This document shows positions 1 through 64,000 of a stretch of 64,000 bases of DNA, piece after piece; the first letter of the stretch is position 1; the number at the start of each line of letters is the position of its first letter. The stretch lies in NCBI RefSeq assembly GCF_013408175.1, contig NZ_JACBYW010000002.1, positions 372,001 through 436,000 of the forward strand, given 5' to 3'. Source of the DNA: Actinopolyspora biskrensis (GTDB lineage Bacteria > Actinomycetota > Actinomycetes > Mycobacteriales > Pseudonocardiaceae). Under the pieces are notes generated by a model that worked only from the letters and a program-made list of their open reading frames with translations, did no database searches and had not been told where the DNA came from. The position numbers and the translations under genes were made by a program.

Positions 1-1
1 A

Positions 2-127
<126 letters not shown>

Positions 128-232
128 CCCGGTGGCCCCTCGGCAGAGGGCCGGTGACGAGTGCCGTGGCATCCCGTCACCGGCTCCTCCGGGGTGCGAC
201 CGTGCTGTTTCAACGGTGCGCTCGCGGCGGTT

Positions 233-2296
233 TCACAGTGCCAGTTCCGGCCGGAGCCTGGAGGCCGTCCAGATCCGCTGCCGCATGGCGGCGACCGTGC
301 TCAGCAGCAGTCCACCGACCAGGTAGCAGGCGAGTACCAACGCCGCCTGCGCCGCGTTGTCCGCGCTGCCGCCGTAGAGCAGGTGCCGCAACCCGTCCAC
401 GACGTGGCTCAGCGGCAGTATCCGGTGCAGTGGGTGCAGCACGTCGGGGATGGTCTGCCAGGGGAAGGTTCCCCCTGCCGTGACGAGCTGCAGAACCAGG
501 AACACCAGGGCGAGGAATTTCCCGCGTGGACCGAACGCGGCGTTGAGCGAGTGCACCACACCGGTGAACGCGAGCGAGGTCAGTACCAGGAAAGCCAGGG
601 TCAGCCACGGGCGCGCGGGGTGGACCCCGACGCCGAAGACCACGACCAGGTACAGCAGCACGGCCTGGACCGTCCCCACGATCGCGGCAGGCAACCATCC
701 TCCGAGCGCTGTGCGCCACGGTGCGACACCGGCAGCCAACGCGCGGTTCGAAAGGGGACGCATCAGCAGGAACAGCACGAATCCGCCGATCCACAGGGCC
801 AGCCCCATGAAGTAGGGGGCGAGGCCTGCCCCGTAGGTTCCCGCGTCGGTCTGCGCCCGCTCGTCCACGGTGACCGGGTTTCCGATGGTCTCGGCTGTGG
901 CTTCGCGCGTGGACTCGTCCGGGGCCGGGATGTCCGCGGCGCCGTTGTCGAGCTTGTCGGCGAGTTCGTGCGAGCCGCTGGCCAGCTCGTCCGAGCCGCT
1001 GGCCAGCCGAGTGGTGCCCGAGGCCAGTTCGTCGGCCCCCGTGGCGAGTTCCTCGGCGCCGGCCACCGCCTCCCGTTGTTTGTCCCGTAGCTCGGTGGCC
1101 CCGGAGTGGACCTCGGCCGAGCCGTCCGCGAGCTTTTCCGAGGCCGTGTCCAGCTTCGCGATGCCGTCGGTCAGTTCGGGGGTCCTGTTCGCGAGTTCCC
1201 GCGCGTGCGTGGCGACCTGCTCCGCTCCGTCCGAGAGCTTGCGGACCTTGTTCACACGTTGCTGGACCTCCGAGTTGGCCTCGTCCACGGGCTGGTCGAG
1301 CTCATCGATCGACTGGGTGATGCGCTCGATCCGCTGCTCCGACAGCCCGAGGCCGCGCAGTTTCTCGGCTATGTCGCTCTTGGCCCCGTCCAGCCCGTCG
1401 ACTATGTGCTGCGACACGCTCCCGAGCTTCGTGGCCTTCTCGGCGAGTTCGGCGTTGCCCTCGGCGACGCGTTCGGCGCCGTCGGCGAGTCGGTCGCTCT
1501 TCTCCGGGAGCTCGGCGGTTTGGTCCCGCAGGCGGCTCAGCCCGCGGTGGAGCTCACCGCTGCCGTTCGCGACCTCCCCCGCCCCCTCGGCGAGCTGGGT
1601 CGAGCCGTCGGCCAGCCGGCGTTGGCCGGTTAGCAGTTCGTGCGTTCCCCGGGAAAGCCGCGCGGCGCCGTTGTTGGCGCTGTCCAGCCCTTCGTCCAGG
1701 TCCCCGGCCCCGCTCGCGAGTTCTCCGGCGCCGTCGGCCGCTCGTACCGTCTTGTCGTGCACGGTGCTCAGACCGAGCAGCAGCTGTCGCGCGGCGTCGC
1801 TTCCCGCGTCGGCCGCGACCCCCTGGCGGACCCGGGTCACCACCTGGTCGGCGATCGTTCCGGCCAGGTAGTTGTTCGCGTCGTTGGTGATCAGCCGGAG
1901 CCGGGCCCGCTCCGGGTCGAACTCCCCGGGGGAGAGCAGTGCTTCGGAGAAGCCCTTCGGGATCACGAGGGCGAAGGTGTAGCGCCCTTCCGAGACTCCG
2001 TTGGTCGCCTGCTCACTGCTCACCCGGTTCCAGTCGAAGTCCCCGGATTCGGTCAGGCGGTTGTAAACCGTGCTGCCCGCCGTGAGCCTGCTCCCGTCGT
2101 CTCTGGTGGCCCCCGTGTCGTCGACTACGACGGCGGCGGGCACGGAGTCCAGCTCTCCGTAGGGGTCCCAGTTGGCGTAGATGTACATCGCTCCGTAGAG
2201 CAGCGGGACCAGGGTGACCGCGACGAGAGCGAGCTTGGGCAGTTTGCCGGACGTCAGCCGGCGTAGTTCGGTCCTGGCCAGACGAAACGTGGTCAT
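233..2296 (-). CDS. YhgE/Pip-family membrane protein
   Basis: A 687-residue membrane protein. An N-terminal transmembrane helix (about residues 20-42) is followed by the motif NWDPYGELD, typical of the YhgE/Pip N-terminal domain. Residues of roughly 190-460 form a long extracytoplasmic helical region rich in repeated LADG/LASG units, and about the last 190 residues carry five or six transmembrane helices starting at APYFMGLALWIGG. The family includes the phage infection protein Pip and actinobacterial ABC-2-like exporters; the substrate is unknown. The ATG overlaps the stop of the upstream ATP-binding gene by 4 bp (ATGA), so the pair is probably translationally coupled. An in-frame extension upstream of this ATG lies inside the ATPase gene and is not used. 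Confidence 0.85.
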   Translation of the reverse strand: MTTFRLARTELRRLTSGKLPKLALVAVTLVPLLYGAMYIYANWDPYGELDSVPAAVVVDDTGATRDDGSRLTAGSTVYNRLTESGDFDWNRVSSEQATNGVSEGRYTFALVIPKGFSEALLSPGEFDPERARLRLITNDANNYLAGTIADQVVTRVRQGVAADAGSDAARQLLLGLSTVHDKTVRAADGAGELASGAGDLDEGLDSANNGAARLSRGTHELLTGQRRLADGSTQLAEGAGEVANGSGELHRGLSRLRDQTAELPEKSDRLADGAERVAEGNAELAEKATKLGSVSQHIVDGLDGAKSDIAEKLRGLGLSEQRIERITQSIDELDQPVDEANSEVQQRVNKVRKLSDGAEQVATHARELANRTPELTDGIAKLDTASEKLADGSAEVHSGATELRDKQREAVAGAEELATGADELASGTTRLASGSDELASGSHELADKLDNGAADIPAPDESTREATAETIGNPVTVDERAQTDAGTYGAGLAPYFMGLALWIGGFVLFLLMRPLSNRALAAGVAPWRTALGGWLPAAIVGTVQAVLLYLVVVFGVGVHPARPWLTLAFLVLTSLAFTGVVHSLNAAFGPRGKFLALVFLVLQLVTAGGTFPWQTIPDVLHPLHRILPLSHVVDGLRHLLYGGSADNAAQAALVLACYLVGGLLLSTVAAMRQRIWTASRLRPELAL

Positions 2297-2988
2297 GGTG
2301 CGGTCCTGAGGGGGGTTCCGGCGGTGGGAGCGGTGTGGGGGTGCTCGGATGTGGGCTGTTCGGTGCCCGGGACCTGATCGGATCCGATGCGGAGCGGGCG
2401 CACGTTCAGTTCCCGCGCGGTCTGCGGCGCGCACAGCGCCACGACCGCGTATCCGTGGGTGGCCGCTTCGTGCGCGGCGGTGTACCAGCTCAGCGGGTCA
2501 CCGCCGTGGCGGTCGGGGCAGTCGAGGATCAGGGCCTCGGTGCCGCGCGCGACACGGGCCAGGTCGAGCAGCACCCGCGTCCGGCATTCCGGTGCGAGCT
2601 GCTCGAAGCGTTTCCGGGCCGAGCGGTGCAGTCCGTGCTCGGACAGCCACCGGTTCACCGCTCGCTTGCCGAACGGTCTTCCGGCGAGGCCGAGCCCCTC
2701 GGCGACCGCTTCGGAGAGTTCGACGGCCCCTTCCGGCTCGGTGATCCCGGCGGAGTCCACCACGGCTGTGGCCCGGCGTAGTCGGGAAGGGGCCGCGTGC
2801 CCGTTGCGCAGCACCGTTCCCTTGTCGGGGCGCAGGCGTCCCGCGAGCGCGAGCGCCAGTGCGGTGCGTCCCGATCCGGGCGGCCCCGCGATGAGCAGCA
2901 GTTCTCCCGAACGGATGTGTAGCGAGGTGGGTTCGAGTAGCGGCCCGTGCGGACCGGCGACCTCGACCCCCGTTGCGACGATCTCCAC
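2293..2988 (-). CDS. ABC-type ATP-binding protein with degenerate motifs, YhgE/Pip partner
   Basis: A 231-residue ABC-like protein. The Walker A motif GPPGSGRT is intact near residues 35-42. The LSGGQ signature is not recognisable (the region reads LAPECRTRV), and Walker B reads ALILDCPD, with Cys where the catalytic Glu normally sits. It may therefore bind ATP but hydrolyse it poorly. It is directly coupled to the YhgE/Pip gene, so a role with that membrane protein is likely. The start is uncertain. I chose GTG at 2988, preceded by AAAGG at 12 bases, which begins at the natural start of the domain. ATG at 3069 would add 27 Arg-rich residues and overlap the acetyltransferase gene by 34 bp. 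Confidence 0.7.
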   Translation of the reverse strand: MEIVATGVEVAGPHGPLLEPTSLHIRSGELLLIAGPPGSGRTALALALAGRLRPDKGTVLRNGHAAPSRLRRATAVVDSAGITEPEGAVELSEAVAEGLGLAGRPFGKRAVNRWLSEHGLHRSARKRFEQLAPECRTRVLLDLARVARGTEALILDCPDRHGGDPLSWYTAAHEAATHGYAVVALCAPQTARELNVRPLRIGSDQVPGTEQPTSEHPHTAPTAGTPLRTAP

Positions 2989-3035
2989 GGCTCGGCGTTG
3001 CCTTTCGCGTCGCGACCGGCTCCGCCGTCCGAGGC

Positions 3036-4013
3036 TCAACGCAGCGCGGTAGCCGGTCTGATCTCCCATATCGTCCACAGCGGCCGGTAGCCCTGGCGGT
3101 GCCAGAAAACCGGGGACACCGGGTTGGCCGGGTTGTAGTACAGGAAGCTGCCCACGGCGCCCGCCGCCGCGAAGTCGTTGTGGGCCATCGTCATCAGGTC
3201 GTGACCGATGCCGGTGCCCCGGTGCTCTTCGCGGACGGAGAGGCAGTTGACGTAGCCCCAGAGTCCGTTGCCGAGTCGGTGTCCACTGTGGTGGTTGTCC
3301 GCGTCGACCCAGCCGCACTCGGCGAGTCCGAGCGGGATTTCGCCCCGCTCGGCCAGCCAGACCGGATCGCCGCCCGCGTTGCTGCCCGGAACGTCGGTGT
3401 CTCCGGGCGTGCTCCGCGTTCGCAACCGGACTCCGGCGGCGCTGCGCTTGAGTCCGGCCGCGTCGGGACGCAGGACGGAGGCCCCGACCAGCGCGGCGTA
3501 CTCGAGCTCGGCCATGGCCAGCTCGACGACCCGGTCCAAATCGGGCGGTCCGGCCCGACGCATCTTTACGGTACCAGACAGTTTCGTATCTACTTCCGGA
3601 GCCGGTGTTCGCACGGCGAGGCAGGACAACGGGACGAAACCGTGGTCGAGCAGGGACCGGGTGGCCGACACGTCCCGGCTGGGCCAGGTGACCAGGCAGG
3701 CGGAGTCCCGTTCGGGGACCGCGCGGGTCGCGAGTTGTTCCCTGAACGCGCGCAGCAGCGCGTCCATGCCCGCGCGCGGGTGCTCGCCGAGCAGGGGGAA
3801 GAGTTCGTAGGTGTCAGCCGTGGACCACAGGCTCGGCAGGGAACCGGGGGGCTGGTGCGCATGGGCGGAAAGCCCCGCCACCGCCTCCCCCGCGTCCAGG
3901 TGAGCCAGGACCGGTTCGCCGTCGCGCGGCAGCGGGTAGGCCGCGGGCAGGGCGGGGTCCAGCCGCCGGAACCGCTTCTGTTGGGCCTCGAGCAATTCCT
4001 GTGCGTTGTTCAC
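3036..4013 (-). CDS. GNAT-family N-acetyltransferase
   Basis: A 325-residue protein starting at GTG. The C-terminal half carries a GNAT acetyl-CoA site: the strand CLSVREEH leads into the pyrophosphate-binding motif RGTGIG, followed by the helix HDLMTMAH and a terminal strand FLYYNPANPVSPVFWHRQGY. The N-terminal about 170 residues are a diverged extension, possibly a second GNAT-like fold. These enzymes move an acetyl group from acetyl-CoA to an amine; the acceptor cannot be told. It lies upstream of, and in the same direction as, the YhgE/Pip pair. Confidence 0.8.
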   Translation of the reverse strand: MNNAQELLEAQQKRFRRLDPALPAAYPLPRDGEPVLAHLDAGEAVAGLSAHAHQPPGSLPSLWSTADTYELFPLLGEHPRAGMDALLRAFREQLATRAVPERDSACLVTWPSRDVSATRSLLDHGFVPLSCLAVRTPAPEVDTKLSGTVKMRRAGPPDLDRVVELAMAELEYAALVGASVLRPDAAGLKRSAAGVRLRTRSTPGDTDVPGSNAGGDPVWLAERGEIPLGLAECGWVDADNHHSGHRLGNGLWGYVNCLSVREEHRGTGIGHDLMTMAHNDFAAAGAVGSFLYYNPANPVSPVFWHRQGYRPLWTIWEIRPATALR

Positions 4014-4085
4014 GGCGCTTCCGGTGCCTTTGCTCGTATCGGCTCGCGCGGACGCGAGCGGCGGTCGTGGTCCGCTCCGCCCCCG

Positions 4086-5024
4086 TTACTCCGGTCGTTC
4101 GGGAAGCAGGCAGCGAAAGATCACGGTGCCCGGAAGCGTCCTGCCGCGCAACGGACTCCACTGCCCCCACACCTCGGTGTGGTCCTCCGGCCATTCCGGC
4201 TCGATCAGGTCCAGCAGGCGGAATCCGGCGGAGGTTATCTGGCTCACGTAGTCGCCGAGCGTGCGATGGTGCTCGACGTAGGTGGCCCTGCCCGTGGCGT
4301 TGATCTCGACGTACGGACTGCGATCGAAGTAGGACTGCACGGCCGTCAGGCCGTCCGGCCCAGGGTCGTCCGGGAACGCCCAGCGAATGGGGTGGGTGAC
4401 CGCGAACACCCAGAGCCCGCCCGGGCGCAGCACTCGGGCGACCTCACGCATCGCCTGCCCCGAGTCGGCGACGAAGGGCACGCCGCCGAAGGCGGAGCAG
4501 ACGGTGTCGAAGGAGCCGGCCGCGAACGGGAGCATGTCCGCACTGCCCTGGACCAGCGGAACGCTCCGCCCGGAACGTTCGTTGCCTGCGGCGGCGTGGC
4601 GCAACATGCCTCCGGAGATGTCCAGGCCCACGGGGCGGGCTCCCCGGGAGGCCAGCCACCGGGAGCACGAGGCCGCCCCGCAGCCGACCTCGAGGACGTG
4701 CTTCCCCGCGACGTCGCCCAGCAGGTTCGCCTCACGTTCGCGCAGGCGCTCCGGGCACCACAGGAATTCCACGTCCCCCAGGAACGGGCCGTGCTCGGCC
4801 TGGTAGTCGTCGGCGTCGGCGTCCCACCACAGCTTGCTGGCCGAACGGGACTCTGTGGACCCCGCGGCCCGGTCCGCCGTTCCGATGGTTCCGAGAACGC
4901 GCTCGGCGGTGGTGTGCTCCGGATCCCCGCCGGAACCGTGCTGCCCCGCTTCGGGAACGGCGGCGGAGGCCGCGGCCCGCCGCCTGTCGTCCTGGTCGGA
5001 TCCGGTGGTGGCGCGATCGGTCAC
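4086..5024 (-). CDS. Class I SAM-dependent methyltransferase
   Basis: A 312-residue Rossmann-fold methyltransferase. Motif I is VLEVGCGAASCSRWL, the acidic motif II is GLDISGGML, and the post-motif strand ARVLRPGGLWVFAVTHPIRW follows. The first 60 or so residues are low-complexity and probably disordered. The GTG at 5024 has a strong Shine-Dalgarno site, GGAGG, five bases upstream, which settles the start against a longer in-frame opening. The substrate is unknown; the domain resembles UbiE/SmtA-like methyltransferases. It is transcribed away from rpsA across a 432 bp gap. Confidence 0.82.
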   Translation of the reverse strand: MTDRATTGSDQDDRRRAAASAAVPEAGQHGSGGDPEHTTAERVLGTIGTADRAAGSTESRSASKLWWDADADDYQAEHGPFLGDVEFLWCPERLREREANLLGDVAGKHVLEVGCGAASCSRWLASRGARPVGLDISGGMLRHAAAGNERSGRSVPLVQGSADMLPFAAGSFDTVCSAFGGVPFVADSGQAMREVARVLRPGGLWVFAVTHPIRWAFPDDPGPDGLTAVQSYFDRSPYVEINATGRATYVEHHRTLGDYVSQITSAGFRLLDLIEPEWPEDHTEVWGQWSPLRGRTLPGTVIFRCLLPERPE

Positions 5025-5456
5025 TGTTGCCTCCGTGGAGTTTTCTCGGTGTTCTCGTGGCTGATCCGGCAGCGGCGGCCACGGAATCGGTGGGGCGATT
5101 TGCTCCGCGATCGCCGGGGCGGGTACGCTATCGCTCGCACCAGGAGTATGTCTCCGCCAGGGCCCGTGTTCGAACACGGTGCCGGGGTCACCGTTTTCGC
5201 GTGGTCCGTCCACCCACCGGGGCTGGTTCCCGGGGTGGTCATTCTCCGGAAAATACCGCGTGGGAAGCCACCGGCCGTGCTGCTTCCCGCCGGGAGCTGC
5301 GGCTTCCGGGTGGTTGGAAAGCGGCCGGGGACAAGGGCCCCGAACGCCGTTCGGACTTTCGGCGTCGTGACGGGCGGGTCCCGTGCGGGGCCACTTCGGG
5401 TGCATGAGAACCTTAGACCCGACAACCTACCTATCCGTACCGGAGCAACCCACCTG
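5025..5456. other. rpsA leader / divergent promoter region without genes
   Basis: No credible gene is seen. A possible + strand promoter has TTGCTC at 5100-5105 and TACGCT at 5124-5129 (18 bp spacer), which would give a leader of about 325 nt before rpsA. An inverted repeat GGGAAGC/GCTTCCC (5262-5268 and 5282-5288) lies in that leader. S1 genes are often autoregulated through their leaders, but nothing here proves that. Confidence 0.4.
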
Positions 5457-6962
5457 ATGTCCACCGACACCACCACCGTCCCGACTGCAGCCGCCACCAA
5501 GCCGCAGGTCGCAGTAAACGACGTCGGGACGGAGGAGGACTTCCTCGCCGCCGTCGACCAGACCATCAAGTACTTCAACGATGGCGACATCGTCGAGGGC
5601 ACTATCGTCAAGGTCGACAAGGACGAGGTCCTGCTCGACATCGGCTACAAGACCGAGGGCGTTATCCCGTCCAGGGAACTGTCCATCAAGCACGATGTCG
5701 ATCCCGCCGAGGTCGTGGCCGTCGGCGACTTTGTCGAAGCCCTTGTCCTGCAGAAGGAGGACAAGGAAGGCCGCCTCATCCTGTCCAAGAAGCGTGCGCA
5801 GTACGAACGCGCCTGGGGGACGATCGAGGACCTCAAGGAGAAGGACGAGCCCGTGCGCGGCTCCGTCATCGAGGTCGTCAAGGGCGGCCTCATCCTCGAC
5901 ATCGGCCTGCGTGGCTTCCTGCCCGCTTCGCTGGTTGAGATGCGGCGTGTTCGCGACCTGCAGCCCTATGTCGGGCGCGAGCTCGAGGCCAAGATCATCG
6001 AGCTGGACAAGAACCGCAACAACGTCGTTCTTTCCCGCCGGGCCTGGCTGGAGCAGACCCAGTCCGCCGTCCGCAGCGAGTTCCTCAACCAGCTGCAGAA
6101 GGGACAGGTCCGCAAGGGCGTCGTTTCCTCCATCGTCAACTTCGGTGCGTTCGTCGATCTGGGTGGGGTCGACGGTCTGGTGCACGTCTCGGAGCTCTCC
6201 TGGAAGCACATCGACCATCCGAGCGAGGTCGTCGAGGTCGGCCAGGAAGTCACCGTCGAGGTGCTCGACGTGGACATGGACCGCGAGCGGGTCTCGTTGT
6301 CCCTGAAGGCGACCCAGGAGGACCCCTGGCGCCAGTTCGCCCGGACCCACGCGATCGGCCAGATCGTGCCCGGTCGGGTCACCAAGCTCGTTCCGTTCGG
6401 TGCCTTCGTCCGCGTCGACGAGGGGATCGAGGGCCTGGTGCACATCTCCGAGCTGGCCGAGCGGCACGTGGACATCCCGGAGCAGGTTGCCCAGGTCGGT
6501 GACGAGGTCATGGTCAAGGTCATCGACATCGATCTGGAGCGCAGGCGCATCTCGCTGTCGCTGAAGCAGGCCAACGAGGGCTTCACCCCGGACTCGGAGT
6601 TCGACCCGACCCAGTACGGCATGGCCGCCGAGTACGACAACGAGGGCAACTACATCTACCCCGAGGGCTTCGACCCGGAGACCCAGGAGTGGCAGGAAGG
6701 CTACGAGACCCAGCGCGAGGAGTGGGAGCGGCAGTACGCCGAGGCCCTCGAGCGCTACGAGGCCCACATGCGCCAGGTCGCCAAGGCCGCCGAGGCCGAC
6801 GCCGCCGCTGCCGCCGCAGGCGGTGGGGAGGAGGAGCCCCAGGAGGGCAACTACACCTCCGCCGCGGAGCCCGCTGCTGAGGAGGAAGAGCAGGAGCCGA
6901 GCGCCATGGCCAGCGACGCGCAGTTGGCCGCTCTCCGCGAGAAGCTCTCCGGCGGTGCGTGA
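5457..6962 (+). CDS. rpsA: 30S ribosomal protein S1
   Basis: A 501-residue S1 protein with four S1 RNA-binding domains at about residues 40-115, 125-195, 210-280 and 295-365, as in other actinobacteria (Escherichia coli has six). The third and fourth repeats end with the characteristic strands VSLSLKATQED and ISLSLKQANEG. The C-terminal about 130 residues are acidic and low-complexity. S1 binds mRNA leaders on the 30S subunit and promotes initiation. The ATG at 5457 is preceded by GGAG at 11 bases. A far longer upstream opening in the same frame is a GC artefact. A strong hairpin terminator follows, and coaE lies next downstream, as in mycobacteria. Confidence 0.97.
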   Translation: MSTDTTTVPTAAATKPQVAVNDVGTEEDFLAAVDQTIKYFNDGDIVEGTIVKVDKDEVLLDIGYKTEGVIPSRELSIKHDVDPAEVVAVGDFVEALVLQKEDKEGRLILSKKRAQYERAWGTIEDLKEKDEPVRGSVIEVVKGGLILDIGLRGFLPASLVEMRRVRDLQPYVGRELEAKIIELDKNRNNVVLSRRAWLEQTQSAVRSEFLNQLQKGQVRKGVVSSIVNFGAFVDLGGVDGLVHVSELSWKHIDHPSEVVEVGQEVTVEVLDVDMDRERVSLSLKATQEDPWRQFARTHAIGQIVPGRVTKLVPFGAFVRVDEGIEGLVHISELAERHVDIPEQVAQVGDEVMVKVIDIDLERRRISLSLKQANEGFTPDSEFDPTQYGMAAEYDNEGNYIYPEGFDPETQEWQEGYETQREEWERQYAEALERYEAHMRQVAKAAEADAAAAAAGGGEEEPQEGNYTSAAEPAAEEEEQEPSAMASDAQLAALREKLSGGA

Positions 6963-7003
6963 ACGAACCTCCGGTCGTTGACCGGTTGACCGATCGGTTC
7001 GTG

Positions 7004-7042
7004 GGCGGCCCCGCACCCGGGTGGTGCGGGGTCGCCCTTTTC
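7004..7042 (+). terminator. Intrinsic terminator after rpsA
   Basis: Arms 7004-7017 and 7023-7036 pair at 13 of 14 positions around a short loop and are followed by CTTTTC. It begins about 40 bp after the rpsA stop. Confidence 0.75.
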
Positions 7043-7199
7043 GTGGTCTCCGACGAGGCTCGTGCGGGGGTTTCCGGATGAGCGGAAACCCCGGCCGGGG
7101 CCTCGCCGTGGGAGCCGCGGGGACCGAGGAGACGGCCGCGGAGCTGTGGGTGCGGCGGCCCCGCCGCTCGGTTCTTCCGGAGCTGGCAGGATGGGGCGG

Positions 7200-8396
7200 A
7201 TGTTGCGCGTTGGTCTCACAGGAGGAATCGGATCGGGGAAGTCGACGGTCGCGAACAGGCTGGCCGAGCACGGTGCCGTCGTCGTCGACGCGGACCTCGT
7301 TTCGCGGGAGGTCGTCGAACCGGGGACCGAAGGGCTTTCCGAGATCGTGGAGCACTTCGGTGCGGAAGTTCTCGACGAGGACGGGACGCTGAACCGTTCC
7401 GCGCTGGCGCGGGTGGTTTTCGGCGACGACGCGGCCCGGAGCGTGTTGAACGGGATCGTGCACCCCAGGGTCGCCGTCCGCACCGCCGAGTTGATCGCCG
7501 CGGCGCCAGAGGACGCCGTCGTGGTCCACGACGTCGCGCTGCTCGTCGAGAACGGCTACCAGGCCGACTACCACCTGGTCGTCGTGGTGGACGCCCCGGT
7601 GGAGCAGCGCGTGCGACGACTCGTCGATCGGGGGCTCTCCGCGGAGGACGCACGGTCCCGTATCGAGGCGCAGGCCGATGAGCGGCAGCGGCGCGCGGCC
7701 GCCGACGTTTGGCTGGACAACGGTTCCGAGCAGTGGGAACTCCGCGCCGAGGTGGATCGGTTGTGGGAGACGCGCCTGGTGCCTTTCGAGGCCAACGTGC
7801 GGGACCGCGTCCCGCAGTGCCCGAGTGGTCCTCCGGTGCTCGTCGCACCCGATCCGGAGTGGCCCGAACAGGCCCGGCGGTTGGCGGCGCGGATCGCCAG
7901 GGCAACGGGAGGGGGAAGTGCCCGGATCGATCACGTCGGCTCCACCTCGGTGCCGGGGCTGGCTTCCGAGGACGTGCTCGACCTGCAACTGACCGTCCGC
8001 ACCCCGGACGAGGCCGACGCCCTGGCCGAGCCGCTCGCCGCCGCCGGTTTCCCACGCCTGCCCGGACACGACTCGGACGAGCAGTGCACCGAGGATCCGG
8101 CGGAGCAGTGGTGGAAGAGGCGGCACGTTTCCGCTGATCCGGGCCGAAGGGTCGAGTTGGATCTGCGGGTGGAGGGCAGGAGCAACTGGCGCCTGGCACT
8201 GCTGTTTCCGGCCTGGTTGCGCGCGGAGGAGCAGGCCCGCGCGGAGTACGAGGAGCTCAAGAGCCGGTGCGCGGAGCTGTTCGCCTCGGACGTCGACTCC
8301 CGGCGCTACGCGGAGGCCAAGCGTGCCTGGTTCGAACAGGCCCTGCCGCGTGCCGAGCGGTGGGCGGCGCGCACGGGCTGGAGCCCGTACCGGTGA
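7200..8396 (+). CDS. coaE: Dephospho-CoA kinase fused to a GrpB/UPF0157 domain
   Basis: A 398-residue two-domain protein. Residues 1 to about 200 are dephospho-CoA kinase, the last step of coenzyme A synthesis, with the P-loop GGIGSGKST and the acceptor-site segment VVDADLVSREVVEPG. Residues from about 215 are a GrpB/UPF0157 nucleotidyltransferase-like domain, with the motif IDHVGSTSVPGL. The same fusion is found in mycobacterial CoaE, so it is a lineage trait. The start MLRVGLTGG at 7200 fits the family; an ATG at 7191 adds three residues and cannot be excluded. The gene runs convergently into the first DUF402 gene with a gap of three bases. Confidence 0.95.
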   Translation: MLRVGLTGGIGSGKSTVANRLAEHGAVVVDADLVSREVVEPGTEGLSEIVEHFGAEVLDEDGTLNRSALARVVFGDDAARSVLNGIVHPRVAVRTAELIAAAPEDAVVVHDVALLVENGYQADYHLVVVVDAPVEQRVRRLVDRGLSAEDARSRIEAQADERQRRAAADVWLDNGSEQWELRAEVDRLWETRLVPFEANVRDRVPQCPSGPPVLVAPDPEWPEQARRLAARIARATGGGSARIDHVGSTSVPGLASEDVLDLQLTVRTPDEADALAEPLAAAGFPRLPGHDSDEQCTEDPAEQWWKRRHVSADPGRRVELDLRVEGRSNWRLALLFPAWLRAEEQARAEYEELKSRCAELFASDVDSRRYAEAKRAWFEQALPRAERWAARTGWSPYR

Positions 8397-8399
8397 CGC

Positions 8400-8897
8400 T
8401 CAAAGTCCGGTGAACATCCCGCGGTGGGCCAGCCACTGTTCGATGTCGCGGTGCAGGCTGACTTCGTCGAAGACGCTGTGCACCGTGCGCAGCGCCAGAT
8501 CGGCGTCGTCGAGCGTCAGCTGACCTCGGTTTATCGCGGAGGCGTACTCCTCCGAATTGACGATGCGTGGTTGACCCCGTTGCGGGACTTCCAGTCCCAG
8601 GCGCAGGTCGGTCGTGATCCAGGAGCGCGCGTCGCGGTCGATGCGGACCGCCGTCAGCAGGCTCCCGTCGGGACGGGCGTGGCGACTGCGTGGCCGGTAA
8701 CGGGTCAGTCGCAGCCCCGGATCGGGGAGCAGCCAGGTGACCTCGCTGTCGTGAACCGGGTCCTCCGGCGTGCTGCATTCCAGGCACAGCCCCCATCGTT
8801 CGAGGTGACAGTCGTCCAGCTGCTGGACGGCTCCGGAACCCAGATGCCGTTGCGCGCTGGGTACGTCGACGATTTCGACGTGCTGAGGAGTGATCAC
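8400..8897 (-). CDS. DUF402-like protein, copy 1
   Basis: A 165-residue protein homologous to the neighbouring DUF402 gene at 9145-9699. Both open with a VE(I/V)xD strand, share a (T/V)WLLP(D/E)xxLR(L/V) block and end in the same helical layout. This copy is more diverged and has lost the central Y.D....E run that carries acidic metal ligands in the family, so it may be inactive. DUF402 proteins include nucleoside phosphatases of the FomD type. The GTG at 8897 (VITPQHVEIVD) is the likeliest start, but no clear ribosome-binding site is visible. Confidence 0.65.
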   Translation of the reverse strand: MITPQHVEIVDVPSAQRHLGSGAVQQLDDCHLERWGLCLECSTPEDPVHDSEVTWLLPDPGLRLTRYRPRSRHARPDGSLLTAVRIDRDARSWITTDLRLGLEVPQRGQPRIVNSEEYASAINRGQLTLDDADLALRTVHSVFDEVSLHRDIEQWLAHRGMFTGL

Positions 8898-9144
8898 CGA
8901 ACCCACGGATCCGACAGTAACCCGAAAAAACTGTGAAATAACCAACAAGGCGGATCTGTTATGTAACCTTTGAACGCTGTTCGCGTGACGGTTACACACT
9001 TACCAGTGATTTAGCCAGTATGTCGGTTGTTGCACAGGGTGACTTCTGGTAAGCGATCGCTGTTCGAGTTCGGGGCGACCGAGCACGGGACAGCGGGAGT
9101 CCCCTCCGGGGCCCGCCTCGTCGAGGGCGAGCGCAGAACCCCGA

Positions 9145-9699
9145 TCAGGGCTCGGGAGTGCGCCGGTCCAGTTCGATGCCGGAGGTCCGCAACCAGGACG
9201 CGAGATCGTATTCGTGCCTGGCGAGGGCGTCCACGGTCGTGTGGGTGGCGCACATCGCCCGCTGCGCCGTCTCCTCGTCCAGCAGGCCGGCGCGCAGAGC
9301 GGTGACGAACTCGTCGGTGTCGAGCACCTCGGCGAAGCCCGTTGCCGAAACCACGATGTCCAGGTACAGGTCGACGGTTCGCCACCGCCGTGTCCCGCGC
9401 TCCACGGAGACGACGTCCAGGTAGAAGTCCTGCACCCGCTCGTGACCGGGCCGCCAGCGGAAATCACTGACCCGAAGGTTCAGCTCGGGAAGCAGCCAGG
9501 ACTCGACGTAGGTCAGTTTCGGGTGGTCGACGATCTCACGTGCCATGTAGAGCCCGAACGGCTCCAGACGGTACTCGTCCACGGTCCGTACCCGGCCCTT
9601 GGAGTCGGTGTTGGTCCGTGCGGCCAGGTCGAAGACCTCCACCTTCGGAGGATGGACCGGAAGGCCCATGCTCTCGGCGATCTCCCGTTGTGACGTCAC
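9145..9699 (-). CDS. DUF402 domain protein, copy 2 (nucleoside phosphatase-like)
   Basis: A 184-residue protein of the DUF402/FomD-like family, which includes enzymes that hydrolyse nucleoside di- or triphosphates with divalent metals. The central block FYLDVVSVERG followed by DLYLDIVVS supplies the acidic residues expected for metal binding. DUF402 genes next to uvrB are common in actinobacteria. The GTG at 9699 lies six bases after a TACAGT -10 element (9711 down to 9706 on the minus strand), so the mRNA may be leaderless. It is transcribed divergently from uvrB. Confidence 0.8.
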   Translation of the reverse strand: MTSQREIAESMGLPVHPPKVEVFDLAARTNTDSKGRVRTVDEYRLEPFGLYMAREIVDHPKLTYVESWLLPELNLRVSDFRWRPGHERVQDFYLDVVSVERGTRRWRTVDLYLDIVVSATGFAEVLDTDEFVTALRAGLLDEETAQRAMCATHTTVDALARHEYDLASWLRTSGIELDRRTPEP

Positions 9700-9711
9700 G
9701 CCGACACTGTA
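9700..9711 (-). promoter_or_regulatory. Predicted leaderless -10 for the DUF402 gene
   Basis: On the minus strand TACAGT (9711-9706) is followed by six bases and then the GTG start, which places the expected transcription start at the GTG. No convincing -35 is seen. Confidence 0.5.
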
Positions 9712-9781
9712 CGAGAGTTGTGTGAGTCGTGTCGCCGTTTTCCCGGAACACGACCACGAGGCGGAACGCGGCGGCGGAGCG

Positions 9782-9810
9782 GTGTCGCTCCGAGCTCGTA
9801 AGCTGGGGGC
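9782..9810 (+). promoter_or_regulatory. uvrB promoter, leaderless, resembling a DNA-damage promoter
   Basis: TAAGCT at 9799-9804 lies exactly six bases before the uvrB GTG, giving a predicted leaderless mRNA. The nine bases at 9782-9790 match the RecA-independent damage promoter TTGTCRGTG-N8-TAN3T of mycobacteria at six of nine positions, including the TGTCR core and the eight-base spacing. Confidence 0.5.
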
Positions 9811-11970
9811 GTGGCATTCGCGACTGAGAACCCCGTCCTGGCGCACTCCGAGTTCCGGCCGGTCGGCGAGATCCCGCGCAAGGAGGGAACCTTCCGGGTC
9901 GTCGCCGACTACGAGCCTGCGGGAGACCAGCCCGAGGCGATCGACGACCTGGAAAAACGGATCAACTCCGGTGAGACCAACGTGGTGCTGCTCGGCGCGA
10001 CGGGAACCGGGAAGTCCGCGACCACGGCCTGGCTGATCGAACGCGTACAGCGGCCCACCCTCGTTATGGAGCCGAACAAGACGCTCGCCGCTCAGATGGC
10101 CAACGAGCTGCGCGGGTTCTTCCCGGAGAACGCCGTCGAGTACTTCGTCAGCTACTACGACTACTACCAGCCCGAGGCCTACGTTCCCCAGACCGACACC
10201 TACATCGAGAAGGACTCCTCGGTCAACGAGGACGTCGAGCGGCTGCGCCACTCGGCGACCTCGAACCTGCTGAGCCGGAGGGACTGCGTGGTGGTCTCCT
10301 CGGTGTCGTGCATATACGGCCTGGGGACGCCGCAGTCGTACCTCGATCGCGCGATCGCGCTGTCCGTGGGCGGGGAGACGGACCGCGACGTCCTGCTACG
10401 TGCCCTCGTGGACGTGCAGTACCAGCGCAACGACCTGGCCTTCCAGCGCGGGACCTTCAGGGTGCGCGGGGACACGGTGGAGGTCATTCCCGCCTACGAG
10501 GAGCTCGCAGTTCGCGTGGAGTTCTTCGGTGACGAGATAGAGCGTCTCTACTACCTGCACCCGCTCACCGGGGACGTCGTCCGCGAGGTGCAGGACCTGC
10601 GGATCTTCCCGGCCACGCACTACGTCGCCGGTCCCGAGCGCATGGAACAGGCGATACGCGGGATCGAGGCCGAGCTGGAGGAGCAGCTCGGCAAGCTGGA
10701 ACGCCAGAACAAGCTGCTCGAGGCGCAGCGACTGCGGATGCGTACCCAGTACGACATCGAGATGATGCGCCAGGTCGGTTTCTGCTCGGGCATCGAGAAC
10801 TACTCGCGCCACATCGACGGGCGTGAGCCCGGTTCGGCGCCTGCCACGTTGCTCGACTACTTCCCGGAGGACTTCCTGCTGGTCATCGACGAGTCCCACG
10901 TCACCGTCCCGCAGGTCGGCGGGATGTTCGAAGGTGACGCCTCGCGCAAGCGCACTCTCGTCGAGCACGGTTTCCGGCTGCCGAGCGCCTTGGACAACCG
11001 GCCGCTGACCTGGGAGGAGTTCGCGGACCGCATCGGGCAGACGATGTACCTCTCGGCGACTCCGGGGCCGTACGAGATGCAGCGTTCCGGCGGCGAGTTC
11101 ACCGAACAGGTCATCCGCCCCACCGGGCTGGTCGACCCGGAAGTCGTGGTCAAACCGACCGAGGGACAGATCGACGACCTGGTCGCGGAGGTCCGCGAAC
11201 GCGCGGGCAAGGACGAGCGGGTGCTGGTCACCACGCTCACCAAGAAGATGGCCGAGGACCTGACCGACTACCTGCTGGAGCTGGGTATCCGGGTGCGCTA
11301 CCTCCACTCGGAGGTCGACACCCTGCGCAGGGTCGAACTGCTCCGACAGCTTCGGCTCGGCGAGTACGACGTGCTGGTCGGCATCAACCTCCTGCGTGAG
11401 GGGCTGGACCTGCCCGAGGTCTCGCTGGTCTCGATCCTGGACGCGGACAAGGAGGGTTTCCTGCGTTCGGAGACGAGCCTGGTGCAGACGATCGGCCGGG
11501 CCGCGCGCAACGTTTCCGGCCAGGTCCACATGTACGCCGACGGGGTCACCGAGTCGATGCGACGGGCCATCGAGGAGACCAACCGCAGGCGGGCCAAGCA
11601 GATCGCCTACAACGAGGAACGCGGCATCGATCCGCAGCCGCTGCGCAAGCAGGTGGCCGACATCCTCGACCGGGTTTACACCGAGTCCGAGGACACCGAG
11701 GAGACCGTTGCCGAGGGGGGTTCCGCTCGCAACGCCTCGCGGGGCAAGAAGCCGGGCGGGGAGACCTCCGCCGTGAGTTCGGGGGTGCTCAAGGACCGTG
11801 ACATCGAGTCCATGCCGCGGGCCGAACTGGCCGATCTGGTGCAGCAGCTCAACGACCAGATGATGAACGCGGCACGGGAACTGCAGTTCGAGCTCGCGGC
11901 CCGGCTGCGGGACGAGATCAACGATCTCAAGAAGGAACTGCGCGGTATGGACGAAGCCGGGGTGGAGTAG
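9811..11970 (+). CDS. uvrB: Excinuclease ABC subunit B
   Basis: A 719-residue UvrB, normal for the family. It has Walker A GATGTGKS near residue 65, the beta-hairpin [12 protein letters not shown] that clamps damaged DNA, the helicase motif VIDESHVTV, the C-terminal helicase core with [13 protein letters not shown], and a UVR domain (about the last 40 residues) that contacts UvrC. With UvrA it verifies lesions and with UvrC makes the dual incisions of nucleotide excision repair. The GTG start has no Shine-Dalgarno site but a -10 element six bases upstream. No uvrA or uvrC is in the window. Confidence 0.98.
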
Positions 11971-11997
11971 TCCCGGCTCGTCGACCGAGGTGTGGAC

Positions 11998-12040
11998 CCC
12001 GCCCGCGCGGAGTGGTGGCACTCCGCGCGGGCGGGTGTTT
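11998..12040 (+). terminator. Terminator between uvrB and the acyl-CoA dehydrogenase gene
   Basis: A perfect 16 bp inverted repeat (11998-12013 and 12020-12035) with a six-base loop is followed by TGTTT. It lies between convergent genes and may serve both. Confidence 0.8.
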
Positions 12041-12136
12041 CCATCCCGGCCGCTCGCCGGTGGCGAGGACCTGTCGGACGCGGTCGCCGCTCGCGGGCGA
12101 CCGCGGATCCCGGCGCGGCCTCGCCGCGGGCGGGGA

Positions 12137-13321
12137 TCAGGTGAATGCGCTGTGCCCGGTGATGGATTTGCCCACGATCAGCGTGTTCATCTCGCGGCTG
12201 CCCTCGAAGGAGTAGACGGCTTCCGCGTCGGCGAAGAACTTGGCCACCTCGTAGTCGAGCACGATGCCGTTGCCGCCGAACAGTTCACGTGCCCAAGCCA
12301 CGCACTCGCGCATCTTGGTGGTCGTGAAGCTCTTGGCGAGCGCGGCGTGGTCGGCACCGGCGGTCCCGTCGGCCATCTTCTGGGCCAGCCTGGTCACCAT
12401 GCCGAACATGGCGGTGATGTTGCCGAGCATCTTCACGAGGAGGTCCTGGATCATCTGGAAACCGCCGATGGGCCTGCCGAACTGTTCGCGGTCCACCGCG
12501 TACTCCCGTGCCAGCTCGTAGGCGCGGATGGCCACGCCGAGCGCCTGCCAGGCGACGTTCCCCCTGGTTTTGGCCAGCACCTTGGCGGTGTCCCTGAAGG
12601 TCTCGATGTTCTGGAGCCGGTTCTCCTCCGGAACACGCACCTCGTTCAGCGAGATGTCGGCGTTCTGCACCGAGCGCAGCGCGATCTTGCCCTCGATCTT
12701 GCTCGTGTGGAACCCCGGGGTGTCCTTTTCGACCACGAACCCCTTGACGTTGCCGTCCGACTCGTCCCTGGCCCAGATGACCACCAGATCGGCGAAGGTT
12801 CCGTTGCCGATCCACCGTTTCGCCCCGTTGAGCACCCACTCGTCGTTTTCCCTGCGGGCGGTGGTGCGCATGCCCCCTGCCACGTCGGATCCGCCCTCCG
12901 GCTCGGTCAGGCCGAAGGCGCCGATCTTGTTCCAGGCGACCATGTCCGGCATCCAGCGATCCCGTTGACGCTGGTCACCGCCTCCGTAGATGCTTCCCAT
13001 GGCCAGGCCGGTGTGCACGCCGGAGGCCACGGCCAGCGAGGGGTCGGCCTTGTTCAGCTCGATGCTGAGGAAGCCGTTGAACAGCGGCCTGCGCGTCCGT
13101 CCGTCCCCGTACTCGGGGTACTGGAACCCGGCGATGCCCGTCTTCGCGAAGGTCTCGATCGCTTCGAAGGGGAACTCGGCCCGGTCCCAGGCTTCGTTGG
13201 CCAGCGGTTTGATCTCGCGCTGGACGATCTCGCGGATCTCGGCCAGTTCGGAGCGCTCACCCTCGGTGAGCAGTTCCTCGAAGCCGAAGAAGTCGGGGTC
13301 GGTTTTGACGTTCTTGGGCAT
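12137..13321 (-). CDS. Acyl-CoA dehydrogenase, glutaryl-CoA dehydrogenase-like
   Basis: A 394-residue flavin acyl-CoA dehydrogenase and the last gene of a five-gene CoA operon. The FAD-binding segment GAFGLTEPEGGSD and the C-terminal EGSREMNTLIVGKSITG are seen; the Glu of FEGSREM aligns with the catalytic base of the glutaryl-CoA dehydrogenase branch. These enzymes form a 2,3-double bond in an acyl-CoA, with or without decarboxylation. The ATG at 13321 is preceded by AGAGG at nine bases; an in-frame TTG three codons upstream is less likely. The true substrate is not determinable. Confidence 0.88.
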   Translation of the reverse strand: MPKNVKTDPDFFGFEELLTEGERSELAEIREIVQREIKPLANEAWDRAEFPFEAIETFAKTGIAGFQYPEYGDGRTRRPLFNGFLSIELNKADPSLAVASGVHTGLAMGSIYGGGDQRQRDRWMPDMVAWNKIGAFGLTEPEGGSDVAGGMRTTARRENDEWVLNGAKRWIGNGTFADLVVIWARDESDGNVKGFVVEKDTPGFHTSKIEGKIALRSVQNADISLNEVRVPEENRLQNIETFRDTAKVLAKTRGNVAWQALGVAIRAYELAREYAVDREQFGRPIGGFQMIQDLLVKMLGNITAMFGMVTRLAQKMADGTAGADHAALAKSFTTTKMRECVAWARELFGGNGIVLDYEVAKFFADAEAVYSFEGSREMNTLIVGKSITGHSAFT

Positions 13322-13368
13322 TGTTATCAACCTCTTCCAGTGGAAACCGGATCTGTGCGCGCCGGTGG

Positions 13369-14337
13369 TCAGTCCGTGTTCTCGGTTCGGCGGAGGGCTT
13401 CGGTGATCGCGAGTTGCTTGCGGTCACGCTGTGCGGAGCGCGCGCGGTACGCTTCGGCGTCGCCGCCGTAGGCCCGTTCGGTCTGCTCGGCCAGGGTGTC
13501 GATGTTCGCGGCGTCGAGCTCGGGGGTGCCGAGGTCCTTCCAGCGTTCGGCCATTCCCCGGCCGAGGTGCTCGACCATGTGCCGGATCCCCCCGGGGCCC
13601 CCTCCGAGGTGGAAGCTCTCGAAGGGACCCACTGCGGCCCAGCGGTTGCCGAGGGAGTTCTTCACGATCGTGTCCAGCTGCTCGGCGTCGACCACACCGC
13701 GCAGCACGAGGTCGAACGACTCGGCCAGCACGGCGCTCTGCAGCCGGTTGGCCACGAACCCCGAGGTTTCGCGATGCAACCGCACCGGAGTCTTACCGAG
13801 GCTCCGGTAGAACTCGAAGGCCGTTTCGCCGACGGATTCGGCGGTGCGCTCCCCGGGGACCACCTCCACGAGCGGGACCACGTGCGGTGGGTTGAAGGGG
13901 TGCGCGACCAGTGTCCGGGCCGCGGCCTCGTCCGACAGCCGCGCGGCGATGTCGCTGGGCAGCAGCCCCGAGCTCGAGGAGGCGAGCACGGCCTCCTCCG
14001 GGGCCGCGTCCGCGACGCGCCGGAACAGCTCCCGTTTGGTCTCCACCCGCTCGGGGCCGTTCTCCTGGACTATGTCGGCGTGTTCGGCGGCCCATTCGGG
14101 ATCGTCGCCCAGCTCGATCCGTTCGCGCGGGTCGGAGCTCCCGAGCTCGGGAAGGCCCGCGCTCAGCGACGGCAGGGCGGCTTCCAACGACTCCCGCAGG
14201 TCGGTGCGCGGGTCGGACAGCCGCACGCGCATTCCGTGAGCCGCGAAGAGCGCGGCCCAGGCGAGCCCGATGGTCCCCGCCCCGATGACCGCGGCGGTCT
14301 CGAAGCGAGCGGACGGTGAATTCGGTGAATCCGTCAT
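13369..14337 (-). CDS. 3-hydroxyacyl-CoA dehydrogenase family protein (lambda-crystallin / carnitine 3-dehydrogenase type)
   Basis: A 322-residue NAD-dependent enzyme. The dinucleotide site AVIGAGTIGLAWAALFAAHG is N-terminal, followed by LASSSSGLLPSDIA and HPFNPPHVVPLVEVVPG, the family's catalytic His-Pro-Phe-Asn-Pro segment. It has only one C-terminal helical domain, as in lambda-crystallin-like members (L-gulonate and carnitine 3-dehydrogenases), rather than the longer beta-oxidation type. It would oxidise a 3-hydroxy acid or its CoA ester to the 3-keto form, which suits the acetoacetate decarboxylase-like neighbour 18 bp upstream. Confidence 0.85.
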   Translation of the reverse strand: MTDSPNSPSARFETAAVIGAGTIGLAWAALFAAHGMRVRLSDPRTDLRESLEAALPSLSAGLPELGSSDPRERIELGDDPEWAAEHADIVQENGPERVETKRELFRRVADAAPEEAVLASSSSGLLPSDIAARLSDEAAARTLVAHPFNPPHVVPLVEVVPGERTAESVGETAFEFYRSLGKTPVRLHRETSGFVANRLQSAVLAESFDLVLRGVVDAEQLDTIVKNSLGNRWAAVGPFESFHLGGGPGGIRHMVEHLGRGMAERWKDLGTPELDAANIDTLAEQTERAYGGDAEAYRARSAQRDRKQLAITEALRRTENTD

Positions 14338-14355
14338 GATGCCTTCCTTCTGCGC

Positions 14356-15096
14356 TCACCGCTCGTGCAGGTAGTCGTGAACCGGGTGCGCCGGTCCGAG
14401 CGTCAGGTCCGTGAGGATGTGGCTCGCCGAGACGATTCCGCGTACCGGAAGATCGGCGAGCGGCGCCAGCGCGTGCTCGAAGAGCTGGAGGCGAGCCGGT
14501 GCGGTCCAGGCCTGCTTGACCGTGATGTCGGTGATCTCGGTGCGCACCAGTTCGCACACGCGTGGCGTCCGGTCGTTGCCGGGGACGATGTTGAGCATGT
14601 AAGTGGGAACTGTGATCTGCTCCCCGGCGCGGTCGGCCTCCAGCGGCTGGTGCTTGTACCCCATGGTGGCCGTGGCCACGCGTTGGCTACCGTAGTCCAG
14701 AGTTCCGACCAGGGCAGCGTGCTCGGTGTGCAGCTCGGGTGTGGCCAGCACCTTCGGGTAGGCGCTCAGCTCGCGTCCCGAGGCGATGGCCGGGAAGTTG
14801 TCCAGGTACATCGCGTGCAGGTACTCGCCGTGTTCGTCCCCGAGACGTACCGGGACGGCCTGGCCCGCTTCGGTGTAGGGACCGAAGGAGGTCACCTCGT
14901 TCATGCGCATGATCTCGAAGCGGACCAGTGGCTCCTCGACGACCAGCGGCTCCGGCACGACTGCTCGCAGCGCGTCGTAGTCGGTGCGGTAAACGACGTT
15001 CAGGTACTCGCGGTCGGTGAAACGGGGGACGCTGGCCGCGAAAGCCGGGTTGGTCAGCGGTGTGGTCAAAGCCTGGCGGACTTGTTCCGAACGCAT
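14356..15096 (-). CDS. Acetoacetate decarboxylase-like protein
   Basis: A 246-residue protein of the acetoacetate decarboxylase superfamily. The motif ELSAYPKV places the Schiff-base lysine at residue 115, the same number as in the clostridial enzyme. The adjacent second lysine, which lowers its pKa there, is Val here, so the activity may differ from simple acetoacetate decarboxylation. Conserved segments RFEIMRMNEVTSFGPYTE and YLDNFPAIASGREL precede it. It sits between crotonase and 3-hydroxyacyl dehydrogenase genes, which suggests decarboxylation or related imine chemistry on a 3-keto acid made by the neighbour. Confidence 0.82.
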   Translation of the reverse strand: MRSEQVRQALTTPLTNPAFAASVPRFTDREYLNVVYRTDYDALRAVVPEPLVVEEPLVRFEIMRMNEVTSFGPYTEAGQAVPVRLGDEHGEYLHAMYLDNFPAIASGRELSAYPKVLATPELHTEHAALVGTLDYGSQRVATATMGYKHQPLEADRAGEQITVPTYMLNIVPGNDRTPRVCELVRTEITDITVKQAWTAPARLQLFEHALAPLADLPVRGIVSASHILTDLTLGPAHPVHDYLHER

Positions 15097-15107
15097 GCCG
15101 GACCTCC

Positions 15108-15884
15108 TTACCGCGCGGACCAGTTCGGTGAGCGACGTTCCGCGAAGGCACGTGCTCCTTCGGCGAAGTCCTCGGAGGCAAGCAGTGTGCGGAGCTCGTC
15201 GCGTTGGGCCGTGAAGGCCTGCTGCTCCGAGTCGCGTGCCGCCGTCCGGGAGACTCGTTTGGCGGACTTGACCGCGAGGGGGGCGTTCCGCGAGATTCCG
15301 GCGGCCAGTTGCAGAGCCGTGGCTTCGGCAGCGCCGTCCTCCGCGGTTCTGTTGACCACGCCGAGTTCGGCCGCGCGCTCGGCCGTGATCGTCTCCCCGG
15401 TGAGTATCAGTTCCATCGCCAGGTGGTACGGAATCCGGTTGGGGAGGCGTACGGCTCCGCCCCCACCCGCGATCAGCCCGCGCTGGACCTCGGGAAGGGC
15501 GAACTTCGTGCTCGATCCGGCGACGACGATGTCGCAGGCGAGGGCGAGCTCGAATCCTCCACCCATCGCGAAGCCCTCGACCGCCGCGATGAGCGGCTTG
15601 TCGGGCTCGGCCTCGGTCAGCCCCGCGAATCCCTTGCCCGCGATCGAGGCGGACTCCCCGTTGGCTGCGGCTTTGAGGTCCATGCCCGCGCTGAACATCC
15701 GTTCCGCCCCGGTGAGCACCCCGACACGCAGTTGCGGGTCCTCGTCCAGGCGCCGCACGGCTTCGGCGATGCCTTCGGCCACCGCGGTGTTCACGGCGTT
15801 GCGGGCCTTCGGCCGGTCGATCGTGACCACGAGCGTGCTCTCGTGAACCTCCGTGCGCACCGGTTGGTTCTCGGTGTCCGTCAT
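15108..15884 (-). CDS. Enoyl-CoA hydratase/isomerase (crotonase) family
   Basis: A 258-residue crotonase-fold protein. The two oxyanion-hole segments are visible: MFSAGMDLKAA and EGFAMGGGFELALACD. Members add water to, or isomerise, a 2-enoyl-CoA. The stop lies 12 bp before the decarboxylase-like gene and the ATG starts 4 bp after the CoA-transferase stop, so it is tightly operonic. CaiD-like crotonobetainyl-CoA hydratases belong to this family, but nothing in the sequence fixes that role. Confidence 0.9.
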   Translation of the reverse strand: MTDTENQPVRTEVHESTLVVTIDRPKARNAVNTAVAEGIAEAVRRLDEDPQLRVGVLTGAERMFSAGMDLKAAANGESASIAGKGFAGLTEAEPDKPLIAAVEGFAMGGGFELALACDIVVAGSSTKFALPEVQRGLIAGGGGAVRLPNRIPYHLAMELILTGETITAERAAELGVVNRTAEDGAAEATALQLAAGISRNAPLAVKSAKRVSRTAARDSEQQAFTAQRDELRTLLASEDFAEGARAFAERRSPNWSAR

Positions 15885-15888
15885 TCGT

Positions 15889-17100
15889 TCACTCCTGTGT
15901 CTCGTCCGAGTGGTCGGAGCCGCCGAGCACCTCGGCGGTGTCCTGTCCGGGCAGGGGGGCGTGCCTGCGGACGGAGGCGGGGGTGCGGGAGAAGTTCACC
16001 GGGATCCCCACGACCCGGTAACTTCCCTCCGTCGGGTGCTCTGCCACGTCCAGCAGGTGTCCTTCGCGCACGTAGGGGTCCTCCGTGGCGTCGTCCAGGC
16101 GAAGGACCGGGCCGACGGGGATGCTGTGCTTCGTTCCGACTTCGATCCACTCGTCCGAGGTCAGTTCCGGGGTGACTGATTCGATCAGTTGCGCCAGGTC
16201 CTGGCCGTCCTCGCGGACGTCGATGAACTCCCCGTTGACCCTGGGGTCCTCCACCAGGTCGGGGCGCCCCGCGGCGGCGAACAGGTCGCGGAAGTTCTGC
16301 GGGGTGTACGGAATGATCATGACCAGTCCGTCCTTGGTGGGCCGCGCCCGGTGGCCCTGGTTCAGCGAGTTGGGGAACCCGGTGGGTCCCATCGGGGGGT
16401 CGAAGGCGTTGCCCTGCAGGTGTTCGATCATGTTGAAGGACAGCAGCGTGTCGGCCATCGGGACCTCCACGCGCTGGCCCTCACCCGTGGCTCGCTGGTG
16501 CAGCAGCGCGGCCATGGTGGAGTAGGCGATCGTGAGGGCGGTGACCTTGTCGGCGAGGATGCTGGGCAGCACCGCGGGCGTTCCGATGTCACCGGCCCGT
16601 TGGGCCAGGTCGATCATTCCGGAGGCCGCCTGGACGGTTTCGTCGTAGGCGGCCAGCTCGGCTCGCTCCGAGTCGGGGCGGAAGCCCTGCGCGTGCGCGT
16701 AGACCAGCGCGGGGTTGCGCTGCGCGAGGTTCTCGTAGTCCATGCCGAGCCGTTGCAGTGCTCCCGCCCGCATGTTGGTGATCAACAGGTCGGCCTCGTC
16801 GATCAGCCCGAGTGCGCGTTCCCGCTCCTCGGGGGCTTTGAGGTTGAGCTCCACGCTGCGCTTGTTGCGGTTGACGTTGAGGTGCAGCGGAGTCATTCCG
16901 GGGGTGCGGTGGGTGGTGCCGAGGCGTGCGCTGTCCCGGGGTGATTCGATCCGGATCACGTCGGCTCCGAGGTCTCCGAATATCTGGGCCGCGTACGGGC
17001 CCATCACCACCGTGGACATGTCGATGACTCGAACTCCCGCCAGCGGCCCGGAGGAGTTCCGCTTTTCCCCGTTGGGGCGCGTACCGGTGGTATCCGACAT
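15889..17100 (-). CDS. CaiB/BaiF (class III) CoA-transferase
   Basis: A 403-residue family III CoA-transferase, which moves CoA from a donor ester to a carboxylic acid and would activate the operon's substrate. The N-terminal block PLAGVRVIDMSTVVMGPYAA and the segment ILADKVTALTIAYSTMAALL, which carries the Asp that forms the enzyme-acyl anhydride, are clear. The ATG at 17100 is preceded by GGGGAGA; a longer reading adds 13 residues without support. It is the first gene of the operon, downstream of an operator-like palindrome at 17145-17162. Confidence 0.9.
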   Translation of the reverse strand: MSDTTGTRPNGEKRNSSGPLAGVRVIDMSTVVMGPYAAQIFGDLGADVIRIESPRDSARLGTTHRTPGMTPLHLNVNRNKRSVELNLKAPEERERALGLIDEADLLITNMRAGALQRLGMDYENLAQRNPALVYAHAQGFRPDSERAELAAYDETVQAASGMIDLAQRAGDIGTPAVLPSILADKVTALTIAYSTMAALLHQRATGEGQRVEVPMADTLLSFNMIEHLQGNAFDPPMGPTGFPNSLNQGHRARPTKDGLVMIIPYTPQNFRDLFAAAGRPDLVEDPRVNGEFIDVREDGQDLAQLIESVTPELTSDEWIEVGTKHSIPVGPVLRLDDATEDPYVREGHLLDVAEHPTEGSYRVVGIPVNFSRTPASVRRHAPLPGQDTAEVLGGSDHSDETQE

Positions 17101-17144
17101 GGTTTCTCCCCGTCGATCATTGAAACTTATTAACCTCACTAACG

Positions 17145-17162
17145 ACAGTACGACCGTACTGT
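17145..17162. promoter_or_regulatory. Operator-like palindrome upstream of the CoA-transferase operon
   Basis: A perfect inverted repeat, ACAGTACG-AC-CGTACTGT, lies 45 bp before the CoA-transferase ATG. Between it and the gene is an AT-richer stretch that can hold a -10 element. It is a likely repressor or activator site; the upstream LysR product or an unlinked TetR protein could bind it. Confidence 0.65.
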
Positions 17163-17322
17163 GTCCGTTTCAACTGATCCGCTGGATCGTCTCGCGAAAA
17201 ACTGCGTGACCGCTGTGGTCACGCCTTTCGTGAAAGGGGCGGGGGGTGGTGTTCGGAAATTTTTCGGGGAATCGTCCGTTTTTCGGCGGGGAGGGCGCTC
17301 CGGTCTCTCGCGCGGGGGCGGT

Positions 17323-18225
17323 CTACCGGTCCGGCAGCGTCCCTTTTGCCTCTTCCACGGGTTCTCGCAGTTCGCAGCCCTCCGCGGCCCGGTCGAGCCG
17401 CCAGATCAGCCCCGTGGCGAGCGCGGGGGAGAAGTCCTCGAACGGAAGGACTATCTGTTCGTCCGTGCGGTACTTGTGCATTCCGCTTTCCGGGTCGAGC
17501 ATGGAAATGGCGAATGCCGAACCGTTCGCGACGAGCTCGCTGACAGCGGAATAATCCCCGGTGCTCAGATGGATTCTCTTCTTGATTCCCGCGTTGTCCA
17601 GGCGCTTTTCCAACTGCTCGAAGTAAAGGGGTGCGGTGGCGGGGGCGGGCACGACGTAGGAGTGGTCGGTGAGTTCGTCCAGGGAAACGCTCGTGTGGTC
17701 CCCGAATTCGGCGCGCGGCAGTACGGCGCCGAGCGGTTCGCGCGCCACCTCCACGATCCCGAGGGAACTCGCGTGCACGGGGAGGTGCACCAACGCCATG
17801 GCCAGCTCGCCGCGGGAGACCGACCGCACCAGCTCGTCGGTGTTCGCGGGCCAGCGCTTGATCCGGAAGTCCTGCGCGCACCGGCGCTCCAGTCGTATGA
17901 GCCTGTCCCGGACCCGGGAGTGCAAGCCGGGGGCGACGCCGATGGAGACGGTCGGTGTGGAACTTCCCACCGCTTGACGCATTCGCCAGGGGATGTCGTC
18001 GAACCGGTGCACCACGTCCTTGGCAGTGGGCAGCAGGTGACGGCCCGCCTCGGTCAGCTCCACGTTGTGCGAGTCCCGTTCGAGCAAGGTCATGCCCAGC
18101 TCTCGCTCCAGGTCGCGAATACGCTGGCTCAGCGGTGATGTCGCCATGTGGAGCTGGCGGGCGGCCCGCGAGAAGCTCAGGTTCTCCGCGACCGCCACGA
18201 AGTAGCGCAGGTGGAAGATCTCCAT
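17323..18225 (-). CDS. LysR-family transcriptional regulator
   Basis: A 300-residue LysR regulator. The N-terminal winged helix MEIFHLRYFVAVAENLSFSRAARQLHMATSP... fits the family, with the recognition helix at ATSPLSQRIRDLE, and a periplasmic-binding-protein-like effector domain follows from about residue 90. It lies upstream of the CoA-transferase operon in the same direction, not divergent from it, with 222 bp between. It probably controls that operon in response to its substrate. The ATG at 18225 is chosen because the domain begins there. Confidence 0.88.
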   Translation of the reverse strand: MEIFHLRYFVAVAENLSFSRAARQLHMATSPLSQRIRDLERELGMTLLERDSHNVELTEAGRHLLPTAKDVVHRFDDIPWRMRQAVGSSTPTVSIGVAPGLHSRVRDRLIRLERRCAQDFRIKRWPANTDELVRSVSRGELAMALVHLPVHASSLGIVEVAREPLGAVLPRAEFGDHTSVSLDELTDHSYVVPAPATAPLYFEQLEKRLDNAGIKKRIHLSTGDYSAVSELVANGSAFAISMLDPESGMHKYRTDEQIVLPFEDFSPALATGLIWRLDRAAEGCELREPVEEAKGTLPDR

Positions 18226-18393
18226 CACGATCGAGACTACTCGGAGCCACTGGTGCTTTCCGACCACTCGTCTCCCCCGAACGGATCAGGGGCGCGCCGC
18301 GCGGGAGGGCGCCCGCCGGGACGGCGCGGCTCATCCGGCCTAGGATTCCGGTGTGGACGAGCGTGCGACGAACGATCGGAAAGGTGTGCACCC

Positions 18394-18816
18394 GTGCCGA
18401 AACCGCCGGTTCCCGAACAGGTCAGCAAGTTGCTCTCCGCGGCCAACCCCTCCGTGATCACCACGGTGCGCTCGGACGGACAGCCGGTGTCGGTGGCCAC
18501 CTGGTACCTGTGGGAGGAGGGGAGCGTCCTGGTCAACATGGACCGGGGGCGAAAGCGCCTGGACTACATGAGGGCCGAACCCAGGGTGAGCCTGACGGTG
18601 CTGGCCTCCGGCAACTGGTACACCCACGTCAGCCTGCAGGGGCGTGTCGTCGAGCTGCTGGACGACCCGGAGCTCACGGACATAGACCGACTCGCCCGGC
18701 ACTACACCGGCGAGCGGTACCACATCCGCGATCGGCACCGGATCAGCGCGCGGATCGCGGTCGACCGCTGGCACGGCTGGGGAGCCGCGGAGAACACCGA
18801 CGTCGTTCACCACTGA
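18394..18816 (+). CDS. PPOX-class (F420/FMN) split-barrel protein
   Basis: A 140-residue protein of the pyridoxamine-5-phosphate-oxidase-like split barrel. The fold is indicated by PSVITTVRSDGQPVSVATWYLWEEGSVLVNMD read in short strands, then the KRLDYMRAEPRVSLTVL segment and LQGRVVELLDDPE. Actinobacterial members of this length mostly use deazaflavin F420. The GTG at 18394 has GGAAAGG about nine bases upstream. It is convergent with the ABC permease gene and divergent from lysR. Confidence 0.8.
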   Translation: MPKPPVPEQVSKLLSAANPSVITTVRSDGQPVSVATWYLWEEGSVLVNMDRGRKRLDYMRAEPRVSLTVLASGNWYTHVSLQGRVVELLDDPELTDIDRLARHYTGERYHIRDRHRISARIAVDRWHGWGAAENTDVVHH

Positions 18817-18880
18817 ACGCTGCCGGGGCCCGTGTCCCGGGAGGCGGGCTTCGCCGTCCCGTGCGCCCGCGGGGAGCGAG

Positions 18881-19786
18881 TCAGCTCGTGATGTCGCTTC
18901 GCTGGAAGCGCACGAGCGCGGCGGTGGTGAACACCGAGGCGTAGACGGTGGCCGACAACGCTCCGTTGGCCATGCTCGTCCAGTCGATCCGGGAGTCCAG
19001 CAGGTCCACCCACGCCGTGGCGTGGTGCGTGGGCAGCAGGAGCCGCAGCTCCCCCAGCCTGGAGATGTTGTCGAGGAGCTGGGAGAGCACCGAGATCCCC
19101 ACGCTCGCACCGACGGCGGCCAGCGGGTTGCTGGTGCTCACGCTGAAGAGCAGTGCCAGGCTCGCGACCCAGGTGAGGTGCACGGCGAGGTAACCGCAGA
19201 CGGCGGGGAGCACGAACGCGCTCCACGGCCCCGTCAGCACCCCGTTGTCCGGGGTGATCAGCGCACCCGTGCCGTACCAGGCCGTGCCCATGGCGAGTGC
19301 GGACAGAGCGAGCACGCACAGCCCCAGCCCGGACAGCAGCCCGGCAACAATGGCTTTCTGCCGCAGCAGCCGGTGTCGAGGTACCGGAATCGTGGCCAGG
19401 TAACGCAAGCTCGCCCACGAGGACTCGCTGGCCACGGCATCGCCGAAGAACAGCGCCACTGTCAGAACCAGCAGCAAGTGGGTGCACAGCAGCAGGGTGA
19501 AGACGGCGAAGTTCGACCCGTTGAGCACGGCGAGGTCGCCCAGGTCGGTGGCCCGTTGCCCGGGCCGCCCGTCCCCACCCAGCGCGAAAGCGGCTATCAG
19601 CAGCGCCGGAAGGGCGATGAGGCATCCCAGCACCACCCGGGTGCGCTTGCGGGACAACTGCCTGCGCAGCTCCACGTTCAGCGGCAACGTCCGGTTCGCG
19701 CGGTATCCGGGGGCGCTGCCGTCCGCCCCGGACGTGCGCCCGATCTCTTCCACGGCCTCCGGAGCGAGGTCCGACTTCCCCCGCAT
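18881..19786 (-). CDS. ABC-2 type transporter permease
   Basis: A 301-residue integral membrane protein with about six hydrophobic helices, the first at VVLGCLIALPALLIAAFAL after a basic N-terminus. It has the typical ABC-2 order of one helix, an extracytoplasmic segment, then a cluster. Its ATG overlaps the upstream stop codon by one base (TGATG), so it is coupled to the hydrolase-ATPase fusion, which supplies its ATPase. Substrate unknown. Confidence 0.85.
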   Translation of the reverse strand: MRGKSDLAPEAVEEIGRTSGADGSAPGYRANRTLPLNVELRRQLSRKRTRVVLGCLIALPALLIAAFALGGDGRPGQRATDLGDLAVLNGSNFAVFTLLLCTHLLLVLTVALFFGDAVASESSWASLRYLATIPVPRHRLLRQKAIVAGLLSGLGLCVLALSALAMGTAWYGTGALITPDNGVLTGPWSAFVLPAVCGYLAVHLTWVASLALLFSVSTSNPLAAVGASVGISVLSQLLDNISRLGELRLLLPTHHATAWVDLLDSRIDWTSMANGALSATVYASVFTTAALVRFQRSDITS

Positions 19787-22650
19787 CAGCGCTCCTCTCC
19801 GACGAGTTCCAGGAACGCGTCCTCGAGCTTGCGGTGAGGTCCCACACGGTTGATCGAGACCTCGGAGTTCACCAAGGCGTTAACAGCGAGCGCGGTCGGG
19901 TGACCGGCGAGTTCGGCGTAGACCGCATCGGAGCGGACCTCCACCTTGCCGATCCCCTCGATCCCCTCGAGCGTCCGCGCCGCGCGTTCGGGCTGGTCGA
20001 CGTGGAACGCGGTGACCGAATCCGCGGCGATCAGCTCCTCGGTCGTCCCCCCGGCCACGCGGCGCCCTTCACGGAGCACCACCACGTGGGTGCAGGTCTT
20101 TTCGACCTCGTCGAGCAGGTGGCTGGACAACAGCACCGAACGTCCCGTGCTCGCGTATTCGCGGATCACCTCGCGCATCCGCTGAGTGTGTGCCGGATCC
20201 AACGCGTTCATCGGCTCGTCGAGCACCAGCAGGTCGGGCATCCCCAGCATCGCCTGGGCCAGGGCGACGCGCTGTCGCATCCCCGGTCCGTAGGTGCGTG
20301 CCTTGTGGTTGGCGAACTCGCCGAGAGCGGCGATGCGCACGACCTCGTCCAGCCTGGCCTGCTCGAGGGGGCGTCCGGTGGCCTCCCAGTGACTGCGCAG
20401 GTTTTCCAGCCCCGTCAGGTGCGGCAACAGCCCGGGGGACTCCACCACGCCGCCCACACGGGACAGCACAGGGGCGCTCGGTGTGATTCCGTGTCCGAAT
20501 ATCCGGACCCGCCCCTCCTCGGCCCGGGTCAGTCCGAGGACGATGCGCAGCAGGGTGGTCTTTCCCGCGCCGTTCGGTCCGAGCAGTCCGACTATCTGTC
20601 CCGGTTCGACGCGCACGGACAGGTCCCGTACGGCATCGGGGCTGCGCGGGTAGGACTTGCCGACCCCCTCCACGGACAGGGGGACGTGTGTGAGCTCCGG
20701 CTCGGGTGGTCGCCTGCGTGAACGTTCGAACCGGATCGCCAGTACCGTACCGGCGATGATCAGAATCGTGAACGTGCCGATCCCGATCAGAGCCCCGTAG
20801 GGAGGTGATGTCTCCTCCACGGGTTCCGCGGGCACCGAGGGCAGTGAAATCGTGTTCCTGCCTGCTGGTGCGACCCGGTGGACGGCTGCCTCCTCGGGGG
20901 AGGAGTAGGCCGCGTCCGTCGTGCTCAGCCGTAGTCGTAACCGGTGACCGCTCTTGAGGGTGTGCACCGTCGGGGGTAACGCGACATCGACAGTGCCCGG
21001 CGCGCCGTTCTCGGCGAGATCGGTCACGCGGATGGCGGCACTGCTCCCGCCGAGAGGTGTTCGTGAGCCGTCCGGTCCGACGTCGAGGAGCCGGGCGAAG
21101 AGCACGGCGGTGTCGTCGCCGGGTTGACCCGGTACGGAGGTCACCGACAGCTCGGTCTGCGGAACTCCCGTTATGCGCACGTCCTGCTCCGAGCGCCGGC
21201 TCTCGAAAACGGCCGTCTGCGCCGCGGGCCGTTCGTCCCCCTCCGGGCTCGGGGTGTTCGGGGGGGAGGTGGCCACTCCGGAGGACGCGCCGTCTTCCTC
21301 GGCCGAGTCGTTGTTCCGCGGGGCGGGGGGCGAGTTGGCGCTGCCGCCGGGAGGGTTGATCACTTTCGTCGCTCCTCCCCGGAGCGGGAGGGCGAAGCGT
21401 GGCACGGACTTCTCCTCGAGCCCCGGGTAGCGTTCGGCCACCAGAGTGCTCCGCTCCGTTTCGGAGCCCTCGTCGGTCTTCTCGGCCAGTTGGTACGAGA
21501 ACGAGGCCGTGGGGCGATCACCGCGGGCTCCGCCGGCTTCGTGCAGATGGCGGGAGAACCAGTCCCCGACCTGTTCCCAGACCGATGGGGGGAATCCCCG
21601 GCCCGCGCGCTCGTCGACCCAGAGCATCTTCACCGTGCCGCCCGCCGCGGTGATCTGCCGTGCGTTCGCGTCGGCCTGTTCGAGCCCGAACAGGGCGTTG
21701 TCCTGGCGCTGGACCAGCAGCGTCGGTACGTCTATGTTGTCCGTGACGCTCGAGGGGGAGGCCGCTGCGAGCATCCGTGACGTACTTTCGCCCGCTTCTC
21801 CGGTCCTGGCCAGTTCCGTGTAGGCCCTGCAGAGCTGTTCGACGAAGTTCTCGCACGTCAGTGGTTCGTCGCCCGGCGCCGTGCTCGGAGGAGGCGCCGT
21901 GGAGCTCGACGATGTCGTGCTCGGGGGGGAAGTGGATCCGGAGGTCGGGTCCCCCGTGGCCATCTCGAACAGCTTGCGAGCCCAGAGGTGTCTGAACACC
22001 CCCGGAACGCCCTCGGCTCCGTGCGCGGCGGTCGAGGCCGGGATCGGGTTCCTCGAGGCCGCGTTCGGCAGCATCGTTTCGGAGAGGTCGTTGTAGGTCG
22101 CCATCGGAGCTATGGCGTCGACTCGCGGGTCGCTTCCGGCCAGCAGCATGCTCAGCGCGCCGCCGTAGGAGGTCCCGCCGACGCCGACCAGCGGATCTCC
22201 CTCGTCCTGAGTGGCGATCTCGGGTTGCCTGGCCATCCAGTCCAGCAGCTGCCGCGCGTCGGTGACCTCGTAGTCCGGAGAGTTCAAAGCGATCTTTCCC
22301 GTGCTGTCCCCGAACCCGCGCGAGGAGTACGTCAGCACGGTGAACCCCCGGGCGGCGAGTCTTCGGGCCGGGCCGGCGAGGTCCGATTCGTCCCCGGTGA
22401 AGCCGTGCGCCAGCACCACGGCCGGGGCCGGGGTGGAGGAGGGGACGAACAGCGTGAGGTCCAGTTGGACACGCTGCTGCCGTTGTGGTCCGTCCAGTAC
22501 GTCGATCTGCGCGTGGCGCGCGCTGATGCGCGGCGGCTGTCGAACCGATTCGTCGTCCGAGGACCACAGGGCCGTTCCGGCCACGATCAGGGCGATCAGG
22601 ACGACCGAGAGCAGCGTGAAGCTCGGAGCATGCCGACGGGACGGAAACAC
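19786..22650 (-). CDS. Alpha/beta hydrolase-ABC ATPase fusion protein
   Basis: A 954-residue fusion. Residues 12-29 form a signal-anchor helix. Residues of about 45-380 are an S15/CocE-like alpha/beta hydrolase with nucleophile motif GGTSYGG and candidate Asp in VQRQDNALF; no His is present at the usual place (LWVDERAGRGF), so the triad may be incomplete. A CocE-type C-terminal beta domain follows, then a transmembrane helix at about 625-647, then a cytoplasmic ABC ATPase with Walker A GPNGAGKTT, signature YGPGMRQRVALAQ, Walker B LLVLDEPMNALD and the H-loop SSHLL. The hydrolase would face outside and the ATPase inside. The start is GTG; TAGGGT seven bases upstream suggests a leaderless mRNA. 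Confidence 0.88.
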   Translation of the reverse strand: MFPSRRHAPSFTLLSVVLIALIVAGTALWSSDDESVRQPPRISARHAQIDVLDGPQRQQRVQLDLTLFVPSSTPAPAVVLAHGFTGDESDLAGPARRLAARGFTVLTYSSRGFGDSTGKIALNSPDYEVTDARQLLDWMARQPEIATQDEGDPLVGVGGTSYGGALSMLLAGSDPRVDAIAPMATYNDLSETMLPNAASRNPIPASTAAHGAEGVPGVFRHLWARKLFEMATGDPTSGSTSPPSTTSSSSTAPPPSTAPGDEPLTCENFVEQLCRAYTELARTGEAGESTSRMLAAASPSSVTDNIDVPTLLVQRQDNALFGLEQADANARQITAAGGTVKMLWVDERAGRGFPPSVWEQVGDWFSRHLHEAGGARGDRPTASFSYQLAEKTDEGSETERSTLVAERYPGLEEKSVPRFALPLRGGATKVINPPGGSANSPPAPRNNDSAEEDGASSGVATSPPNTPSPEGDERPAAQTAVFESRRSEQDVRITGVPQTELSVTSVPGQPGDDTAVLFARLLDVGPDGSRTPLGGSSAAIRVTDLAENGAPGTVDVALPPTVHTLKSGHRLRLRLSTTDAAYSSPEEAAVHRVAPAGRNTISLPSVPAEPVEETSPPYGALIGIGTFTILIIAGTVLAIRFERSRRRPPEPELTHVPLSVEGVGKSYPRSPDAVRDLSVRVEPGQIVGLLGPNGAGKTTLLRIVLGLTRAEEGRVRIFGHGITPSAPVLSRVGGVVESPGLLPHLTGLENLRSHWEATGRPLEQARLDEVVRIAALGEFANHKARTYGPGMRQRVALAQAMLGMPDLLVLDEPMNALDPAHTQRMREVIREYASTGRSVLLSSHLLDEVEKTCTHVVVLREGRRVAGGTTEELIAADSVTAFHVDQPERAARTLEGIEGIGKVEVRSDAVYAELAGHPTALAVNALVNSEVSINRVGPHRKLEDAFLELVGEER

Positions 22651-22804
22651 GCGAACGACCCTAGGGCAACAGGGGCGTCGGTGGGACTCCGAGAACCCGG
22701 TAGGTGCGAAGACGCTACGAATTAGATACAGCGCCGAAATCGCATCGCTATCGGAGTGTCCCGATCACTGCTCCCACGGCCCATTTAACCACTCGGTGGT
22801 GATG

Positions 22805-22832
22805 TTGGCTACATGAAAATTGTTCGTATCAT
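22805..22832 (+). promoter_or_regulatory. Predicted terC promoter
   Basis: TTGGCT (22805-22810) and TATCAT (22827-22832) are separated by 16 bp. An inverted repeat ACATGA/TCATGT (22811-22816 and 22829-22834) spans the spacer and could be a repressor site. The transcript would begin near 22839 and carry a leader of about 300 nt that includes the riboswitch. Confidence 0.5.
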
Positions 22833-22984
22833 GTGTCCCGTGTCCGGACGGCGCGGACGCTTGCCGCTCCGGTGCGGAAGCCTCACCTTCCCCGAGTAGC
22901 AGTTCGCGCGTACCTGTGTCCGCCCGTGGTGCCGACCGCCACACCCGCTTGCCCGCCGCCCGCGCGCATGAGTGAGAATCTCGA

Positions 22985-23131
22985 GGAGGTTGTGGAGGGG
23001 AGTATTCCTACACGACGGCATCGTCATCACGGACCGACGACGCGCGTTGCGCTGAATCGTGCCCGGTGCCGTCGGCCGGTTCGACCGGTGGGAGAGACCT
23101 CCGGTCCTTGGCAATGCCCTGTACCGGAGGT
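22985..23131 (+). ncRNA. yybP-ykoY (manganese) riboswitch upstream of terC
   Basis: The region holds the conserved blocks of the yybP-ykoY aptamer in order: GGGGAGTA (22997-23004), TCGTCA (23021-23026) and GACCT (23096-23100). Stem P1 can form between GGAGG (22994-22998) and CCTCC (23098-23102). The 3' strand also lies in ACCTCCGGT (23097-23105), a perfect nine-base complement of ACCGGAGGT (23123-23131), which contains the terC ribosome-binding site. The two pairings exclude each other, so Mn2+ binding should free the site and switch terC translation on. The class is known to sense Mn2+ and to control TerC/Alx-type exporters. The first part of the gap before it (22651-22984) contains only the promoter and no gene. 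Confidence 0.85.
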
Positions 23132-23136
23132 GGTCG

Positions 23137-24153
23137 ATGCGTATCGGAACGCAAGTGCTCGCTCAGGCTGCGGAGCGGAATCAGCAGGAAACGCTGGGTG
23201 TTCCTTGGTGGGTCTGGCTGGCGACCCTGGGCGGCCTGGTCCTGCTGCTGTTGTTGGATCTGGTCATCGTCGACAGGAAGCCCCACGAAGTGGGGATGGC
23301 GGAAGCCGCCCGCTGGGTGATTTTCTACGTGTGCTGCGCGCTTCTGTTCGGGGTCGGGGTCTGGCTGCTGGGCGGTCACGAATTCGCCGTGCAGTATTTC
23401 ACGGGTTATGTCGTTGAATACTCGTTGAGCGTGGACAACTTGTTCATCTTCATGGTGATCATGTCCAGCTTCGCGGTTCCCTCCATTCACCAGCACCGCG
23501 TGCTGCTGATCGGTATCGTCCTCGCGTTGATTTTCCGCGGGTTCTTCATCGCGGTCGGAGCGCAACTGATCGCGAGGTTCGTCTGGGTGTTCTTCGTCTT
23601 CGGTGCTTTCCTGCTCTGGACGGCGGTGAACATGCTCCGGAACAAGGAGGAGAGCGAGGACCCCGAGAACGCCGTGGTGCGCTGGGTGCGCAAGGCCTAC
23701 CCGGTTACCGAGCGTTTCCACGGCACGAAGATGTCGGTGAAGATCGACGGCAAGCGGTGGCTGACCCCGATGTTCGTCGTCATCGTCGCCATCGGGAGCT
23801 CCGACGTGATGTTCGCGGTGGACTCCATTCCGGCGATCTTCGGAATCACCAAGGAATCCTTCCTGGTGTTCACGGCCAATGCTTTCGCCCTGATGGGTTT
23901 GCGCCAGTTGTACTTCCTGCTGGGAAATCTCGTCGACCGGCTCGTTTATCTGTCCGCCGGTCTTGCGGTGATTCTGGCCTTCATCGGTTTCAAGCTGATC
24001 GTGCACGCCCTGCACGAGTACGGCTGGGTGCCCGAGTGGCTCGAGATCGGGAACTTCCTCTCACTCGGTGTCATAGTTTCCGTTCTGCTGGTGACCGCGC
24101 TGGCGAGCTTGCTGAGGTCCCGCGGGGAACAGCACTCCAAGGAGCGGGCCTGA
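23137..24153 (+). CDS. TerC/Alx-family integral membrane protein (Mn2+ export)
   Basis: A 338-residue membrane protein with about nine helices. The family's acidic intramembrane motifs are present: EYSLSVDNLFIFM and SSDVMFAVDSIPAIFGIT, whose Asp residues are thought to bind metal. TerC/Alx proteins export Mn2+ and protect against manganese stress or help metalate secreted proteins. The ATG at 23137 has GGAGG six bases upstream, and this site is sequestered by the riboswitch. An in-frame opening 26 codons upstream would run through the riboswitch and is rejected. A terminator follows. Confidence 0.92.
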   Translation: MRIGTQVLAQAAERNQQETLGVPWWVWLATLGGLVLLLLLDLVIVDRKPHEVGMAEAARWVIFYVCCALLFGVGVWLLGGHEFAVQYFTGYVVEYSLSVDNLFIFMVIMSSFAVPSIHQHRVLLIGIVLALIFRGFFIAVGAQLIARFVWVFFVFGAFLLWTAVNMLRNKEESEDPENAVVRWVRKAYPVTERFHGTKMSVKIDGKRWLTPMFVVIVAIGSSDVMFAVDSIPAIFGITKESFLVFTANAFALMGLRQLYFLLGNLVDRLVYLSAGLAVILAFIGFKLIVHALHEYGWVPEWLEIGNFLSLGVIVSVLLVTALASLLRSRGEQHSKERA

Positions 24154-24170
24154 CCACCTGATCGCGTTCT

Positions 24171-24216
24171 CCGGTTCTCCGTCGTCGCCCGCACGGCGAG
24201 TGCGACGGAGAACCGG
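24171..24216 (+). terminator. Hairpin after terC
   Basis: A perfect 14 bp inverted repeat (24171-24184 and 24203-24216) with an 18-base loop starts 18 bp after the terC stop. No T-tract follows, so termination strength is uncertain. The rest of the gap to 24478 is GC-rich, with a second weaker repeat (GGGACGG/CCGTCCC) and no recognisable gene. Confidence 0.6.
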
Positions 24217-24478
24217 GGACGGGGATTCCGGGAGCGGGTGCTCCCACCGGAGTTTTCCGTCCCCCCGCCGTGGGTGCTCGCTCGGCGGAACCACCCGCGG
24301 TCTCGTGGGTGGGCCCGGCATCGGGTAGCGGTTCGTCGGGGCCGTCCTCGCGGGAGCACCGCGGGAGAACCCGCGGCGGTGCCGACGACCAGGGTGTGCC
24401 CCGGCGCTGCCCGCTCCGGTGGAAGAACCCCGTCCCACCGACAACTCGACCGGGAGACCTCGGTCAGCTGCCGAGCCG

Positions 24479-25135
24479 TCAGCTGAGCATCGTGTAGCTG
24501 AGCTCCTTGCACACCCGGCCGAGCGGAAGATCGAGCCCGGGGTTCTCGAGCGGGAGCAGCAGGTCCGGCGAGTCCGGTAGCACCGTTCCGGCCGGGGGGT
24601 CCCACAAACACACCGAGGGATGTCCGGCGTCCATGGAGGAGCGGTACCAGAGACCGTCCAGTTCGGGGTAGGCAGCCCGGATGCAACGTGCCCAGGCCTG
24701 GGTGCGCTCCTTCGTGCCGTTGCTGATCGCCTGGGAGGCGCCGGCCCTGGTGGGCCAGAGCCCGGACAGGTCCAGCAGCCGTACCGTGCGGCGTGGCCGG
24801 AAGATCACGAGCTGCGGGGCGCGCGTTTTGCGATCCACAGTGGAGGTGGCCTGGAACACTTCGGCTATGCAAGTGCGTACGGAGAGGGAGAAGTACAGCA
24901 CGCCGTGTTCCCTGGTCACGGCGGGACCGCCCTGCGGGGTGGGCGGGTGTGGGTCGAATCTCGCGTGCGGAAGCGGGCCGGCGTAGCGAAAACTGTCCCA
25001 CTGCTGGGGGTGGTTACCACCGGAGGTGAAGACCCTGACGAGTCTCGTGCCGGCCGGAAGCGCTACGACGTCCTCGGTCCGCCGGAGCATGGCCTGCAGT
25101 GCAGCGGGAGCGGGTGGCTGGGGGAGCCGGGCCAT
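24479..25135 (-). CDS. RES-domain toxin (NAD+-degrading family)
   Basis: A 218-residue RES-domain protein. The residues expected around the NAD pocket are present: the Arg of RLVRVF, the FRYAGPLPHARFDPH segment and the acidic residue of GVLYFSLSVRTCIAEVF. Characterised RES toxins such as MbcT of Mycobacterium tuberculosis and Xre-RES pairs phosphorolyse or hydrolyse NAD+ and stop growth. The gene lies 24 bp downstream of a DNA-binding partner, in the usual antitoxin-toxin order. It is longer than MbcT-like toxins at the C-terminus. Confidence 0.82.
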   Translation of the reverse strand: MARLPQPPAPAALQAMLRRTEDVVALPAGTRLVRVFTSGGNHPQQWDSFRYAGPLPHARFDPHPPTPQGGPAVTREHGVLYFSLSVRTCIAEVFQATSTVDRKTRAPQLVIFRPRRTVRLLDLSGLWPTRAGASQAISNGTKERTQAWARCIRAAYPELDGLWYRSSMDAGHPSVCLWDPPAGTVLPDSPDLLLPLENPGLDLPLGRVCKELSYTMLS

Positions 25136-25159
25136 CTGTGGTCCTGTCTCCGTCGGCGA

Positions 25160-25744
25160 CTACGCGGGAGTTCCGATGACCGAGGCGAGTTCGGCCACTC
25201 GCTGTGGATTGCCGTAGGCCATCAGCCACTCCCGCGGACTCACGGGCCGGTCTCCCAGTTCCAGGTCCTCCTGGGGGGTCGTCATGAAATTGGCCAGAAC
25301 CAGAGCGGGCTGATCACTGGGCATCGCGGCCAGCACCGTCTCCAGGCCGGGCAGCACGTCGTCATCGGTGAACTGCCAGGCGGGGAGCCGCCACCCTCCG
25401 CGGTCCTTCCATCCGATCAGTCTGCGCGAGGCCACGCGGTGCCGGATGCGGCTGCCGTCCACGCCGACGCGTTCGGCGGCCTGCCCCACCGAGAGCGCCG
25501 TGTCGCGCAGTACCGTCTGCTCCGCGACGGAGCGCGCTCTGGGGTCGGCCTCGTCCTCGCCGAGCGGACTCAGATCCAGCCCCGTCTCGGTCAGCGCGAC
25601 CCGTTCGGACTCGTCGAAGTGCGCGCCGGGGTCGGCCTGGGCGGGAGTGAGCCGTTTGGCCGCGTCCTCGACCAGCGTGAGGAATTCGTGCGCGGTCACC
25701 TTCAAACCGGCTCTCGCCAGCACGGTCTCCAGCGCGACTGTCAT
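25160..25744 (-). CDS. Putative antitoxin of the RES pair, with helix-turn-helix
   Basis: A 194-residue protein. Residues of about 83-120 form an excisionase/MerR-like helix-turn-helix (TALSVGQAAERVGVD, then RIRHRVASRRLIGWKDRGGW, a wing-like hairpin). The C-terminal part (VLANFMTTPQEDLELGDRPVS then PREWLMAYGNPQRVAELA) resembles the segment that contacts the toxin in MbcA-like antitoxins. It precedes the RES gene by 24 bp. It probably neutralises the toxin and represses the operon. The N-terminal 80 residues are of unknown function. Confidence 0.7.
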   Translation of the reverse strand: MTVALETVLARAGLKVTAHEFLTLVEDAAKRLTPAQADPGAHFDESERVALTETGLDLSPLGEDEADPRARSVAEQTVLRDTALSVGQAAERVGVDGSRIRHRVASRRLIGWKDRGGWRLPAWQFTDDDVLPGLETVLAAMPSDQPALVLANFMTTPQEDLELGDRPVSPREWLMAYGNPQRVAELASVIGTPA

Positions 25745-25920
25745 GCTTCCAGCCTAACGCTTTTCCCGGGCCCGTGTGCGCCGTTGTGCGAACTGTGTCA
25801 TGATTATCACATAACGTGTTCATTCCAGCGCGTTGCGTGATTGAGGGAAAGTGGACAACTTCCCACGAATCGTGTGGTGAAGTCGTCCACTTTCAACCGG
25901 ATGGGACGCCTCGCGGGGTG

Positions 25921-26949
25921 TCAGCTGCTCGGCAACGTGTCCAGGTGATCGGCAACGGTCCGGGAGAAGCTCCTCCCGTTGCTGACGTCCCAGTTGATCG
26001 ACCACGTCATGACTCCGCTGACGGAGGGGTACGTCTCCCCGGGGGAGAAGTCGCCGCAGTTGGTGTTCTCGGCCAGGCAGTCCAGCGCGTCGGTGACCAC
26101 GGAGGGGTCGACGTACCCGCTTCCCGCGGCGGAGGGCGATGCGGGCAGGCCGAGCGAGATCTGGTCCGCTCGCAACGTGTCGAGCAGGTTGCAGGCCTGG
26201 GCGGTGATGAAGTCGACGGATCCCTGGCTGTGGACGTTGCCGTCGCAGCCGAACATCGAGCCGGAGTTGTAGTACTGGGTGTGCACCACGGTGATGATGT
26301 CGCTGAGATTGTTGATCAGCGGCATGTACGACCCGTCCGGCTGCACGTACAGCGTCTGCGGGGCCATGGTCAGGATGAAGTCCTGGCCGAAGTGCTGACG
26401 CAGCTGCCTGGTCGCGCTGGTCATCCCGGCCGTGTCGAAGGTGCTTTCCAGATCGATGTCCAGGCCGTCCAGGTCGTAGTTCTCGATGATTCCGATCATC
26501 GAGTCCACGAAGTTGTTCACGCGTTGCTCGGTGCTCAGGTCGACCGAGCCCTTGGCTCCGCCTATCGACATCACGAAATCCGTTCCTTGGGATTTCTTGG
26601 TCGCGATGTCCGACTTGAGCTGGGCGTCGGTGTAACCGCCGAGGGCGTTGGACAGGTCGGAGTCCACATTGAACTTGACCGCCCCGGGGCGCGTCGGGTC
26701 GCTCTGGGCGAACGCGAGCGCGACCAGGTCGTAATCGGAGGGGACGTCGCTCATGCGTAACGGTTCGGCGTTGTTGACGAAGTTCTGCCAGTAGCCGGTG
26801 AGCTGGTGTTCGGGCAGGGCGGAACTCCCGATCGCCGTGCTCTCGGGGGCGTCGTGCTCGGGGGCGGTGGCCGCAGTCGCCGGTGTCGCGGCGAACGCCA
26901 GCGGAAGGGCGGCCGCTGCCAGGGCGGCTGTGATTCGGCGAAGGCGCAT
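25921..26949 (-). CDS. Secreted chitinase, glycoside hydrolase family 18
   Basis: A 342-residue GH18 enzyme. Residues 1 to about 29 are a Sec signal peptide ending ATPATA-A. The catalytic signature DGLDIDLE (DxxDxDxE, Glu as proton donor) is exact, and the substrate-side motifs MSIGGAKG and MTWSINWD are present. No carbohydrate-binding module is seen. It would release chitobiose from chitin outside the cell. The ATG at 26949 has GGAGG five bases upstream; a longer reading adds 28 residues that do not look like a signal peptide. A DasR-type operator lies 35-50 bp upstream, so induction by amino sugars is expected. Confidence 0.92.
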   Translation of the reverse strand: MRLRRITAALAAAALPLAFAATPATAATAPEHDAPESTAIGSSALPEHQLTGYWQNFVNNAEPLRMSDVPSDYDLVALAFAQSDPTRPGAVKFNVDSDLSNALGGYTDAQLKSDIATKKSQGTDFVMSIGGAKGSVDLSTEQRVNNFVDSMIGIIENYDLDGLDIDLESTFDTAGMTSATRQLRQHFGQDFILTMAPQTLYVQPDGSYMPLINNLSDIITVVHTQYYNSGSMFGCDGNVHSQGSVDFITAQACNLLDTLRADQISLGLPASPSAAGSGYVDPSVVTDALDCLAENTNCGDFSPGETYPSVSGVMTWSINWDVSNGRSFSRTVADHLDTLPSS

Positions 26950-26983
26950 CGGTACCTCCGTGATCGCTTTTTGAGACACCCAA

Positions 26984-26999
26984 AGTGGACTAGACCAGT
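26984..26999 (-). promoter_or_regulatory. DasR-responsive element upstream of the chitinase gene
   Basis: On the minus strand the site reads ACTGGTCTAGTCCACT, 15 of 16 bases like the dre palindrome bound by DasR, the GntR regulator of chitin and N-acetylglucosamine use in Streptomyces. It is placed for repression near the promoter. Confidence 0.75.
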
Positions 27000-27076
27000 A
27001 ATCGTGGTCAAGGGGGCGACGTGTTTTGGTCATCGCACGGGTTGACGTCCGCCGGTCGAATCAGTTGACTGTCCGT

Positions 27077-27090
27077 ACCGACTGGTCGGT
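27077..27090. promoter_or_regulatory. TetR-type operator, site A (acyl-CoA synthetase operon)
   Basis: ACCGAC-TG-GTCGGT lies 17 bp before the acyl-CoA synthetase ATG and just after a TTGACT -35 (27065-27070), so bound repressor would block the promoter. The same palindrome recurs at 30555, 31318 and, with one mismatch, 35998. Confidence 0.8.
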
Positions 27091-27107
27091 CTCGCGGAGG
27101 TGTGTCG

Positions 27108-28772
27108 ATGTCCGGTGTCTACGATGAGCGCCCATGGCTGGCTCGCTACGCCGAGGGCGAGCAGGGGGACATAACTCCCCCGCACGGGGACATGATCTCC
27201 GTGCTGGAGGACACGCGCGGCCGCTTCCCGGAGCGCGTCGCCTTCACCTACTTCGACACCGAGATCAGCTACCGCGAGCTGGACGAGCTCGCCGACGCGC
27301 TGGCCACGTACCTGTCCGAACGCGGAGTCGGCGGAGGGGACCGGGTCGCGCTGTACCTGCAGAACGTCCCGCAGTTCGGGATCGCGCTGCTGGCGAGCTG
27401 GAAGATCGGGGCCATCGTCGTACCGCTGAACCCGATGTACCGCAGTCACGAGCTCACCACCATCCTCGCCGACGCGCAGCCCTCCGCCGTCGTTTCCTCG
27501 GAGGACGGTTGGCACGACGTGCTCGCGGCCGTCCTCGCGGAGCAGAGCGTGCCCGTCGTGCTCACCACCAGCGAGCTCGACTTCGCGGGCAGCGGCGAGG
27601 CCGCACCACTGCGGAACTCCGCGCGCAGGCGTCCCGAGGGAACCGACGACCTCGTGGAGACGGTGCGAGCCCGCGAGGGGAGTGAGCCCCAGCGCGCGCG
27701 CCTGCACCCGGACGACGTCGCGCTGCTCACCTACACCTCGGGGACGGGAGGAGCGCCGAAGGGCGCGACGAACACGCACCGCAACATCAGCTTCAACACC
27801 CAGGCCTTCACGCAACGGGCCGACGCCACGGGCGGGGGCATCATCGCGCTGGCACCGTTGTTCCACATCACTGGGCTGGTCTGTCAACTGGGAGCGGTTC
27901 TCGCCCTGGGAGGCAGGCTCGACCTGCTGTACCGGTTCGAACCGGACACGGTGCTCGAAGTGCTGCGGCGACGGCGACCGCAGTACATGATCGGGCCCTC
28001 TACGGCCTATATCGCCCTGCTGGACCACCCGACCGCCTCGGCCGAGGACTTCGCCTCTTTCGAACAGGTGTACTCGGGAGGCGCTCCTCTGCCCGCGGCG
28101 CTGGTGGAGCGGTTCCGATCCCGCTTCGGTGTCTACATCCGCAACGGCTACGGACTCACCGAGACGACGGCGACCGCGACCTCGGTCCCACCGCATCTCG
28201 AAGCCCCCGTGGACGAGGCGACCGGCACCATCAGCGTCGGCATCCCGACCTTCAACTGCGTGCTGCGTGTGGTCGACGACGAGGGGCGGGAACTGCCCGT
28301 CGGTTCGACCGGGGAGATCGTCGTCGAAGGGCCGATGGTGGTACCGGCCTACTGGAACAGCCCGGAGCGGACAGCGGAAGGAATCCCGCGGGGACGACTT
28401 CACACCGGTGACGTCGGATTCATGGACGAGGGCGGTTGGTTCTACGTAGTCGACCGGAAGAAGGACATGATCAACGCCTCCGGATTCAAGGTGTGGCCGC
28501 GCGAGGTGGAGGACGTGCTCTACGGCCACCCCGCTGTGCGGGAGGCGGCCGTCGTCGGGGTTCCCGACTCCTACAGGGGCGAGACGGTCAAGGCATACGT
28601 CAGCCTCGTCGTCGGTGATCACGCCACCGAGACGGAACTGGCGCAGCACTGCAGACAGCAACTGGCGGCGTACAAGTACCCGCGGGAGATAGTGCTCGTC
28701 GACGAGCTCCCGAAGACGGCAACGGGCAAGATCCTGCGACGCCGTCTTCGGGAGGGGGCGAGCAACGAGTGA
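27108..28772 (+). CDS. Acyl-CoA synthetase / AMP-dependent ligase
   Basis: A 554-residue ANL-superfamily ligase that would convert a carboxylic acid, ATP and CoA to an acyl-CoA. The phosphate loop YTSGTGGAPKGA, the YGLTET motif, the hinge segment GRLHTGDVGFMDEGGWFYVVD (read in parts) and the catalytic lysine of PKTATGKILRR are all intact. The ATG at 27108 has GGAGG seven bases upstream; GTG at 27102 is too close to it. It is the first gene of a three-gene operon with two SDR genes, preceded by operator site A, and probably activates the acid degraded by the regulon. Confidence 0.92.
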   Translation: MSGVYDERPWLARYAEGEQGDITPPHGDMISVLEDTRGRFPERVAFTYFDTEISYRELDELADALATYLSERGVGGGDRVALYLQNVPQFGIALLASWKIGAIVVPLNPMYRSHELTTILADAQPSAVVSSEDGWHDVLAAVLAEQSVPVVLTTSELDFAGSGEAAPLRNSARRRPEGTDDLVETVRAREGSEPQRARLHPDDVALLTYTSGTGGAPKGATNTHRNISFNTQAFTQRADATGGGIIALAPLFHITGLVCQLGAVLALGGRLDLLYRFEPDTVLEVLRRRRPQYMIGPSTAYIALLDHPTASAEDFASFEQVYSGGAPLPAALVERFRSRFGVYIRNGYGLTETTATATSVPPHLEAPVDEATGTISVGIPTFNCVLRVVDDEGRELPVGSTGEIVVEGPMVVPAYWNSPERTAEGIPRGRLHTGDVGFMDEGGWFYVVDRKKDMINASGFKVWPREVEDVLYGHPAVREAAVVGVPDSYRGETVKAYVSLVVGDHATETELAQHCRQQLAAYKYPREIVLVDELPKTATGKILRRRLREGASNE

Positions 28773-28794
28773 GCACAACGACGGAGGGAAGTCG

Positions 28795-29550
28795 ATGAGC
28801 AAGCGGTTCGACGGCCGAGTGGCGATCGTCACCGGGGCCAGCCGGGGAATCGGGTTCGGCATAGCGCAGCGTCTCGTGGAGGAAGGGGCGCGGGTGTGCC
28901 TCACGGCCCGCAAGAGCGAAGCGCTGGAGGAGGCCGTCCGCGACCTCGGTGGTCCCGAGCACGCGATCGCGGTCGCGGGCAAGGCCGACGACAGCGAGCA
29001 CCAGGCGGAGACGGTGTCCCGCGTCCTGGATGCTTTCGGCCGGGTCGACATGCTGGTCAACAACACCGGCATCAATCCGGCCTACGGCCCGTTGATCGAA
29101 CTCGACCACGGGGTCGCCCGTAAGACCTTCGAGGTCAATGTTCTGGGGGCGTTGGCGTGGACCCAGCTGGTCCATCGGGAGTGGATGGCGGAGAACGGCG
29201 GTTCCGTGCTCAACGTGACCTCGGTGGCCGGTTCGGACCCCGCGCCGGGAATCGGTTACTACGGTGCGACCAAGGCGATGCTGAGTCACATGACCCGTGA
29301 GCTCGCGGTCGAGCTGGGACCCGGCGTGCGCGTGAACGGAGTCGCGCCCGCCGTGGTCAAGACGCAGTTCGCCACCGCCCTGTACGAGAACAACGAGGAG
29401 GAGCTCTCGGGGCAGTACCCGATGCGCAGGCTCGGCGTGCCCTCCGATGTGGCAGGAGCCGCCGCCTATCTGCTCTCCGACGAGGCCTCCTGGGTGACCG
29501 GCCAGATTCTGACTCTGGACGGCGGAGTGACACTCACCGGTGGGATGTGA
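28795..29550 (+). CDS. SDR-family oxidoreductase (FabG-like), first copy
   Basis: A 251-residue classical short-chain dehydrogenase. The cofactor motif TGASRGIG is near residue 14, the structural NNTG motif follows, and the catalytic Tyr and Lys are in YYGATK. The C-terminus ends in the usual GQILTLDGGVTLTGGM. It would interconvert a 3-hydroxyacyl and 3-ketoacyl thioester or a similar alcohol. It starts 22 bp after the ligase gene with GGAGGGAAG upstream, so it is operonic. Confidence 0.9.
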   Translation: MSKRFDGRVAIVTGASRGIGFGIAQRLVEEGARVCLTARKSEALEEAVRDLGGPEHAIAVAGKADDSEHQAETVSRVLDAFGRVDMLVNNTGINPAYGPLIELDHGVARKTFEVNVLGALAWTQLVHREWMAENGGSVLNVTSVAGSDPAPGIGYYGATKAMLSHMTRELAVELGPGVRVNGVAPAVVKTQFATALYENNEEELSGQYPMRRLGVPSDVAGAAAYLLSDEASWVTGQILTLDGGVTLTGGM

Positions 29551-29592
29551 TCCGCGGTGGTCGGCACGGAACGGGAGAACGGCGGTACCGGT

Positions 29593-30363
29593 ATGCGACT
29601 CGACGGATCCGTGGTGGTGGTGACCGGCGCGGGCAACGGCATAGGCGCGGCCATGAGCCGTGAGTTCGCGGCGCGGGGAGCGCACGTGGTGGTGAACGAC
29701 ATCGATGGTCACGCGGCCGAAAGCGTGGCGGCGGGGATCGGTGGGACCGCCGCGGCGGGGGACGCCGCCAGCGATGCGGGTGCGCGGGAGCTCGTGTCCG
29801 GGGCTCTGGGCGAGCACGGGCGCATAGATCTGTTCTGCGCCAACGCGGGGACCGCCACGGCCGGTGGTCCGGAGGCACCCGATGAGGACTGGGACCACGC
29901 CTGGCAACTCAACGTGATGGCACACGTGCGCGCGGCTCGTGCCGTGTTGCCGCACTGGCTCGAGACGGGCGGTGGGCACTTTCTGGCCACGGTTTCCGCG
30001 GCGGGCTTGCTGACCATGCTCGGGGCCGCGCCCTACTCGGTGACCAAGCACGCGGCCATCGGCTTCGCCGAGTGGCTCGCGGTGACCTACGCCGACAGGG
30101 GAGTCACCGCACAGGCGTTGTGCCCGCAGGGCGTGCGCACCGGGATGCTGGCCGGGAGCGGGGAAACCGGGCAGCGGCTGCTGGCGGAGGACGCGCTGGA
30201 ACCCGAGCGCGTGGCGGAAGTGGTCGCCGACTCCCTCGGCGGGGATTTCCTGGTGCTGCCGCATCCGGAGGTCGCGGACCGTTACGCGCGCCGCGCGGCG
30301 GATCCGGACCGCTGGCTCGCCGGGATGAGTTCGCTGCGGCGACAGGTCGAGCAGCACGGCTAG
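29593..30363 (+). CDS. SDR-family oxidoreductase, second copy
   Basis: A 256-residue SDR with TGAGNGIG as the NAD(P) motif, CANAG as the structural motif and YSVTK as the catalytic Tyr-Lys pair. It is only distantly like its neighbour, so the two probably act on different intermediates. The C-terminal tail (ERVAEVVADSLGGDFLVLPHP then SSLRRQVEQHG) resembles proteins annotated as short-chain dehydrogenases of fatty-acid catabolism. I chose ATG at 29593, preceded by GGCGG; a GTG at 29557 adds 12 residues with no conserved content. Confidence 0.85.
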   Translation: MRLDGSVVVVTGAGNGIGAAMSREFAARGAHVVVNDIDGHAAESVAAGIGGTAAAGDAASDAGARELVSGALGEHGRIDLFCANAGTATAGGPEAPDEDWDHAWQLNVMAHVRAARAVLPHWLETGGGHFLATVSAAGLLTMLGAAPYSVTKHAAIGFAEWLAVTYADRGVTAQALCPQGVRTGMLAGSGETGQRLLAEDALEPERVAEVVADSLGGDFLVLPHPEVADRYARRAADPDRWLAGMSSLRRQVEQHG

Positions 30364-30554
30364 GGAAGTGCGCTTCGCGGTCTCGCGCGGAGCGTGCCCA
30401 CCACGCGGCCCGTGGGTGCGGTCGTTCGGATGACTGTCGCGACGCGGCGGCGTCGGAGCGCCGAGCCCGGACAGCGGCACGGATGGGCCGGAGGGAGCAC
30501 TGCCTGCCGCTGACACCGCGGTCCTTCGGGCATCGGCCGGTCGGTCGGCGGAGG

Positions 30555-30568
30555 ACCGACCGGTCGGT
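30555..30568. promoter_or_regulatory. TetR-type operator, site B (tetR promoter)
   Basis: ACCGAC-CG-GTCGGT, a perfect palindrome, lies 43 bp before the tetR ATG and would allow autoregulation. The rest of the 247 bp gap upstream of tetR shows no gene. Confidence 0.8.
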
Positions 30569-30610
30569 ACCCTGGAACAGTTCGACCGGTCCGACGAACG
30601 GGGAGGAAAG

Positions 30611-31255
30611 ATGGCACCGGGCTCATCCATCGGCGGGGCGGAGGATCCCGCTGCGCAGGTGTCGGAGAACGAGCCGGAGCCGGTGCCGCAGCGGCTGTTG
30701 ACGGCTGCGACCCGGTTGTTCGCCGAGAGGGGGTTCGAGACGACCTCCGTTCAGGAGATCGTGGACGCGGCCGGGGTGACCAAGGGGGCCATGTATCACT
30801 ACTTCGGTTCGAAGGACGATCTGCTCTACGAGATCTACGCGCGGGTTCTGCGGGTGCAGACCGCGCGGATGGAGCGGGCCGTCGACAGTGCGGAATCGGT
30901 CCAGCAGCGCCTGCGGGCCGTGGCGGTCGACGTTGTGGTCACCACTGTCACGCACCTGGACGACACGGTGATCTTCTTCCGTTCGATGCATCTGCTGCAT
31001 CCGGACAAGCAGGCCGAGGTGCGCGCACAGCGGCGGCACTACCACGAGCGCGTGCGCCAGCTGATCGAGGAAGGGCAGTCCGCGGGGGTCTTCCGGACCG
31101 ATCGCTCGGCCGAGCTCGTGGTCGACTTCTTCTTCGGGGCGGTGCATCACCTCGGCTCCTGGTACCGCAGGGACGGCCCGATGAGCGGCCAGCAGGTGGG
31201 TGAGCAGTTCGCGGACCTGCTGTTGGACGCGCTGCGGCCGGAACCCGCCGGGTGA
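30611..31255 (+). CDS. TetR-family transcriptional regulator, likely local repressor
   Basis: A 214-residue TetR protein. The N-terminal helix-turn-helix (about residues 28-72) reads RLFAERGFETTSVQEIVDAAG then VTKGAMYHYFGSKDDLLYEIY, typical of the family; the ligand domain follows. The ATG has GGAGG four to five bases upstream. It sits between the acyl-CoA synthetase operon and the oxidoreductase gene, and each of these promoters and its own contains the same palindrome. It is therefore the best candidate for the protein that binds all four sites, with an acyl-CoA as likely inducer. Confidence 0.9.
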   Translation: MAPGSSIGGAEDPAAQVSENEPEPVPQRLLTAATRLFAERGFETTSVQEIVDAAGVTKGAMYHYFGSKDDLLYEIYARVLRVQTARMERAVDSAESVQQRLRAVAVDVVVTTVTHLDDTVIFFRSMHLLHPDKQAEVRAQRRHYHERVRQLIEEGQSAGVFRTDRSAELVVDFFFGAVHHLGSWYRRDGPMSGQQVGEQFADLLLDALRPEPAG

Positions 31256-31317
31256 TCCGGAGGCCGACCCGCGGTGGTGCCTCGCGGGTGTACAGCGAGA
31301 CGTGGAGGCACTAGCAT

Positions 31318-31331
31318 ACCGACTAGTCGGT
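31318..31331. promoter_or_regulatory. TetR-type operator, site C (oxidoreductase promoter)
   Basis: ACCGAC-TA-GTCGGT, extended to an 18 bp perfect palindrome by flanking AT on each side, lies 74 bp before the oxidoreductase GTG. Confidence 0.8.
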
Positions 31332-31404
31332 ATAGCCAATTGTGGCAATTGCGTTCTCTCCCGCGGGGTTCTCACCGCGACGGGAGGGGGTACGGAGGTG
31401 TGCT

Positions 31405-32391
31405 GTGCGGGCATTGCGAGTCACCGAACTGGGCAAGCCGTACGAAGTGCTCGAGCTCGCCCGGACCGAGGTCCCCGAGCCGGGGGCCGATCAGGTCGTC
31501 GTGCGTGTGGCGGCGAGTCCGGTGAACTTTCCCGACGTGCTGATGTGCCAGGGGCAGTACCAGGTCAAACCCGATCCGCCGTTCACCCCGGGAGTCGAGC
31601 TGTGCGGCGAGGTGGTGGCCACGGGTTCCGACGTTACCGGGCTGGCGCACGGTGACAGGGTTGTCGGGGCGGGCGCGGTGCCGGCCGGAGGGTTCGCGGA
31701 GTACGCCCTGATGGACGCGGGACGGACCTTCCACGCCCCGGAGGCCCTCGCCGATGCCGAGGCGGCTTCCCTGTTCATCGGTTACCAGACCGGTTGGTTC
31801 GGGCTGCACCGGCGGGCCGGGCTGCGCTCCGGTGAGACGCTGCTCGTGCACGCCGCTTCCGGAGGAGTGGGCAGCGCGGCGATACAGCTCGGCAGGGCCG
31901 CGGGCGCCACCGTGATCGGCGTGGTGGGTGGCCGGGAAAAGGCCGAGGTGGCTCGTGAGCTGGGCGCGCACGTGGTCGTGGACCGGCACACCGAGGACTT
32001 CGTCAGCGTGGTCAAGGAAACCACCGGAGGCAAGGGGGCCGACGTCGTCTACGATCCGGTCGGCGGGGACACCTACGGTCGTTCGACCAAGTGCGTCGCG
32101 TTCGAGGGGCGCATCCTGGTGATCGGATTCGCGAGCGGGGACATCCCGACACCGGCGCTGAACCACGCTCTGATCAAGAATTACTCGATCGTGGGACTGC
32201 ACTGGGGGCTGTACAACGAGCGGGACCCACGTGCGGTGCGTGAGGCCCACGAGGATCTGTGCCGCATGGCCACGTCCGGGGAAATCGATCCGCTGGTCAG
32301 CGAGCGAGTCGGGCTCGAGGAGCTTCCCGCCGCCGCGCAGCGGGTTGCCGACGGGCACACCGTGGGGCGCGTGGTTTACACGAGCACGTGA
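31405..32391 (+). CDS. NADPH:quinone oxidoreductase-type MDR protein
   Basis: A 328-residue medium-chain dehydrogenase/reductase of the zinc-free quinone oxidoreductase branch. The NADPH site AASGGVGSAAIQL is clear and there is no structural zinc lobe. The segment SPVNFPDVLMCQGQYQVKP then PFTPGVELCGEVV is typical of the branch. It could reduce an enoyl-CoA or a quinone. The GTG at 31405 has GGAGG six bases upstream. Its promoter carries operator site C and a terminator follows, so it is a single-gene unit of the regulon. Confidence 0.88.
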   Translation: MRALRVTELGKPYEVLELARTEVPEPGADQVVVRVAASPVNFPDVLMCQGQYQVKPDPPFTPGVELCGEVVATGSDVTGLAHGDRVVGAGAVPAGGFAEYALMDAGRTFHAPEALADAEAASLFIGYQTGWFGLHRRAGLRSGETLLVHAASGGVGSAAIQLGRAAGATVIGVVGGREKAEVARELGAHVVVDRHTEDFVSVVKETTGGKGADVVYDPVGGDTYGRSTKCVAFEGRILVIGFASGDIPTPALNHALIKNYSIVGLHWGLYNERDPRAVREAHEDLCRMATSGEIDPLVSERVGLEELPAAAQRVADGHTVGRVVYTST

Positions 32392-32471
32392 TCGCCGGGA
32401 AATCACCGGCCCGGTTCGTGCGGGGGCCGCCCGACGGATCCCCCGCGGGACGGGCAGCCGACGAACGGCGG

Positions 32472-32510
32472 AACGGCACCCCGGCCGAAGCCACGGCCGG
32501 GGTGCCGTTT
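32472..32510. terminator. Terminator between convergent oxidoreductase and MaoC genes
   Basis: A perfect 16 bp inverted repeat (32472-32487 and 32494-32509) around a six-base loop ends in GTTT. Its position suits both genes. Confidence 0.8.
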
Positions 32511-32529
32511 CCGTGCGGAAAGCCGCTGA

Positions 32530-32982
32530 TCAGAACATCACCCGGGAGAGGACCTCGGCCACGCAGGCGGGCTTGTCCGCGCCCTCGATCTCCACGGTGG
32601 TGTTCAGGGTCAGCTGCAGCGCTTCACCGCTCTCCGCGACCTCGGCCAGTTCGGAACTGGCGCGCACCCTGCTGTCGACCCGCACCGGAGTGGGGAAGCG
32701 CACCTTGTTCAACCCGTAGTTGATCACCATGCGCGCGCCCTCGAAGCCGTATATCTGCGCGTTGAGCGCGCTGACCATGCTCAGCGTCAGGAACCCGTGG
32801 GCGATGGTGGTCCCGAACGGCCCCTCGGCCGCCCGTCGCGCGTCGACGTGGATCCACTGGTGATCTCCGGTCGCCTCGGCGAACTGGTCGATCATCCGCT
32901 GTGTGATCGTCCACCACTGGCTGGTGCCCAGCGTCGTTCCCCGAGCCGAGTACAACTGCTCCGCGTTGGCGAATACGGGCAT
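32530..32982 (-). CDS. MaoC-family (R)-specific enoyl-CoA hydratase
   Basis: A 150-residue single hot-dog-fold protein. The catalytic pair lies in ATGDHQWIHVD and the hydratase signature in FGTTIAHGFLTLSM. Members add water to 2-enoyl-CoA to give (R)-3-hydroxyacyl-CoA. The ATG at 32982 has GGAAGG five bases upstream. It lies 91 bp downstream of the HAD/kinase/dehydrogenase operon in the same direction, so it may be its fourth gene; its product could feed the SDR enzymes. Confidence 0.9.
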   Translation of the reverse strand: MPVFANAEQLYSARGTTLGTSQWWTITQRMIDQFAEATGDHQWIHVDARRAAEGPFGTTIAHGFLTLSMVSALNAQIYGFEGARMVINYGLNKVRFPTPVRVDSRVRASSELAEVAESGEALQLTLNTTVEIEGADKPACVAEVLSRVMF

Positions 32983-33073
32983 GCTCACCTTCCTGGTTCG
33001 GTGCTTCTCACGGACGTTCCCCCTGTTCGTCGGGGACGCCGTGCGGTTCTTCCCAACTGTGGGTGTGGAGTCG

Positions 33074-34279
33074 TCACCGGTGTTTCGACAGCTCGCGGCG
33101 GGCCAACGAACGACGGTGGACCTCGTCGGGCCCGTCCACGATGTGCAGGGTCCGTGCGTGGGCGTACAGGTTGGCGAGCGGAGTGTCCTGGCTGACCCCC
33201 GCTCCACCGTGCGCCTGTATGGCCCGGTCGATCACCGTGGTCGCCATCTCGGGGACGGAGACCTTGATGGCCTGGATCTCGGTGTGCGCCCCGCGGTTGC
33301 CCACCGTGTCCATCAACCAGGCCGTCTTGAGCACCAACTGGCGCACCGATTCGATCCGCACCCGCGCGTCGGCGATCCAGTGCTGGACCATGCCCTGGTC
33401 GGCGAGTGGCCTTCCGAAAGCCTCCCGGTGGACGACTCGCCGACACATGAGCTCCAGCGCGCGTTCGGCCATGCCGATGGCACGCATGCAGTGGTGGATC
33501 CGGCCGGGCCCCAGGCGCGCCTGCGCGATGGTGAATCCCTCGCCCTCGCCGGAGATGATGTTGGAGGCCGGAACCCGGACCTCGTCGAAGTCGATCTCGG
33601 CGTGTCCACCGTGGTCCCCGTCGGAATAGCCGAACACGCTCATGCCGCGGCGAATGTCGACCCCGGGGGTGTCGACCGGGACGAGCACCATGCTCTGCTG
33701 ACGGTGCCGTTCGGCCTCCGGGTCGGTTTTGCCCATGACGATCAGAATCCGGCAGGCCGGGTTCATCGCCCCGGAGGACCACCACTTGCGACCGGTGATG
33801 ACGTATTCGTCGCCCTCGCGGCGAATACGGGTCGCTATGTTCGTGGCGTCCGAGGAGGCGACCTCCGGTTCGGTCATGCAGAAAGCGGAGCGGATCTCCC
33901 CGTTCAACAGCGGGGTGAGCCACTGTTCGCGTTGCCGTTCGTCACCGAACATGGACAGTACTTCCATGTTGCCCGTGTCCGGTGCTGCGCAGTTCAGCGC
34001 GGGTGGGGCCAGGTGGGGGCTGCGTCCGGTGATCTCGGCGAGGGGGGCGTACTGCAGGTTGGTGAGCCCGGCTCCGTGCTCACCGGGCAGGAATAGGTTC
34101 CACAGCCCCCTGGAACGTGCCTCGCGCTTGAGCTCCTCCACGATCCCGGGAACCTCCCAGGGCGAGGAGGAGTTCGCCTGGCGCTCGAACTCCTCCTCCG
34201 AGGGGAACACGTGTTCGTCCATGAAGGACTCGAGTTCCGAACGCATGCTCTCGGTTCGTTCGTCGAAGGCGAAATCCAT
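33074..34279 (-). CDS. Acyl-CoA dehydrogenase of the ACAD10/ACAD11 type
   Basis: A 401-residue acyl-CoA dehydrogenase. The flavin segment [18 protein letters not shown] and the C-terminal [20 protein letters not shown] then [11 protein letters not shown] are the hallmark of the ACAD10/11 branch, where the usual catalytic Glu segment (YEGT) is replaced by a DGPDE sequence. In mammals this domain removes phosphate from 4-phosphoryloxyacyl-CoA made by an attached kinase, as LvaC is thought to do in Pseudomonas. The ATG overlaps the kinase stop by one base (TGATG). Upstream in-frame extensions run through the kinase gene and are artefacts. Confidence 0.9.
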
Positions 34280-35319
34280 CAGCTCTCCCTGATCTTGGAA
34301 AGTCCCTGGCGCACCAGCGGTTCGACCATGGAACCGACGTGCTCGAAACCCTCCCCGACGGTCTTTCCCCGGGTGTAGCGGTAGTGGATCCCCTCGAGGA
34401 TCACCGCTATCTTGAAGAACCCGAAGGCGATGTACCAGTCCAGCTCGGACACGTCCGTCCCGCTGTGCTCCGCGTAGTGCCGAAGCAGTTCCCGCGCTGT
34501 GGGGAACCCGAACTCCGGTCCGACCCCCTTGGCGATCGGGTTGTTCCGGATGCCGTTGAACCCTTCCCAGTAGACGACCAGCAGTCCGAGGTCGGTGAGG
34601 GGGTCGCCGAGGGTGGCCATCTCCCAGTCCAGAACGGCACGGATCTCCCCGTCGTCCCCGACCAGCACGTTGTCCAGCCGGTAGTCTCCGTGCACGATCG
34701 CGGTGCGCCCGCCGGTGGGGATCGTGCGGGCTAGGCGGTCCCGCAGTTCGGACACCCCCGGTAGCTCCCTGTCCAGCGAGGCCTCGAGCTGCTTGCTCCA
34801 ACGGCGGACCTGCCGTTCGAGGAAGCCCTCGGAGCGGCCGAAATCGGAAAGACCCACGGTCTCGGGGTCGACGGCGTGCAGCCGTGCGAGCACTTCGATC
34901 ATGCGCAGCGAAAGGCCACGACGTTGCGGTTCGCTCAGCCGCTCGACCTGTTCCTGCGAGCGGTAGACCCGCCCCTCGACGAACTCCATGACGTAGAAGG
35001 GCGCTCCGAGCACGTTCTCGTCCGAGCACAGCAGATGGGTCCGTGGCACGGGCACCGCGGTGTCGGCGAGCGCGGACATGACGCGGTACTCCCTGCTCAT
35101 GTCGTGCGCGGTCGCGAGAACGTGCCCGAGGGGCGGGCGCCGCAACACCCAGCTGCCGCTTCCGTCCGTCACCCGGTAGGTGAGGTTGGAGCGCCCGCCC
35201 TGGATGAGCTCGGCGCGCAACTCCCCCCGGCACAGGTCCGGACGCTCGGCCTCCAGATAGGCACGCAGGCTCGTCGGGTCGAACCCGGGTGGCGGGCCTT
35301 CGGCGGTGTCTTCCGGCAT
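34279..35319 (-). CDS. Aminoglycoside-phosphotransferase-like kinase (ACAD10/LvaA type)
   Basis: A 346-residue APH-fold kinase. The catalytic loop [13 protein letters not shown] and the metal-binding segment [17 protein letters not shown] are intact; the nucleotide end begins with [13 protein letters not shown]. In ACAD10, ACAD11 and LvaA this domain phosphorylates the 4-hydroxyl of a 4-hydroxyacyl-CoA. The ATG at 35319 has GGAGG eight bases upstream. It lies five bases after the HAD gene and one base overlaps the dehydrogenase start, so all three are made together. Confidence 0.9.
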
Positions 35320-35324
35320 CGCTA

Positions 35325-35984
35325 CTACCTCCGGTCGTTTTTGTCGAGGTCGCCGACGAGTTCGCGCAGCGCCTGCTCGGTGCGCGTCGCGTCCCGGTGC
35401 AGGACGGCGTGCATTCCCAGTCGTTGTGCCGCCGTCACGTTCGCCCGGACGTCGTCGACGAACACAGCGTTCTCGGGGAGCAGGTCCATTCGGTCCAGGA
35501 GGAGTCGGTAGATCTCCGGATCGGGTTTGCGCAGCCCCACCGAGCCCGAGACGACCGCGTGTTCGAACAGCCCGTCGAGCTGCTCCCAGGGGTAGGTGTT
35601 CCCCCAGCTGTTGGACAGCAGAGCCGTGCGCAGACCGGTCCGGCGCAGTTTCGTGACCAGGCGCAGCGTTCCCTCGTCCGGGTGCATGAACGAGAACAGT
35701 CGTTGCAGCAGCCCTTCGGGCTCGATCCGGTCCTCCTCGCGTCTCCGCAGTCGTGCGGCCAGCAGGTGGTTGAAGTCCTCGATGGGAAGCAGGCCGGTCT
35801 CCAGCCGGTGCAGCGGCGTGTCCTCGGCGGCTTCGCTGCCCACCCATTCCCGCAGCAGCGCCGAGAAGCTCTCCGGTCTGATGCCCTCGGCGCGCGTCCA
35901 GGACTCGACCGCCTGTCTGCCGGGGGTGGTCAGCACTCCGCCGTAGTCGAACACCACGGCGTCGACAGTGGGCTCCCTCCTCAT
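35325..35984 (-). CDS. HAD-family hydrolase (ACAD10 N-terminal domain type)
   Basis: A 219-residue haloacid-dehalogenase-fold protein. Motif I reads VVFDYGGVL: the nucleophile Asp is present but the second Asp is Gly, as in ACAD10-like HAD domains, so it may not be an ordinary phosphatase. Motif II is in ALLSNSWG, motif III is the Lys of LRKPDPEIY and motif IV is [10 protein letters not shown]. It is the first gene of the operon and operator site D is 14 bp upstream. Its role with the kinase and dehydrogenase is unknown even in animals. Confidence 0.88.
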
Positions 35985-35997
35985 GGGAGGTCAGCAT

Positions 35998-36011
35998 ACC
36001 GACTAGACGGT
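35998..36011. promoter_or_regulatory. TetR-type operator, site D (HAD/kinase/dehydrogenase operon)
   Basis: ACCGAC-TA-GACGGT differs from the other sites at one base but sits inside a longer repeat, AGCATACCG and CGGTATGCT separated by six bases. It starts 14 bp before the HAD ATG. Confidence 0.75.
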
Positions 36012-36387
36012 ATGCTGGCTAGAGGGAGCGTCGGTGCGCGCGGTGCCGGAGATCGCCGGGAAAGGAGTTCCGGTGCTGCGGAGCTTGCCGGTTCGTCGGC
36101 TCGCGTGCGGAGCGGAAAGTCCAAGAACCCCCGGATGGCCCATCGCGTGCACGAGAAGTGACCGAAGGAGGCGTGGCGGCCTCCCCCCGGGTGGCGGGTT
36201 ACTGCTTTGTTTCGGTGAAATCGAGCAGTAGTTTTTATCACGATCAGTGCCCGTTTTTCGGTTTTGTTTTTCCGTAATATTCGCGCTGTTGTTGACGAAA
36301 TGGACTACTGGTCGGTAAACATCTCGGTTGTCGCGCGACATTTCTCGTGAAATCAACGTGTTTCGCTTTGTTTCAGAGGTGAGATCG
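36012..36387. other. Intergenic region with promoter of the secreted-protein gene
   Basis: The first 200 bp show no gene. The second half is unusually T-rich for this genome and holds TTGACG (36292-36297) and TAAACA (36316-36321) with an 18 bp spacer, a good promoter for the gene at 36388. A half-copy of the TetR operator, GTCGGTA, overlaps its -10. Confidence 0.5.
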
Positions 36388-37026
36388 ATGGCAAGTTCCA
36401 AGCGTTCGGGCACACGCTTAGTGGCGGCCGCGGCCTTCGCGATAGCTCCGGTGGTCGCTTTCGCGCAGCCCGCGGCCGCGGAGAGCTTCTCGCACAACTT
36501 CGCGTGCTCGGGTGATTCCCCGCTCGGCGAGCAGCTGTTCAGCTACCAACAGGATTCGGACGTATCCGCCCCGTCCAGCGTCGCCGCTGGTGACGAGTTC
36601 GAGGTCGTCATCGATCCCGCGGTCAACACCGTTCCCTCCGAAGTGAACGGTTACGAAGTGGAACAGATGCAGGGCATGGACCTGAGATTACCGATCCCGG
36701 ACAACTCCACCCACGTTTCCACCCGGTTGGAGGGAGGTTCCAACCTCGGTAGTGCGGAACCGACCGTGGATGTTTCCGACGGAATCGCCACGCTCCACGT
36801 GGAAGGTCCCATCGCCGGGGGGGCCGAGTTCGAACTCCCGACCGTGACGGCCACGCTGCAGGCGGGCGACTCGGGAGTGATCGAAACACAGCTCCACGGG
36901 ACCAGCTACTCCGATCCCGGTTTGACGTTCGACGCCGACGTCTCGACGGTGCTCGGCACGGTCAACGTTCCGACCTCCTGCTACCCGGACCCCAACCCGG
37001 TGTTGACGACCACGGAGATAAGCTGA
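36388..37026 (+). CDS. Secreted protein of unknown function (DUF6801-like)
   Basis: A 212-residue exported protein. Residues 1 to about 33 are a Sec signal peptide ending FAQPAAA. The mature part begins FACSGDSPLGEQLF, and a second Cys is near the C-terminus (TSCYPDPNPV), so a disulfide between the ends is plausible. It appears all-beta, with an acidic surface, and resembles the small secreted actinobacterial proteins grouped as DUF6801; this placement is tentative. The ATG at 36388 has AGAGG eight bases upstream. A strong terminator follows. Confidence 0.75.
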   Translation: MASSKRSGTRLVAAAAFAIAPVVAFAQPAAAESFSHNFACSGDSPLGEQLFSYQQDSDVSAPSSVAAGDEFEVVIDPAVNTVPSEVNGYEVEQMQGMDLRLPIPDNSTHVSTRLEGGSNLGSAEPTVDVSDGIATLHVEGPIAGGAEFELPTVTATLQAGDSGVIETQLHGTSYSDPGLTFDADVSTVLGTVNVPTSCYPDPNPVLTTTEIS

Positions 37027-37031
37027 CGCAC

Positions 37032-37072
37032 AAAAATGGAGGGCTCCCCGGCCGGGGAGCCCTCCATTTTTT
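37032..37072. terminator. Bidirectional terminator between the secreted-protein gene and betA
   Basis: A near-perfect long hairpin (arms TGGAGGGCTCCCC and GGGGAGCCCTCCA) is flanked by five A on the left and six T on the right, so it can stop transcription from either side. Confidence 0.92.
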
Positions 37073-37099
37073 GTCACGCAGGAGGGAGGAATATCCGTG

Positions 37100-38668
37100 T
37101 CAGGATTTCTGCGCGGCGTCCTCCTTCAACATGTCGGAGCACTTCTCGCCGATGGCCATGGTGGTGATGTTCGGATTCACCGCGACGAGGAAGGGCATCG
37201 CCGAGCCGTCCGCCACTCGCAGCCCGTGCACACCCTTGACGCGCAACCTGGAGTCCAGCGGAGCGTTCGGATCGTCCGCGGCGCCCATCGGAACCGAGGC
37301 GGCCGGGTGGTACACGGTGTTGTGCGTCTTCCGCAGGTAGTCCGCGATCTCGTCGTCGGACTGCACGTCCGGCCCGGGGTGGAGCTCGGCTCCGGCCCAT
37401 TCACGCATGGCGGGCCTGTTCACGATCTCGCGCGCGAGCTTGATGCCGTGGGTCATGACCCTGATGTCGTGCGGATCGGTGAAGTAGCGCGGATCGACGG
37501 CGGGCTTGTCCCGGAAATCGCGGCTGCGCAACCGGACCGTGCCCACGGAGCGACTGCGGGTGACGTTCGGAGTCAGGCAGAAACCGTTCTCGGTGCTCGG
37601 GTAGCCCTGCCGCACTGTGTGCATGTCGAACGGGACCGAGCCGAAGTGGAACATCAGGTCGGGACGGTCCAGTCCGGGCTCGGTGGTGGTGAAGATACCG
37701 ATCTCCCACCACTGGGTGGAGTCCTCGACCATCGGCTTGGCCGCGTCCCAACCGATGACTCCCTCGGGGTGGTCCTGCAGGTTGGAGCCCACTCCGGGGG
37801 AGTCGACGAGAACGTCCACACCCACCGAGCGCAGGTGCTCAGCCGGGCCGATGCCGGACAACATCAACAGCTTCGGGGTGTCGATGGCGCCGGAGCTGAG
37901 CACCACCTCCCGGCGTGCGGTGACCCGCTTGTTCCGCAGTCCGTCCGGAGCGAGGTACTCCACGCCCGTGGCGCGGTTGCCCTCGAACAGCACCTGCTTG
38001 GCCCGGGTGTCCGTGCGCACCTCCAGGTTCGGGCGATTCCCCAGGACGGGGTGCAGGTAGGAGACCGAGGAGGAGGCCCGGGTCCCGTCCTCGAACGCGT
38101 TGATCTGGAACCAGTTGGCGCCGTGCGTGACGGTCTTCCCCGAGTTGAACTCCGTGATCGGGATGCCCTGCTCCTCGCACGCCCGCAGCAGCGCGGCTCC
38201 GCAGGGGTCGTTCGACGGCACGCTGCGCAGCCGGACGGGGCCGCTCCGGCCGTGGTGCTCACCGGGGGCGTCGTTGTTCTCCAGCCGCTGGTACAGCGGG
38301 AAGATATCGGCGGAGCTCCAGCCGGTGGCACCCAACGACTCCCATTCGTCGAGGTCCTCGGCCGGAGCCCAGAAAGCGATGCAGGAGTTGTGCGAGGAAC
38401 AACCGCCGAGCACCTTGGCGCGGGCGTGTCGCATGAAGGAGTTGCCCTGCTCCTGCGGTTCGATCAGGTAGTCCCAGTCGAAACCCGACTCCAGCAGGGA
38501 CATCCACTGCTTGAGTTCGAGGACCTCGCGTTTGTCCTGGTCCGTTGGGCCGGCTTCCAGCAGGCACACGGTGGTGTCGGGGTCTTCGGACAGCCGCGCG
38601 GCCAGGGCGGCCCCGGCGCTGCCGCCACCGACCACGACATAGTCGAAAGTGGTCGCCTCGTCGCTCAT
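37100..38668 (-). CDS. betA: Choline dehydrogenase-like GMC oxidoreductase
   Basis: A 522-residue GMC flavoprotein. The FAD motif VVGGGSAGAALAARLSE is N-terminal, the GMC signature SSHNSCIAFWAP follows, and the C-terminal HNTVYHPAASVPMG with a later NPNITTMAIGEKCSD carries the catalytic His/Asn pair. Its place next to betaine aldehyde dehydrogenase and a divergent TetR gene makes choline the likely substrate: oxidation to betaine aldehyde, and perhaps on to betaine. Glycine betaine is the main compatible solute of halophilic actinomycetes. It lies 152 bp downstream of betB in the same direction. Confidence 0.85.
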   Translation of the reverse strand: MSDEATTFDYVVVGGGSAGAALAARLSEDPDTTVCLLEAGPTDQDKREVLELKQWMSLLESGFDWDYLIEPQEQGNSFMRHARAKVLGGCSSHNSCIAFWAPAEDLDEWESLGATGWSSADIFPLYQRLENNDAPGEHHGRSGPVRLRSVPSNDPCGAALLRACEEQGIPITEFNSGKTVTHGANWFQINAFEDGTRASSSVSYLHPVLGNRPNLEVRTDTRAKQVLFEGNRATGVEYLAPDGLRNKRVTARREVVLSSGAIDTPKLLMLSGIGPAEHLRSVGVDVLVDSPGVGSNLQDHPEGVIGWDAAKPMVEDSTQWWEIGIFTTTEPGLDRPDLMFHFGSVPFDMHTVRQGYPSTENGFCLTPNVTRSRSVGTVRLRSRDFRDKPAVDPRYFTDPHDIRVMTHGIKLAREIVNRPAMREWAGAELHPGPDVQSDDEIADYLRKTHNTVYHPAASVPMGAADDPNAPLDSRLRVKGVHGLRVADGSAMPFLVAVNPNITTMAIGEKCSDMLKEDAAQKS

Positions 38669-38820
38669 CGTCGTTCTCCTGTTCTGTTCACGACGGCACG
38701 AATCCCCGGGCGGGGCGTTGCGGGCCGGAGGACCGTCGCCGTGGGACGACCGGATGTCGTGCCGGGCCGACGACTGCGGCGATCACCCCGGCACGACGGA
38801 CTTCGTCTCCGGTCGTGGGC

Positions 38821-40353
38821 TCACTCGGCGGCGAACAAGTGCTGCGGTTCGGGCCGTAGGTTCTGGTAGATGTGCTTGGCTTCCTGGTACTCGCGGAGTC
38901 CGCCGCCACCGAGCTCGCGCCCGATGCCGGACTGCTTGAAGCCGCCCCACTCGGCCTGGGGCAGGTACGGGTGGAAGTCGTTGATCCACACCGTGCCGTG
39001 GCGCAGCCTTCCCGCGACGCGTTGCGCCTTGCTCGCGTCGGAGGTGAAGACGGCACCGGCCAGTCCGTAGTGCGTGTCGTTGGCGATGCGCACGGCGTCG
39101 TCCTCGTCCCGGAAGCGCTCGATGGTCAGCACCGGCCCGAAGGACTCCTCGACCACGGCCTGGGATCCCTGCTCGACCTCGTCGAGCACGGTGGGCAGGT
39201 AGAAGTGGCCCGACTCGAACCGCTCACCTTCCGGGCGACGTCCACCGGTGCGCAGCACGGCGCCCTCCTCGACCGAGCGCCGCACGTAGTCCTCGACCTT
39301 GGCGCGGTGCTCGGCGGAGATGAGCGGTCCCGTCTCGGCGTCCTCGTCGAAGGGACCGCCCAGCTTGATGGACTGCGCCCTGCGCACGATCTCGTCGACC
39401 AGCGCGTCGTGGATCTCGTCCTGCACGATCAGGCGTGCTCCCGCCGAGCACACCTGCCCGGAGTGCAGGAAGATCGCCGTCATCGCGTAGTCGACCGCCG
39501 TTTCGAAGTCGGCATCGGCGAAGACGACGTTCGGGTTCTTGCCCCCGAGCTCGAGAGCGACCCTCTTGACGTTGGAGGCAGCCGAGGCGGCGATGGCACG
39601 ACCGGTGTGCAGACCGCCGGTGAACGAGACGAGGTCGACGTCGGGGTGTTCGGACAGCAGCGCGCCCACCTCGGAGCCCTTGCCCAGCACCAGGTTGCCG
39701 ACGCCCGCGGGCAGTCCGGCTTCGTGCAGCGCGCGCATGAGCAGCATCGCCGTGCTGGGGGTGAGCTCGCTGGGCTTGAGGACGAAGGTGTTGCCCGCGG
39801 CGATGGCCGGAGCGACCTTCCAGGCCACCTGCAGCAGCGGGAAGTTCCACGGCGTGATCAGGCCGCAGACGCCGACCGGCTCGTAGCTCACCCGGCTGAT
39901 GGCGTCGTTCGAGCCGGTGTCGACGACGTGTCCGGGGTCGGTGCCCGCGATCTTGCCGTAGTACCGGAAGCAGGCGGCGATGTCGTCCATGTCGTAGCCG
40001 CTCTCCACCAGCCGCTTGCCGGTGTCCAGCGATTCGGCTCGCGCGAACTCCTCGCGGTCGCGCACGAGGATGTCGCTCACCCGCAGCAGCAGGTCGCCGC
40101 GCTCCCACGGGGAGGTGCTCGGCCACGTTCCCTCGTCGAAGGCCGCGCGCGCCGCCGCGATGGCTCGCTCACCGTCGGAGCGGTCCCCCTCGGCGACCGT
40201 GGCTACCGGGGAGCTGTCGGCGGGGCAGCGGATCTCGCGGGTCTCCCCCGCCGCGGCTGCCTGCCACGTGCCGTCGATGTACAGGCTCTCCGCCGCCGTG
40301 GAGGCCTCCGCGGAGGAGGCTGTGGCGTTCGGCGGGCCGTGGGTCTGCGACAT
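38821..40353 (-). CDS. betB: Betaine-aldehyde dehydrogenase
   Basis: A 510-residue NAD(P)-dependent aldehyde dehydrogenase. The active-site Glu is in VALELGGKNPNVV and the catalytic Cys in HSGQVCSAGARL; the cofactor segment TPWNFPLLQVAWKVAPAIAAG is standard. The first 20 residues are an extra low-complexity tail. It converts betaine aldehyde to glycine betaine. The ATG at 40353 has GGAAG seven bases upstream, which rejects a much longer reading. It is probably the first gene of a betB-betA operon facing a TetR gene. Confidence 0.88.
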   Translation of the reverse strand: MSQTHGPPNATASSAEASTAAESLYIDGTWQAAAAGETREIRCPADSSPVATVAEGDRSDGERAIAAARAAFDEGTWPSTSPWERGDLLLRVSDILVRDREEFARAESLDTGKRLVESGYDMDDIAACFRYYGKIAGTDPGHVVDTGSNDAISRVSYEPVGVCGLITPWNFPLLQVAWKVAPAIAAGNTFVLKPSELTPSTAMLLMRALHEAGLPAGVGNLVLGKGSEVGALLSEHPDVDLVSFTGGLHTGRAIAASAASNVKRVALELGGKNPNVVFADADFETAVDYAMTAIFLHSGQVCSAGARLIVQDEIHDALVDEIVRRAQSIKLGGPFDEDAETGPLISAEHRAKVEDYVRRSVEEGAVLRTGGRRPEGERFESGHFYLPTVLDEVEQGSQAVVEESFGPVLTIERFRDEDDAVRIANDTHYGLAGAVFTSDASKAQRVAGRLRHGTVWINDFHPYLPQAEWGGFKQSGIGRELGGGGLREYQEAKHIYQNLRPEPQHLFAAE

Positions 40354-40636
40354 AGTAAAGCTTCCTGTCGGTGCTGCTTGACTGCTGGAGCGGTATCGCC
40401 GGTGGCGGATGCCGACCCGGGCGGGCCGTGTGCGGGATGTTCCGCAGCGGTGCGGCAGCGCGCACGGTCGAGTCCCGTGTCGTCCCGTTCCGTGTTCAGC
40501 CGGGTGGAGTCTTGGTGACCGACCTTCGGAGTGCCGTACGCCGGAGGAGGTGTGGTCCCCACCGCACCGCCACGCGCTCGGAGTTCCCCGGGGGCGAGCA
40601 CGAGGGCGGCGGCTGCTACGCGCTGACTCTAGCAGG

Positions 40637-40660
40637 TTTTGTGTACATCTGTACATAAAA
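40637..40660. promoter_or_regulatory. BetI-like operator in the betB/tetR intergenic region
   Basis: Two TGTACA half-sites (40642-40647 and 40650-40655) two bases apart are flanked by TTTT and AAAA, forming a 24 bp palindrome with one mismatch. It lies between the divergent genes in the only AT-rich part of a 486 bp gap (40354-40839) that otherwise shows no gene. Confidence 0.75.
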
Positions 40661-40839
40661 TTGCCGCGGCGCGGCGGGGCGCGATCTTTATTGGCGCCTT
40701 GACCAGCTATTATGTCCACGAGTGAGGTGGATCGCATCGCCGGAGAGTCGGTTCATGGCAGTGTGTGTTCGTTCGGGAGGGAACTCGTCCCGGCGAACGA
40801 GGTGAGACGCACGCGACGGTGGGAGGAGCACGGCAGGCG

Positions 40840-41451
40840 ATGACGACTACGGATTCCGAGCAGCTCGATGCCGCGGGGAGCGGTCGCCGTGGTCAGAGCG
40901 GTGGTTCGCGCAAGGATCCGGGGCGCCGCGAACGAATCGCCCGTGCCGCCATCACAGTCGTCGCCGAGCGCGGCATAGAGCGGTTGACCCACCGCGCCGT
41001 CGCCGCGGCGGCCGAGGTTCCGCTGGGTTCGACCACCTACCACTTCGCCACCCTGGACGACCTGCTGGCCGTGGCGCTGCGCCAGGCGGCGCAGGACAAC
41101 GTCGCCGAGCTGCGGGAGTACGCGGACCGGATGGACTCCGGCGGTGACCTCGCGGCCGTGCTGACCGATCTGGTGCTGCGCTACCTCGGCCCGGAGAGGC
41201 GGCGCACCGTGGTCGAGCACGAACTCTACGTGGCGGCTCTGCACCGTCCCGCGCTGCGGTCCGCGAGCACGGAATGGGACGCGGCGCTGCGCGACCTGTT
41301 CACCGCTTACACCGACGAGGTTTCGGGCAAGATGCTCGCGGCGGTGTTCTGCGGCCTGCTGTGGCAGGGAATCGTTCGCGAACCTGTTCCGGAGCGCGAT
41401 GAGATCGAGATGATCTTCCGGCGGGCGCTGGGAACCTCCGTGGTGTCCTGA
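40840..41451 (+). CDS. TetR-family regulator, probably of choline/betaine genes
   Basis: A 203-residue TetR protein. The helix-turn-helix spans about residues 28-75 (AVVAERGIERLTHRAV-type helices, then EVPLGSTTYHFATLDDLLAVAL). After the DNA-binding part the sequence is a generic ligand domain. Its divergent position from betB and the palindrome between them suggest the job BetI has in other bacteria: repression relieved by choline. It is not a close BetI by eye. The ATG at 40840 is the first good start after AGGAG at 11 bases. Confidence 0.82.
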   Translation: MTTTDSEQLDAAGSGRRGQSGGSRKDPGRRERIARAAITVVAERGIERLTHRAVAAAAEVPLGSTTYHFATLDDLLAVALRQAAQDNVAELREYADRMDSGGDLAAVLTDLVLRYLGPERRRTVVEHELYVAALHRPALRSASTEWDAALRDLFTAYTDEVSGKMLAAVFCGLLWQGIVREPVPERDEIEMIFRRALGTSVVS

Positions 41452-41718
41452 TCCGGCCGGAAGCGCGTTGACTTCGGTGACATCGGACGGTTACCCGGTT
41501 TTTGACCCCTGCCGTTGATTCTCCTGGCCACCTGTGTGGACAATAGCGGAAGCGATCCGCTGTCTCCGTGTGCTCAGAGTGACGTGACCGCCCCGTAGTT
41601 CAGCCGGGTGGAGCACATCGTCGGGTGCTTTTCGGGTGTACAACGGAAAATGCCGCGTCGGGGGCGTGGCTCGCTCCAACCGAATGCAATCGCTGTTCGC
41701 CAGGGATGGGGTGAGACC

Positions 41719-42717
41719 GTGGGCCACAACGAGAACCGTGAACTCGTGCCGCTCAAGTCCGATTTCGACGTCGTTTGGCGTGGATTTCGGCGATCGCAGG
41801 TGCAGTTCTACATCCAGCAGACCGAGAGCGAAGTCCGGATGCTGACCGAGGACCGGGATTCCGCGCTCAGTCAGGTGTCCGAACTCAACGCACAGCTCGA
41901 ACAGGCTCGTGAGGAAATCGAGTCGCTGCGCAGGCAACTGGACGACGTCTGCCGTACGCCGATCGACGAGTCCGCGCTGTCCGACCGGTTACGTCGGATG
42001 GTGCAGCTCGCCAACGACGAGGCCGCCGAGATCATCGCTTCCGCGCGCGCGACCGCCGAGCACGAGTGGTCCCGCTCGGAGCAGGCAGCCTCCGAGCTCA
42101 GGAACAGGTACGAGAGGCTGGTCGCCGAGGCCGACGACTGGAGGAAGCAGGCGCAGGAGCAGCGTCAGGAAGCGCTCGAACAGACCAGTCGCGAGATCGA
42201 GCGGATGGCCGCCGAGGCCGAACAGCACCGGCGCAAGCAGGACCGCGAGGCCGAGCAGCGTCGCAACGAGATCGAGCACGACTTCGAGGTTTCGATGGCC
42301 GCACGCCGCGAGGAGGCGATGCGGGAGATGGCCGAACGCGACCGGGCGAGCAGAGCGGAAGCGGAACGGCGCCTCAACGAGGCCGCGGCAGAGGCCGAAC
42401 GCCGCACTCAGCGGGCGAACGAACAGGTCGAGGCGATGCGGCAGCTGCGTCGCGGGCTCGCCGAACAGGTCCGGACCGGACAGCGTCTGCTCGACGAGGC
42501 CGAACCCTTCCTGGCTGCTTCGGTGACTGGAACGGAGTCCCAGCGCTCCGACGCCTACGTGTGGTCGGACTCGAACGTGGAACGGGAGGACGCGGACGAA
42601 GTGGACCGGGTGGACGTTCCGAAGCAGCGCGCTCTCGAGAGTGCTCCGGGCTCGGCCGAGAGCGCGGAGGGCGGTGTGCTTTCCGGGACCTCGGGTGCGA
42701 GCGGGGAGCCCGGCTGA
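41719..42717 (+). CDS. DivIVA-like coiled-coil protein
   Basis: A 332-residue cytoplasmic protein. Residues of about 8-40 (PLKSDFDVVWRGFRRSQVQFYI) resemble the lipid-binding N-terminal domain of DivIVA/Wag31, with the F...RGF...V..(Y/F)(I/L) pattern. Residues of about 40-285 are a nearly continuous coiled coil rich in Glu, Arg and Ala, and the last 45 are acidic and disordered. Such proteins scaffold polar growth or cell shape in actinomycetes; this one is not Wag31 itself. The GTG at 41719 has GGGGTGAG just upstream; a reading 37 codons longer lacks support. Confidence 0.72.
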   Translation: MGHNENRELVPLKSDFDVVWRGFRRSQVQFYIQQTESEVRMLTEDRDSALSQVSELNAQLEQAREEIESLRRQLDDVCRTPIDESALSDRLRRMVQLANDEAAEIIASARATAEHEWSRSEQAASELRNRYERLVAEADDWRKQAQEQRQEALEQTSREIERMAAEAEQHRRKQDREAEQRRNEIEHDFEVSMAARREEAMREMAERDRASRAEAERRLNEAAAEAERRTQRANEQVEAMRQLRRGLAEQVRTGQRLLDEAEPFLAASVTGTESQRSDAYVWSDSNVEREDADEVDRVDVPKQRALESAPGSAESAEGGVLSGTSGASGEPG

Positions 42718-43027
42718 GGCACTTGCCCCGGAACCGGGTTCCGCGGTGGTTTCCGGATCGTGCGGTGGATAGAGTCGAGAGAACGCGGAACTCCTGGCGC
42801 GCGGTGTCCGTTCGGCGCCGCTACGAGCGGGCACCGGGCACGATCGGAGCCGCCGCGTTTCTCGGTGGGACGCCGCTGATCGTGGAGGAACTCCCGTCGG
42901 CGGGAGCGGGCGGGAGGTTCCGCCGGATGGGCCTCCACGACCGGCCGAACGGAAACCTCGAACGGAAACGGAGTGGACGAAATCCCGGCGCGGAGTCCGC
43001 AAACTCCCCGAACGGAAGGTGGTCGTC
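42718..43027. other. Intergenic region, no gene recognised
   Basis: A 310 bp gap. TAGAGT near 42774 could be a -10 element. Open frames here are GC-driven and none has a recognisable product. Confidence 0.4.
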
Positions 43028-43990
43028 GTGGTCTCGACCCTGCGTGGTCCGGTGAGTCCCGAAAGCCTGGGACGGGTGCTGATGCACGAGCACGTCTTCG
43101 TGGTCGGGGAGGAACTGCGCCGCAATTCCCTCACCGCGTGGGACGAGCGGCATCGCGTCGAGGACGCGGTGGGCAAACTGCGCGAGCTGCGCGTCGCGGG
43201 AGTCGAGACCATAGTCGATCCGACCGTGATCGGGCTCGGGCGTTACCTGCCGCGACTGCGGGAGATCAACGACCGGGTCGATCTCAACATCGTCCCCGCC
43301 ACCGGCGTCTACACCTACAACGATGTTCCGCTGCAGTTCCGGTTCCGCGGTCCCGGACTCATGTTCGACGTCGCCGAACCGATGACCGAGCTCTTCGTCG
43401 CGGAGCTCACCGAGGGAATCGCCGACACCGGAGTCAAGGCCGCGTTCCTCAAGTGCGCGATCGACAGCCCCGGGCTGACCCCGGGGGTGGAACGGGTCAT
43501 GCGTGCGGTGGCGGCCGCGCACCGTCGTACGGGTGCCCCGATCACGGTGCACACGCATCCGCAAAACGGTTCGGGGCGCACCGCCGTGCGACTGCTGCGC
43601 TCCGAGGACGTGGACCTCACGAAGGTCGTCCTCGGGCACAGCGGGGACACCACGGATCTCGACTACCTGACGGAGCTGGCCGACGCGGGATGCCTGCTGG
43701 GCATGGACCGTTTCGGCCTGGACGCCGTGCTGGGCTTCGAGCAGCGGGTGGACACCGTGGTTCGTCTCGTCCGGCGGGGCTATGCCACCAGCGTGGTGCT
43801 CTCGCACGACACGTCCTGCTTCATCGACTGGTTCGGCGAGCAGGAGCTGGAGCGAGCCGCCCCGAACTGGCACTACCTGCACATCAGCCGGGAAGTGCTG
43901 CCCGCGCTGCGTGCCAGGGGAGTCACGGAGGAGCAGATCCACACCATGCTGGTGGACAACCCGCGAAGGTACTTCGCCGAAGCTCCGTGA
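43028..43990 (+). CDS. Phosphotriesterase-family metal-dependent hydrolase (possible lactonase)
   Basis: A 320-residue TIM-barrel amidohydrolase. All metal ligands of the phosphotriesterase family are present: HEH of LMHEHVF, the bridging Lys of AAFLKCAID, His of ITVHTHP, His of VVLGHSGD and Asp of VLSHDTS. The family includes phosphotriesterases and phosphotriesterase-like lactonases; lactones are the more usual natural substrates. The GTG at 43028 has GGAAG at nine bases; a GTG three codons earlier would place that site too close. It appears to be a single-gene unit. Confidence 0.87.
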   Translation: MVSTLRGPVSPESLGRVLMHEHVFVVGEELRRNSLTAWDERHRVEDAVGKLRELRVAGVETIVDPTVIGLGRYLPRLREINDRVDLNIVPATGVYTYNDVPLQFRFRGPGLMFDVAEPMTELFVAELTEGIADTGVKAAFLKCAIDSPGLTPGVERVMRAVAAAHRRTGAPITVHTHPQNGSGRTAVRLLRSEDVDLTKVVLGHSGDTTDLDYLTELADAGCLLGMDRFGLDAVLGFEQRVDTVVRLVRRGYATSVVLSHDTSCFIDWFGEQELERAAPNWHYLHISREVLPALRARGVTEEQIHTMLVDNPRRYFAEAP

Positions 43991-44021
43991 CCCGTTCCCG
44001 GTCGCCGGCGGTGTCCGCCGG

Positions 44022-44522
44022 TCACGTCCCGTTCCGCGCTCTCGGGGTCGCTACGGCCTCGAGGGCGGCTCGGCCCGCGTCCGCGTCCCTCCACGCGCCC
44101 CGGAAACGGAGCACGGCGATCGCCGAGGTCCTGAGCTCGGCGTCCTCCCCGGCCAACAGCCCGACCATTTCCTGCAGGCCGGGGTTGTGGGCGATCAGCA
44201 CGGCCGTGCGGATCTCGTCGGGAAGGTCGTGGACCACTTCCAGCAGCCCGCCGACGTCCGCGTCGTACATCCGGCGGTCGAAAAGCACCCCGGGGGAGTC
44301 GTCGACCTCGGAGAGCACCAGCTCACTGGTTCGACGTGCTCTGGCGGCCGTGGAGCACATCACGCGATCGACGGTGTAACCGTGCTCCCTCAACCAGGAA
44401 CCCGCCAGCGGAGCCTCGGTCCGGCCGCGTTCGGCCAGCGGGCGTTCGTGGTCTCCTGCCGAGGAGTGCCGGTCCGCTTTCGCGTGCCGAAGCAGAATCA
44501 GCCGTCGTTCCTCTCGGTTCAT
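44022..44522 (-). CDS. SixA-type phosphohistidine phosphatase
   Basis: A 166-residue histidine-phosphatase-superfamily protein. The catalytic RHG-type motif is LLRHAKAD near residue 10; the second catalytic His is in VLIAHNPGLQEM. The short length and RHAK form place it in the SixA branch, which removes phosphate from phosphohistidine in signalling or phosphotransfer proteins. It is convergent with the phosphotriesterase-family gene. The 259 bp upstream show no gene. Confidence 0.88.
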   Translation of the reverse strand: MNREERRLILLRHAKADRHSSAGDHERPLAERGRTEAPLAGSWLREHGYTVDRVMCSTAARARRTSELVLSEVDDSPGVLFDRRMYDADVGGLLEVVHDLPDEIRTAVLIAHNPGLQEMVGLLAGEDAELRTSAIAVLRFRGAWRDADAGRAALEAVATPRARNGT

Positions 44523-44781
44523 GCCGTGTACTCCGTTCACGGGATCCGGGCACCACGGACCGGTGCCGTGCTCCAAGAACTTCTGACAAGAGGTTCGTCC
44601 GGGCCGGGGGCTTCGAGTCCTGGAAGCGCGTGGCTCGGCGTGCGTGCGCCGGAGGCGTCGCACGCCGGCAGGGCACGTGGTGTCGGTGCCTGCTCGAGGT
44701 GTCCCGCCACGACGCTGCCGGAGCGCCGGCTCACGTGCCGGCCTCCACCCCCGCACAAAGTTCCGTCCCGAGTCCCGGGGG

Positions 44782-45174
44782 TCAGGTCAGTGCGCTCGGG
44801 TCGGCGGGAACGTCGACGGCGTGCTCACGCAGCGAGTCCAGCGGCACGACCTCGACCGCCCGTTCGTGGGTGGCCGCCAACACCACGGGAGGTGCCGCTC
44901 CCGCCCGGTAGGCTTCCAGCCAGCGTGTGGCGCACACGCACCAACGGTCCCCGGCCTGCAGTCCGGCGAAGCCGTACTGCGGAAGGGCGGTGGTGAGGTC
45001 GTTGCCCGCTTCCCGTTGCTGTTCGAGGAATTCCCGGGTCACCACGGCGCACACCGAGTGGTTGCCGGTGTCCTCCGGGCCGGATGTGCAGCACCCGTCG
45101 CGGTAGAAGCCGGTCACCGGATCGGTGCCGCACTGTTCGAGCGGTTCGCCGAGTACATTGCGTTCGTCGGTCAT
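44782..45174 (-). CDS. DUF2237 family protein
   Basis: A 130-residue protein matching DUF2237 from end to end: it opens NVLGEPLEQCGTDPVTGFYRDG, then CAVVTREFLEQQREAGNDL, then GLQAGDRWCVCATRWLEAY and APPVVLAATHERAVEVV. Four or five conserved cysteines suggest metal or redox chemistry, but the function is unknown. The family is common in bacteria as a single-domain protein. The ATG is at 45174. Confidence 0.9.
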   Translation of the reverse strand: MTDERNVLGEPLEQCGTDPVTGFYRDGCCTSGPEDTGNHSVCAVVTREFLEQQREAGNDLTTALPQYGFAGLQAGDRWCVCATRWLEAYRAGAAPPVVLAATHERAVEVVPLDSLREHAVDVPADPSALT

Positions 45175-45627
45175 GGTCCCAGGATGGCAGTTTTGCCGAC
45201 ACGGATCACCGGATGAGTGGAGTGCGTTTCCGACCCGGGGCTCGGAACGGTCCTCGGGCGGGTACTCGGTCGCCGGCGTGCGGGGGCGGCGGCACCTCGG
45301 GCGCCGCGGGGCTCTCCCGAGCGGGGATCCACGACACGTGCCTGAGGGCCGGCGCGGCATCCACCGCCCCACCGGAGCGTCCCGTTTCCGCGTCGGCGGG
45401 CGCCCGGGTCGAACGGACCGCTCAGGCGAGCTCGTCAGGAGCGCCGGGTGGGGTGCTGCCGGACTCGGCGCCTCGTGGTCCCCCGTGCTGGAGTCCGCAT
45501 GAGCGATCGAGAACACGCACTGTTTTCGAGTGCCTCTCGAACGTGGCCCGAGGGGGCTAATCTAGGTAGTCGACTACGTGTTTTCCGGCGGTTACGTGCA
45601 CGGTAAGTGCTGGGAGTCTGGGGACCT
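45175..45627. other. Intergenic region with a 12 bp palindrome
   Basis: No gene is recognised in 453 bp. GTAGTCGACTAC (45566-45577) is a perfect palindrome about 50 bp before the lysozyme gene and may be an operator; TAATCT (45558-45563) just before it could be a -10. Confidence 0.4.
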
Positions 45628-47100
45628 GTGAATCCCCCCGGCCAAAATACTCCCGAAGAAGAACCCCGAGAACCGGTCGGCTCTTCGGAGCCGGCGGACG
45701 CCACCGAGCGTCGGACGTCCCCGGAGCGCCCCCCGAACGCCCCGGGCGACGAGACCTTCCGCCAGCGCGCGGCGCGACGCACCGAGCGAGTCGCGCACGA
45801 AACCGCCGAGTGGGCACGTCCTGCCGCTCAGCGCACCGGTGACCGGATCGTGCGCTGGGTCCGACGGTTCCTGGCGCTGCTGGCCGCACTGACCGAACGA
45901 GTGGTGCAGTGGGCCTCCCCGCGTATGCGCCGCGCCCACGAGAGGCTGGTGCCGTTCGTCGAGCGTGTCCGCGACGGGCTCTCGCCCGCGGCGCGCCGCG
46001 TTCGGCAGTGGCTGAGCCCCGCGGTCGAACGACTCCGCGAGTGGTGCGCGCCGGTTGTCCGAAAGGTCCGGCGGCGGCTTGCTCCGGTGGTGGAGCGCGC
46101 CAGGGCCGTGCTCGAGCCGCACCTCTCCCGGCTACGCGCGAAACTGCCCGCGACCGGAGGCAGGCACCGGGTCTCCCCCCGCGCGCGTTCCGTCCAGCTG
46201 ACCGCCGCGGCCGCCGCGGTGGGCGTGCTGGCCATCATCGTGGGCACAGCCGGTCAGGGAACCGGTGGGCAGACGACCACTCCGGCCGCGCACACGGTCG
46301 ACATCCCCTCCCAGGAGCGGACCCAGGCGGACGAACCCGGAGTGCTGAGCGCCCCGTCCCCCGGCAAGGACGACGGTTCGGACAAGAGCTCGGGCGGGAA
46401 CTCGGACAAGGGCGAGAAGCAGTCCCGCTCGGGTAACAGGATCTCCCCGGAGGCGGCCGCAGCGATCGGTCCGAACGCCAACGGCATCGACGTGTCCAAC
46501 CACAACGGGCCCATCGACTGGAACCAAGTGGCGGCCTCCGGACAGCGGTACGCCTTCGTGCTGGCCACCGACGGCGGGAGCTTCACGAACCCGATGTTCC
46601 AGCAGCAGTTCCAGGGGGCCAAGGACGCGGGCATGCTCGCGGGCGCCTACCACTTCGGCAGGCCGACCGGATCGGCCGTCGCGCAGGCCGACCGGCTGCT
46701 GAACAACATGGGATCCGTGAACGACGGCCGCACCCTTCCCCCGGTGCTCGACCTGGAGGTCTCGCCGAACACCGGCGGGTGCTACGGCAAGACGAGCGGG
46801 CAGATGCACGCCTGGACCCAGGCGTTCCTCGACCGCGTGAAGTCGCAGACCGGGCAGCAGGGCATCGTCTACGCCAGCCCCTCGTTCTGGAGCAACTGCA
46901 TGGACGGTTCCCAGGCCTTCGCGGACAACCCGCTGTGGCTGGCGTCCTACGGGGTCTCCCAACCGAACGTGCCCGGTGGCTGGAGCAACTACTCGTTCTG
47001 GCAGTACACCAACAAGGGCACCGTTCCGGGCATCAGCGGGCCCGTGGACATGAACCGGTTCCAGGGCAGCGGTGCCGATCTGCTCCGACTCACCAAGTGA
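45628..47100 (+). CDS. Membrane-anchored GH25 lysozyme with N-terminal 11-residue repeats
   Basis: A 490-residue protein. Residues 1 to about 45 are acidic and disordered. Residues 98-174 are an Arg-rich amphipathic region whose prolines fall at 98, 109, 120, 131, 142, 153 and 164, exactly 11 apart. A transmembrane helix follows at about 191-207, then a Ser/Gly/Lys-rich linker, then a glycoside hydrolase family 25 domain from about 285 with GIDVSNHNGPIDWNQV and the catalytic pair in VLDLEV. It would cut the glycan of peptidoglycan outside while the repeat stays inside. The start is uncertain: GTG 45628 has GGGAG upstream; GTG 45607 would add seven residues. Confidence 0.88.
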   Translation: MNPPGQNTPEEEPREPVGSSEPADATERRTSPERPPNAPGDETFRQRAARRTERVAHETAEWARPAAQRTGDRIVRWVRRFLALLAALTERVVQWASPRMRRAHERLVPFVERVRDGLSPAARRVRQWLSPAVERLREWCAPVVRKVRRRLAPVVERARAVLEPHLSRLRAKLPATGGRHRVSPRARSVQLTAAAAAVGVLAIIVGTAGQGTGGQTTTPAAHTVDIPSQERTQADEPGVLSAPSPGKDDGSDKSSGGNSDKGEKQSRSGNRISPEAAAAIGPNANGIDVSNHNGPIDWNQVAASGQRYAFVLATDGGSFTNPMFQQQFQGAKDAGMLAGAYHFGRPTGSAVAQADRLLNNMGSVNDGRTLPPVLDLEVSPNTGGCYGKTSGQMHAWTQAFLDRVKSQTGQQGIVYASPSFWSNCMDGSQAFADNPLWLASYGVSQPNVPGGWSNYSFWQYTNKGTVPGISGPVDMNRFQGSGADLLRLTK

Positions 47101-47111
47101 TCCCGGACCGG

Positions 47112-47156
47112 AAAACCTCGTGGGGCGCTCACCGGACGGTGGGCGCCCCACGTTTT
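47112..47156 (+). terminator. Terminator after the GH25 gene
   Basis: A 17 bp stem beginning CGTGGGGCGC (one mismatch visible) is preceded by AAAAC and followed by TTTTC, so it may act in both directions. The rest of the gap to 47347 shows no gene. Confidence 0.75.
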
Positions 47157-47347
47157 CGTGCGTGCCCTCGCGACGGTGTTCGCGGGCGCGCTCGGGAGGT
47201 GCGCACGGCCGATCCGGCGGCGTTCCGGCTCTGTTCCCAGGAGGGTGACCGGTTCGAGTTACTACCGGGTAAGCTTAGCCCGGTTCCGGAACCGAAACAC
47301 GTTTCGGTTCGCCGGTCCCGTGATCTTCCGGGTACGTGAGGTGAATC

Positions 47348-48586
47348 GTGCGAATCGCTCTGCTGTCCTACCGAAGCAAGCCGCACAGCGGCGGGCAGGG
47401 GATCTATGTTCGCCACCTCAGCAGGGGGCTGGCCGAACTGGGGCACGAGGTGGAGGTCTTCTCCGGCCAACCCTATCCGGAACTGGACCACGGAGTGCGC
47501 CTGACCGAGGTCCCGAGCCTCGACCTCTACCGTGAGCCGGACCCCTTCCGCACGCCGCACCCTCGTGAACTGCGTGGCCCGCTCGACCTCGCGGAGCTGG
47601 GCATCATGTGGACGGCGGGGTTCCCCGAACCGCTCACCTTCAGCCTGCGTGCCGCGCGGATACTGCGCGACAGGGCCCACGAGTTCGACGTCGTACACGA
47701 CAACCAGTCCCTGGGCTACGGGCTGCTCGGCCTGCGCCGTGCGGGGATCCCGCTGGTCGCCACCGTGCACCACCCGATCACGCACGACCGCCGCGTGGAA
47801 CTGGAGGCGGCCAGGGGCTGGCGCAAGCTGACCGTGCGGCGCTGGTACGGCTTCCTCCGCATGCAGCGACGCGTGGCGCGGCGGGTTCCGCGGGTGCTGA
47901 CCGTTTCGCGGTCCTCGGCCGAGGACATCGTCAACGACTTCGGGGTGCCCGGGGACAACCTGCGGGTCGTTCCGCTCGGGGTCGATCCCGGGGTCTTCCG
48001 GCCACCGGAGCGCCCCCGCACACCCGGCAGGATCGTCGCCATGGCCAGTGCCGACACCCCGATGAAGGGGATCGACACCCTCCTCGAGGCGGTGGCCAAG
48101 CTGCGCACCGAGCGTTCGGTGGAGCTGGTGCTGGTTTCCAAGCCCGTCCGGGGCGGTCCGACCGAGAGGCTGATCGAGGAACTGGGGATCGGCGACATCG
48201 TCCACACGGTCAGCGGACTGACCGACACCCGGTTGGCCGAACTGTTCGGTTCGGCCGAGATCGCCTGCGTCCCCTCGCTGTACGAGGGGTTCTCGCTGCC
48301 GACCGTCGAGGCCATGGCCTGCGGCACCCCGTTGGTGGCCAGCCGCGCGGGAGCGATTCCCGAGGTGGTCGGAACCGACGGGACCACGGCCGAGCTGGTG
48401 CCGCCCGCCGATGTGGAGGCGCTGACCGGAGGGCTCGGTGCCCTGCTCGACGACCCGGACAAGAGGGCAGCACTGGGGCGAGCGGGACGAGCTCGGGTTC
48501 TCGCACGTTACAGCTGGGCTTCGGTGGCCGCGGCCACGGTCGACTGCTACGCCGAAGCCATCGAATCGAGCAGGAAAGGGCAGTGA
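47348..48586 (+). CDS. Glycosyltransferase family 4 (GT-B fold)
   Basis: A 412-residue retaining glycosyltransferase. The N-terminal glycine-rich loop SKPHSGGQGIYVRHLSRGL and the C-terminal donor-site E-x7-E motif (YEGFSLPTVEAMACGTPLVAS, read in two parts) are typical of GT4. It would transfer a sugar from a nucleotide donor to a lipid or cell-wall acceptor. The GTG is preceded by GAGGTGA. It is followed within 5 bp by a methyltransferase and then a cyclase-fold protein, a set conserved in many actinomycetes but without a known product. Confidence 0.9.
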   Translation: MRIALLSYRSKPHSGGQGIYVRHLSRGLAELGHEVEVFSGQPYPELDHGVRLTEVPSLDLYREPDPFRTPHPRELRGPLDLAELGIMWTAGFPEPLTFSLRAARILRDRAHEFDVVHDNQSLGYGLLGLRRAGIPLVATVHHPITHDRRVELEAARGWRKLTVRRWYGFLRMQRRVARRVPRVLTVSRSSAEDIVNDFGVPGDNLRVVPLGVDPGVFRPPERPRTPGRIVAMASADTPMKGIDTLLEAVAKLRTERSVELVLVSKPVRGGPTERLIEELGIGDIVHTVSGLTDTRLAELFGSAEIACVPSLYEGFSLPTVEAMACGTPLVASRAGAIPEVVGTDGTTAELVPPADVEALTGGLGALLDDPDKRAALGRAGRARVLARYSWASVAAATVDCYAEAIESSRKGQ

Positions 48587-48590
48587 GGCT

Positions 48591-49311
48591 TTGCTGACGG
48601 TGGATTTCGACACGCTCGGGGTGCGGCCGGGTCAACGGGTGTTGGACCTGGGTTGTGGCGCGGGCCGCCACGCCTTCGAGCTTTACCGCAGGGGACTGCG
48701 GGTGGTCGCCTTCGACCACGCGGAACAGGACCTCGCCGAGGTGTCCGCGATGTTCGGCGCCATGGAGCAGGAGGGCGAGGTCCCGGACGGAGCGGAAGCC
48801 ACCACCGTGCAGGGCGACGCCCTCGACCTGCCGTTCCCGGACGAGTCCTTCGACCACGTGATCGCCTCGGAGATCCTCGAACACATTCCCGAGGACGACA
48901 AGGTCATGCACGAGCTGGTCCGCGTGCTCAAACCGGGCGGGCGAGTCTCGGTGACCGTGCCCAGCCGGTTCCCGGAGCGGGTGTGCTGGGCGCTGTCCGA
49001 GCGGTACCACAACGTCGAGGGCGGGCACGTGCGGATCTACCGCAGGACCCAGCTGCTCGACCGGCTGCGGGCCGCCGGACTGCGCCCGGTTCACCACCAC
49101 CACGCGCACGCGCTGCACTCCCCGTACTGGTGGTTGAAGTGCGCGGTCGGGGTGGAACGCACCGACCACCCGCTGACCGGGCTCTACCACCGCATGCTGG
49201 TGTGGGACATGCTGCACGGGCCGTGGTTGACCCGGACGTTGGAGCGGTTGCTGAACCCGGTGCTGGGCAAGAGCGTGGTCACCTACCTGTACAAGCCCGC
49301 GGGGGTGTCAG

Positions 49312-49319
<8 letters not shown>
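48591..49319 (+). CDS. Class I SAM-dependent methyltransferase of the GT4 cluster
   Basis: A 242-residue methyltransferase with motif I VLDLGCGAGRHAFEL, acidic motif II VVAFDHAEQD and the later VRVLKPGGRVSVTVPS. A C-terminal HHHHAHALHSPYWWLKCA segment is distinctive of this cluster's methyltransferase in actinomycetes. The start is probably TTG at 48591 (MLTVDFDTLG), which fits relatives; GTG at 48600 is an alternative. Its end overlaps the next gene by 8 bp. Target unknown, perhaps the glycosylated lipid of the neighbouring enzyme. Confidence 0.85.
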
Positions 49320-51237
<1,918 letters not shown>

Positions 51238-51789
51238 TCAGGTCGGCGGGACGGGGCCGTCGAAGTCGGCGCGCCTGAGCCGGAAGACCTGCAGGTGCAG
51301 GCCGTGGTACTTGGTGGTCTCGCCCACCCAGTCCATGCCGATGTTGCGTGCCGTGGCTATGGCCCGCGAGTTCGCGGCCCGCGCCACGGCGAACACCTCG
51401 TCGACGTCCTGGGCGAAGGCCCAGCCGAGCAGCGCACGTGCGCCTTCGGTGGCGTAGCCCCTGCCCCATTCGTCCTGGCGTACCTGCCAGCGGATCTCGA
51501 GGTCCTCCTCGTAGGGGGGCAGCAACCGGAGGCCGAGGCCTCCCACCAGGACGTTGTCGGAACGACGCACCATGGCCCACCTCCCGGTGGGAGGGGCCAG
51601 ATTGGGGGCGGCCTCGACCCAGGCGTCCAGCACCGCACGCATCGCGTCCAGGTCGGGGACCCGTTGCATGACCGGAGTGAGCCACATGGCGATCTCGGGG
51701 TTGCCGTAGATACGGAAGGCCGCCTCGGCGTCCTCGGCGGCCCAGTCGCGTATCAGCAGTCGTTCGGTTTCCAGCGACAACGACGCCAT
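51238..51789 (-). CDS. GNAT acetyltransferase, RimJ/RimL type
   Basis: A 183-residue GNAT protein. The N-terminal TERLLIRDW and the acetyl-CoA loop DEWGRGYATEGARALLGWAF are the standard RimJ/RimL-like signatures; the terminal strand is IGMDWVGET. These enzymes acetylate N-termini or small amines. The acceptor is unknown. It faces away from the lipid-PKS locus across a 529 bp gap. Confidence 0.88.
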   Translation of the reverse strand: MASLSLETERLLIRDWAAEDAEAAFRIYGNPEIAMWLTPVMQRVPDLDAMRAVLDAWVEAAPNLAPPTGRWAMVRRSDNVLVGGLGLRLLPPYEEDLEIRWQVRQDEWGRGYATEGARALLGWAFAQDVDEVFAVARAANSRAIATARNIGMDWVGETTKYHGLHLQVFRLRRADFDGPVPPT

Positions 51790-52318
51790 ACCGCCACGCT
51801 ACCCGCGGAAGGCCCGCGCGGCTGGCCGGTTACCGGATCGTTGTCCGGCGTTTCGCGCTGCCGGTTCGGGCGGGCAACCGGGGCGGAGGAGTGAAGGGAT
51901 TTCGCCTTCCGCTTTGGTTCCGGGCGGGGTTTCGCGGCGGTTCGCCCTTCGTTCCGCCGTTTTTCTCCGCCTTTCCTCGGTGCGCGGTTTTGTTCGTCGT
52001 TCACGTGCTTCCCCGGGGGGACCTTCGGGGGTTTCCACCGGTAGTGGCCCGTCCTCCGGGATGAACCCGGGTCGGGAGGAGCTCGGAGCGGCGAATCGGA
52101 GGTGTGCGCGTGGCGCGTGATTATCAGCGGTGTGACAAGAACGCTTTCTCCCGCGCGCAGCGAAATGCGTCGTGGAAAATGTTGCGAATGTTTCCCGTCG
52201 GTTGTTGTTGACAGTGGTCGGGCTTCGTGAAATCTTCGAAAAGCGCCGGGTCGCGAATTTCCCGAATAATTGTTATCCGGTTTTCCCGCTCGTTTTTGTC
52301 GCACCTCGGGAAGGTTTT
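51790..52318. other. Promoter region of the lipid-PKS locus
   Basis: No gene is seen in 529 bp. From about 52120 on, the base composition drops to AT-richer DNA. TTGACA (52207-52212) is a consensus -35, but the -10 about 17 bp later is weak (AATCTT), which suggests an activator or alternative sigma factor. Confidence 0.45.
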
Positions 52319-54082
52319 ATGGAATCAACGACCGCGGAGTTCCCGTCGCGGCGGGACGAAGTCGTGCTGACCGACTACCTGGTTCGGTTCGCGCGGGAGC
52401 GCGGGGACAGCACCGCCGTCACGTTCGTCGACTACGCGGTGAGCAAGGACGGACTCGTGCAGTCGACGACGATGCGGGAGCTGCACCGGAGGGTGTGCGC
52501 CGTGGCCGCGTGGCTCGGACGGCGCTTCGACCGTGGCGAAAGGGTCGTGATCACGGCTCCGCAGAGCACCGAGTACGTGATCGGTTTCCTCGGGGCGATC
52601 CACGCCGGACTGATAGCGGTGCCGCTGTTCTCCCCGGACGCGGCCGGATCCGGGCGGCTCGACGGTGTCCTCGACGACTGCGCCCCCTCCTGCGCGCTCA
52701 CCGTGAAAGCGGACTTCGACAGGGTCAGGGAGGTGTTGCGCGAACGCGGGGGACGCGGTCCGGGGGAGTGCGTGGCGGTCGACACGATCTCCGACGCGCT
52801 GGCCGAGGAGTACGAACGTCCGTCGGTGGGGGACGAGGACGTGGCCTATCTGCAGTACACCTCGGGGTCGACCCGGACACCGGCCGGAGTGGAGATCACC
52901 CACGCCAACGTGATCGCCAACGCCGAGCAGGCCCTCGAGGCCTACGTGGGCGGCGACCCGCGGACGAGCACCGTGAGCTGGCTGCCGCTGTTCCACGACA
53001 TGGGGCTCGTGCTGTCCGTGGCCGCCCCGCTGGTGGGAGGTATCTCGACGGTGCTCATGGATCCGGCCGCGTTCCTGCGGCAACCGGGACGGTGGCTGCG
53101 GCAGCTCTCGGTGAGCTCCCCGGCCGTGACGGCGGCCCCGAACTTCGCCTTCGACTACTGCGCGGCCAGGGTCACCGACCGAGAGAAGGCGTGGTTGCGG
53201 CTGGACCGGGTCGTGTCGGTGATCAACGGCAGTGAGCCGGTCCGCCCGGCCACGATCGAACGGTTCAACGAGGCGTTCTCCTCCTGCGGGCTTCCCCCCG
53301 AGAGCCACCGGTCCTCGTTCGGTCTGGCCGAGGCGACCGTGTTCGTGTCGGTGAGCCCGGCCGGGAACGCGCCGCGAGCGGTCCGCTTCGACCGCGCCGC
53401 CCTCGGCGCGAACAGGGCCAGGCCCGCCGAGCGGGGTGTGGAAGCAGGCGAACTGGTCTCCTGCGGGAGGCCCCTCGGCCAGCGGGTGGCCATCGTGGAC
53501 CCCGACGCGCACCGCCCGCTGGAGGAGGGGGCGGTCGGGGAGATCTGGGTGCGCGGCCCCAACATTGGGCGGGGGTACTGGGGAAGATCCCGGGAGGAGT
53601 CGGCGAGCGTGTTCGACGCGCGACTCGCCGAGCCGGGGGAGCTGCCGGAGCGCGGTTGGCTGCGCACCGGCGACCTCGGGGTGTTCCACGAGGGCGAGCT
53701 CTACGTGACGGGGCGGATCAAGGACCTGATCGTCCTGGACGGTCGCAACCACTACCCCCAGGACGTCGAGGAGACCGTCGAAGGGTTGGAGCGGTTGCGC
53801 AAACACCACACCGCCGCGTTCGCGGTCACCGTCGAGGACGTCGAACGCCTGGTCGTCGTGGCCGAGTACGCGCGTTCGCTGCCGCGGGAGCAACGGGATC
53901 CGGTGGAAACAGCCGCGGCGGTGCGCGGGGCGATCGTCGCCGCGCACGGCGTCTCCGCCTACGAGGTGCTCCTGGTGGAACCGGACACGATCCCCCGCAC
54001 CTCCAGCGGAAAGGTCGCCCGTCGGCCCTGCAGGCAGCGTTATCTGGACAACGAGCTGGTTCCCGAGGACGCACATGATTGA
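52319..54082 (+). CDS. FadD32-like fatty acyl-AMP ligase
   Basis: A 587-residue adenylating enzyme. The phosphate loop YTSGSTRTPAGVEITHANV is the form found in FadD32, not in acyl-CoA synthetases; WLPLFHDMGLV and the C-terminal TGRIKDLIVLDGRNHYPQDVE also match the fatty acyl-AMP ligase branch, and the Lys of RTSSGKVARR is present. It would activate a fatty acid as acyl-AMP and load it on the N-terminal carrier domain of the PKS, as FadD32 does for Pks13. The ATG at 52319 has GGGAAGG at four bases. The stop overlaps the PKS start by 8 bp, so the two are coupled. Confidence 0.92.
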   Translation: MESTTAEFPSRRDEVVLTDYLVRFARERGDSTAVTFVDYAVSKDGLVQSTTMRELHRRVCAVAAWLGRRFDRGERVVITAPQSTEYVIGFLGAIHAGLIAVPLFSPDAAGSGRLDGVLDDCAPSCALTVKADFDRVREVLRERGGRGPGECVAVDTISDALAEEYERPSVGDEDVAYLQYTSGSTRTPAGVEITHANVIANAEQALEAYVGGDPRTSTVSWLPLFHDMGLVLSVAAPLVGGISTVLMDPAAFLRQPGRWLRQLSVSSPAVTAAPNFAFDYCAARVTDREKAWLRLDRVVSVINGSEPVRPATIERFNEAFSSCGLPPESHRSSFGLAEATVFVSVSPAGNAPRAVRFDRAALGANRARPAERGVEAGELVSCGRPLGQRVAIVDPDAHRPLEEGAVGEIWVRGPNIGRGYWGRSREESASVFDARLAEPGELPERGWLRTGDLGVFHEGELYVTGRIKDLIVLDGRNHYPQDVEETVEGLERLRKHHTAAFAVTVEDVERLVVVAEYARSLPREQRDPVETAAAVRGAIVAAHGVSAYEVLLVEPDTIPRTSSGKVARRPCRQRYLDNELVPEDAHD

Positions 54083-57000
54083 GCACTCCGAGATCCGGGA
54101 GTGGCTGGTTCACCGGATCGCCGAGCACACGGGGCAGGAACCGGAGCGGGTGGACACCACTCGCCCCTTCGACGAGTTCGGACTGTCCTCCAGGGACGTG
54201 GTGGGGATCTCGGGGGAGCTGGAGAACCTGCTCGGAAGGGGGCTTTCGGCCACCCTGCTCTGGGAGTTCCCCACCGTGGAGCGGTTGGCCGAGGCGTTGG
54301 AGGGGACCGAGGCGCGGCCCGGAGGGGAAACCTCGCCCGAACCGGGAGAACCGGTCGCGGTCGTGGGCCTGGGGTGCCGTTTTCCGGGAGTGGACGGGCC
54401 CGAGGAGTTCTGGCGGCTGCTCGACGACGGCGCCGACACGATCGGAACCGTCCCGGCGGGGCGGTGGGAGCAGTTCGCCGCGGGGCAGCCGGACCTCCTG
54501 GAGGGACTGCCCCGCGCGGGCGGCTACTTCGACGACGTGTCCGGTTTCGACGCGGGCTTCTTCGAGATATCGCCGCGGGAGGCCGAGGTGATGGATCCGC
54601 AGCAGCGCCTGCTGCTGGAGGTGGCCTGGGAGGCGCTCGAGCACGCGGGCAGTGCTCCCTCCCGGCTGCGCGGTTCGGCCACGGGAGTGTTCGTGGGGGC
54701 TTCCGCGACGGAGTACAGTCACCTCACCGCCGGGGACATCGCGGCGGTCGACGCCTGGACCGGCACCGGCGGCGCCATGAGCGTCATCGCCAACCGGATC
54801 TCCTATCTGCTGGACCTGCGTGGCCCGAGCATGGCCGTCGACACCGCCTGCTCCTCCTCGCTGGTCGCGCTGCACCAGGCCTGTGCGAGCCTGCGTTCCG
54901 GGGAGAGCAGCACCGCCCTGGCGTGCGGGGTCAATCTGCTGCTGTCCCCGGCGGTCACGGCCAACTTCGCCAGCGCGGGGGCGCTGGCCCCGGACGGGCG
55001 CTGCAAGCCCTTCGACGCCGCGGCGGACGGGATCGTCCGCGGCGAGGGCTGCGGCGCCGTGGTGCTCAAACCGCTTTCCGCGGCCGCTCGCGACGGTGAC
55101 AGGATCCACGCCGTCATCCGCGGGTCCGCCGTGAACTCGGACGGCCGGTCGAACGGCTTGATGGCACCGAACCCCGCCGCGCAGGCGGAACTGCTCCGCA
55201 CCGCCTACGGGGCCGCCGACCTCGATCCCACCGTGGTGGACTACGTGGAGGCGCACGGGACAGGAACTCTGCTGGGCGATCCGATCGAGGCGCAGGCACT
55301 CGGATCGGTGCTGGGAGCCGAACGCGGGGAGCGGCGCCCGGTGCTGCTCGGTTCGGTCAAGGCCAACCTGGGACATCTGGAGGCCGCGGCCGGGATAGCG
55401 GGAGTGATCAAGGTCGTGCTCGCGATGCGGCACGGCAGGCTGCCCGCCACCCCCAACCACACCACTCCCAATCCGCACATCCCGCTCGAGCGGGACAACC
55501 TCGAGGTCGTGGGACGGACACGTCCCTGGCCCCGCTACTCCGGTGCGGCGCGGGCCGGAGTGTCCGGGTTCGGGTTCGGCGGTACCAACGCCCACGTGGT
55601 GCTCGAGTCCTGGGAGGCTCCGCGCCCGGACGGCGCGGGGACGAGCGCGCCGCACACCTTCCTGCTCTCGGGAAGCGGGACCAGGCGGTTGTGCGACACG
55701 GCGGGGAGGCTGGCCGACTGGCTGCGCCGGCCTGCCGGTGAACGCACTCCGCTCGGCGACGTGGCCCGCACGCTGCTGCACGGACGCCAACACCATGCCG
55801 AGCGGGCGGCGGTGGTCACCGATGACCGTTCCGAGCTGGCCGAGAGGCTGCGCTCGCTGGCGGCGGGGGAGACCGGCCCCGGGGTCCTGCGTGGCAGGAA
55901 GGACCCCGGTGGGAACGGGCCGGTCTGGGTGTTTTCCGGATACGGCTCGCAGTGGCCCGGCATGTGTCGTGGACTGGTGCGCTCCGAACCGGCCTTCGCC
56001 GGCTTCCTGGAGGAGCACGATGCGGAGTTCCGCGCCGTCGCGGGGTTCTCGCTGCTCGACGCGCTGTCCGCGGGGGAGGAGCTCGGGGGGCTCTACCGTT
56101 GCCAGCTCGGCCTGTTCGGGACCCAGCTCGCCCTGGCGCGGCTGTGGCGCTCGCGAGGAGTGCGGCCGAGCGCGGTCATCGGCCATTCGATGGGGGAGGT
56201 GGCCGCTGCGGTGGCGGTCGGGTCCCTGGAGCACAGGCAGGGACTCGAGGTCATGGACACCCGGACACGTCTGCTGAGCGAGACGGAGCTCGCAGGCGGG
56301 GGTGCGATGGCCGCTCTGGAGGGGTCGGCCGAGGAGGTCGAGGAGTTGAGCGACTGGTTCCCCGGAGTGGTGCCTGCCGTGCGAACCTCCTCCCGGAGGT
56401 GCACCGTCGCCGGACCGGCGGACGAGATCGAGCTGATCGCGAAGCACTTCCGGCGGAGGGACCGCACGGCGAAGGTCCTCGACGTCTCCGGCGCGGGGCA
56501 CACGGCGGCCGTGGAGCCACTGCTGGAACGACTGCGCGCGGAACTCGCCGAGCTGACCCCCTCCGAACCGGACGCGCCCGTCTACAGCACGGCGCACGAG
56601 GACCCGCGCGCTCTTCCCCTCTTCGACGGCCCCTACTGGGCACGGAACCTGCGCTCGCCGGTGCGGCTGGACAGGGCCGTGCACGCGGCCGCGGCCGACG
56701 GGTTCGACACTTTCCTGGAGATAGCTCCGCACCCGATCGTCTCCGGAGGGCTGGAGGAGTCGTTGACCGACGCGGGGGTCGCTTCGCCGCGGATCGCGTT
56801 CAGCTGCCTGCGGGACACCGACGACACGGTGACCTTCCGCGAGAACCTGGCTCGACTGTGGGTGGACGGGCACGTGCCCGAGCAGCAGGGCGAGGGCGCT
56901 CCTCCGGAGGAGCTCGCCGAACTGCCGCCCGCCGCGTGGCGGCACGAGAGCTTCTGGGTCTCCCGGCGGAAGCGGGCCACCGGATCCGCGGAACATCCAC

Positions 57001-60000
57001 TGCTCGGCGAGCGCGTGGAACTCCCGACGGGACAGCTCGTTTGGCGGGGCGATGTGGGCACCTCGCTCCTGCCGTGGCTGGGCGATCACCGGGTGCACGG
57101 GACCGGGGTGCTGGCAGGATCCGCCTACCTGGAGATGGCGCTGACCGCGGCGCTGCGGACGTGGCGTGCCGAACCGGCCGCACCGGTCGTCCGGGAACTG
57201 GAACTGAGCGATCTGCTCGTGCTGAGCGAGGAGGTCGCGGTCACGACGGTGGGCACCCCTCACGAGGCGGGGGTGACGGTCGAGGTTTTCTCCCGCTCGG
57301 CCTCGGGGGAGTGGACCCGTCACGCCGCGGCGGAGGTGGTTCCGGACGGGCAGCGGCATCCCGGCACGGTGGAGGACGAATCGGCCTCGGCGGAGAACGT
57401 CGAGATCTACCGCGCGCTGCGCGCCGGGGGGCAGGACTACGGTCCGGCGTTCCGGCCGATAGAGACGGTACGGGCCCGCGCGGGACGCGCCGCAGCCGAA
57501 CTGGCCCTCCCCGACGAGGCGGGGCCTTCGAAAGGTTTCCGCGCACATCCGGCGCTGGTCGACGGATGTCTGCAGAGCCTCGTCGCCGCGGCTCTCGCTC
57601 CGGAGAGCCCGCTGTCCACCACCGAGCTGTTCGTCCCGGTGCTTTTCCGCGACGTCCGCGTGTTCGACGAGTTGCCGGAACGGCTCCGGTGCTCTTCCAC
57701 GCTGGACGGTTATGTCGACGACACGCACGTGAGTGGTTCGGTGCTGGTCACCGACGAGCGTGGCCGGGCGGTGCTGGAGATCGGCGAGGTGCGGGCCCGC
57801 CGCGTCGGGGCGACCCCGGTGCCACGGGAGCTCTCCGAGGCGTTGCTGCGGCACGAGTGGGAACCGGCCCGGGCGCCGGAGCGGGCAGCTCGCGCGGGGA
57901 AGTGGCTACTGCTCGGTGACCTGCCCGAGTTGGCCGAACAGCTGCGGCGGAGTGGTGAACGGGTGTCGCTGCGGGCCCGCTTGGACGATTCCGGGACACC
58001 GGAAGCGCCGGACGAGCTCACCGCCGCCCCCGAGCTTCCGTTCCGCGGGGTGGTCCTCGCGGCCCACGAGAGCGATCCGGAGCCCGCGCACGAGGAGCGG
58101 CAGCGTTCGCTGCTCCGGCTCTCCGAGCTGGTGCGGTGGTCGCGGGCCCGTCCCGACCCACCCGAACGACTGTGGATCCTCAGCTCGGCCCGGCACAACG
58201 CGGAGCTGCGAGCCCTGGTGCGCGTGCTGGCCCTCGAAGCCCCGGGGCTGCGCGTCTCACTGGTGGAGGGGGAGCCGGCGGCGCGGTCGCTGGCGGCCGA
58301 ACTGTGCGCCGAGGAGTCCGAGGACGACGTCCGCTGGGTGGGCGAACAGCGTCACGTGGCCAGGCTGCGCCGCGGATTCCCGGACCACGGGGGAGCCGGG
58401 TTCGGGGTGCGCCCGGAGGGGTACGTGATAACCGGCGGGCTGGGTGGTCTCGGACTGACCTTCGCGCACTGGCTGGTGGATCGCGGAGCGCGTCGCGTCG
58501 TGCTCAACGGGCGCGGGCGACCGTCTCCCGCCGCCGAGCGCCAGATCGAGCTGCTGCGGGACAAGGGCGCGGAGACAGCGGTGGTCCACGGGGACATCGC
58601 CGAGCCGGGGGTGGCCGAGCGGCTGGTCACCGCTGCCACCGAGGGATCCACGGCACTGCGCGGAGTGCTGCACGCCGCCGGTGTGCTGGCGGACGCGGAG
58701 TGCGCGGAGCTCGACGGGACGAGTCTGGAGCGGGTCTGGCGCCCCAAAGTCCGTGGCGGGCAGCGGTTGCACGAGGCGACCGAGGGGGTGGAACTGGACT
58801 GGTGGGTGGCGTTCTCCTCCGCGGCCGCGCTGCTCGGTTCTCCCGGTCAGACCGCCTATGCGGCGGCCAACGGGGCGCTGGACGACCTGGTCCGCCTGCG
58901 GAGGGAGCGGGGACTGGTCGCCACGAGTGTGCAGTGGGGCGTCTGGGGCGAGGTCGGTGCTGCCGGTGGGAACTTCGACGACGTGCTCCCGCCGTTGTCC
59001 ACGAAGTCCGGAGTGGAGGCGTTCGAGAAGTTGCTCGCCCCGCGGGAAGCCGTCACGGGGCTGGCCTGGCTGAACGGGAACCGGGCCGCCGCGCGTTTTC
59101 CCGAGCTGGGGCGGCGCCCGTTCTTCCGGGAGTTGGTCACCGGCGCTTCGCCCCGGGCGGGCGAGTTCGACGACGCGGAGGGGTTGAGCGAGCTGCCCCC
59201 GGAGGAGGCCCTGGAACGGCTCACCGTGGTGCTGACCGAGCTGCTCGGAGCGGTATGCGGAACCGCCTCCGGGGAGATCGACGCGGACGCCGCGCTCACC
59301 GAACTCGGGTTCGACTCGTTGATGGCGATGCGTGCGCGCAACGCGGTCGAGAGCCGTTTCGGGGTGTCCGTGCCCGCGGCGCTGTTGCTGCGCGGGGCGA
59401 GCACCACCGAGCTCGCGGTGCACCTCGCGAACAGGCTCGGCGTCGAGACGGACGGTGCTCCCGCCACCGGCCGGACTTCGGTCGGCCCGCGGGACGCCAC
59501 CGAGCGCTGGATCGCCCACCTGTGGCGGCAGGCCCTCGGGCTGGACGCGGTCGGGGTCGACCGGGACTTCCGTTCCGTCGGAGGCGACGACTCGGCGGCC
59601 GCGGAAATATCGGCCGCGGTCGGGGAAAGGCTCGGCGAGCCGGTGCCGGGGCTTTTCGAGCACCCGACGATAGAGCGGATGTCCGACCTGGTGCGGGAGC
59701 GCTTCGAGTCGGCGGGCGGGCCCGTGCGCGAGCTGCGTTCCGCGGGCGGTGCGACCCCGCTGTTCCTGTTCCACCCGGCGGGCGGTCCCACGAGCGTCTA
59801 CCAGCCGTTGACGGAGCTGCTCGGCGCGGACCAGCCCTGTTACGGCCTCGAGCGGCTGGACCGGTTCGACACCGTGGAGGACAAGGCCTCCGAGTACCTG
59901 TCCCTGATCCGCGGCATCCAGCCGCACGGCCCGTACCGCCTGGGCGGTTGGTCGTTCGGCGGCTGTCTGGCCTTCGAGACGGCACGCCGGATCGAGCAGG

Positions 60001-60545
60001 CGGGCGAGCGGGTGGAGCTGGTGGTGCTCATCGACACGATCCTCCCGCTGCCCTCGGAGGAGGAAAACCGGGGTGAGCTGGTCACGCGGCGTTTCGGGAG
60101 GTTCGTCGAGCACGTCGAGCACACCTACGGCGTTTCGCTCGGGATCTCCGTCGAGCGGTTGGCCGAGTCCGACGAGCGGGAGCAGCTGGAGCACGTCATG
60201 AACGCTCTGGCCGAGTCGGAGGCGAACATCGGCCACGGGGTGCTGCGGCACCAGTACACCTCCTACGTGGACGCCCGGATCGCCGAGCGCTACAGGCCGG
60301 CGAACCACGAGGGACCCGTGGTGCTCTACCGCGCGGAGAGGGCCGAGCACACCACCACCAAGCTCGATCCGCGGTACCTGCGCTCGGACGAGACGCTCGG
60401 CTGGGACGAGTTCGCGAGCGCTCTCGAAGTCGTCCGCGTTCCCGGGGACCACCTCTCGATGATCGACCCGCCCAACGTGGAGCGGATCGCCGAGCACCTT
60501 CGCGGTCTGCTCGGCGACGGAGGCAGCGGCCCGGTGAGGGAGTGA
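54075..60545 (+). CDS. Type I polyketide synthase ACP-KS-AT-DH-KR-ACP-ACP-TE
   Basis: A 2156-residue synthase. Domains in order: N-terminal ACP (about 1-80, motif GLSSRDV, as in Pks13); KS (about 92-515, Cys259 in DTACSSS, then EAHGTGT and KANLGHL); AT (about 615-900, Ser705 in GHSMGE); DH (about 985-1260, His1005 in HRVHGTGVLA, Asp1163 in DGCLQ); KR (about 1440-1640, TGGLGGLG and QTAYAAAN); ACP (Ser1748 in GFDSL); a second, PCP-like carrier (Ser1840 in GGDDS); and thioesterase (about 1890-2150, Ser1960 in GWSFGG, Asp in LIDT, His in PGDHLSM). No enoyl reductase is seen. The likely act is one extension of a ligase-supplied fatty acid by a carboxyacyl-CoA, ketoreduction, possible dehydration, and release or transfer by the thioesterase. 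Confidence 0.93.
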   Translation: MIEHSEIREWLVHRIAEHTGQEPERVDTTRPFDEFGLSSRDVVGISGELENLLGRGLSATLLWEFPTVERLAEALEGTEARPGGETSPEPGEPVAVVGLGCRFPGVDGPEEFWRLLDDGADTIGTVPAGRWEQFAAGQPDLLEGLPRAGGYFDDVSGFDAGFFEISPREAEVMDPQQRLLLEVAWEALEHAGSAPSRLRGSATGVFVGASATEYSHLTAGDIAAVDAWTGTGGAMSVIANRISYLLDLRGPSMAVDTACSSSLVALHQACASLRSGESSTALACGVNLLLSPAVTANFASAGALAPDGRCKPFDAAADGIVRGEGCGAVVLKPLSAAARDGDRIHAVIRGSAVNSDGRSNGLMAPNPAAQAELLRTAYGAADLDPTVVDYVEAHGTGTLLGDPIEAQALGSVLGAERGERRPVLLGSVKANLGHLEAAAGIAGVIKVVLAMRHGRLPATPNHTTPNPHIPLERDNLEVVGRTRPWPRYSGAARAGVSGFGFGGTNAHVVLESWEAPRPDGAGTSAPHTFLLSGSGTRRLCDTAGRLADWLRRPAGERTPLGDVARTLLHGRQHHAERAAVVTDDRSELAERLRSLAAGETGPGVLRGRKDPGGNGPVWVFSGYGSQWPGMCRGLVRSEPAFAGFLEEHDAEFRAVAGFSLLDALSAGEELGGLYRCQLGLFGTQLALARLWRSRGVRPSAVIGHSMGEVAAAVAVGSLEHRQGLEVMDTRTRLLSETELAGGGAMAALEGSAEEVEELSDWFPGVVPAVRTSSRRCTVAGPADEIELIAKHFRRRDRTAKVLDVSGAGHTAAVEPLLERLRAELAELTPSEPDAPVYSTAHEDPRALPLFDGPYWARNLRSPVRLDRAVHAAAADGFDTFLEIAPHPIVSGGLEESLTDAGVASPRIAFSCLRDTDDTVTFRENLARLWVDGHVPEQQGEGAPPEELAELPPAAWRHESFWVSRRKRATGSAEHPLLGERVELPTGQLVWRGDVGTSLLPWLGDHRVHGTGVLAGSAYLEMALTAALRTWRAEPAAPVVRELELSDLLVLSEEVAVTTVGTPHEAGVTVEVFSRSASGEWTRHAAAEVVPDGQRHPGTVEDESASAENVEIYRALRAGGQDYGPAFRPIETVRARAGRAAAELALPDEAGPSKGFRAHPALVDGCLQSLVAAALAPESPLSTTELFVPVLFRDVRVFDELPERLRCSSTLDGYVDDTHVSGSVLVTDERGRAVLEIGEVRARRVGATPVPRELSEALLRHEWEPARAPERAARAGKWLLLGDLPELAEQLRRSGERVSLRARLDDSGTPEAPDELTAAPELPFRGVVLAAHESDPEPAHEERQRSLLRLSELVRWSRARPDPPERLWILSSARHNAELRALVRVLALEAPGLRVSLVEGEPAARSLAAELCAEESEDDVRWVGEQRHVARLRRGFPDHGGAGFGVRPEGYVITGGLGGLGLTFAHWLVDRGARRVVLNGRGRPSPAAERQIELLRDKGAETAVVHGDIAEPGVAERLVTAATEGSTALRGVLHAAGVLADAECAELDGTSLERVWRPKVRGGQRLHEATEGVELDWWVAFSSAAALLGSPGQTAYAAANGALDDLVRLRRERGLVATSVQWGVWGEVGAAGGNFDDVLPPLSTKSGVEAFEKLLAPREAVTGLAWLNGNRAAARFPELGRRPFFRELVTGASPRAGEFDDAEGLSELPPEEALERLTVVLTELLGAVCGTASGEIDADAALTELGFDSLMAMRARNAVESRFGVSVPAALLLRGASTTELAVHLANRLGVETDGAPATGRTSVGPRDATERWIAHLWRQALGLDAVGVDRDFRSVGGDDSAAAEISAAVGERLGEPVPGLFEHPTIERMSDLVRERFESAGGPVRELRSAGGATPLFLFHPAGGPTSVYQPLTELLGADQPCYGLERLDRFDTVEDKASEYLSLIRGIQPHGPYRLGGWSFGGCLAFETARRIEQAGERVELVVLIDTILPLPSEEENRGELVTRRFGRFVEHVEHTYGVSLGISVERLAESDEREQLEHVMNALAESEANIGHGVLRHQYTSYVDARIAERYRPANHEGPVVLYRAERAEHTTTKLDPRYLRSDETLGWDEFASALEVVRVPGDHLSMIDPPNVERIAEHLRGLLGDGGSGPVRE

Positions 60546-60547
60546 CC

Positions 60548-62116
60548 ATGTCGGACGAGGACGCACGCGGCACGGCCGGACGCATCGCGGACCTGGAGCG
60601 CAGGCACCGCGCGGCGACTTCCGAGGCGGACGAGAGGGCACGCGGCAAGCAGCACCCGAGGGGCAAGGGCACCGCCAGGGAACGCGTCGAGTCGCTCGTG
60701 GACGAGGGGTCCTTCGTGGAGACGGGCGAGTTCGTGCTGCGGCGCGACGACCGCCGCGGCGGTGAGGACGAACGGGTCTACGGGGACGGGGTGGTCACCG
60801 GACACGCCACCGTGGATGGGAGGCGGGTCTGCCTGTTCTCGCACGACTTCACCACGTTCGGCGGAAGCATGGGCGAGGCCTTCGGAGAGAAGGTGCTCAG
60901 GGTCATGGACCTGGCGCTGAGCACCGGCTGCCCCGTCATCGGCATCAACGACTCGGGAGGGGCCCGCATCCAGGAAGGGGTCACCTCGCTGGCCTACTAC
61001 GCGGAACTGGCCCGGCGGAGCTCCAGCGCTTCCGGGGTGGTGCCGCAGATATCCGTGATCACGGGACCGTGCGCGGGCGGTGCCGTCTACACCCCGGCGA
61101 TCACCGACTTCACCGTCATGGTCGAGGGGACCTCGCGGATGTTCGTCACCGGTCCGGAGGTGGTCCGCTCGACGACCGGCGAGGAGGTGACGGGTGAGGA
61201 GCTCGGCGGGGCCGGTGCCAACGCCGCGGCGGGCAACGTCCACTACGTCGCCGCGGACGAGGAGGACGCGTTCGACTGGGTCAGGGCGCTGCTGGCCCAC
61301 CTGCCCGCCAACAACCTGGAAGCCCCTCCCGAGTTTCCCGAGAGCGCCGCCGCGCCCGCCGAAGAGCTCGACACGGTGATCCCCGACTCCCCGAACCGTC
61401 ACTACGACATGTTCGGCGTGCTCAGCCGCGTGCTCGACGAGGGGGAGCTGCTGGAGGTGCAGTCCTCGTCCGCGCCGAACATGCTGTGCGGGTTCGGGCG
61501 GTTGCGGGGGAGAACCGTGGGGGTGGTGGCCAACCAGCCGATGTGCCGTTCCGGAATCATCGACATAGCCGCCAGCGAGAAGGCGGCCCGGTTCGTGCGG
61601 TTCTGCGACGCGTTCAACGTCCCCCTGCTGACCTTCGCCGACGTGCCCGGATACCTGCCGGGCAGCGAACAGGAGCGCGGGGGGATCATCCGGCGCGGGG
61701 CCAAGCTGGTCTACGCGTACTCGGAGGCCACCGTTCCCAAGATCACCGTGGTCACCAGGAAGGCCTACGGCGGTGGGTACGCGGTGATGGGCTCCAAGCA
61801 TCTCGGTGCGGACATGAACTTCGCCTGGCCCACCTCCGAGATAGCCGTCATGGGAGCGGAGGGCGCCGTGGAGCTGCTCCACCGCGACGAACTGGCAGCG
61901 GCCACCGCGAACGGTTCGGTGGAGGAGGTGCGCGCCAAGCTCGTCGAGGAGTACCGCGAGGTGTTCGCCAACCCGTACACGGCGGCGGAGCGGGGGTACG
62001 TGGACGCGGTGATCAGGCCTTCGCGGACGCGGGCTGAGCTGGACGCCTCACTGCGGGTGCTGGAGTCCAAGCGCGAGCAGGGGCCTCCGAGAAAGCACAG
62101 CACGATGCCCCTGTGA
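60548..62116 (+). CDS. Acyl-CoA carboxylase carboxyltransferase (beta) subunit
   Basis: A 522-residue biotin-dependent carboxyltransferase of the PccB/AccD family. The N-terminal crotonase-like half has the carboxybiotin site NDSGGARIQEGV; the second half has the acyl-CoA site RKAYGGGYAVMGSKHLGAD. The residue that sets chain-length preference (Asp in propionyl-CoA carboxylases of Streptomyces, GGAYDVM) is Ala here, which suggests a pocket for a longer acyl-CoA, as AccD4 has for mycolate synthesis. It would make the carboxylated extender for the PKS. The ATG at 60548 has GGGAG at five bases, two bases after the PKS stop. No biotin carboxylase alpha subunit is in the window. Confidence 0.92.
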   Translation: MSDEDARGTAGRIADLERRHRAATSEADERARGKQHPRGKGTARERVESLVDEGSFVETGEFVLRRDDRRGGEDERVYGDGVVTGHATVDGRRVCLFSHDFTTFGGSMGEAFGEKVLRVMDLALSTGCPVIGINDSGGARIQEGVTSLAYYAELARRSSSASGVVPQISVITGPCAGGAVYTPAITDFTVMVEGTSRMFVTGPEVVRSTTGEEVTGEELGGAGANAAAGNVHYVAADEEDAFDWVRALLAHLPANNLEAPPEFPESAAAPAEELDTVIPDSPNRHYDMFGVLSRVLDEGELLEVQSSSAPNMLCGFGRLRGRTVGVVANQPMCRSGIIDIAASEKAARFVRFCDAFNVPLLTFADVPGYLPGSEQERGGIIRRGAKLVYAYSEATVPKITVVTRKAYGGGYAVMGSKHLGADMNFAWPTSEIAVMGAEGAVELLHRDELAAATANGSVEEVRAKLVEEYREVFANPYTAAERGYVDAVIRPSRTRAELDASLRVLESKREQGPPRKHSTMPL

Positions 62117-62204
62117 GCGTCCGCGTGAGCGACGCCCCTGCGACGGTGCCGTGCTCCTGCCGGGGAGGTTTCCGGGGTGCGCGGCCGGCGAGCCGGTCGG
62201 CGGT

Positions 62205-63446
62205 TCAGCCGCCCGGCCACTCCGTGCCGGTCCCGTCGTCTCCGGTGAGCATGTTCGACGCGCGCAGCGCGATCTCCATGTCGAATCGCACCTCGGGGTC
62301 GTGCAGGTCCTGCCCGAACAGCTCGTCCAGCTGACGCAGCCGGTAGCGCACGGTCTGCGGGTGCACCCGCAGGCGCTGGGCCACCTCGGGCGCTCCGCCC
62401 CGGGTCTGCAGCCAGCTCAGCAGGGTCGCGGCGAGACGCGCCCGCTGCTTGGGGCGCAGTTCGGTCAGCGGGGAGAGCCTGCGCCTGGCCAGTTCCCGGA
62501 CCAGGTGCTCGTCCTGGAGCAGCAGAATGCTGGACAGGTCCTCGTGGCAGTGGTTGACGCGTCTGTCCGGCCAGGCGCCGGAGCGGATCAGCCCCATGAG
62601 GCTGCGGCACCAGCGCAACGACTTGTCGGCCCGGTGCAGCGGGACGGGAGACCCGAGCACGACCCGCCAGCCGGCGAGTTCGGCGGCCCAGTCGATCCGA
62701 TCGGGTTCGCCGTGGTCGCTGGGGACGAGCACGTGCGGCTCGGCGCATTCCAGGTCCACCAGGGCGTTCCACTGGGCCAGGGGAGTGGTGGTGCTCGGAT
62801 CGGTCCTCTCGTACTGCTCCAGCGCCGCCACGGTCACCTGCCCGGGCAGCTTCCACTGCGCCGTGCTCGCCGCGTCCTCGACGGTTCGTGCCGGTGCCTG
62901 CGGTTCCGAGACGAGCAGTTCCAGGAGTCTTCTGCGTCTGCGGGCGATGGTTCCCGCCGCTCTGGCCTGGGCCGCGGCGTAGCCCTCCACCGACAGGGTG
63001 GTGAGCTCGTCGATGTGGGCGAAGATGGCCTCGCCGAGCAGCAGCGTGGTGCGCGGGGCTATGCGTACCCGTTCGCTCAGGTTGGCGACCCGGCGCCAGG
63101 CCAGTCTGGCCCCGATGCGGTAGGCGGCCTGCAGGCTGTCCAGGCTGCGCCCCTCGCGCATCTCGGCCTTGCCGAGGGCGCGGTGCACCTCGGCGCAGCG
63201 CCGCAGCGGGGTGGCCGGGTCGGCGATGCGTTCGACGAACCGGCCGAGGGCCTCCTCGATTCCGCGGCGGATCGCGTACACGTAGTTCCGGTCGAGCGGC
63301 CTGGCGTACTCGGGTATCTGCCGTTGGATCTCGGTCAGGATCTGGTTGGCCAGACTGGGGATCTCGGGACGCAGCAGTGGTGCCAGGTCGTCGGGGAGCG
63401 CCGCCCACAGTCGTCTCGTCTCGGTGCTGTTCGCCGGTTTCGTCAT
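62205..63446 (-). CDS. PucR-family regulator, FasR-like
   Basis: A 413-residue regulator. The C-terminal PucR helix-turn-helix (VAQRLRVHPQTVRYRLRQLDELF) lies at about 358-382. The N-terminal part (PEIPSLANQILTEIQRQIPEYA) and the middle GGDEF-related region match FasR, the activator of fatty-acid synthesis in Streptomyces, which has the same length. FasR normally sits beside fabD; here the neighbour is the carboxylase of the lipid-PKS locus, convergent with it. Control of that locus is plausible but unproven. The ATG at 63446 has GAGGGAG four bases upstream. Confidence 0.85.
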   Translation of the reverse strand: MTKPANSTETRRLWAALPDDLAPLLRPEIPSLANQILTEIQRQIPEYARPLDRNYVYAIRRGIEEALGRFVERIADPATPLRRCAEVHRALGKAEMREGRSLDSLQAAYRIGARLAWRRVANLSERVRIAPRTTLLLGEAIFAHIDELTTLSVEGYAAAQARAAGTIARRRRRLLELLVSEPQAPARTVEDAASTAQWKLPGQVTVAALEQYERTDPSTTTPLAQWNALVDLECAEPHVLVPSDHGEPDRIDWAAELAGWRVVLGSPVPLHRADKSLRWCRSLMGLIRSGAWPDRRVNHCHEDLSSILLLQDEHLVRELARRRLSPLTELRPKQRARLAATLLSWLQTRGGAPEVAQRLRVHPQTVRYRLRQLDELFGQDLHDPEVRFDMEIALRASNMLTGDDGTGTEWPGG

Positions 63447-63776
63447 GACACTCCCTCTCGGGGCGCAGCGTTGTGCGGCCCGGTCCGTGTGCCGTCTCCG
63501 TACTACTGATGAGTAACCACTCTAGTGACTGTTTCTCCCGATGCTTAATCGCCCGTACGGGTGAGGGTTGTTGTTCGTGTCGTGCCACCGGAAAAGCACG
63601 TGGCTCTTGTGCGCTCGACTCGTTTCGGGAAAACGGCACTATGAAGTGCAACTGCATTTGCACGGTTCCTCGGGCGGAGCTTCGGAAGTGTGCTCGTCGT
63701 CCGCCGAAGAAATGCCTCACGACGAAGAAATCGTAGGTCGGAGAGTACGGTGCGCTTCCCGTGCGAGGATGCGCTC
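63447..63776. other. Divergent promoter region, regulator/cupin
   Basis: No gene is seen in 330 bp. An inverted repeat GTGCAA/TTGCAC (63646-63651 and 63658-63663, six-base loop) may be an operator. No clear promoter stands out. Confidence 0.35.
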
Positions 63777-64000
63777 GTGGTCAATCAACCGGTCGACATC
63801 GCCGAGGAGCTGTCCCTGGTCTCCGAGCACTGGTCCCCCAAGGTGGTGAGCCGGCTCAACGACTACGAGATCAAGGTGGTGAAACTGGAGGGGGAGTTCG
63901 TCTGGCACACCCACGAGGACACCGACGAGCTGTTCCTGGTGGTCAGCGGGGAGTTGACCATCCAGCTGCGGGACGGGGACGTGCACCTGAGCCCCGGCCA
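63777..64000 (+). CDS. Cupin-domain protein, N-terminal part
   Basis: The first 74 residues of a small cupin; the gene runs off the window. The metal-binding cupin motif 1 is complete: WHTHEDTDELFLVVSGEL, with His-x-His, Glu and the closing Gly. Short cupins of this kind are metalloproteins of unknown or varied function. The GTG at 63777 has GAGGA at seven bases. Confidence 0.8.
   Translation, partial: MVNQPVDIAEELSLVSEHWSPKVVSRLNDYEIKVVKLEGEFVWHTHEDTDELFLVVSGELTIQLRDGDVHLSPG

Follow-up and report, generated by a model that had tools for sequence, protein, structure and literature searches.

Layout of the operon and of its polyketide synthase

The window, that is the whole stretch of 64,000 nucleotides analysed, comes from Actinopolyspora biskrensis, a salt-loving actinomycete. 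Between positions 52319 and 62116 it carries a compact operon in which the gene of a fatty acyl-AMP ligase (FAAL) is followed by those of a polyketide synthase (PKS) and of the beta subunit of an acyl-CoA carboxylase (AccD). The three long open reading frames lie on the plus strand and overlap one another: FAAL from 52172 or 52319 to 54082, PKS from 54075 to 60545 and AccD from 60542 to 62116. Their third-position GC is strong (0.86, 0.88 and 0.91, respectively) and, together with the Pfam domains, the conserved homologues and the gene order, establishes as real the locus that the first-pass annotation had described. The FAAL frame is open from a GTG at 52172, and the in-frame ATG at 52319 is its 50th codon; because within the genus the matches align from query residues 30-45 onward, a start at 52319 or close by is likelier. 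The FAAL (52319..54082, PF00501) has FadD32 proteins as its best PDB matches, and AccD carries the Carboxyl_trans family (PF01039). On the minus strand, a PucR-type regulator (62205..63446, PF13556) is conserved beside the operon in the genus, with 82-84% identity in all seven Actinopolyspora loci read; homologues of 41-49% identity are found near 6 of the 20 compared loci outside the genus, and this protein is probably the regulator of the cassette.

The PKS (2156 residues) is a single module of the order ACP-KS-AT-DH-KR-ACP-ACP-TE, as read from its sequence and from the Pfam matches, which comprise KS, AT, PKS_DH, KR, three PP-binding stretches and a thioesterase; no enoyl-reductase family is among them. 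All domains lie on the plus strand. The protein opens with an acyl carrier domain (54075..54314) whose serine lies in a GLSS motif, and the match to Pks13 starts at residue 5, in agreement with the Pks13-type ACP first proposed for this end. It is followed by the ketosynthase (54348..55619; PF00109/PF02801 and the trees), the acyltransferase with a GAGH motif (55923..56870; PF00698), the dehydratase (56994..57824; PF21089 and PF14765) and the ketoreductase (58422..58949; PF08659). The two adjoining carrier domains noticed earlier before the thioesterase were recovered as PF00550 stretches, at 59232..59417 (one of the three in the protein) and at 59472..59699 (approximate borders; also present in relatives). 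The C-terminal thioesterase or acyl-transfer domain (PF00975) occupies 59757..60503. The contrast drawn by the first-pass annotation between this enzyme, with DH and KR, and Pks13, with neither, was borne out: Pfam finds both here, and neither was detected in the Pks13 loci of mycolate genera (17/17).

The sequence and its alignment revealed the Cys-His-His of the KS, the Ser of the AT, the Ser-Tyr-Asn/Lys of the KR, the GxSxG of the TE and the His and Asp of the DH. The ketoreductase, with its catalytic residues intact, has an LxD motif, indicative of the B-type. In the first DH motif the proline is replaced by alanine, so that the final reduction state could be either 3-hydroxy or 2-enoyl.

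The cassette is present beyond A. biskrensis. Full-length homologues of the PKS, 65-69% identical, occur in 8 of 10 Actinopolyspora genomes (that of the window included), and the gene order is the same in the seven relatives of the genus whose 20-kb stretches were compared (7/7). The neighbourhood survey that had been suggested was carried out on genome contigs: 17 of the 80 loci kept have FAAL, PKS with DH and KR, and AccD in this order. The upstream glycosyltransferase, methyltransferase, 366-residue orphan and GNAT protein were rejected as parts of the cassette, being present in 7/7 loci of the genus and in 0/20 other loci. R2lox was likewise discarded: it is linked in 8 of 45 FAAL genomes, but 85 of all 150 genomes have it.

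Kinship with FadD32, Pks13 and AccD4

The ligase scored 547 bits against the FadD32 equivalog (NCBIfam NF038339, cut-off 975; Nocardia control 1225). Among NCBIfam models and PDB entries alike, its highest-ranking matches are FAALs or carry a FadD32-type label, no single subfamily cut-off being reached, and it is closer to FAALs than to other AMP-forming ligases. At E<=1e-60 it is the sole FAAL of the genome. The PKS reached 1339 bits with the Pks13 equivalog (NF040607) against a cut-off of 2100, compared with 2674 for the Nocardia control and 1296 for an Amycolatopsis cassette. Its DH and KR set it apart from the ACP-KS-AT-ACP-TE architecture without reducing domain that characterizes Pks13, and in the trees it lies outside the Pks13 clade, the Pks13 sequences forming one branch of 12 rows (100/100) and, in a second tree, of 9 rows (100/100).

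In the KS-AT tree, the window PKS and Pks13 fall in one group of 41 rows (95/95) that excludes the 11 ordinary PKSs. The rival topology, which joins the window type to ordinary PKSs against Pks13, was rejected with KS-AT (AU p 0.005) and not with KS only (AU p 0.186). The deep branch order differs between the tree with 12 Pks13 rows and the KS-AT tree with 9. A grouping with ordinary PKSs had been named beforehand as evidence against a Pks13 relationship; this was not what was obtained, the enzyme grouping with Pks13 at a distance from them when KS and AT are taken together, although the KS by itself does not settle the matter.

Pks13, the closest characterised relative, condenses once. This and the lack of an ER argue against an iterative PKS whose product would be a longer linear polyketide, an explanation that we consider very improbable, even though a lone module equipped with both KR and DH is able to act iteratively and the genus has linear polyketides, the actinopolysporins A-C of A. 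erythraea (C15H28O4, C16H30O4 and C16H30O2, according to the available parts of PMC4176971 and PMC7024382). The accessible text of PMC13324839 terms the Pks13 step the final Claisen condensation.

The third protein lies outside the AccD4 clade, a branch supported at 100/100 that unites the 12 AccD4 sequences. Identity of the operon as fadD32-pks13-accD4 itself was thus rejected, each of the three proteins being outside the model or clade of that family. Of the likeness first proposed, the gene order stands; ligase and PKS are far below the cut-offs that the Nocardia controls pass, and the carboxylase is outside the AccD4 clade. By its sequence relationships, the operon is another branch of the fadD32-pks13-accD4 superfamily.

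The best PDB match of AccD, at 709 bits, is the propionyl-CoA carboxylase PccB, the mycobacterial chain D4a scoring 526; this is compatible with a carboxylase that yields methylmalonyl-CoA only and a PKS that adds a single methyl-branched unit to a fatty acid. We regard this explanation as distinctly improbable. The top PDB row is the D422A mutant of PccB, a change said in the available part of PMC5187497 to let the enzyme bind longer acyl-CoAs; the same text gives 161 and 423 as the chain-length positions of MccB. At these two positions the window AccD has Ala157 and Ala414, which puts it in the AccD4/MccB chain-length class, and each of the 50 distinct proteins aligned, whether from cassettes or AccD4, has a small residue and Ala/Gly. 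Phe and Asp/Ile/Tyr were found in the four scored carboxylase paralogues of the same genome; one carboxylase encoded there besides the window AccD (L119) has the PccB residues Phe and Asp.

The acyltransferase motif is also at odds with a methylmalonyl unit, being GAGH and not of the YASH type. GAGH was aligned in all 25 DH+KR cassettes with AccD (the window included), in 14 of 18 Pks13 rows (GASH in 3, AASH in 1) and in none of 17 ordinary PKS rows; it is also present in FAAL-linked PKSs without an adjoining AccD. The first-pass annotation had made an alpha-alkyl product conditional on a carboxylase that uses long acyl-CoA. Since the AT motif and both carboxylase residues are of the long-chain (AccD4/MccB) type, alpha-alkylation is the best reading.

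A mycolyltransferase homologue linked to related cassettes

In related cassettes, the gene after AccD encodes a homologue of the mycolyltransferases PS1 (1e-48), Cmt1 and Ag85. This linkage is new; in A. biskrensis the copy is unlinked to the operon and lies beside an MFS exporter of the cassette type. The search for mycolyltransferases that had been advised detected this one PF00756 protein (C5:120750-121796), of 348 residues with a hydrophobic N-terminus, matching PS1 at 2.7e-46. Its Ser-Glu-His and GTHSWPYW align with those of the homologues that Nocardia and Rhodococcus encode next to fadD32-pks13, which marks it as a putative transferase of the Ag85/PS1 type; in the PDB ranking, the non-mycolyl esterase 5vol stands above Ag85. 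The identity range of 35-53% for the transferase refers to sequences other than PS1, Cmt1 and Ag85. The cutinase family PF01083 gave no match in the genome, a result that leaves the PF00756 transferases unaffected.

The adjoining MFS exporter shares 62% identity with its counterpart next to the cassette of Amycolatopsis marina. A class 2 lipase also adjoins the transferase homologue; a relative (63%) accompanies the cassette in L020 only. Since none of the 80 scanned contig loci has one, we do not count the lipase as belonging to the cassette. MMPL genes lie beside 3 of 37 cassette loci (L028, L030, L035), and the two MMPL proteins and one weak match of A. biskrensis are all encoded away from the operon. 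These own proteins being 31-34% identical to those of the three loci, the candidate link to an MmpL3-type exporter was dropped.

Among the 10 Actinopolyspora genomes, the same 8 carry the PKS and the transferase homologue and the other 2 carry neither, which may reflect a single event. In 150 Pseudonocardiaceae genomes, scored on FAAL (at least 450 bits) and transferase (at least 130 bits) irrespective of PKS adjacency, with cut-offs chosen after the scores were seen and counts that ignore kinship, the transferase was present in 45/45 genomes with a close FAAL and in 18/105 without. With the transferase cut-off raised to at least 250 bits, the association is weaker yet strong (36 genomes with both, 9 and 9 with one alone, 96 with neither). 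The homologue lies within 15 kb of 52 of the 63 FAALs of at least 450 bits. Its association may be with FAALs of any kind, since it is also near 12 of the 23 FAALs not directly followed by a PKS. A literature search for a mycolyltransferase-linked cassette in Pseudonocardiaceae found no paper, subscription papers being mostly outside its reach.

A C-terminal TE releases a free acid by default. The operon could thus be a small cryptic natural-product pathway secreting an alpha-alkyl acid, enoic or hydroxylated, in free form or as a simple ester, while the transferase has some other substrate. The unlinked position of the transferase homologue in Actinopolyspora agrees with such a pathway, and a single-module MccB cluster of Amycolatopsis was regarded as a cryptic natural-product cluster in the accessible text of Ray et al. 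2016 (PMC5187497). The formula of actinopolysporin C from A. erythraea, C16H30O2 (PMC7024382, seen in part), taken alone, fits a monounsaturated acid. That a secreted enzyme resembling mycolyltransferases is linked to such cassettes and co-occurs with them speaks against this explanation, which we judge unlikely. The PKS branch and the distant transferase homologue rather point to an unrecognised lipid, exported or of the envelope.

Proposed pathway and comparison with known systems

The genes with their domains, the residues of the active sites and of chain-length specificity, the phylogeny, and the linkage of the transferase and its co-occurrence lead us to favour, by a modest measure, a mycolate-like pathway with built-in reduction of the beta-carbon. 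It would yield a 3-hydroxy or 2-enoyl acyl chain with an alpha-alkyl branch, to be exported and esterified. The FAAL would convert a fatty acid to acyl-AMP and load it onto the N-terminal ACP, while AccD, with a shared biotin subunit, would turn a second, medium- or long-chain acyl-CoA into alkylmalonyl-CoA. The AT would accept this extender and the KS would join the two chains once, by Claisen condensation, to an alpha-alkyl beta-keto acyl-ACP. The KR would then give the 3-hydroxy chain and the DH may continue to the 2-enoyl, no ER being present. The tandem ACPs would hold the chain, and the TE would free it or pass it to an alcohol or sugar. Export may proceed through the MFS protein of the second locus (C5), after which the Ag85/PS1-like secreted transferase would shift the acyl group onto an outer acceptor. 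The PKS would combine condensation and keto-reduction in a single polypeptide.

The premise that the organism lacks mycolic acids agrees with the literature, the available part of PMC6194230 stating that Actinopolysporales and Pseudonocardiales are without them and that some have arabinogalactan. The same review, in that part, restricts mycolic acids to Corynebacteriales and poses the question of the stepwise origin of the mycomembrane. A sister condensation operon and mycolyltransferase homologues in mycolate-free, partly arabinogalactan-bearing relatives would make such a stepwise origin testable, and raise the questions of whether these relatives have a mycolate-like lipid and whether Pks13 derives from such stock. 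More tentatively, and with doubt prevailing, mycolate-free Pseudonocardiaceae might possess a second, self-reducing mycolate system whose alpha-alkyl 3-hydroxy (or 2-enoyl) chains would be exported and undergo Ag85-type esterification, possibly onto the arabinogalactan present in some of them, Pks13 being a derived, reduction-free branch of a broader and older machinery. If so, the chemotaxonomic character "no mycolic acids" of the order would mask a related lipid. An unrecognised lipid is predicted in the industrially used genera Amycolatopsis and Saccharopolyspora.

With fadD32-pks13-accD4 of Mycobacterium, Nocardia, Rhodococcus and Corynebacterium, the operon shares the FAAL-PKS-AccD order, the N-terminal ACP, the KS-AT kinship, the GAGH/GASH motif of the AT and the small and Ala residues of the carboxylase; the PF00756 transferase homologue was present in 17/17 mycolate-genus loci read. 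It differs by the DH, the KR and the two C-terminal ACPs of its PKS, by its separate clade and scores far below the cut-offs, by the unlinked transferase in Actinopolyspora and by an order reported to be without mycolic acids. The cryptic Amycolatopsis cluster of Ray et al. 2016, for which the accessible part of PMC5187497 names a single PKS module and homologues of MccB and SamR0482, resembles the cassette loci L028-L036 in that module and its MccB-type carboxylase and probably belongs to the same family. MccB (SamR0483), the carboxylase that forms alkylmalonyl-CoA for stambomycin, has the same pattern, small at 161 and Ala at 423; its residue 161 is Gly where the window protein has Ala, and it supplies medium-chain extenders to a large modular PKS. 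The mycolyltransferases PS1, Cmt1 and Ag85 have in common with the transferase homologue PF00756, the aligned Ser-Glu-His and the THSWxYW motif, whereas this putative transferase is encoded away from the window operon.

The FAAL-PKS-AccD operon and its relation to Pks13

The 4.95 Mb host genome carries, on the part of contig C2 covered by the window, three operon genes on the + strand with overlaps of 8 and 4 bases. By reading of the open frames, they encode a fatty acyl-AMP ligase (FAAL, 52319-54082, in a frame open from 52172), a PKS of 2156 aa (54075-60545) and an acyl-CoA carboxylase beta subunit (AccD, 60542-62116), and a PucR-type regulator lies after them on the opposite (-) strand (62205-63446). 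Pfam analysis of the PKS revealed KS, AT, DH, KR, three carrier domains and TE, with no enoyl-reductase among the matches; the KR and DH that the first-pass annotation had placed inside a Pks13-like enzyme were both recovered.

The same annotation had called the locus mycolate-condensation-like. The ligase scored 547 bits against the NCBIfam FadD32 model (cut-off 975) and the PKS 1339 bits against the Pks13 model (cut-off 2100), whereas the Nocardia anaemiae controls reached 1225 and 2674 bits. In the PDB, the best match of the carboxylase was S. coelicolor PccB (709 bits, with 526 for the mycobacterial chain D4a, which we take from its name to be AccD4) and that of the Nocardia carboxylase was D4a (762 bits). 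Since both model scores fall under cut-offs exceeded by the controls and the carboxylase is nearer to PccB than to D4a, identity with fadD32-pks13-accD4 is ruled out; the observation of a like machinery was right, but the family differs.

The KS tree was built from 82 rows, 37 of 119 having been left out as near-copies or repeats. Pks13 (12 rows) formed one branch (100/100), the window protein stood among other FAAL-linked PKSs, and Pks13 and the FAAL-linked PKSs were joined in a group of 56 rows (94/89). When KS and AT were combined (64 rows), the window protein and Pks13 shared a 41-row group (95/95) and 11 ordinary PKSs were set apart (100/100). The proposed kinship with Pks13 was upheld by the KS-AT data, which rejected a tree that groups the window type with ordinary PKSs (p-AU 0.005, for a group named only after the first tree had been seen and with several Pks13 rows of deviating composition), but the KS alone did not reject this placement (p-AU 0.186). 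In the carboxylase tree, the 12 AccD4 rows formed a single branch (100/100), and the window protein fell outside it. With a long Pks13 stem and nearest neighbours that differ between the KS and KS-AT trees, the reducing domains may have been lost in Pks13 or gained in the other branches.

Distribution of the cassette

The spread was profiled by scanning the window FAAL against genome_contigs, followed by a domain scan of the best 80 of 586 confirmed loci; near relatives include Actinopolyspora alba, which places the host in Actinopolyspora, and the family-level relatives met were Saccharopolyspora, Amycolatopsis and Actinokineospora. FAAL, PKS with DH and KR, and AccD occurred in window order in 17 of these 80 listed loci (Amycolatopsis 9, Actinokineospora 4, Saccharopolyspora 2, Actinopolyspora 1, Frankia 1). 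AccD without DH or KR was present in 18 loci, 17 from mycolate genera and 1 from Streptomyces, and with partial reduction in four (DH only 2, KR only 2). AccD was not found beside 3 PKSs with DH and KR, 3 with KR only and 9 with neither; 3 loci were cut by an end and 23 had no KS directly after the FAAL, the KS being upstream in two, L038 and L041. In L063 and L080 (Solirubrobacteraceae, Patulibacter MAGs), whose hosts are outside the class of known mycolate producers, the domain scan detected FAAL-PKS-AccD with DH and no KR.

A full-length PKS (65-69% identity) is carried by 8/10 Actinopolyspora genomes, the window's included, and is absent from G001 and G005, where all matches were partial, at 42-43%, and fell on other PKSs. 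Another PKS, at G000:C1:735998-740134 (locus L139, 2108-aa frame), is 42% identical over the KS-to-DH part and has close copies in these two cassette-less genomes. Across the genus, the operon proteins (52319-62116) are 64-78% identical and the flanking genes (47348-50412 and 62205-63446) mostly more so (glycosyltransferase 88-91%, PucR 82-84%), which points either to quicker evolution of the operon than of some neighbours or to exchange. The block at 47348-50412, made up of genes for a glycosyltransferase, a methyltransferase and a 366-aa protein that no Pfam family matches, was kept upstream of the operon in 7/7 genus loci read and 0/20 other loci compared. The GNAT acetyltransferase gene at 51238-51789 is opposite to the FAAL in the window and in locus L013 and on its strand in loci L014-L019, a difference due to a small inversion inside the genus.

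Mycolyltransferase homologues linked to the cassettes

Neighbours that come up repeatedly across 37 selected loci include a PF00756 protein (20 loci) and an MFS transporter (15 loci). In Actinokineospora pegani, the former is encoded directly after AccD and matches the corynebacterial mycolyltransferase PS1 (1e-48), Cmt1 (7e-20) and Ag85C (8.5e-20), followed by a ferulic acid esterase (8e-13). A genome search for mycolyltransferases, as proposed in the first-pass annotation, revealed a homologue in the window's own genome, a 348-aa PF00756 protein with a hydrophobic N-terminus (by eye) at C5:120750-121796 (L162:9750-10796); its structure matches include PS1 (2.7e-46), and the general esterase 5vol ranks between Cmt1 and Ag85. 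With this protein as query, homologues were detected at 16/17 DH+KR+AccD loci among the 80 listed, 15 of them above 350 bits and a weak one in Frankia (106 bits); the Actinopolyspora alba locus had none. MFS genes were found at 11/17 of these loci. Since 17/17 Pks13 loci of mycolate genera in the same list also carry a homologue (136-170 bits), the operon and the mycolate system have a neighbourhood in common beyond gene order. The homologues beside fadD32-pks13 match the cassette transferases in the aligned Ser, Glu and His and in the THSWPYW motif.

The own-genome transferase is 63% identical to the Amycolatopsis marina cassette transferase, the MFS upstream of it is 62% identical to the MFS beside that cassette, and a class 2 lipase encoded two genes from it shares 63% identity with the lipase by the complete cassette L020 of the relative G010, where transferase, AccD, PKS, FAAL, MFS, lipase and PucR lie in one stretch. 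These resemblances suggest one ancestral cassette, split in two in Actinopolyspora. PKS and transferase are present in the same 8/10 Actinopolyspora genomes and both absent from the same 2.

Co-occurrence was scored in 150 Pseudonocardiaceae genomes (those listed include 6 of Actinopolyspora), FAALs being counted without regard to a following PKS. Forty-five genomes had a FAAL scoring 450 bits or more; a transferase homologue scoring 130 bits or more was present in 45/45 of these and 18/105 others (Fisher 6e-24, kinship not corrected). Numbers of genomes with both, FAAL only, transferase only and neither were 36, 9, 9 and 96 at cut-offs of 450/250 bits, 32, 6, 13 and 99 at 500/250, and 27, 11, 0 and 112 at 500/300. 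The homologue lay at most 15 kb away for 52/63 FAALs of at least 450 bits and, among the 80 listed loci, near 12/23 FAALs without a PKS directly after. An R2-like ligand-binding oxidase (R2lox) was found near the cassette in 5/37 loci (L027, L028, L030, L043, L046), that at L028:7521-8450 scoring 549 bits against a cut-off of 286, and at most 15 kb from a cassette-type FAAL in 8/45 FAAL genomes (G061, G062, G079, G080, G094, G133, G148, G149); R2lox is common regardless (85/150 genomes). This linkage may be a clue to an oxidase role in acyl-chain modification.

Predicted substrates, product and known systems

YASH is the AT motif for methylmalonyl and HAFH that for malonyl. The window AT has GAGH, a motif present in 25/25 DH+KR cassettes with AccD, the window's included, and in 14/18 Pks13 rows (3 GASH, 1 AASH), whereas 17 ordinary AT rows had YASH, VASH, FASH, motifs that end in AFH and, once, GPGH. 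Since FAAL-linked PKSs without adjoining AccD (e.g. L012, L064, L075) also have GAGH, the motif marks the superfamily and is not proof of chain length. Ray et al. (PMC5187497) report that in MccB, a carboxylase of medium-chain acyl-CoAs, Gly161 replaces the Phe of short-chain enzymes and Ala423 replaces the Asp of PccB, and that PccB accepts longer chains once this Asp is changed to Ala. The window carboxylase aligns Ala157 and Ala414 with these positions (65 rows, of which 11 repeat a gene already included; the distant own matches L124 and L125 were left out). In the 50 distinct cassette and AccD4 proteins, the first position is Gly, Ser, Ala or Val and the second Ala or Gly; the four own-genome paralogues scored have Phe, followed by Asp (L119), Ile (L120, L123) or Tyr (L122).

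The KR motifs are intact, with the LxD motif of B-type KRs, which give a 3R alcohol; the predicted outcome is in line with the 3-hydroxyl group that mycolic acids carry. Since the DH of the window protein keeps His and Asp and has lost the motif Pro, the end product may be 3-hydroxy or 2-enoyl. In the review PMC6194230, mycolic acids are treated as exclusive to Corynebacteriales, and Pseudonocardiales and Actinopolysporales are without them, some having arabinogalactan, which could therefore, speculatively, be one acceptor.

A cryptic cluster described as 'widely conserved in Amycolatopsis' by Ray et al. (PMC5187497) has one PKS module with MccB and SamR0482 homologues. It resembles the window-type cassettes in the single module and the MccB homologue and probably belongs to their family, so that the biosynthetic half has already been glimpsed and, as far as the literature was searched, the mycolyltransferase half has not. 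On balance, we lean towards a mycolate-like condensation pathway that carries its own reduction steps and includes export and acyl transfer. The earlier interpretation is thus retained for the type of machinery and given up for family identity: compared with fadD32-pks13-accD4, the window locus is the same type of machinery in a different family.
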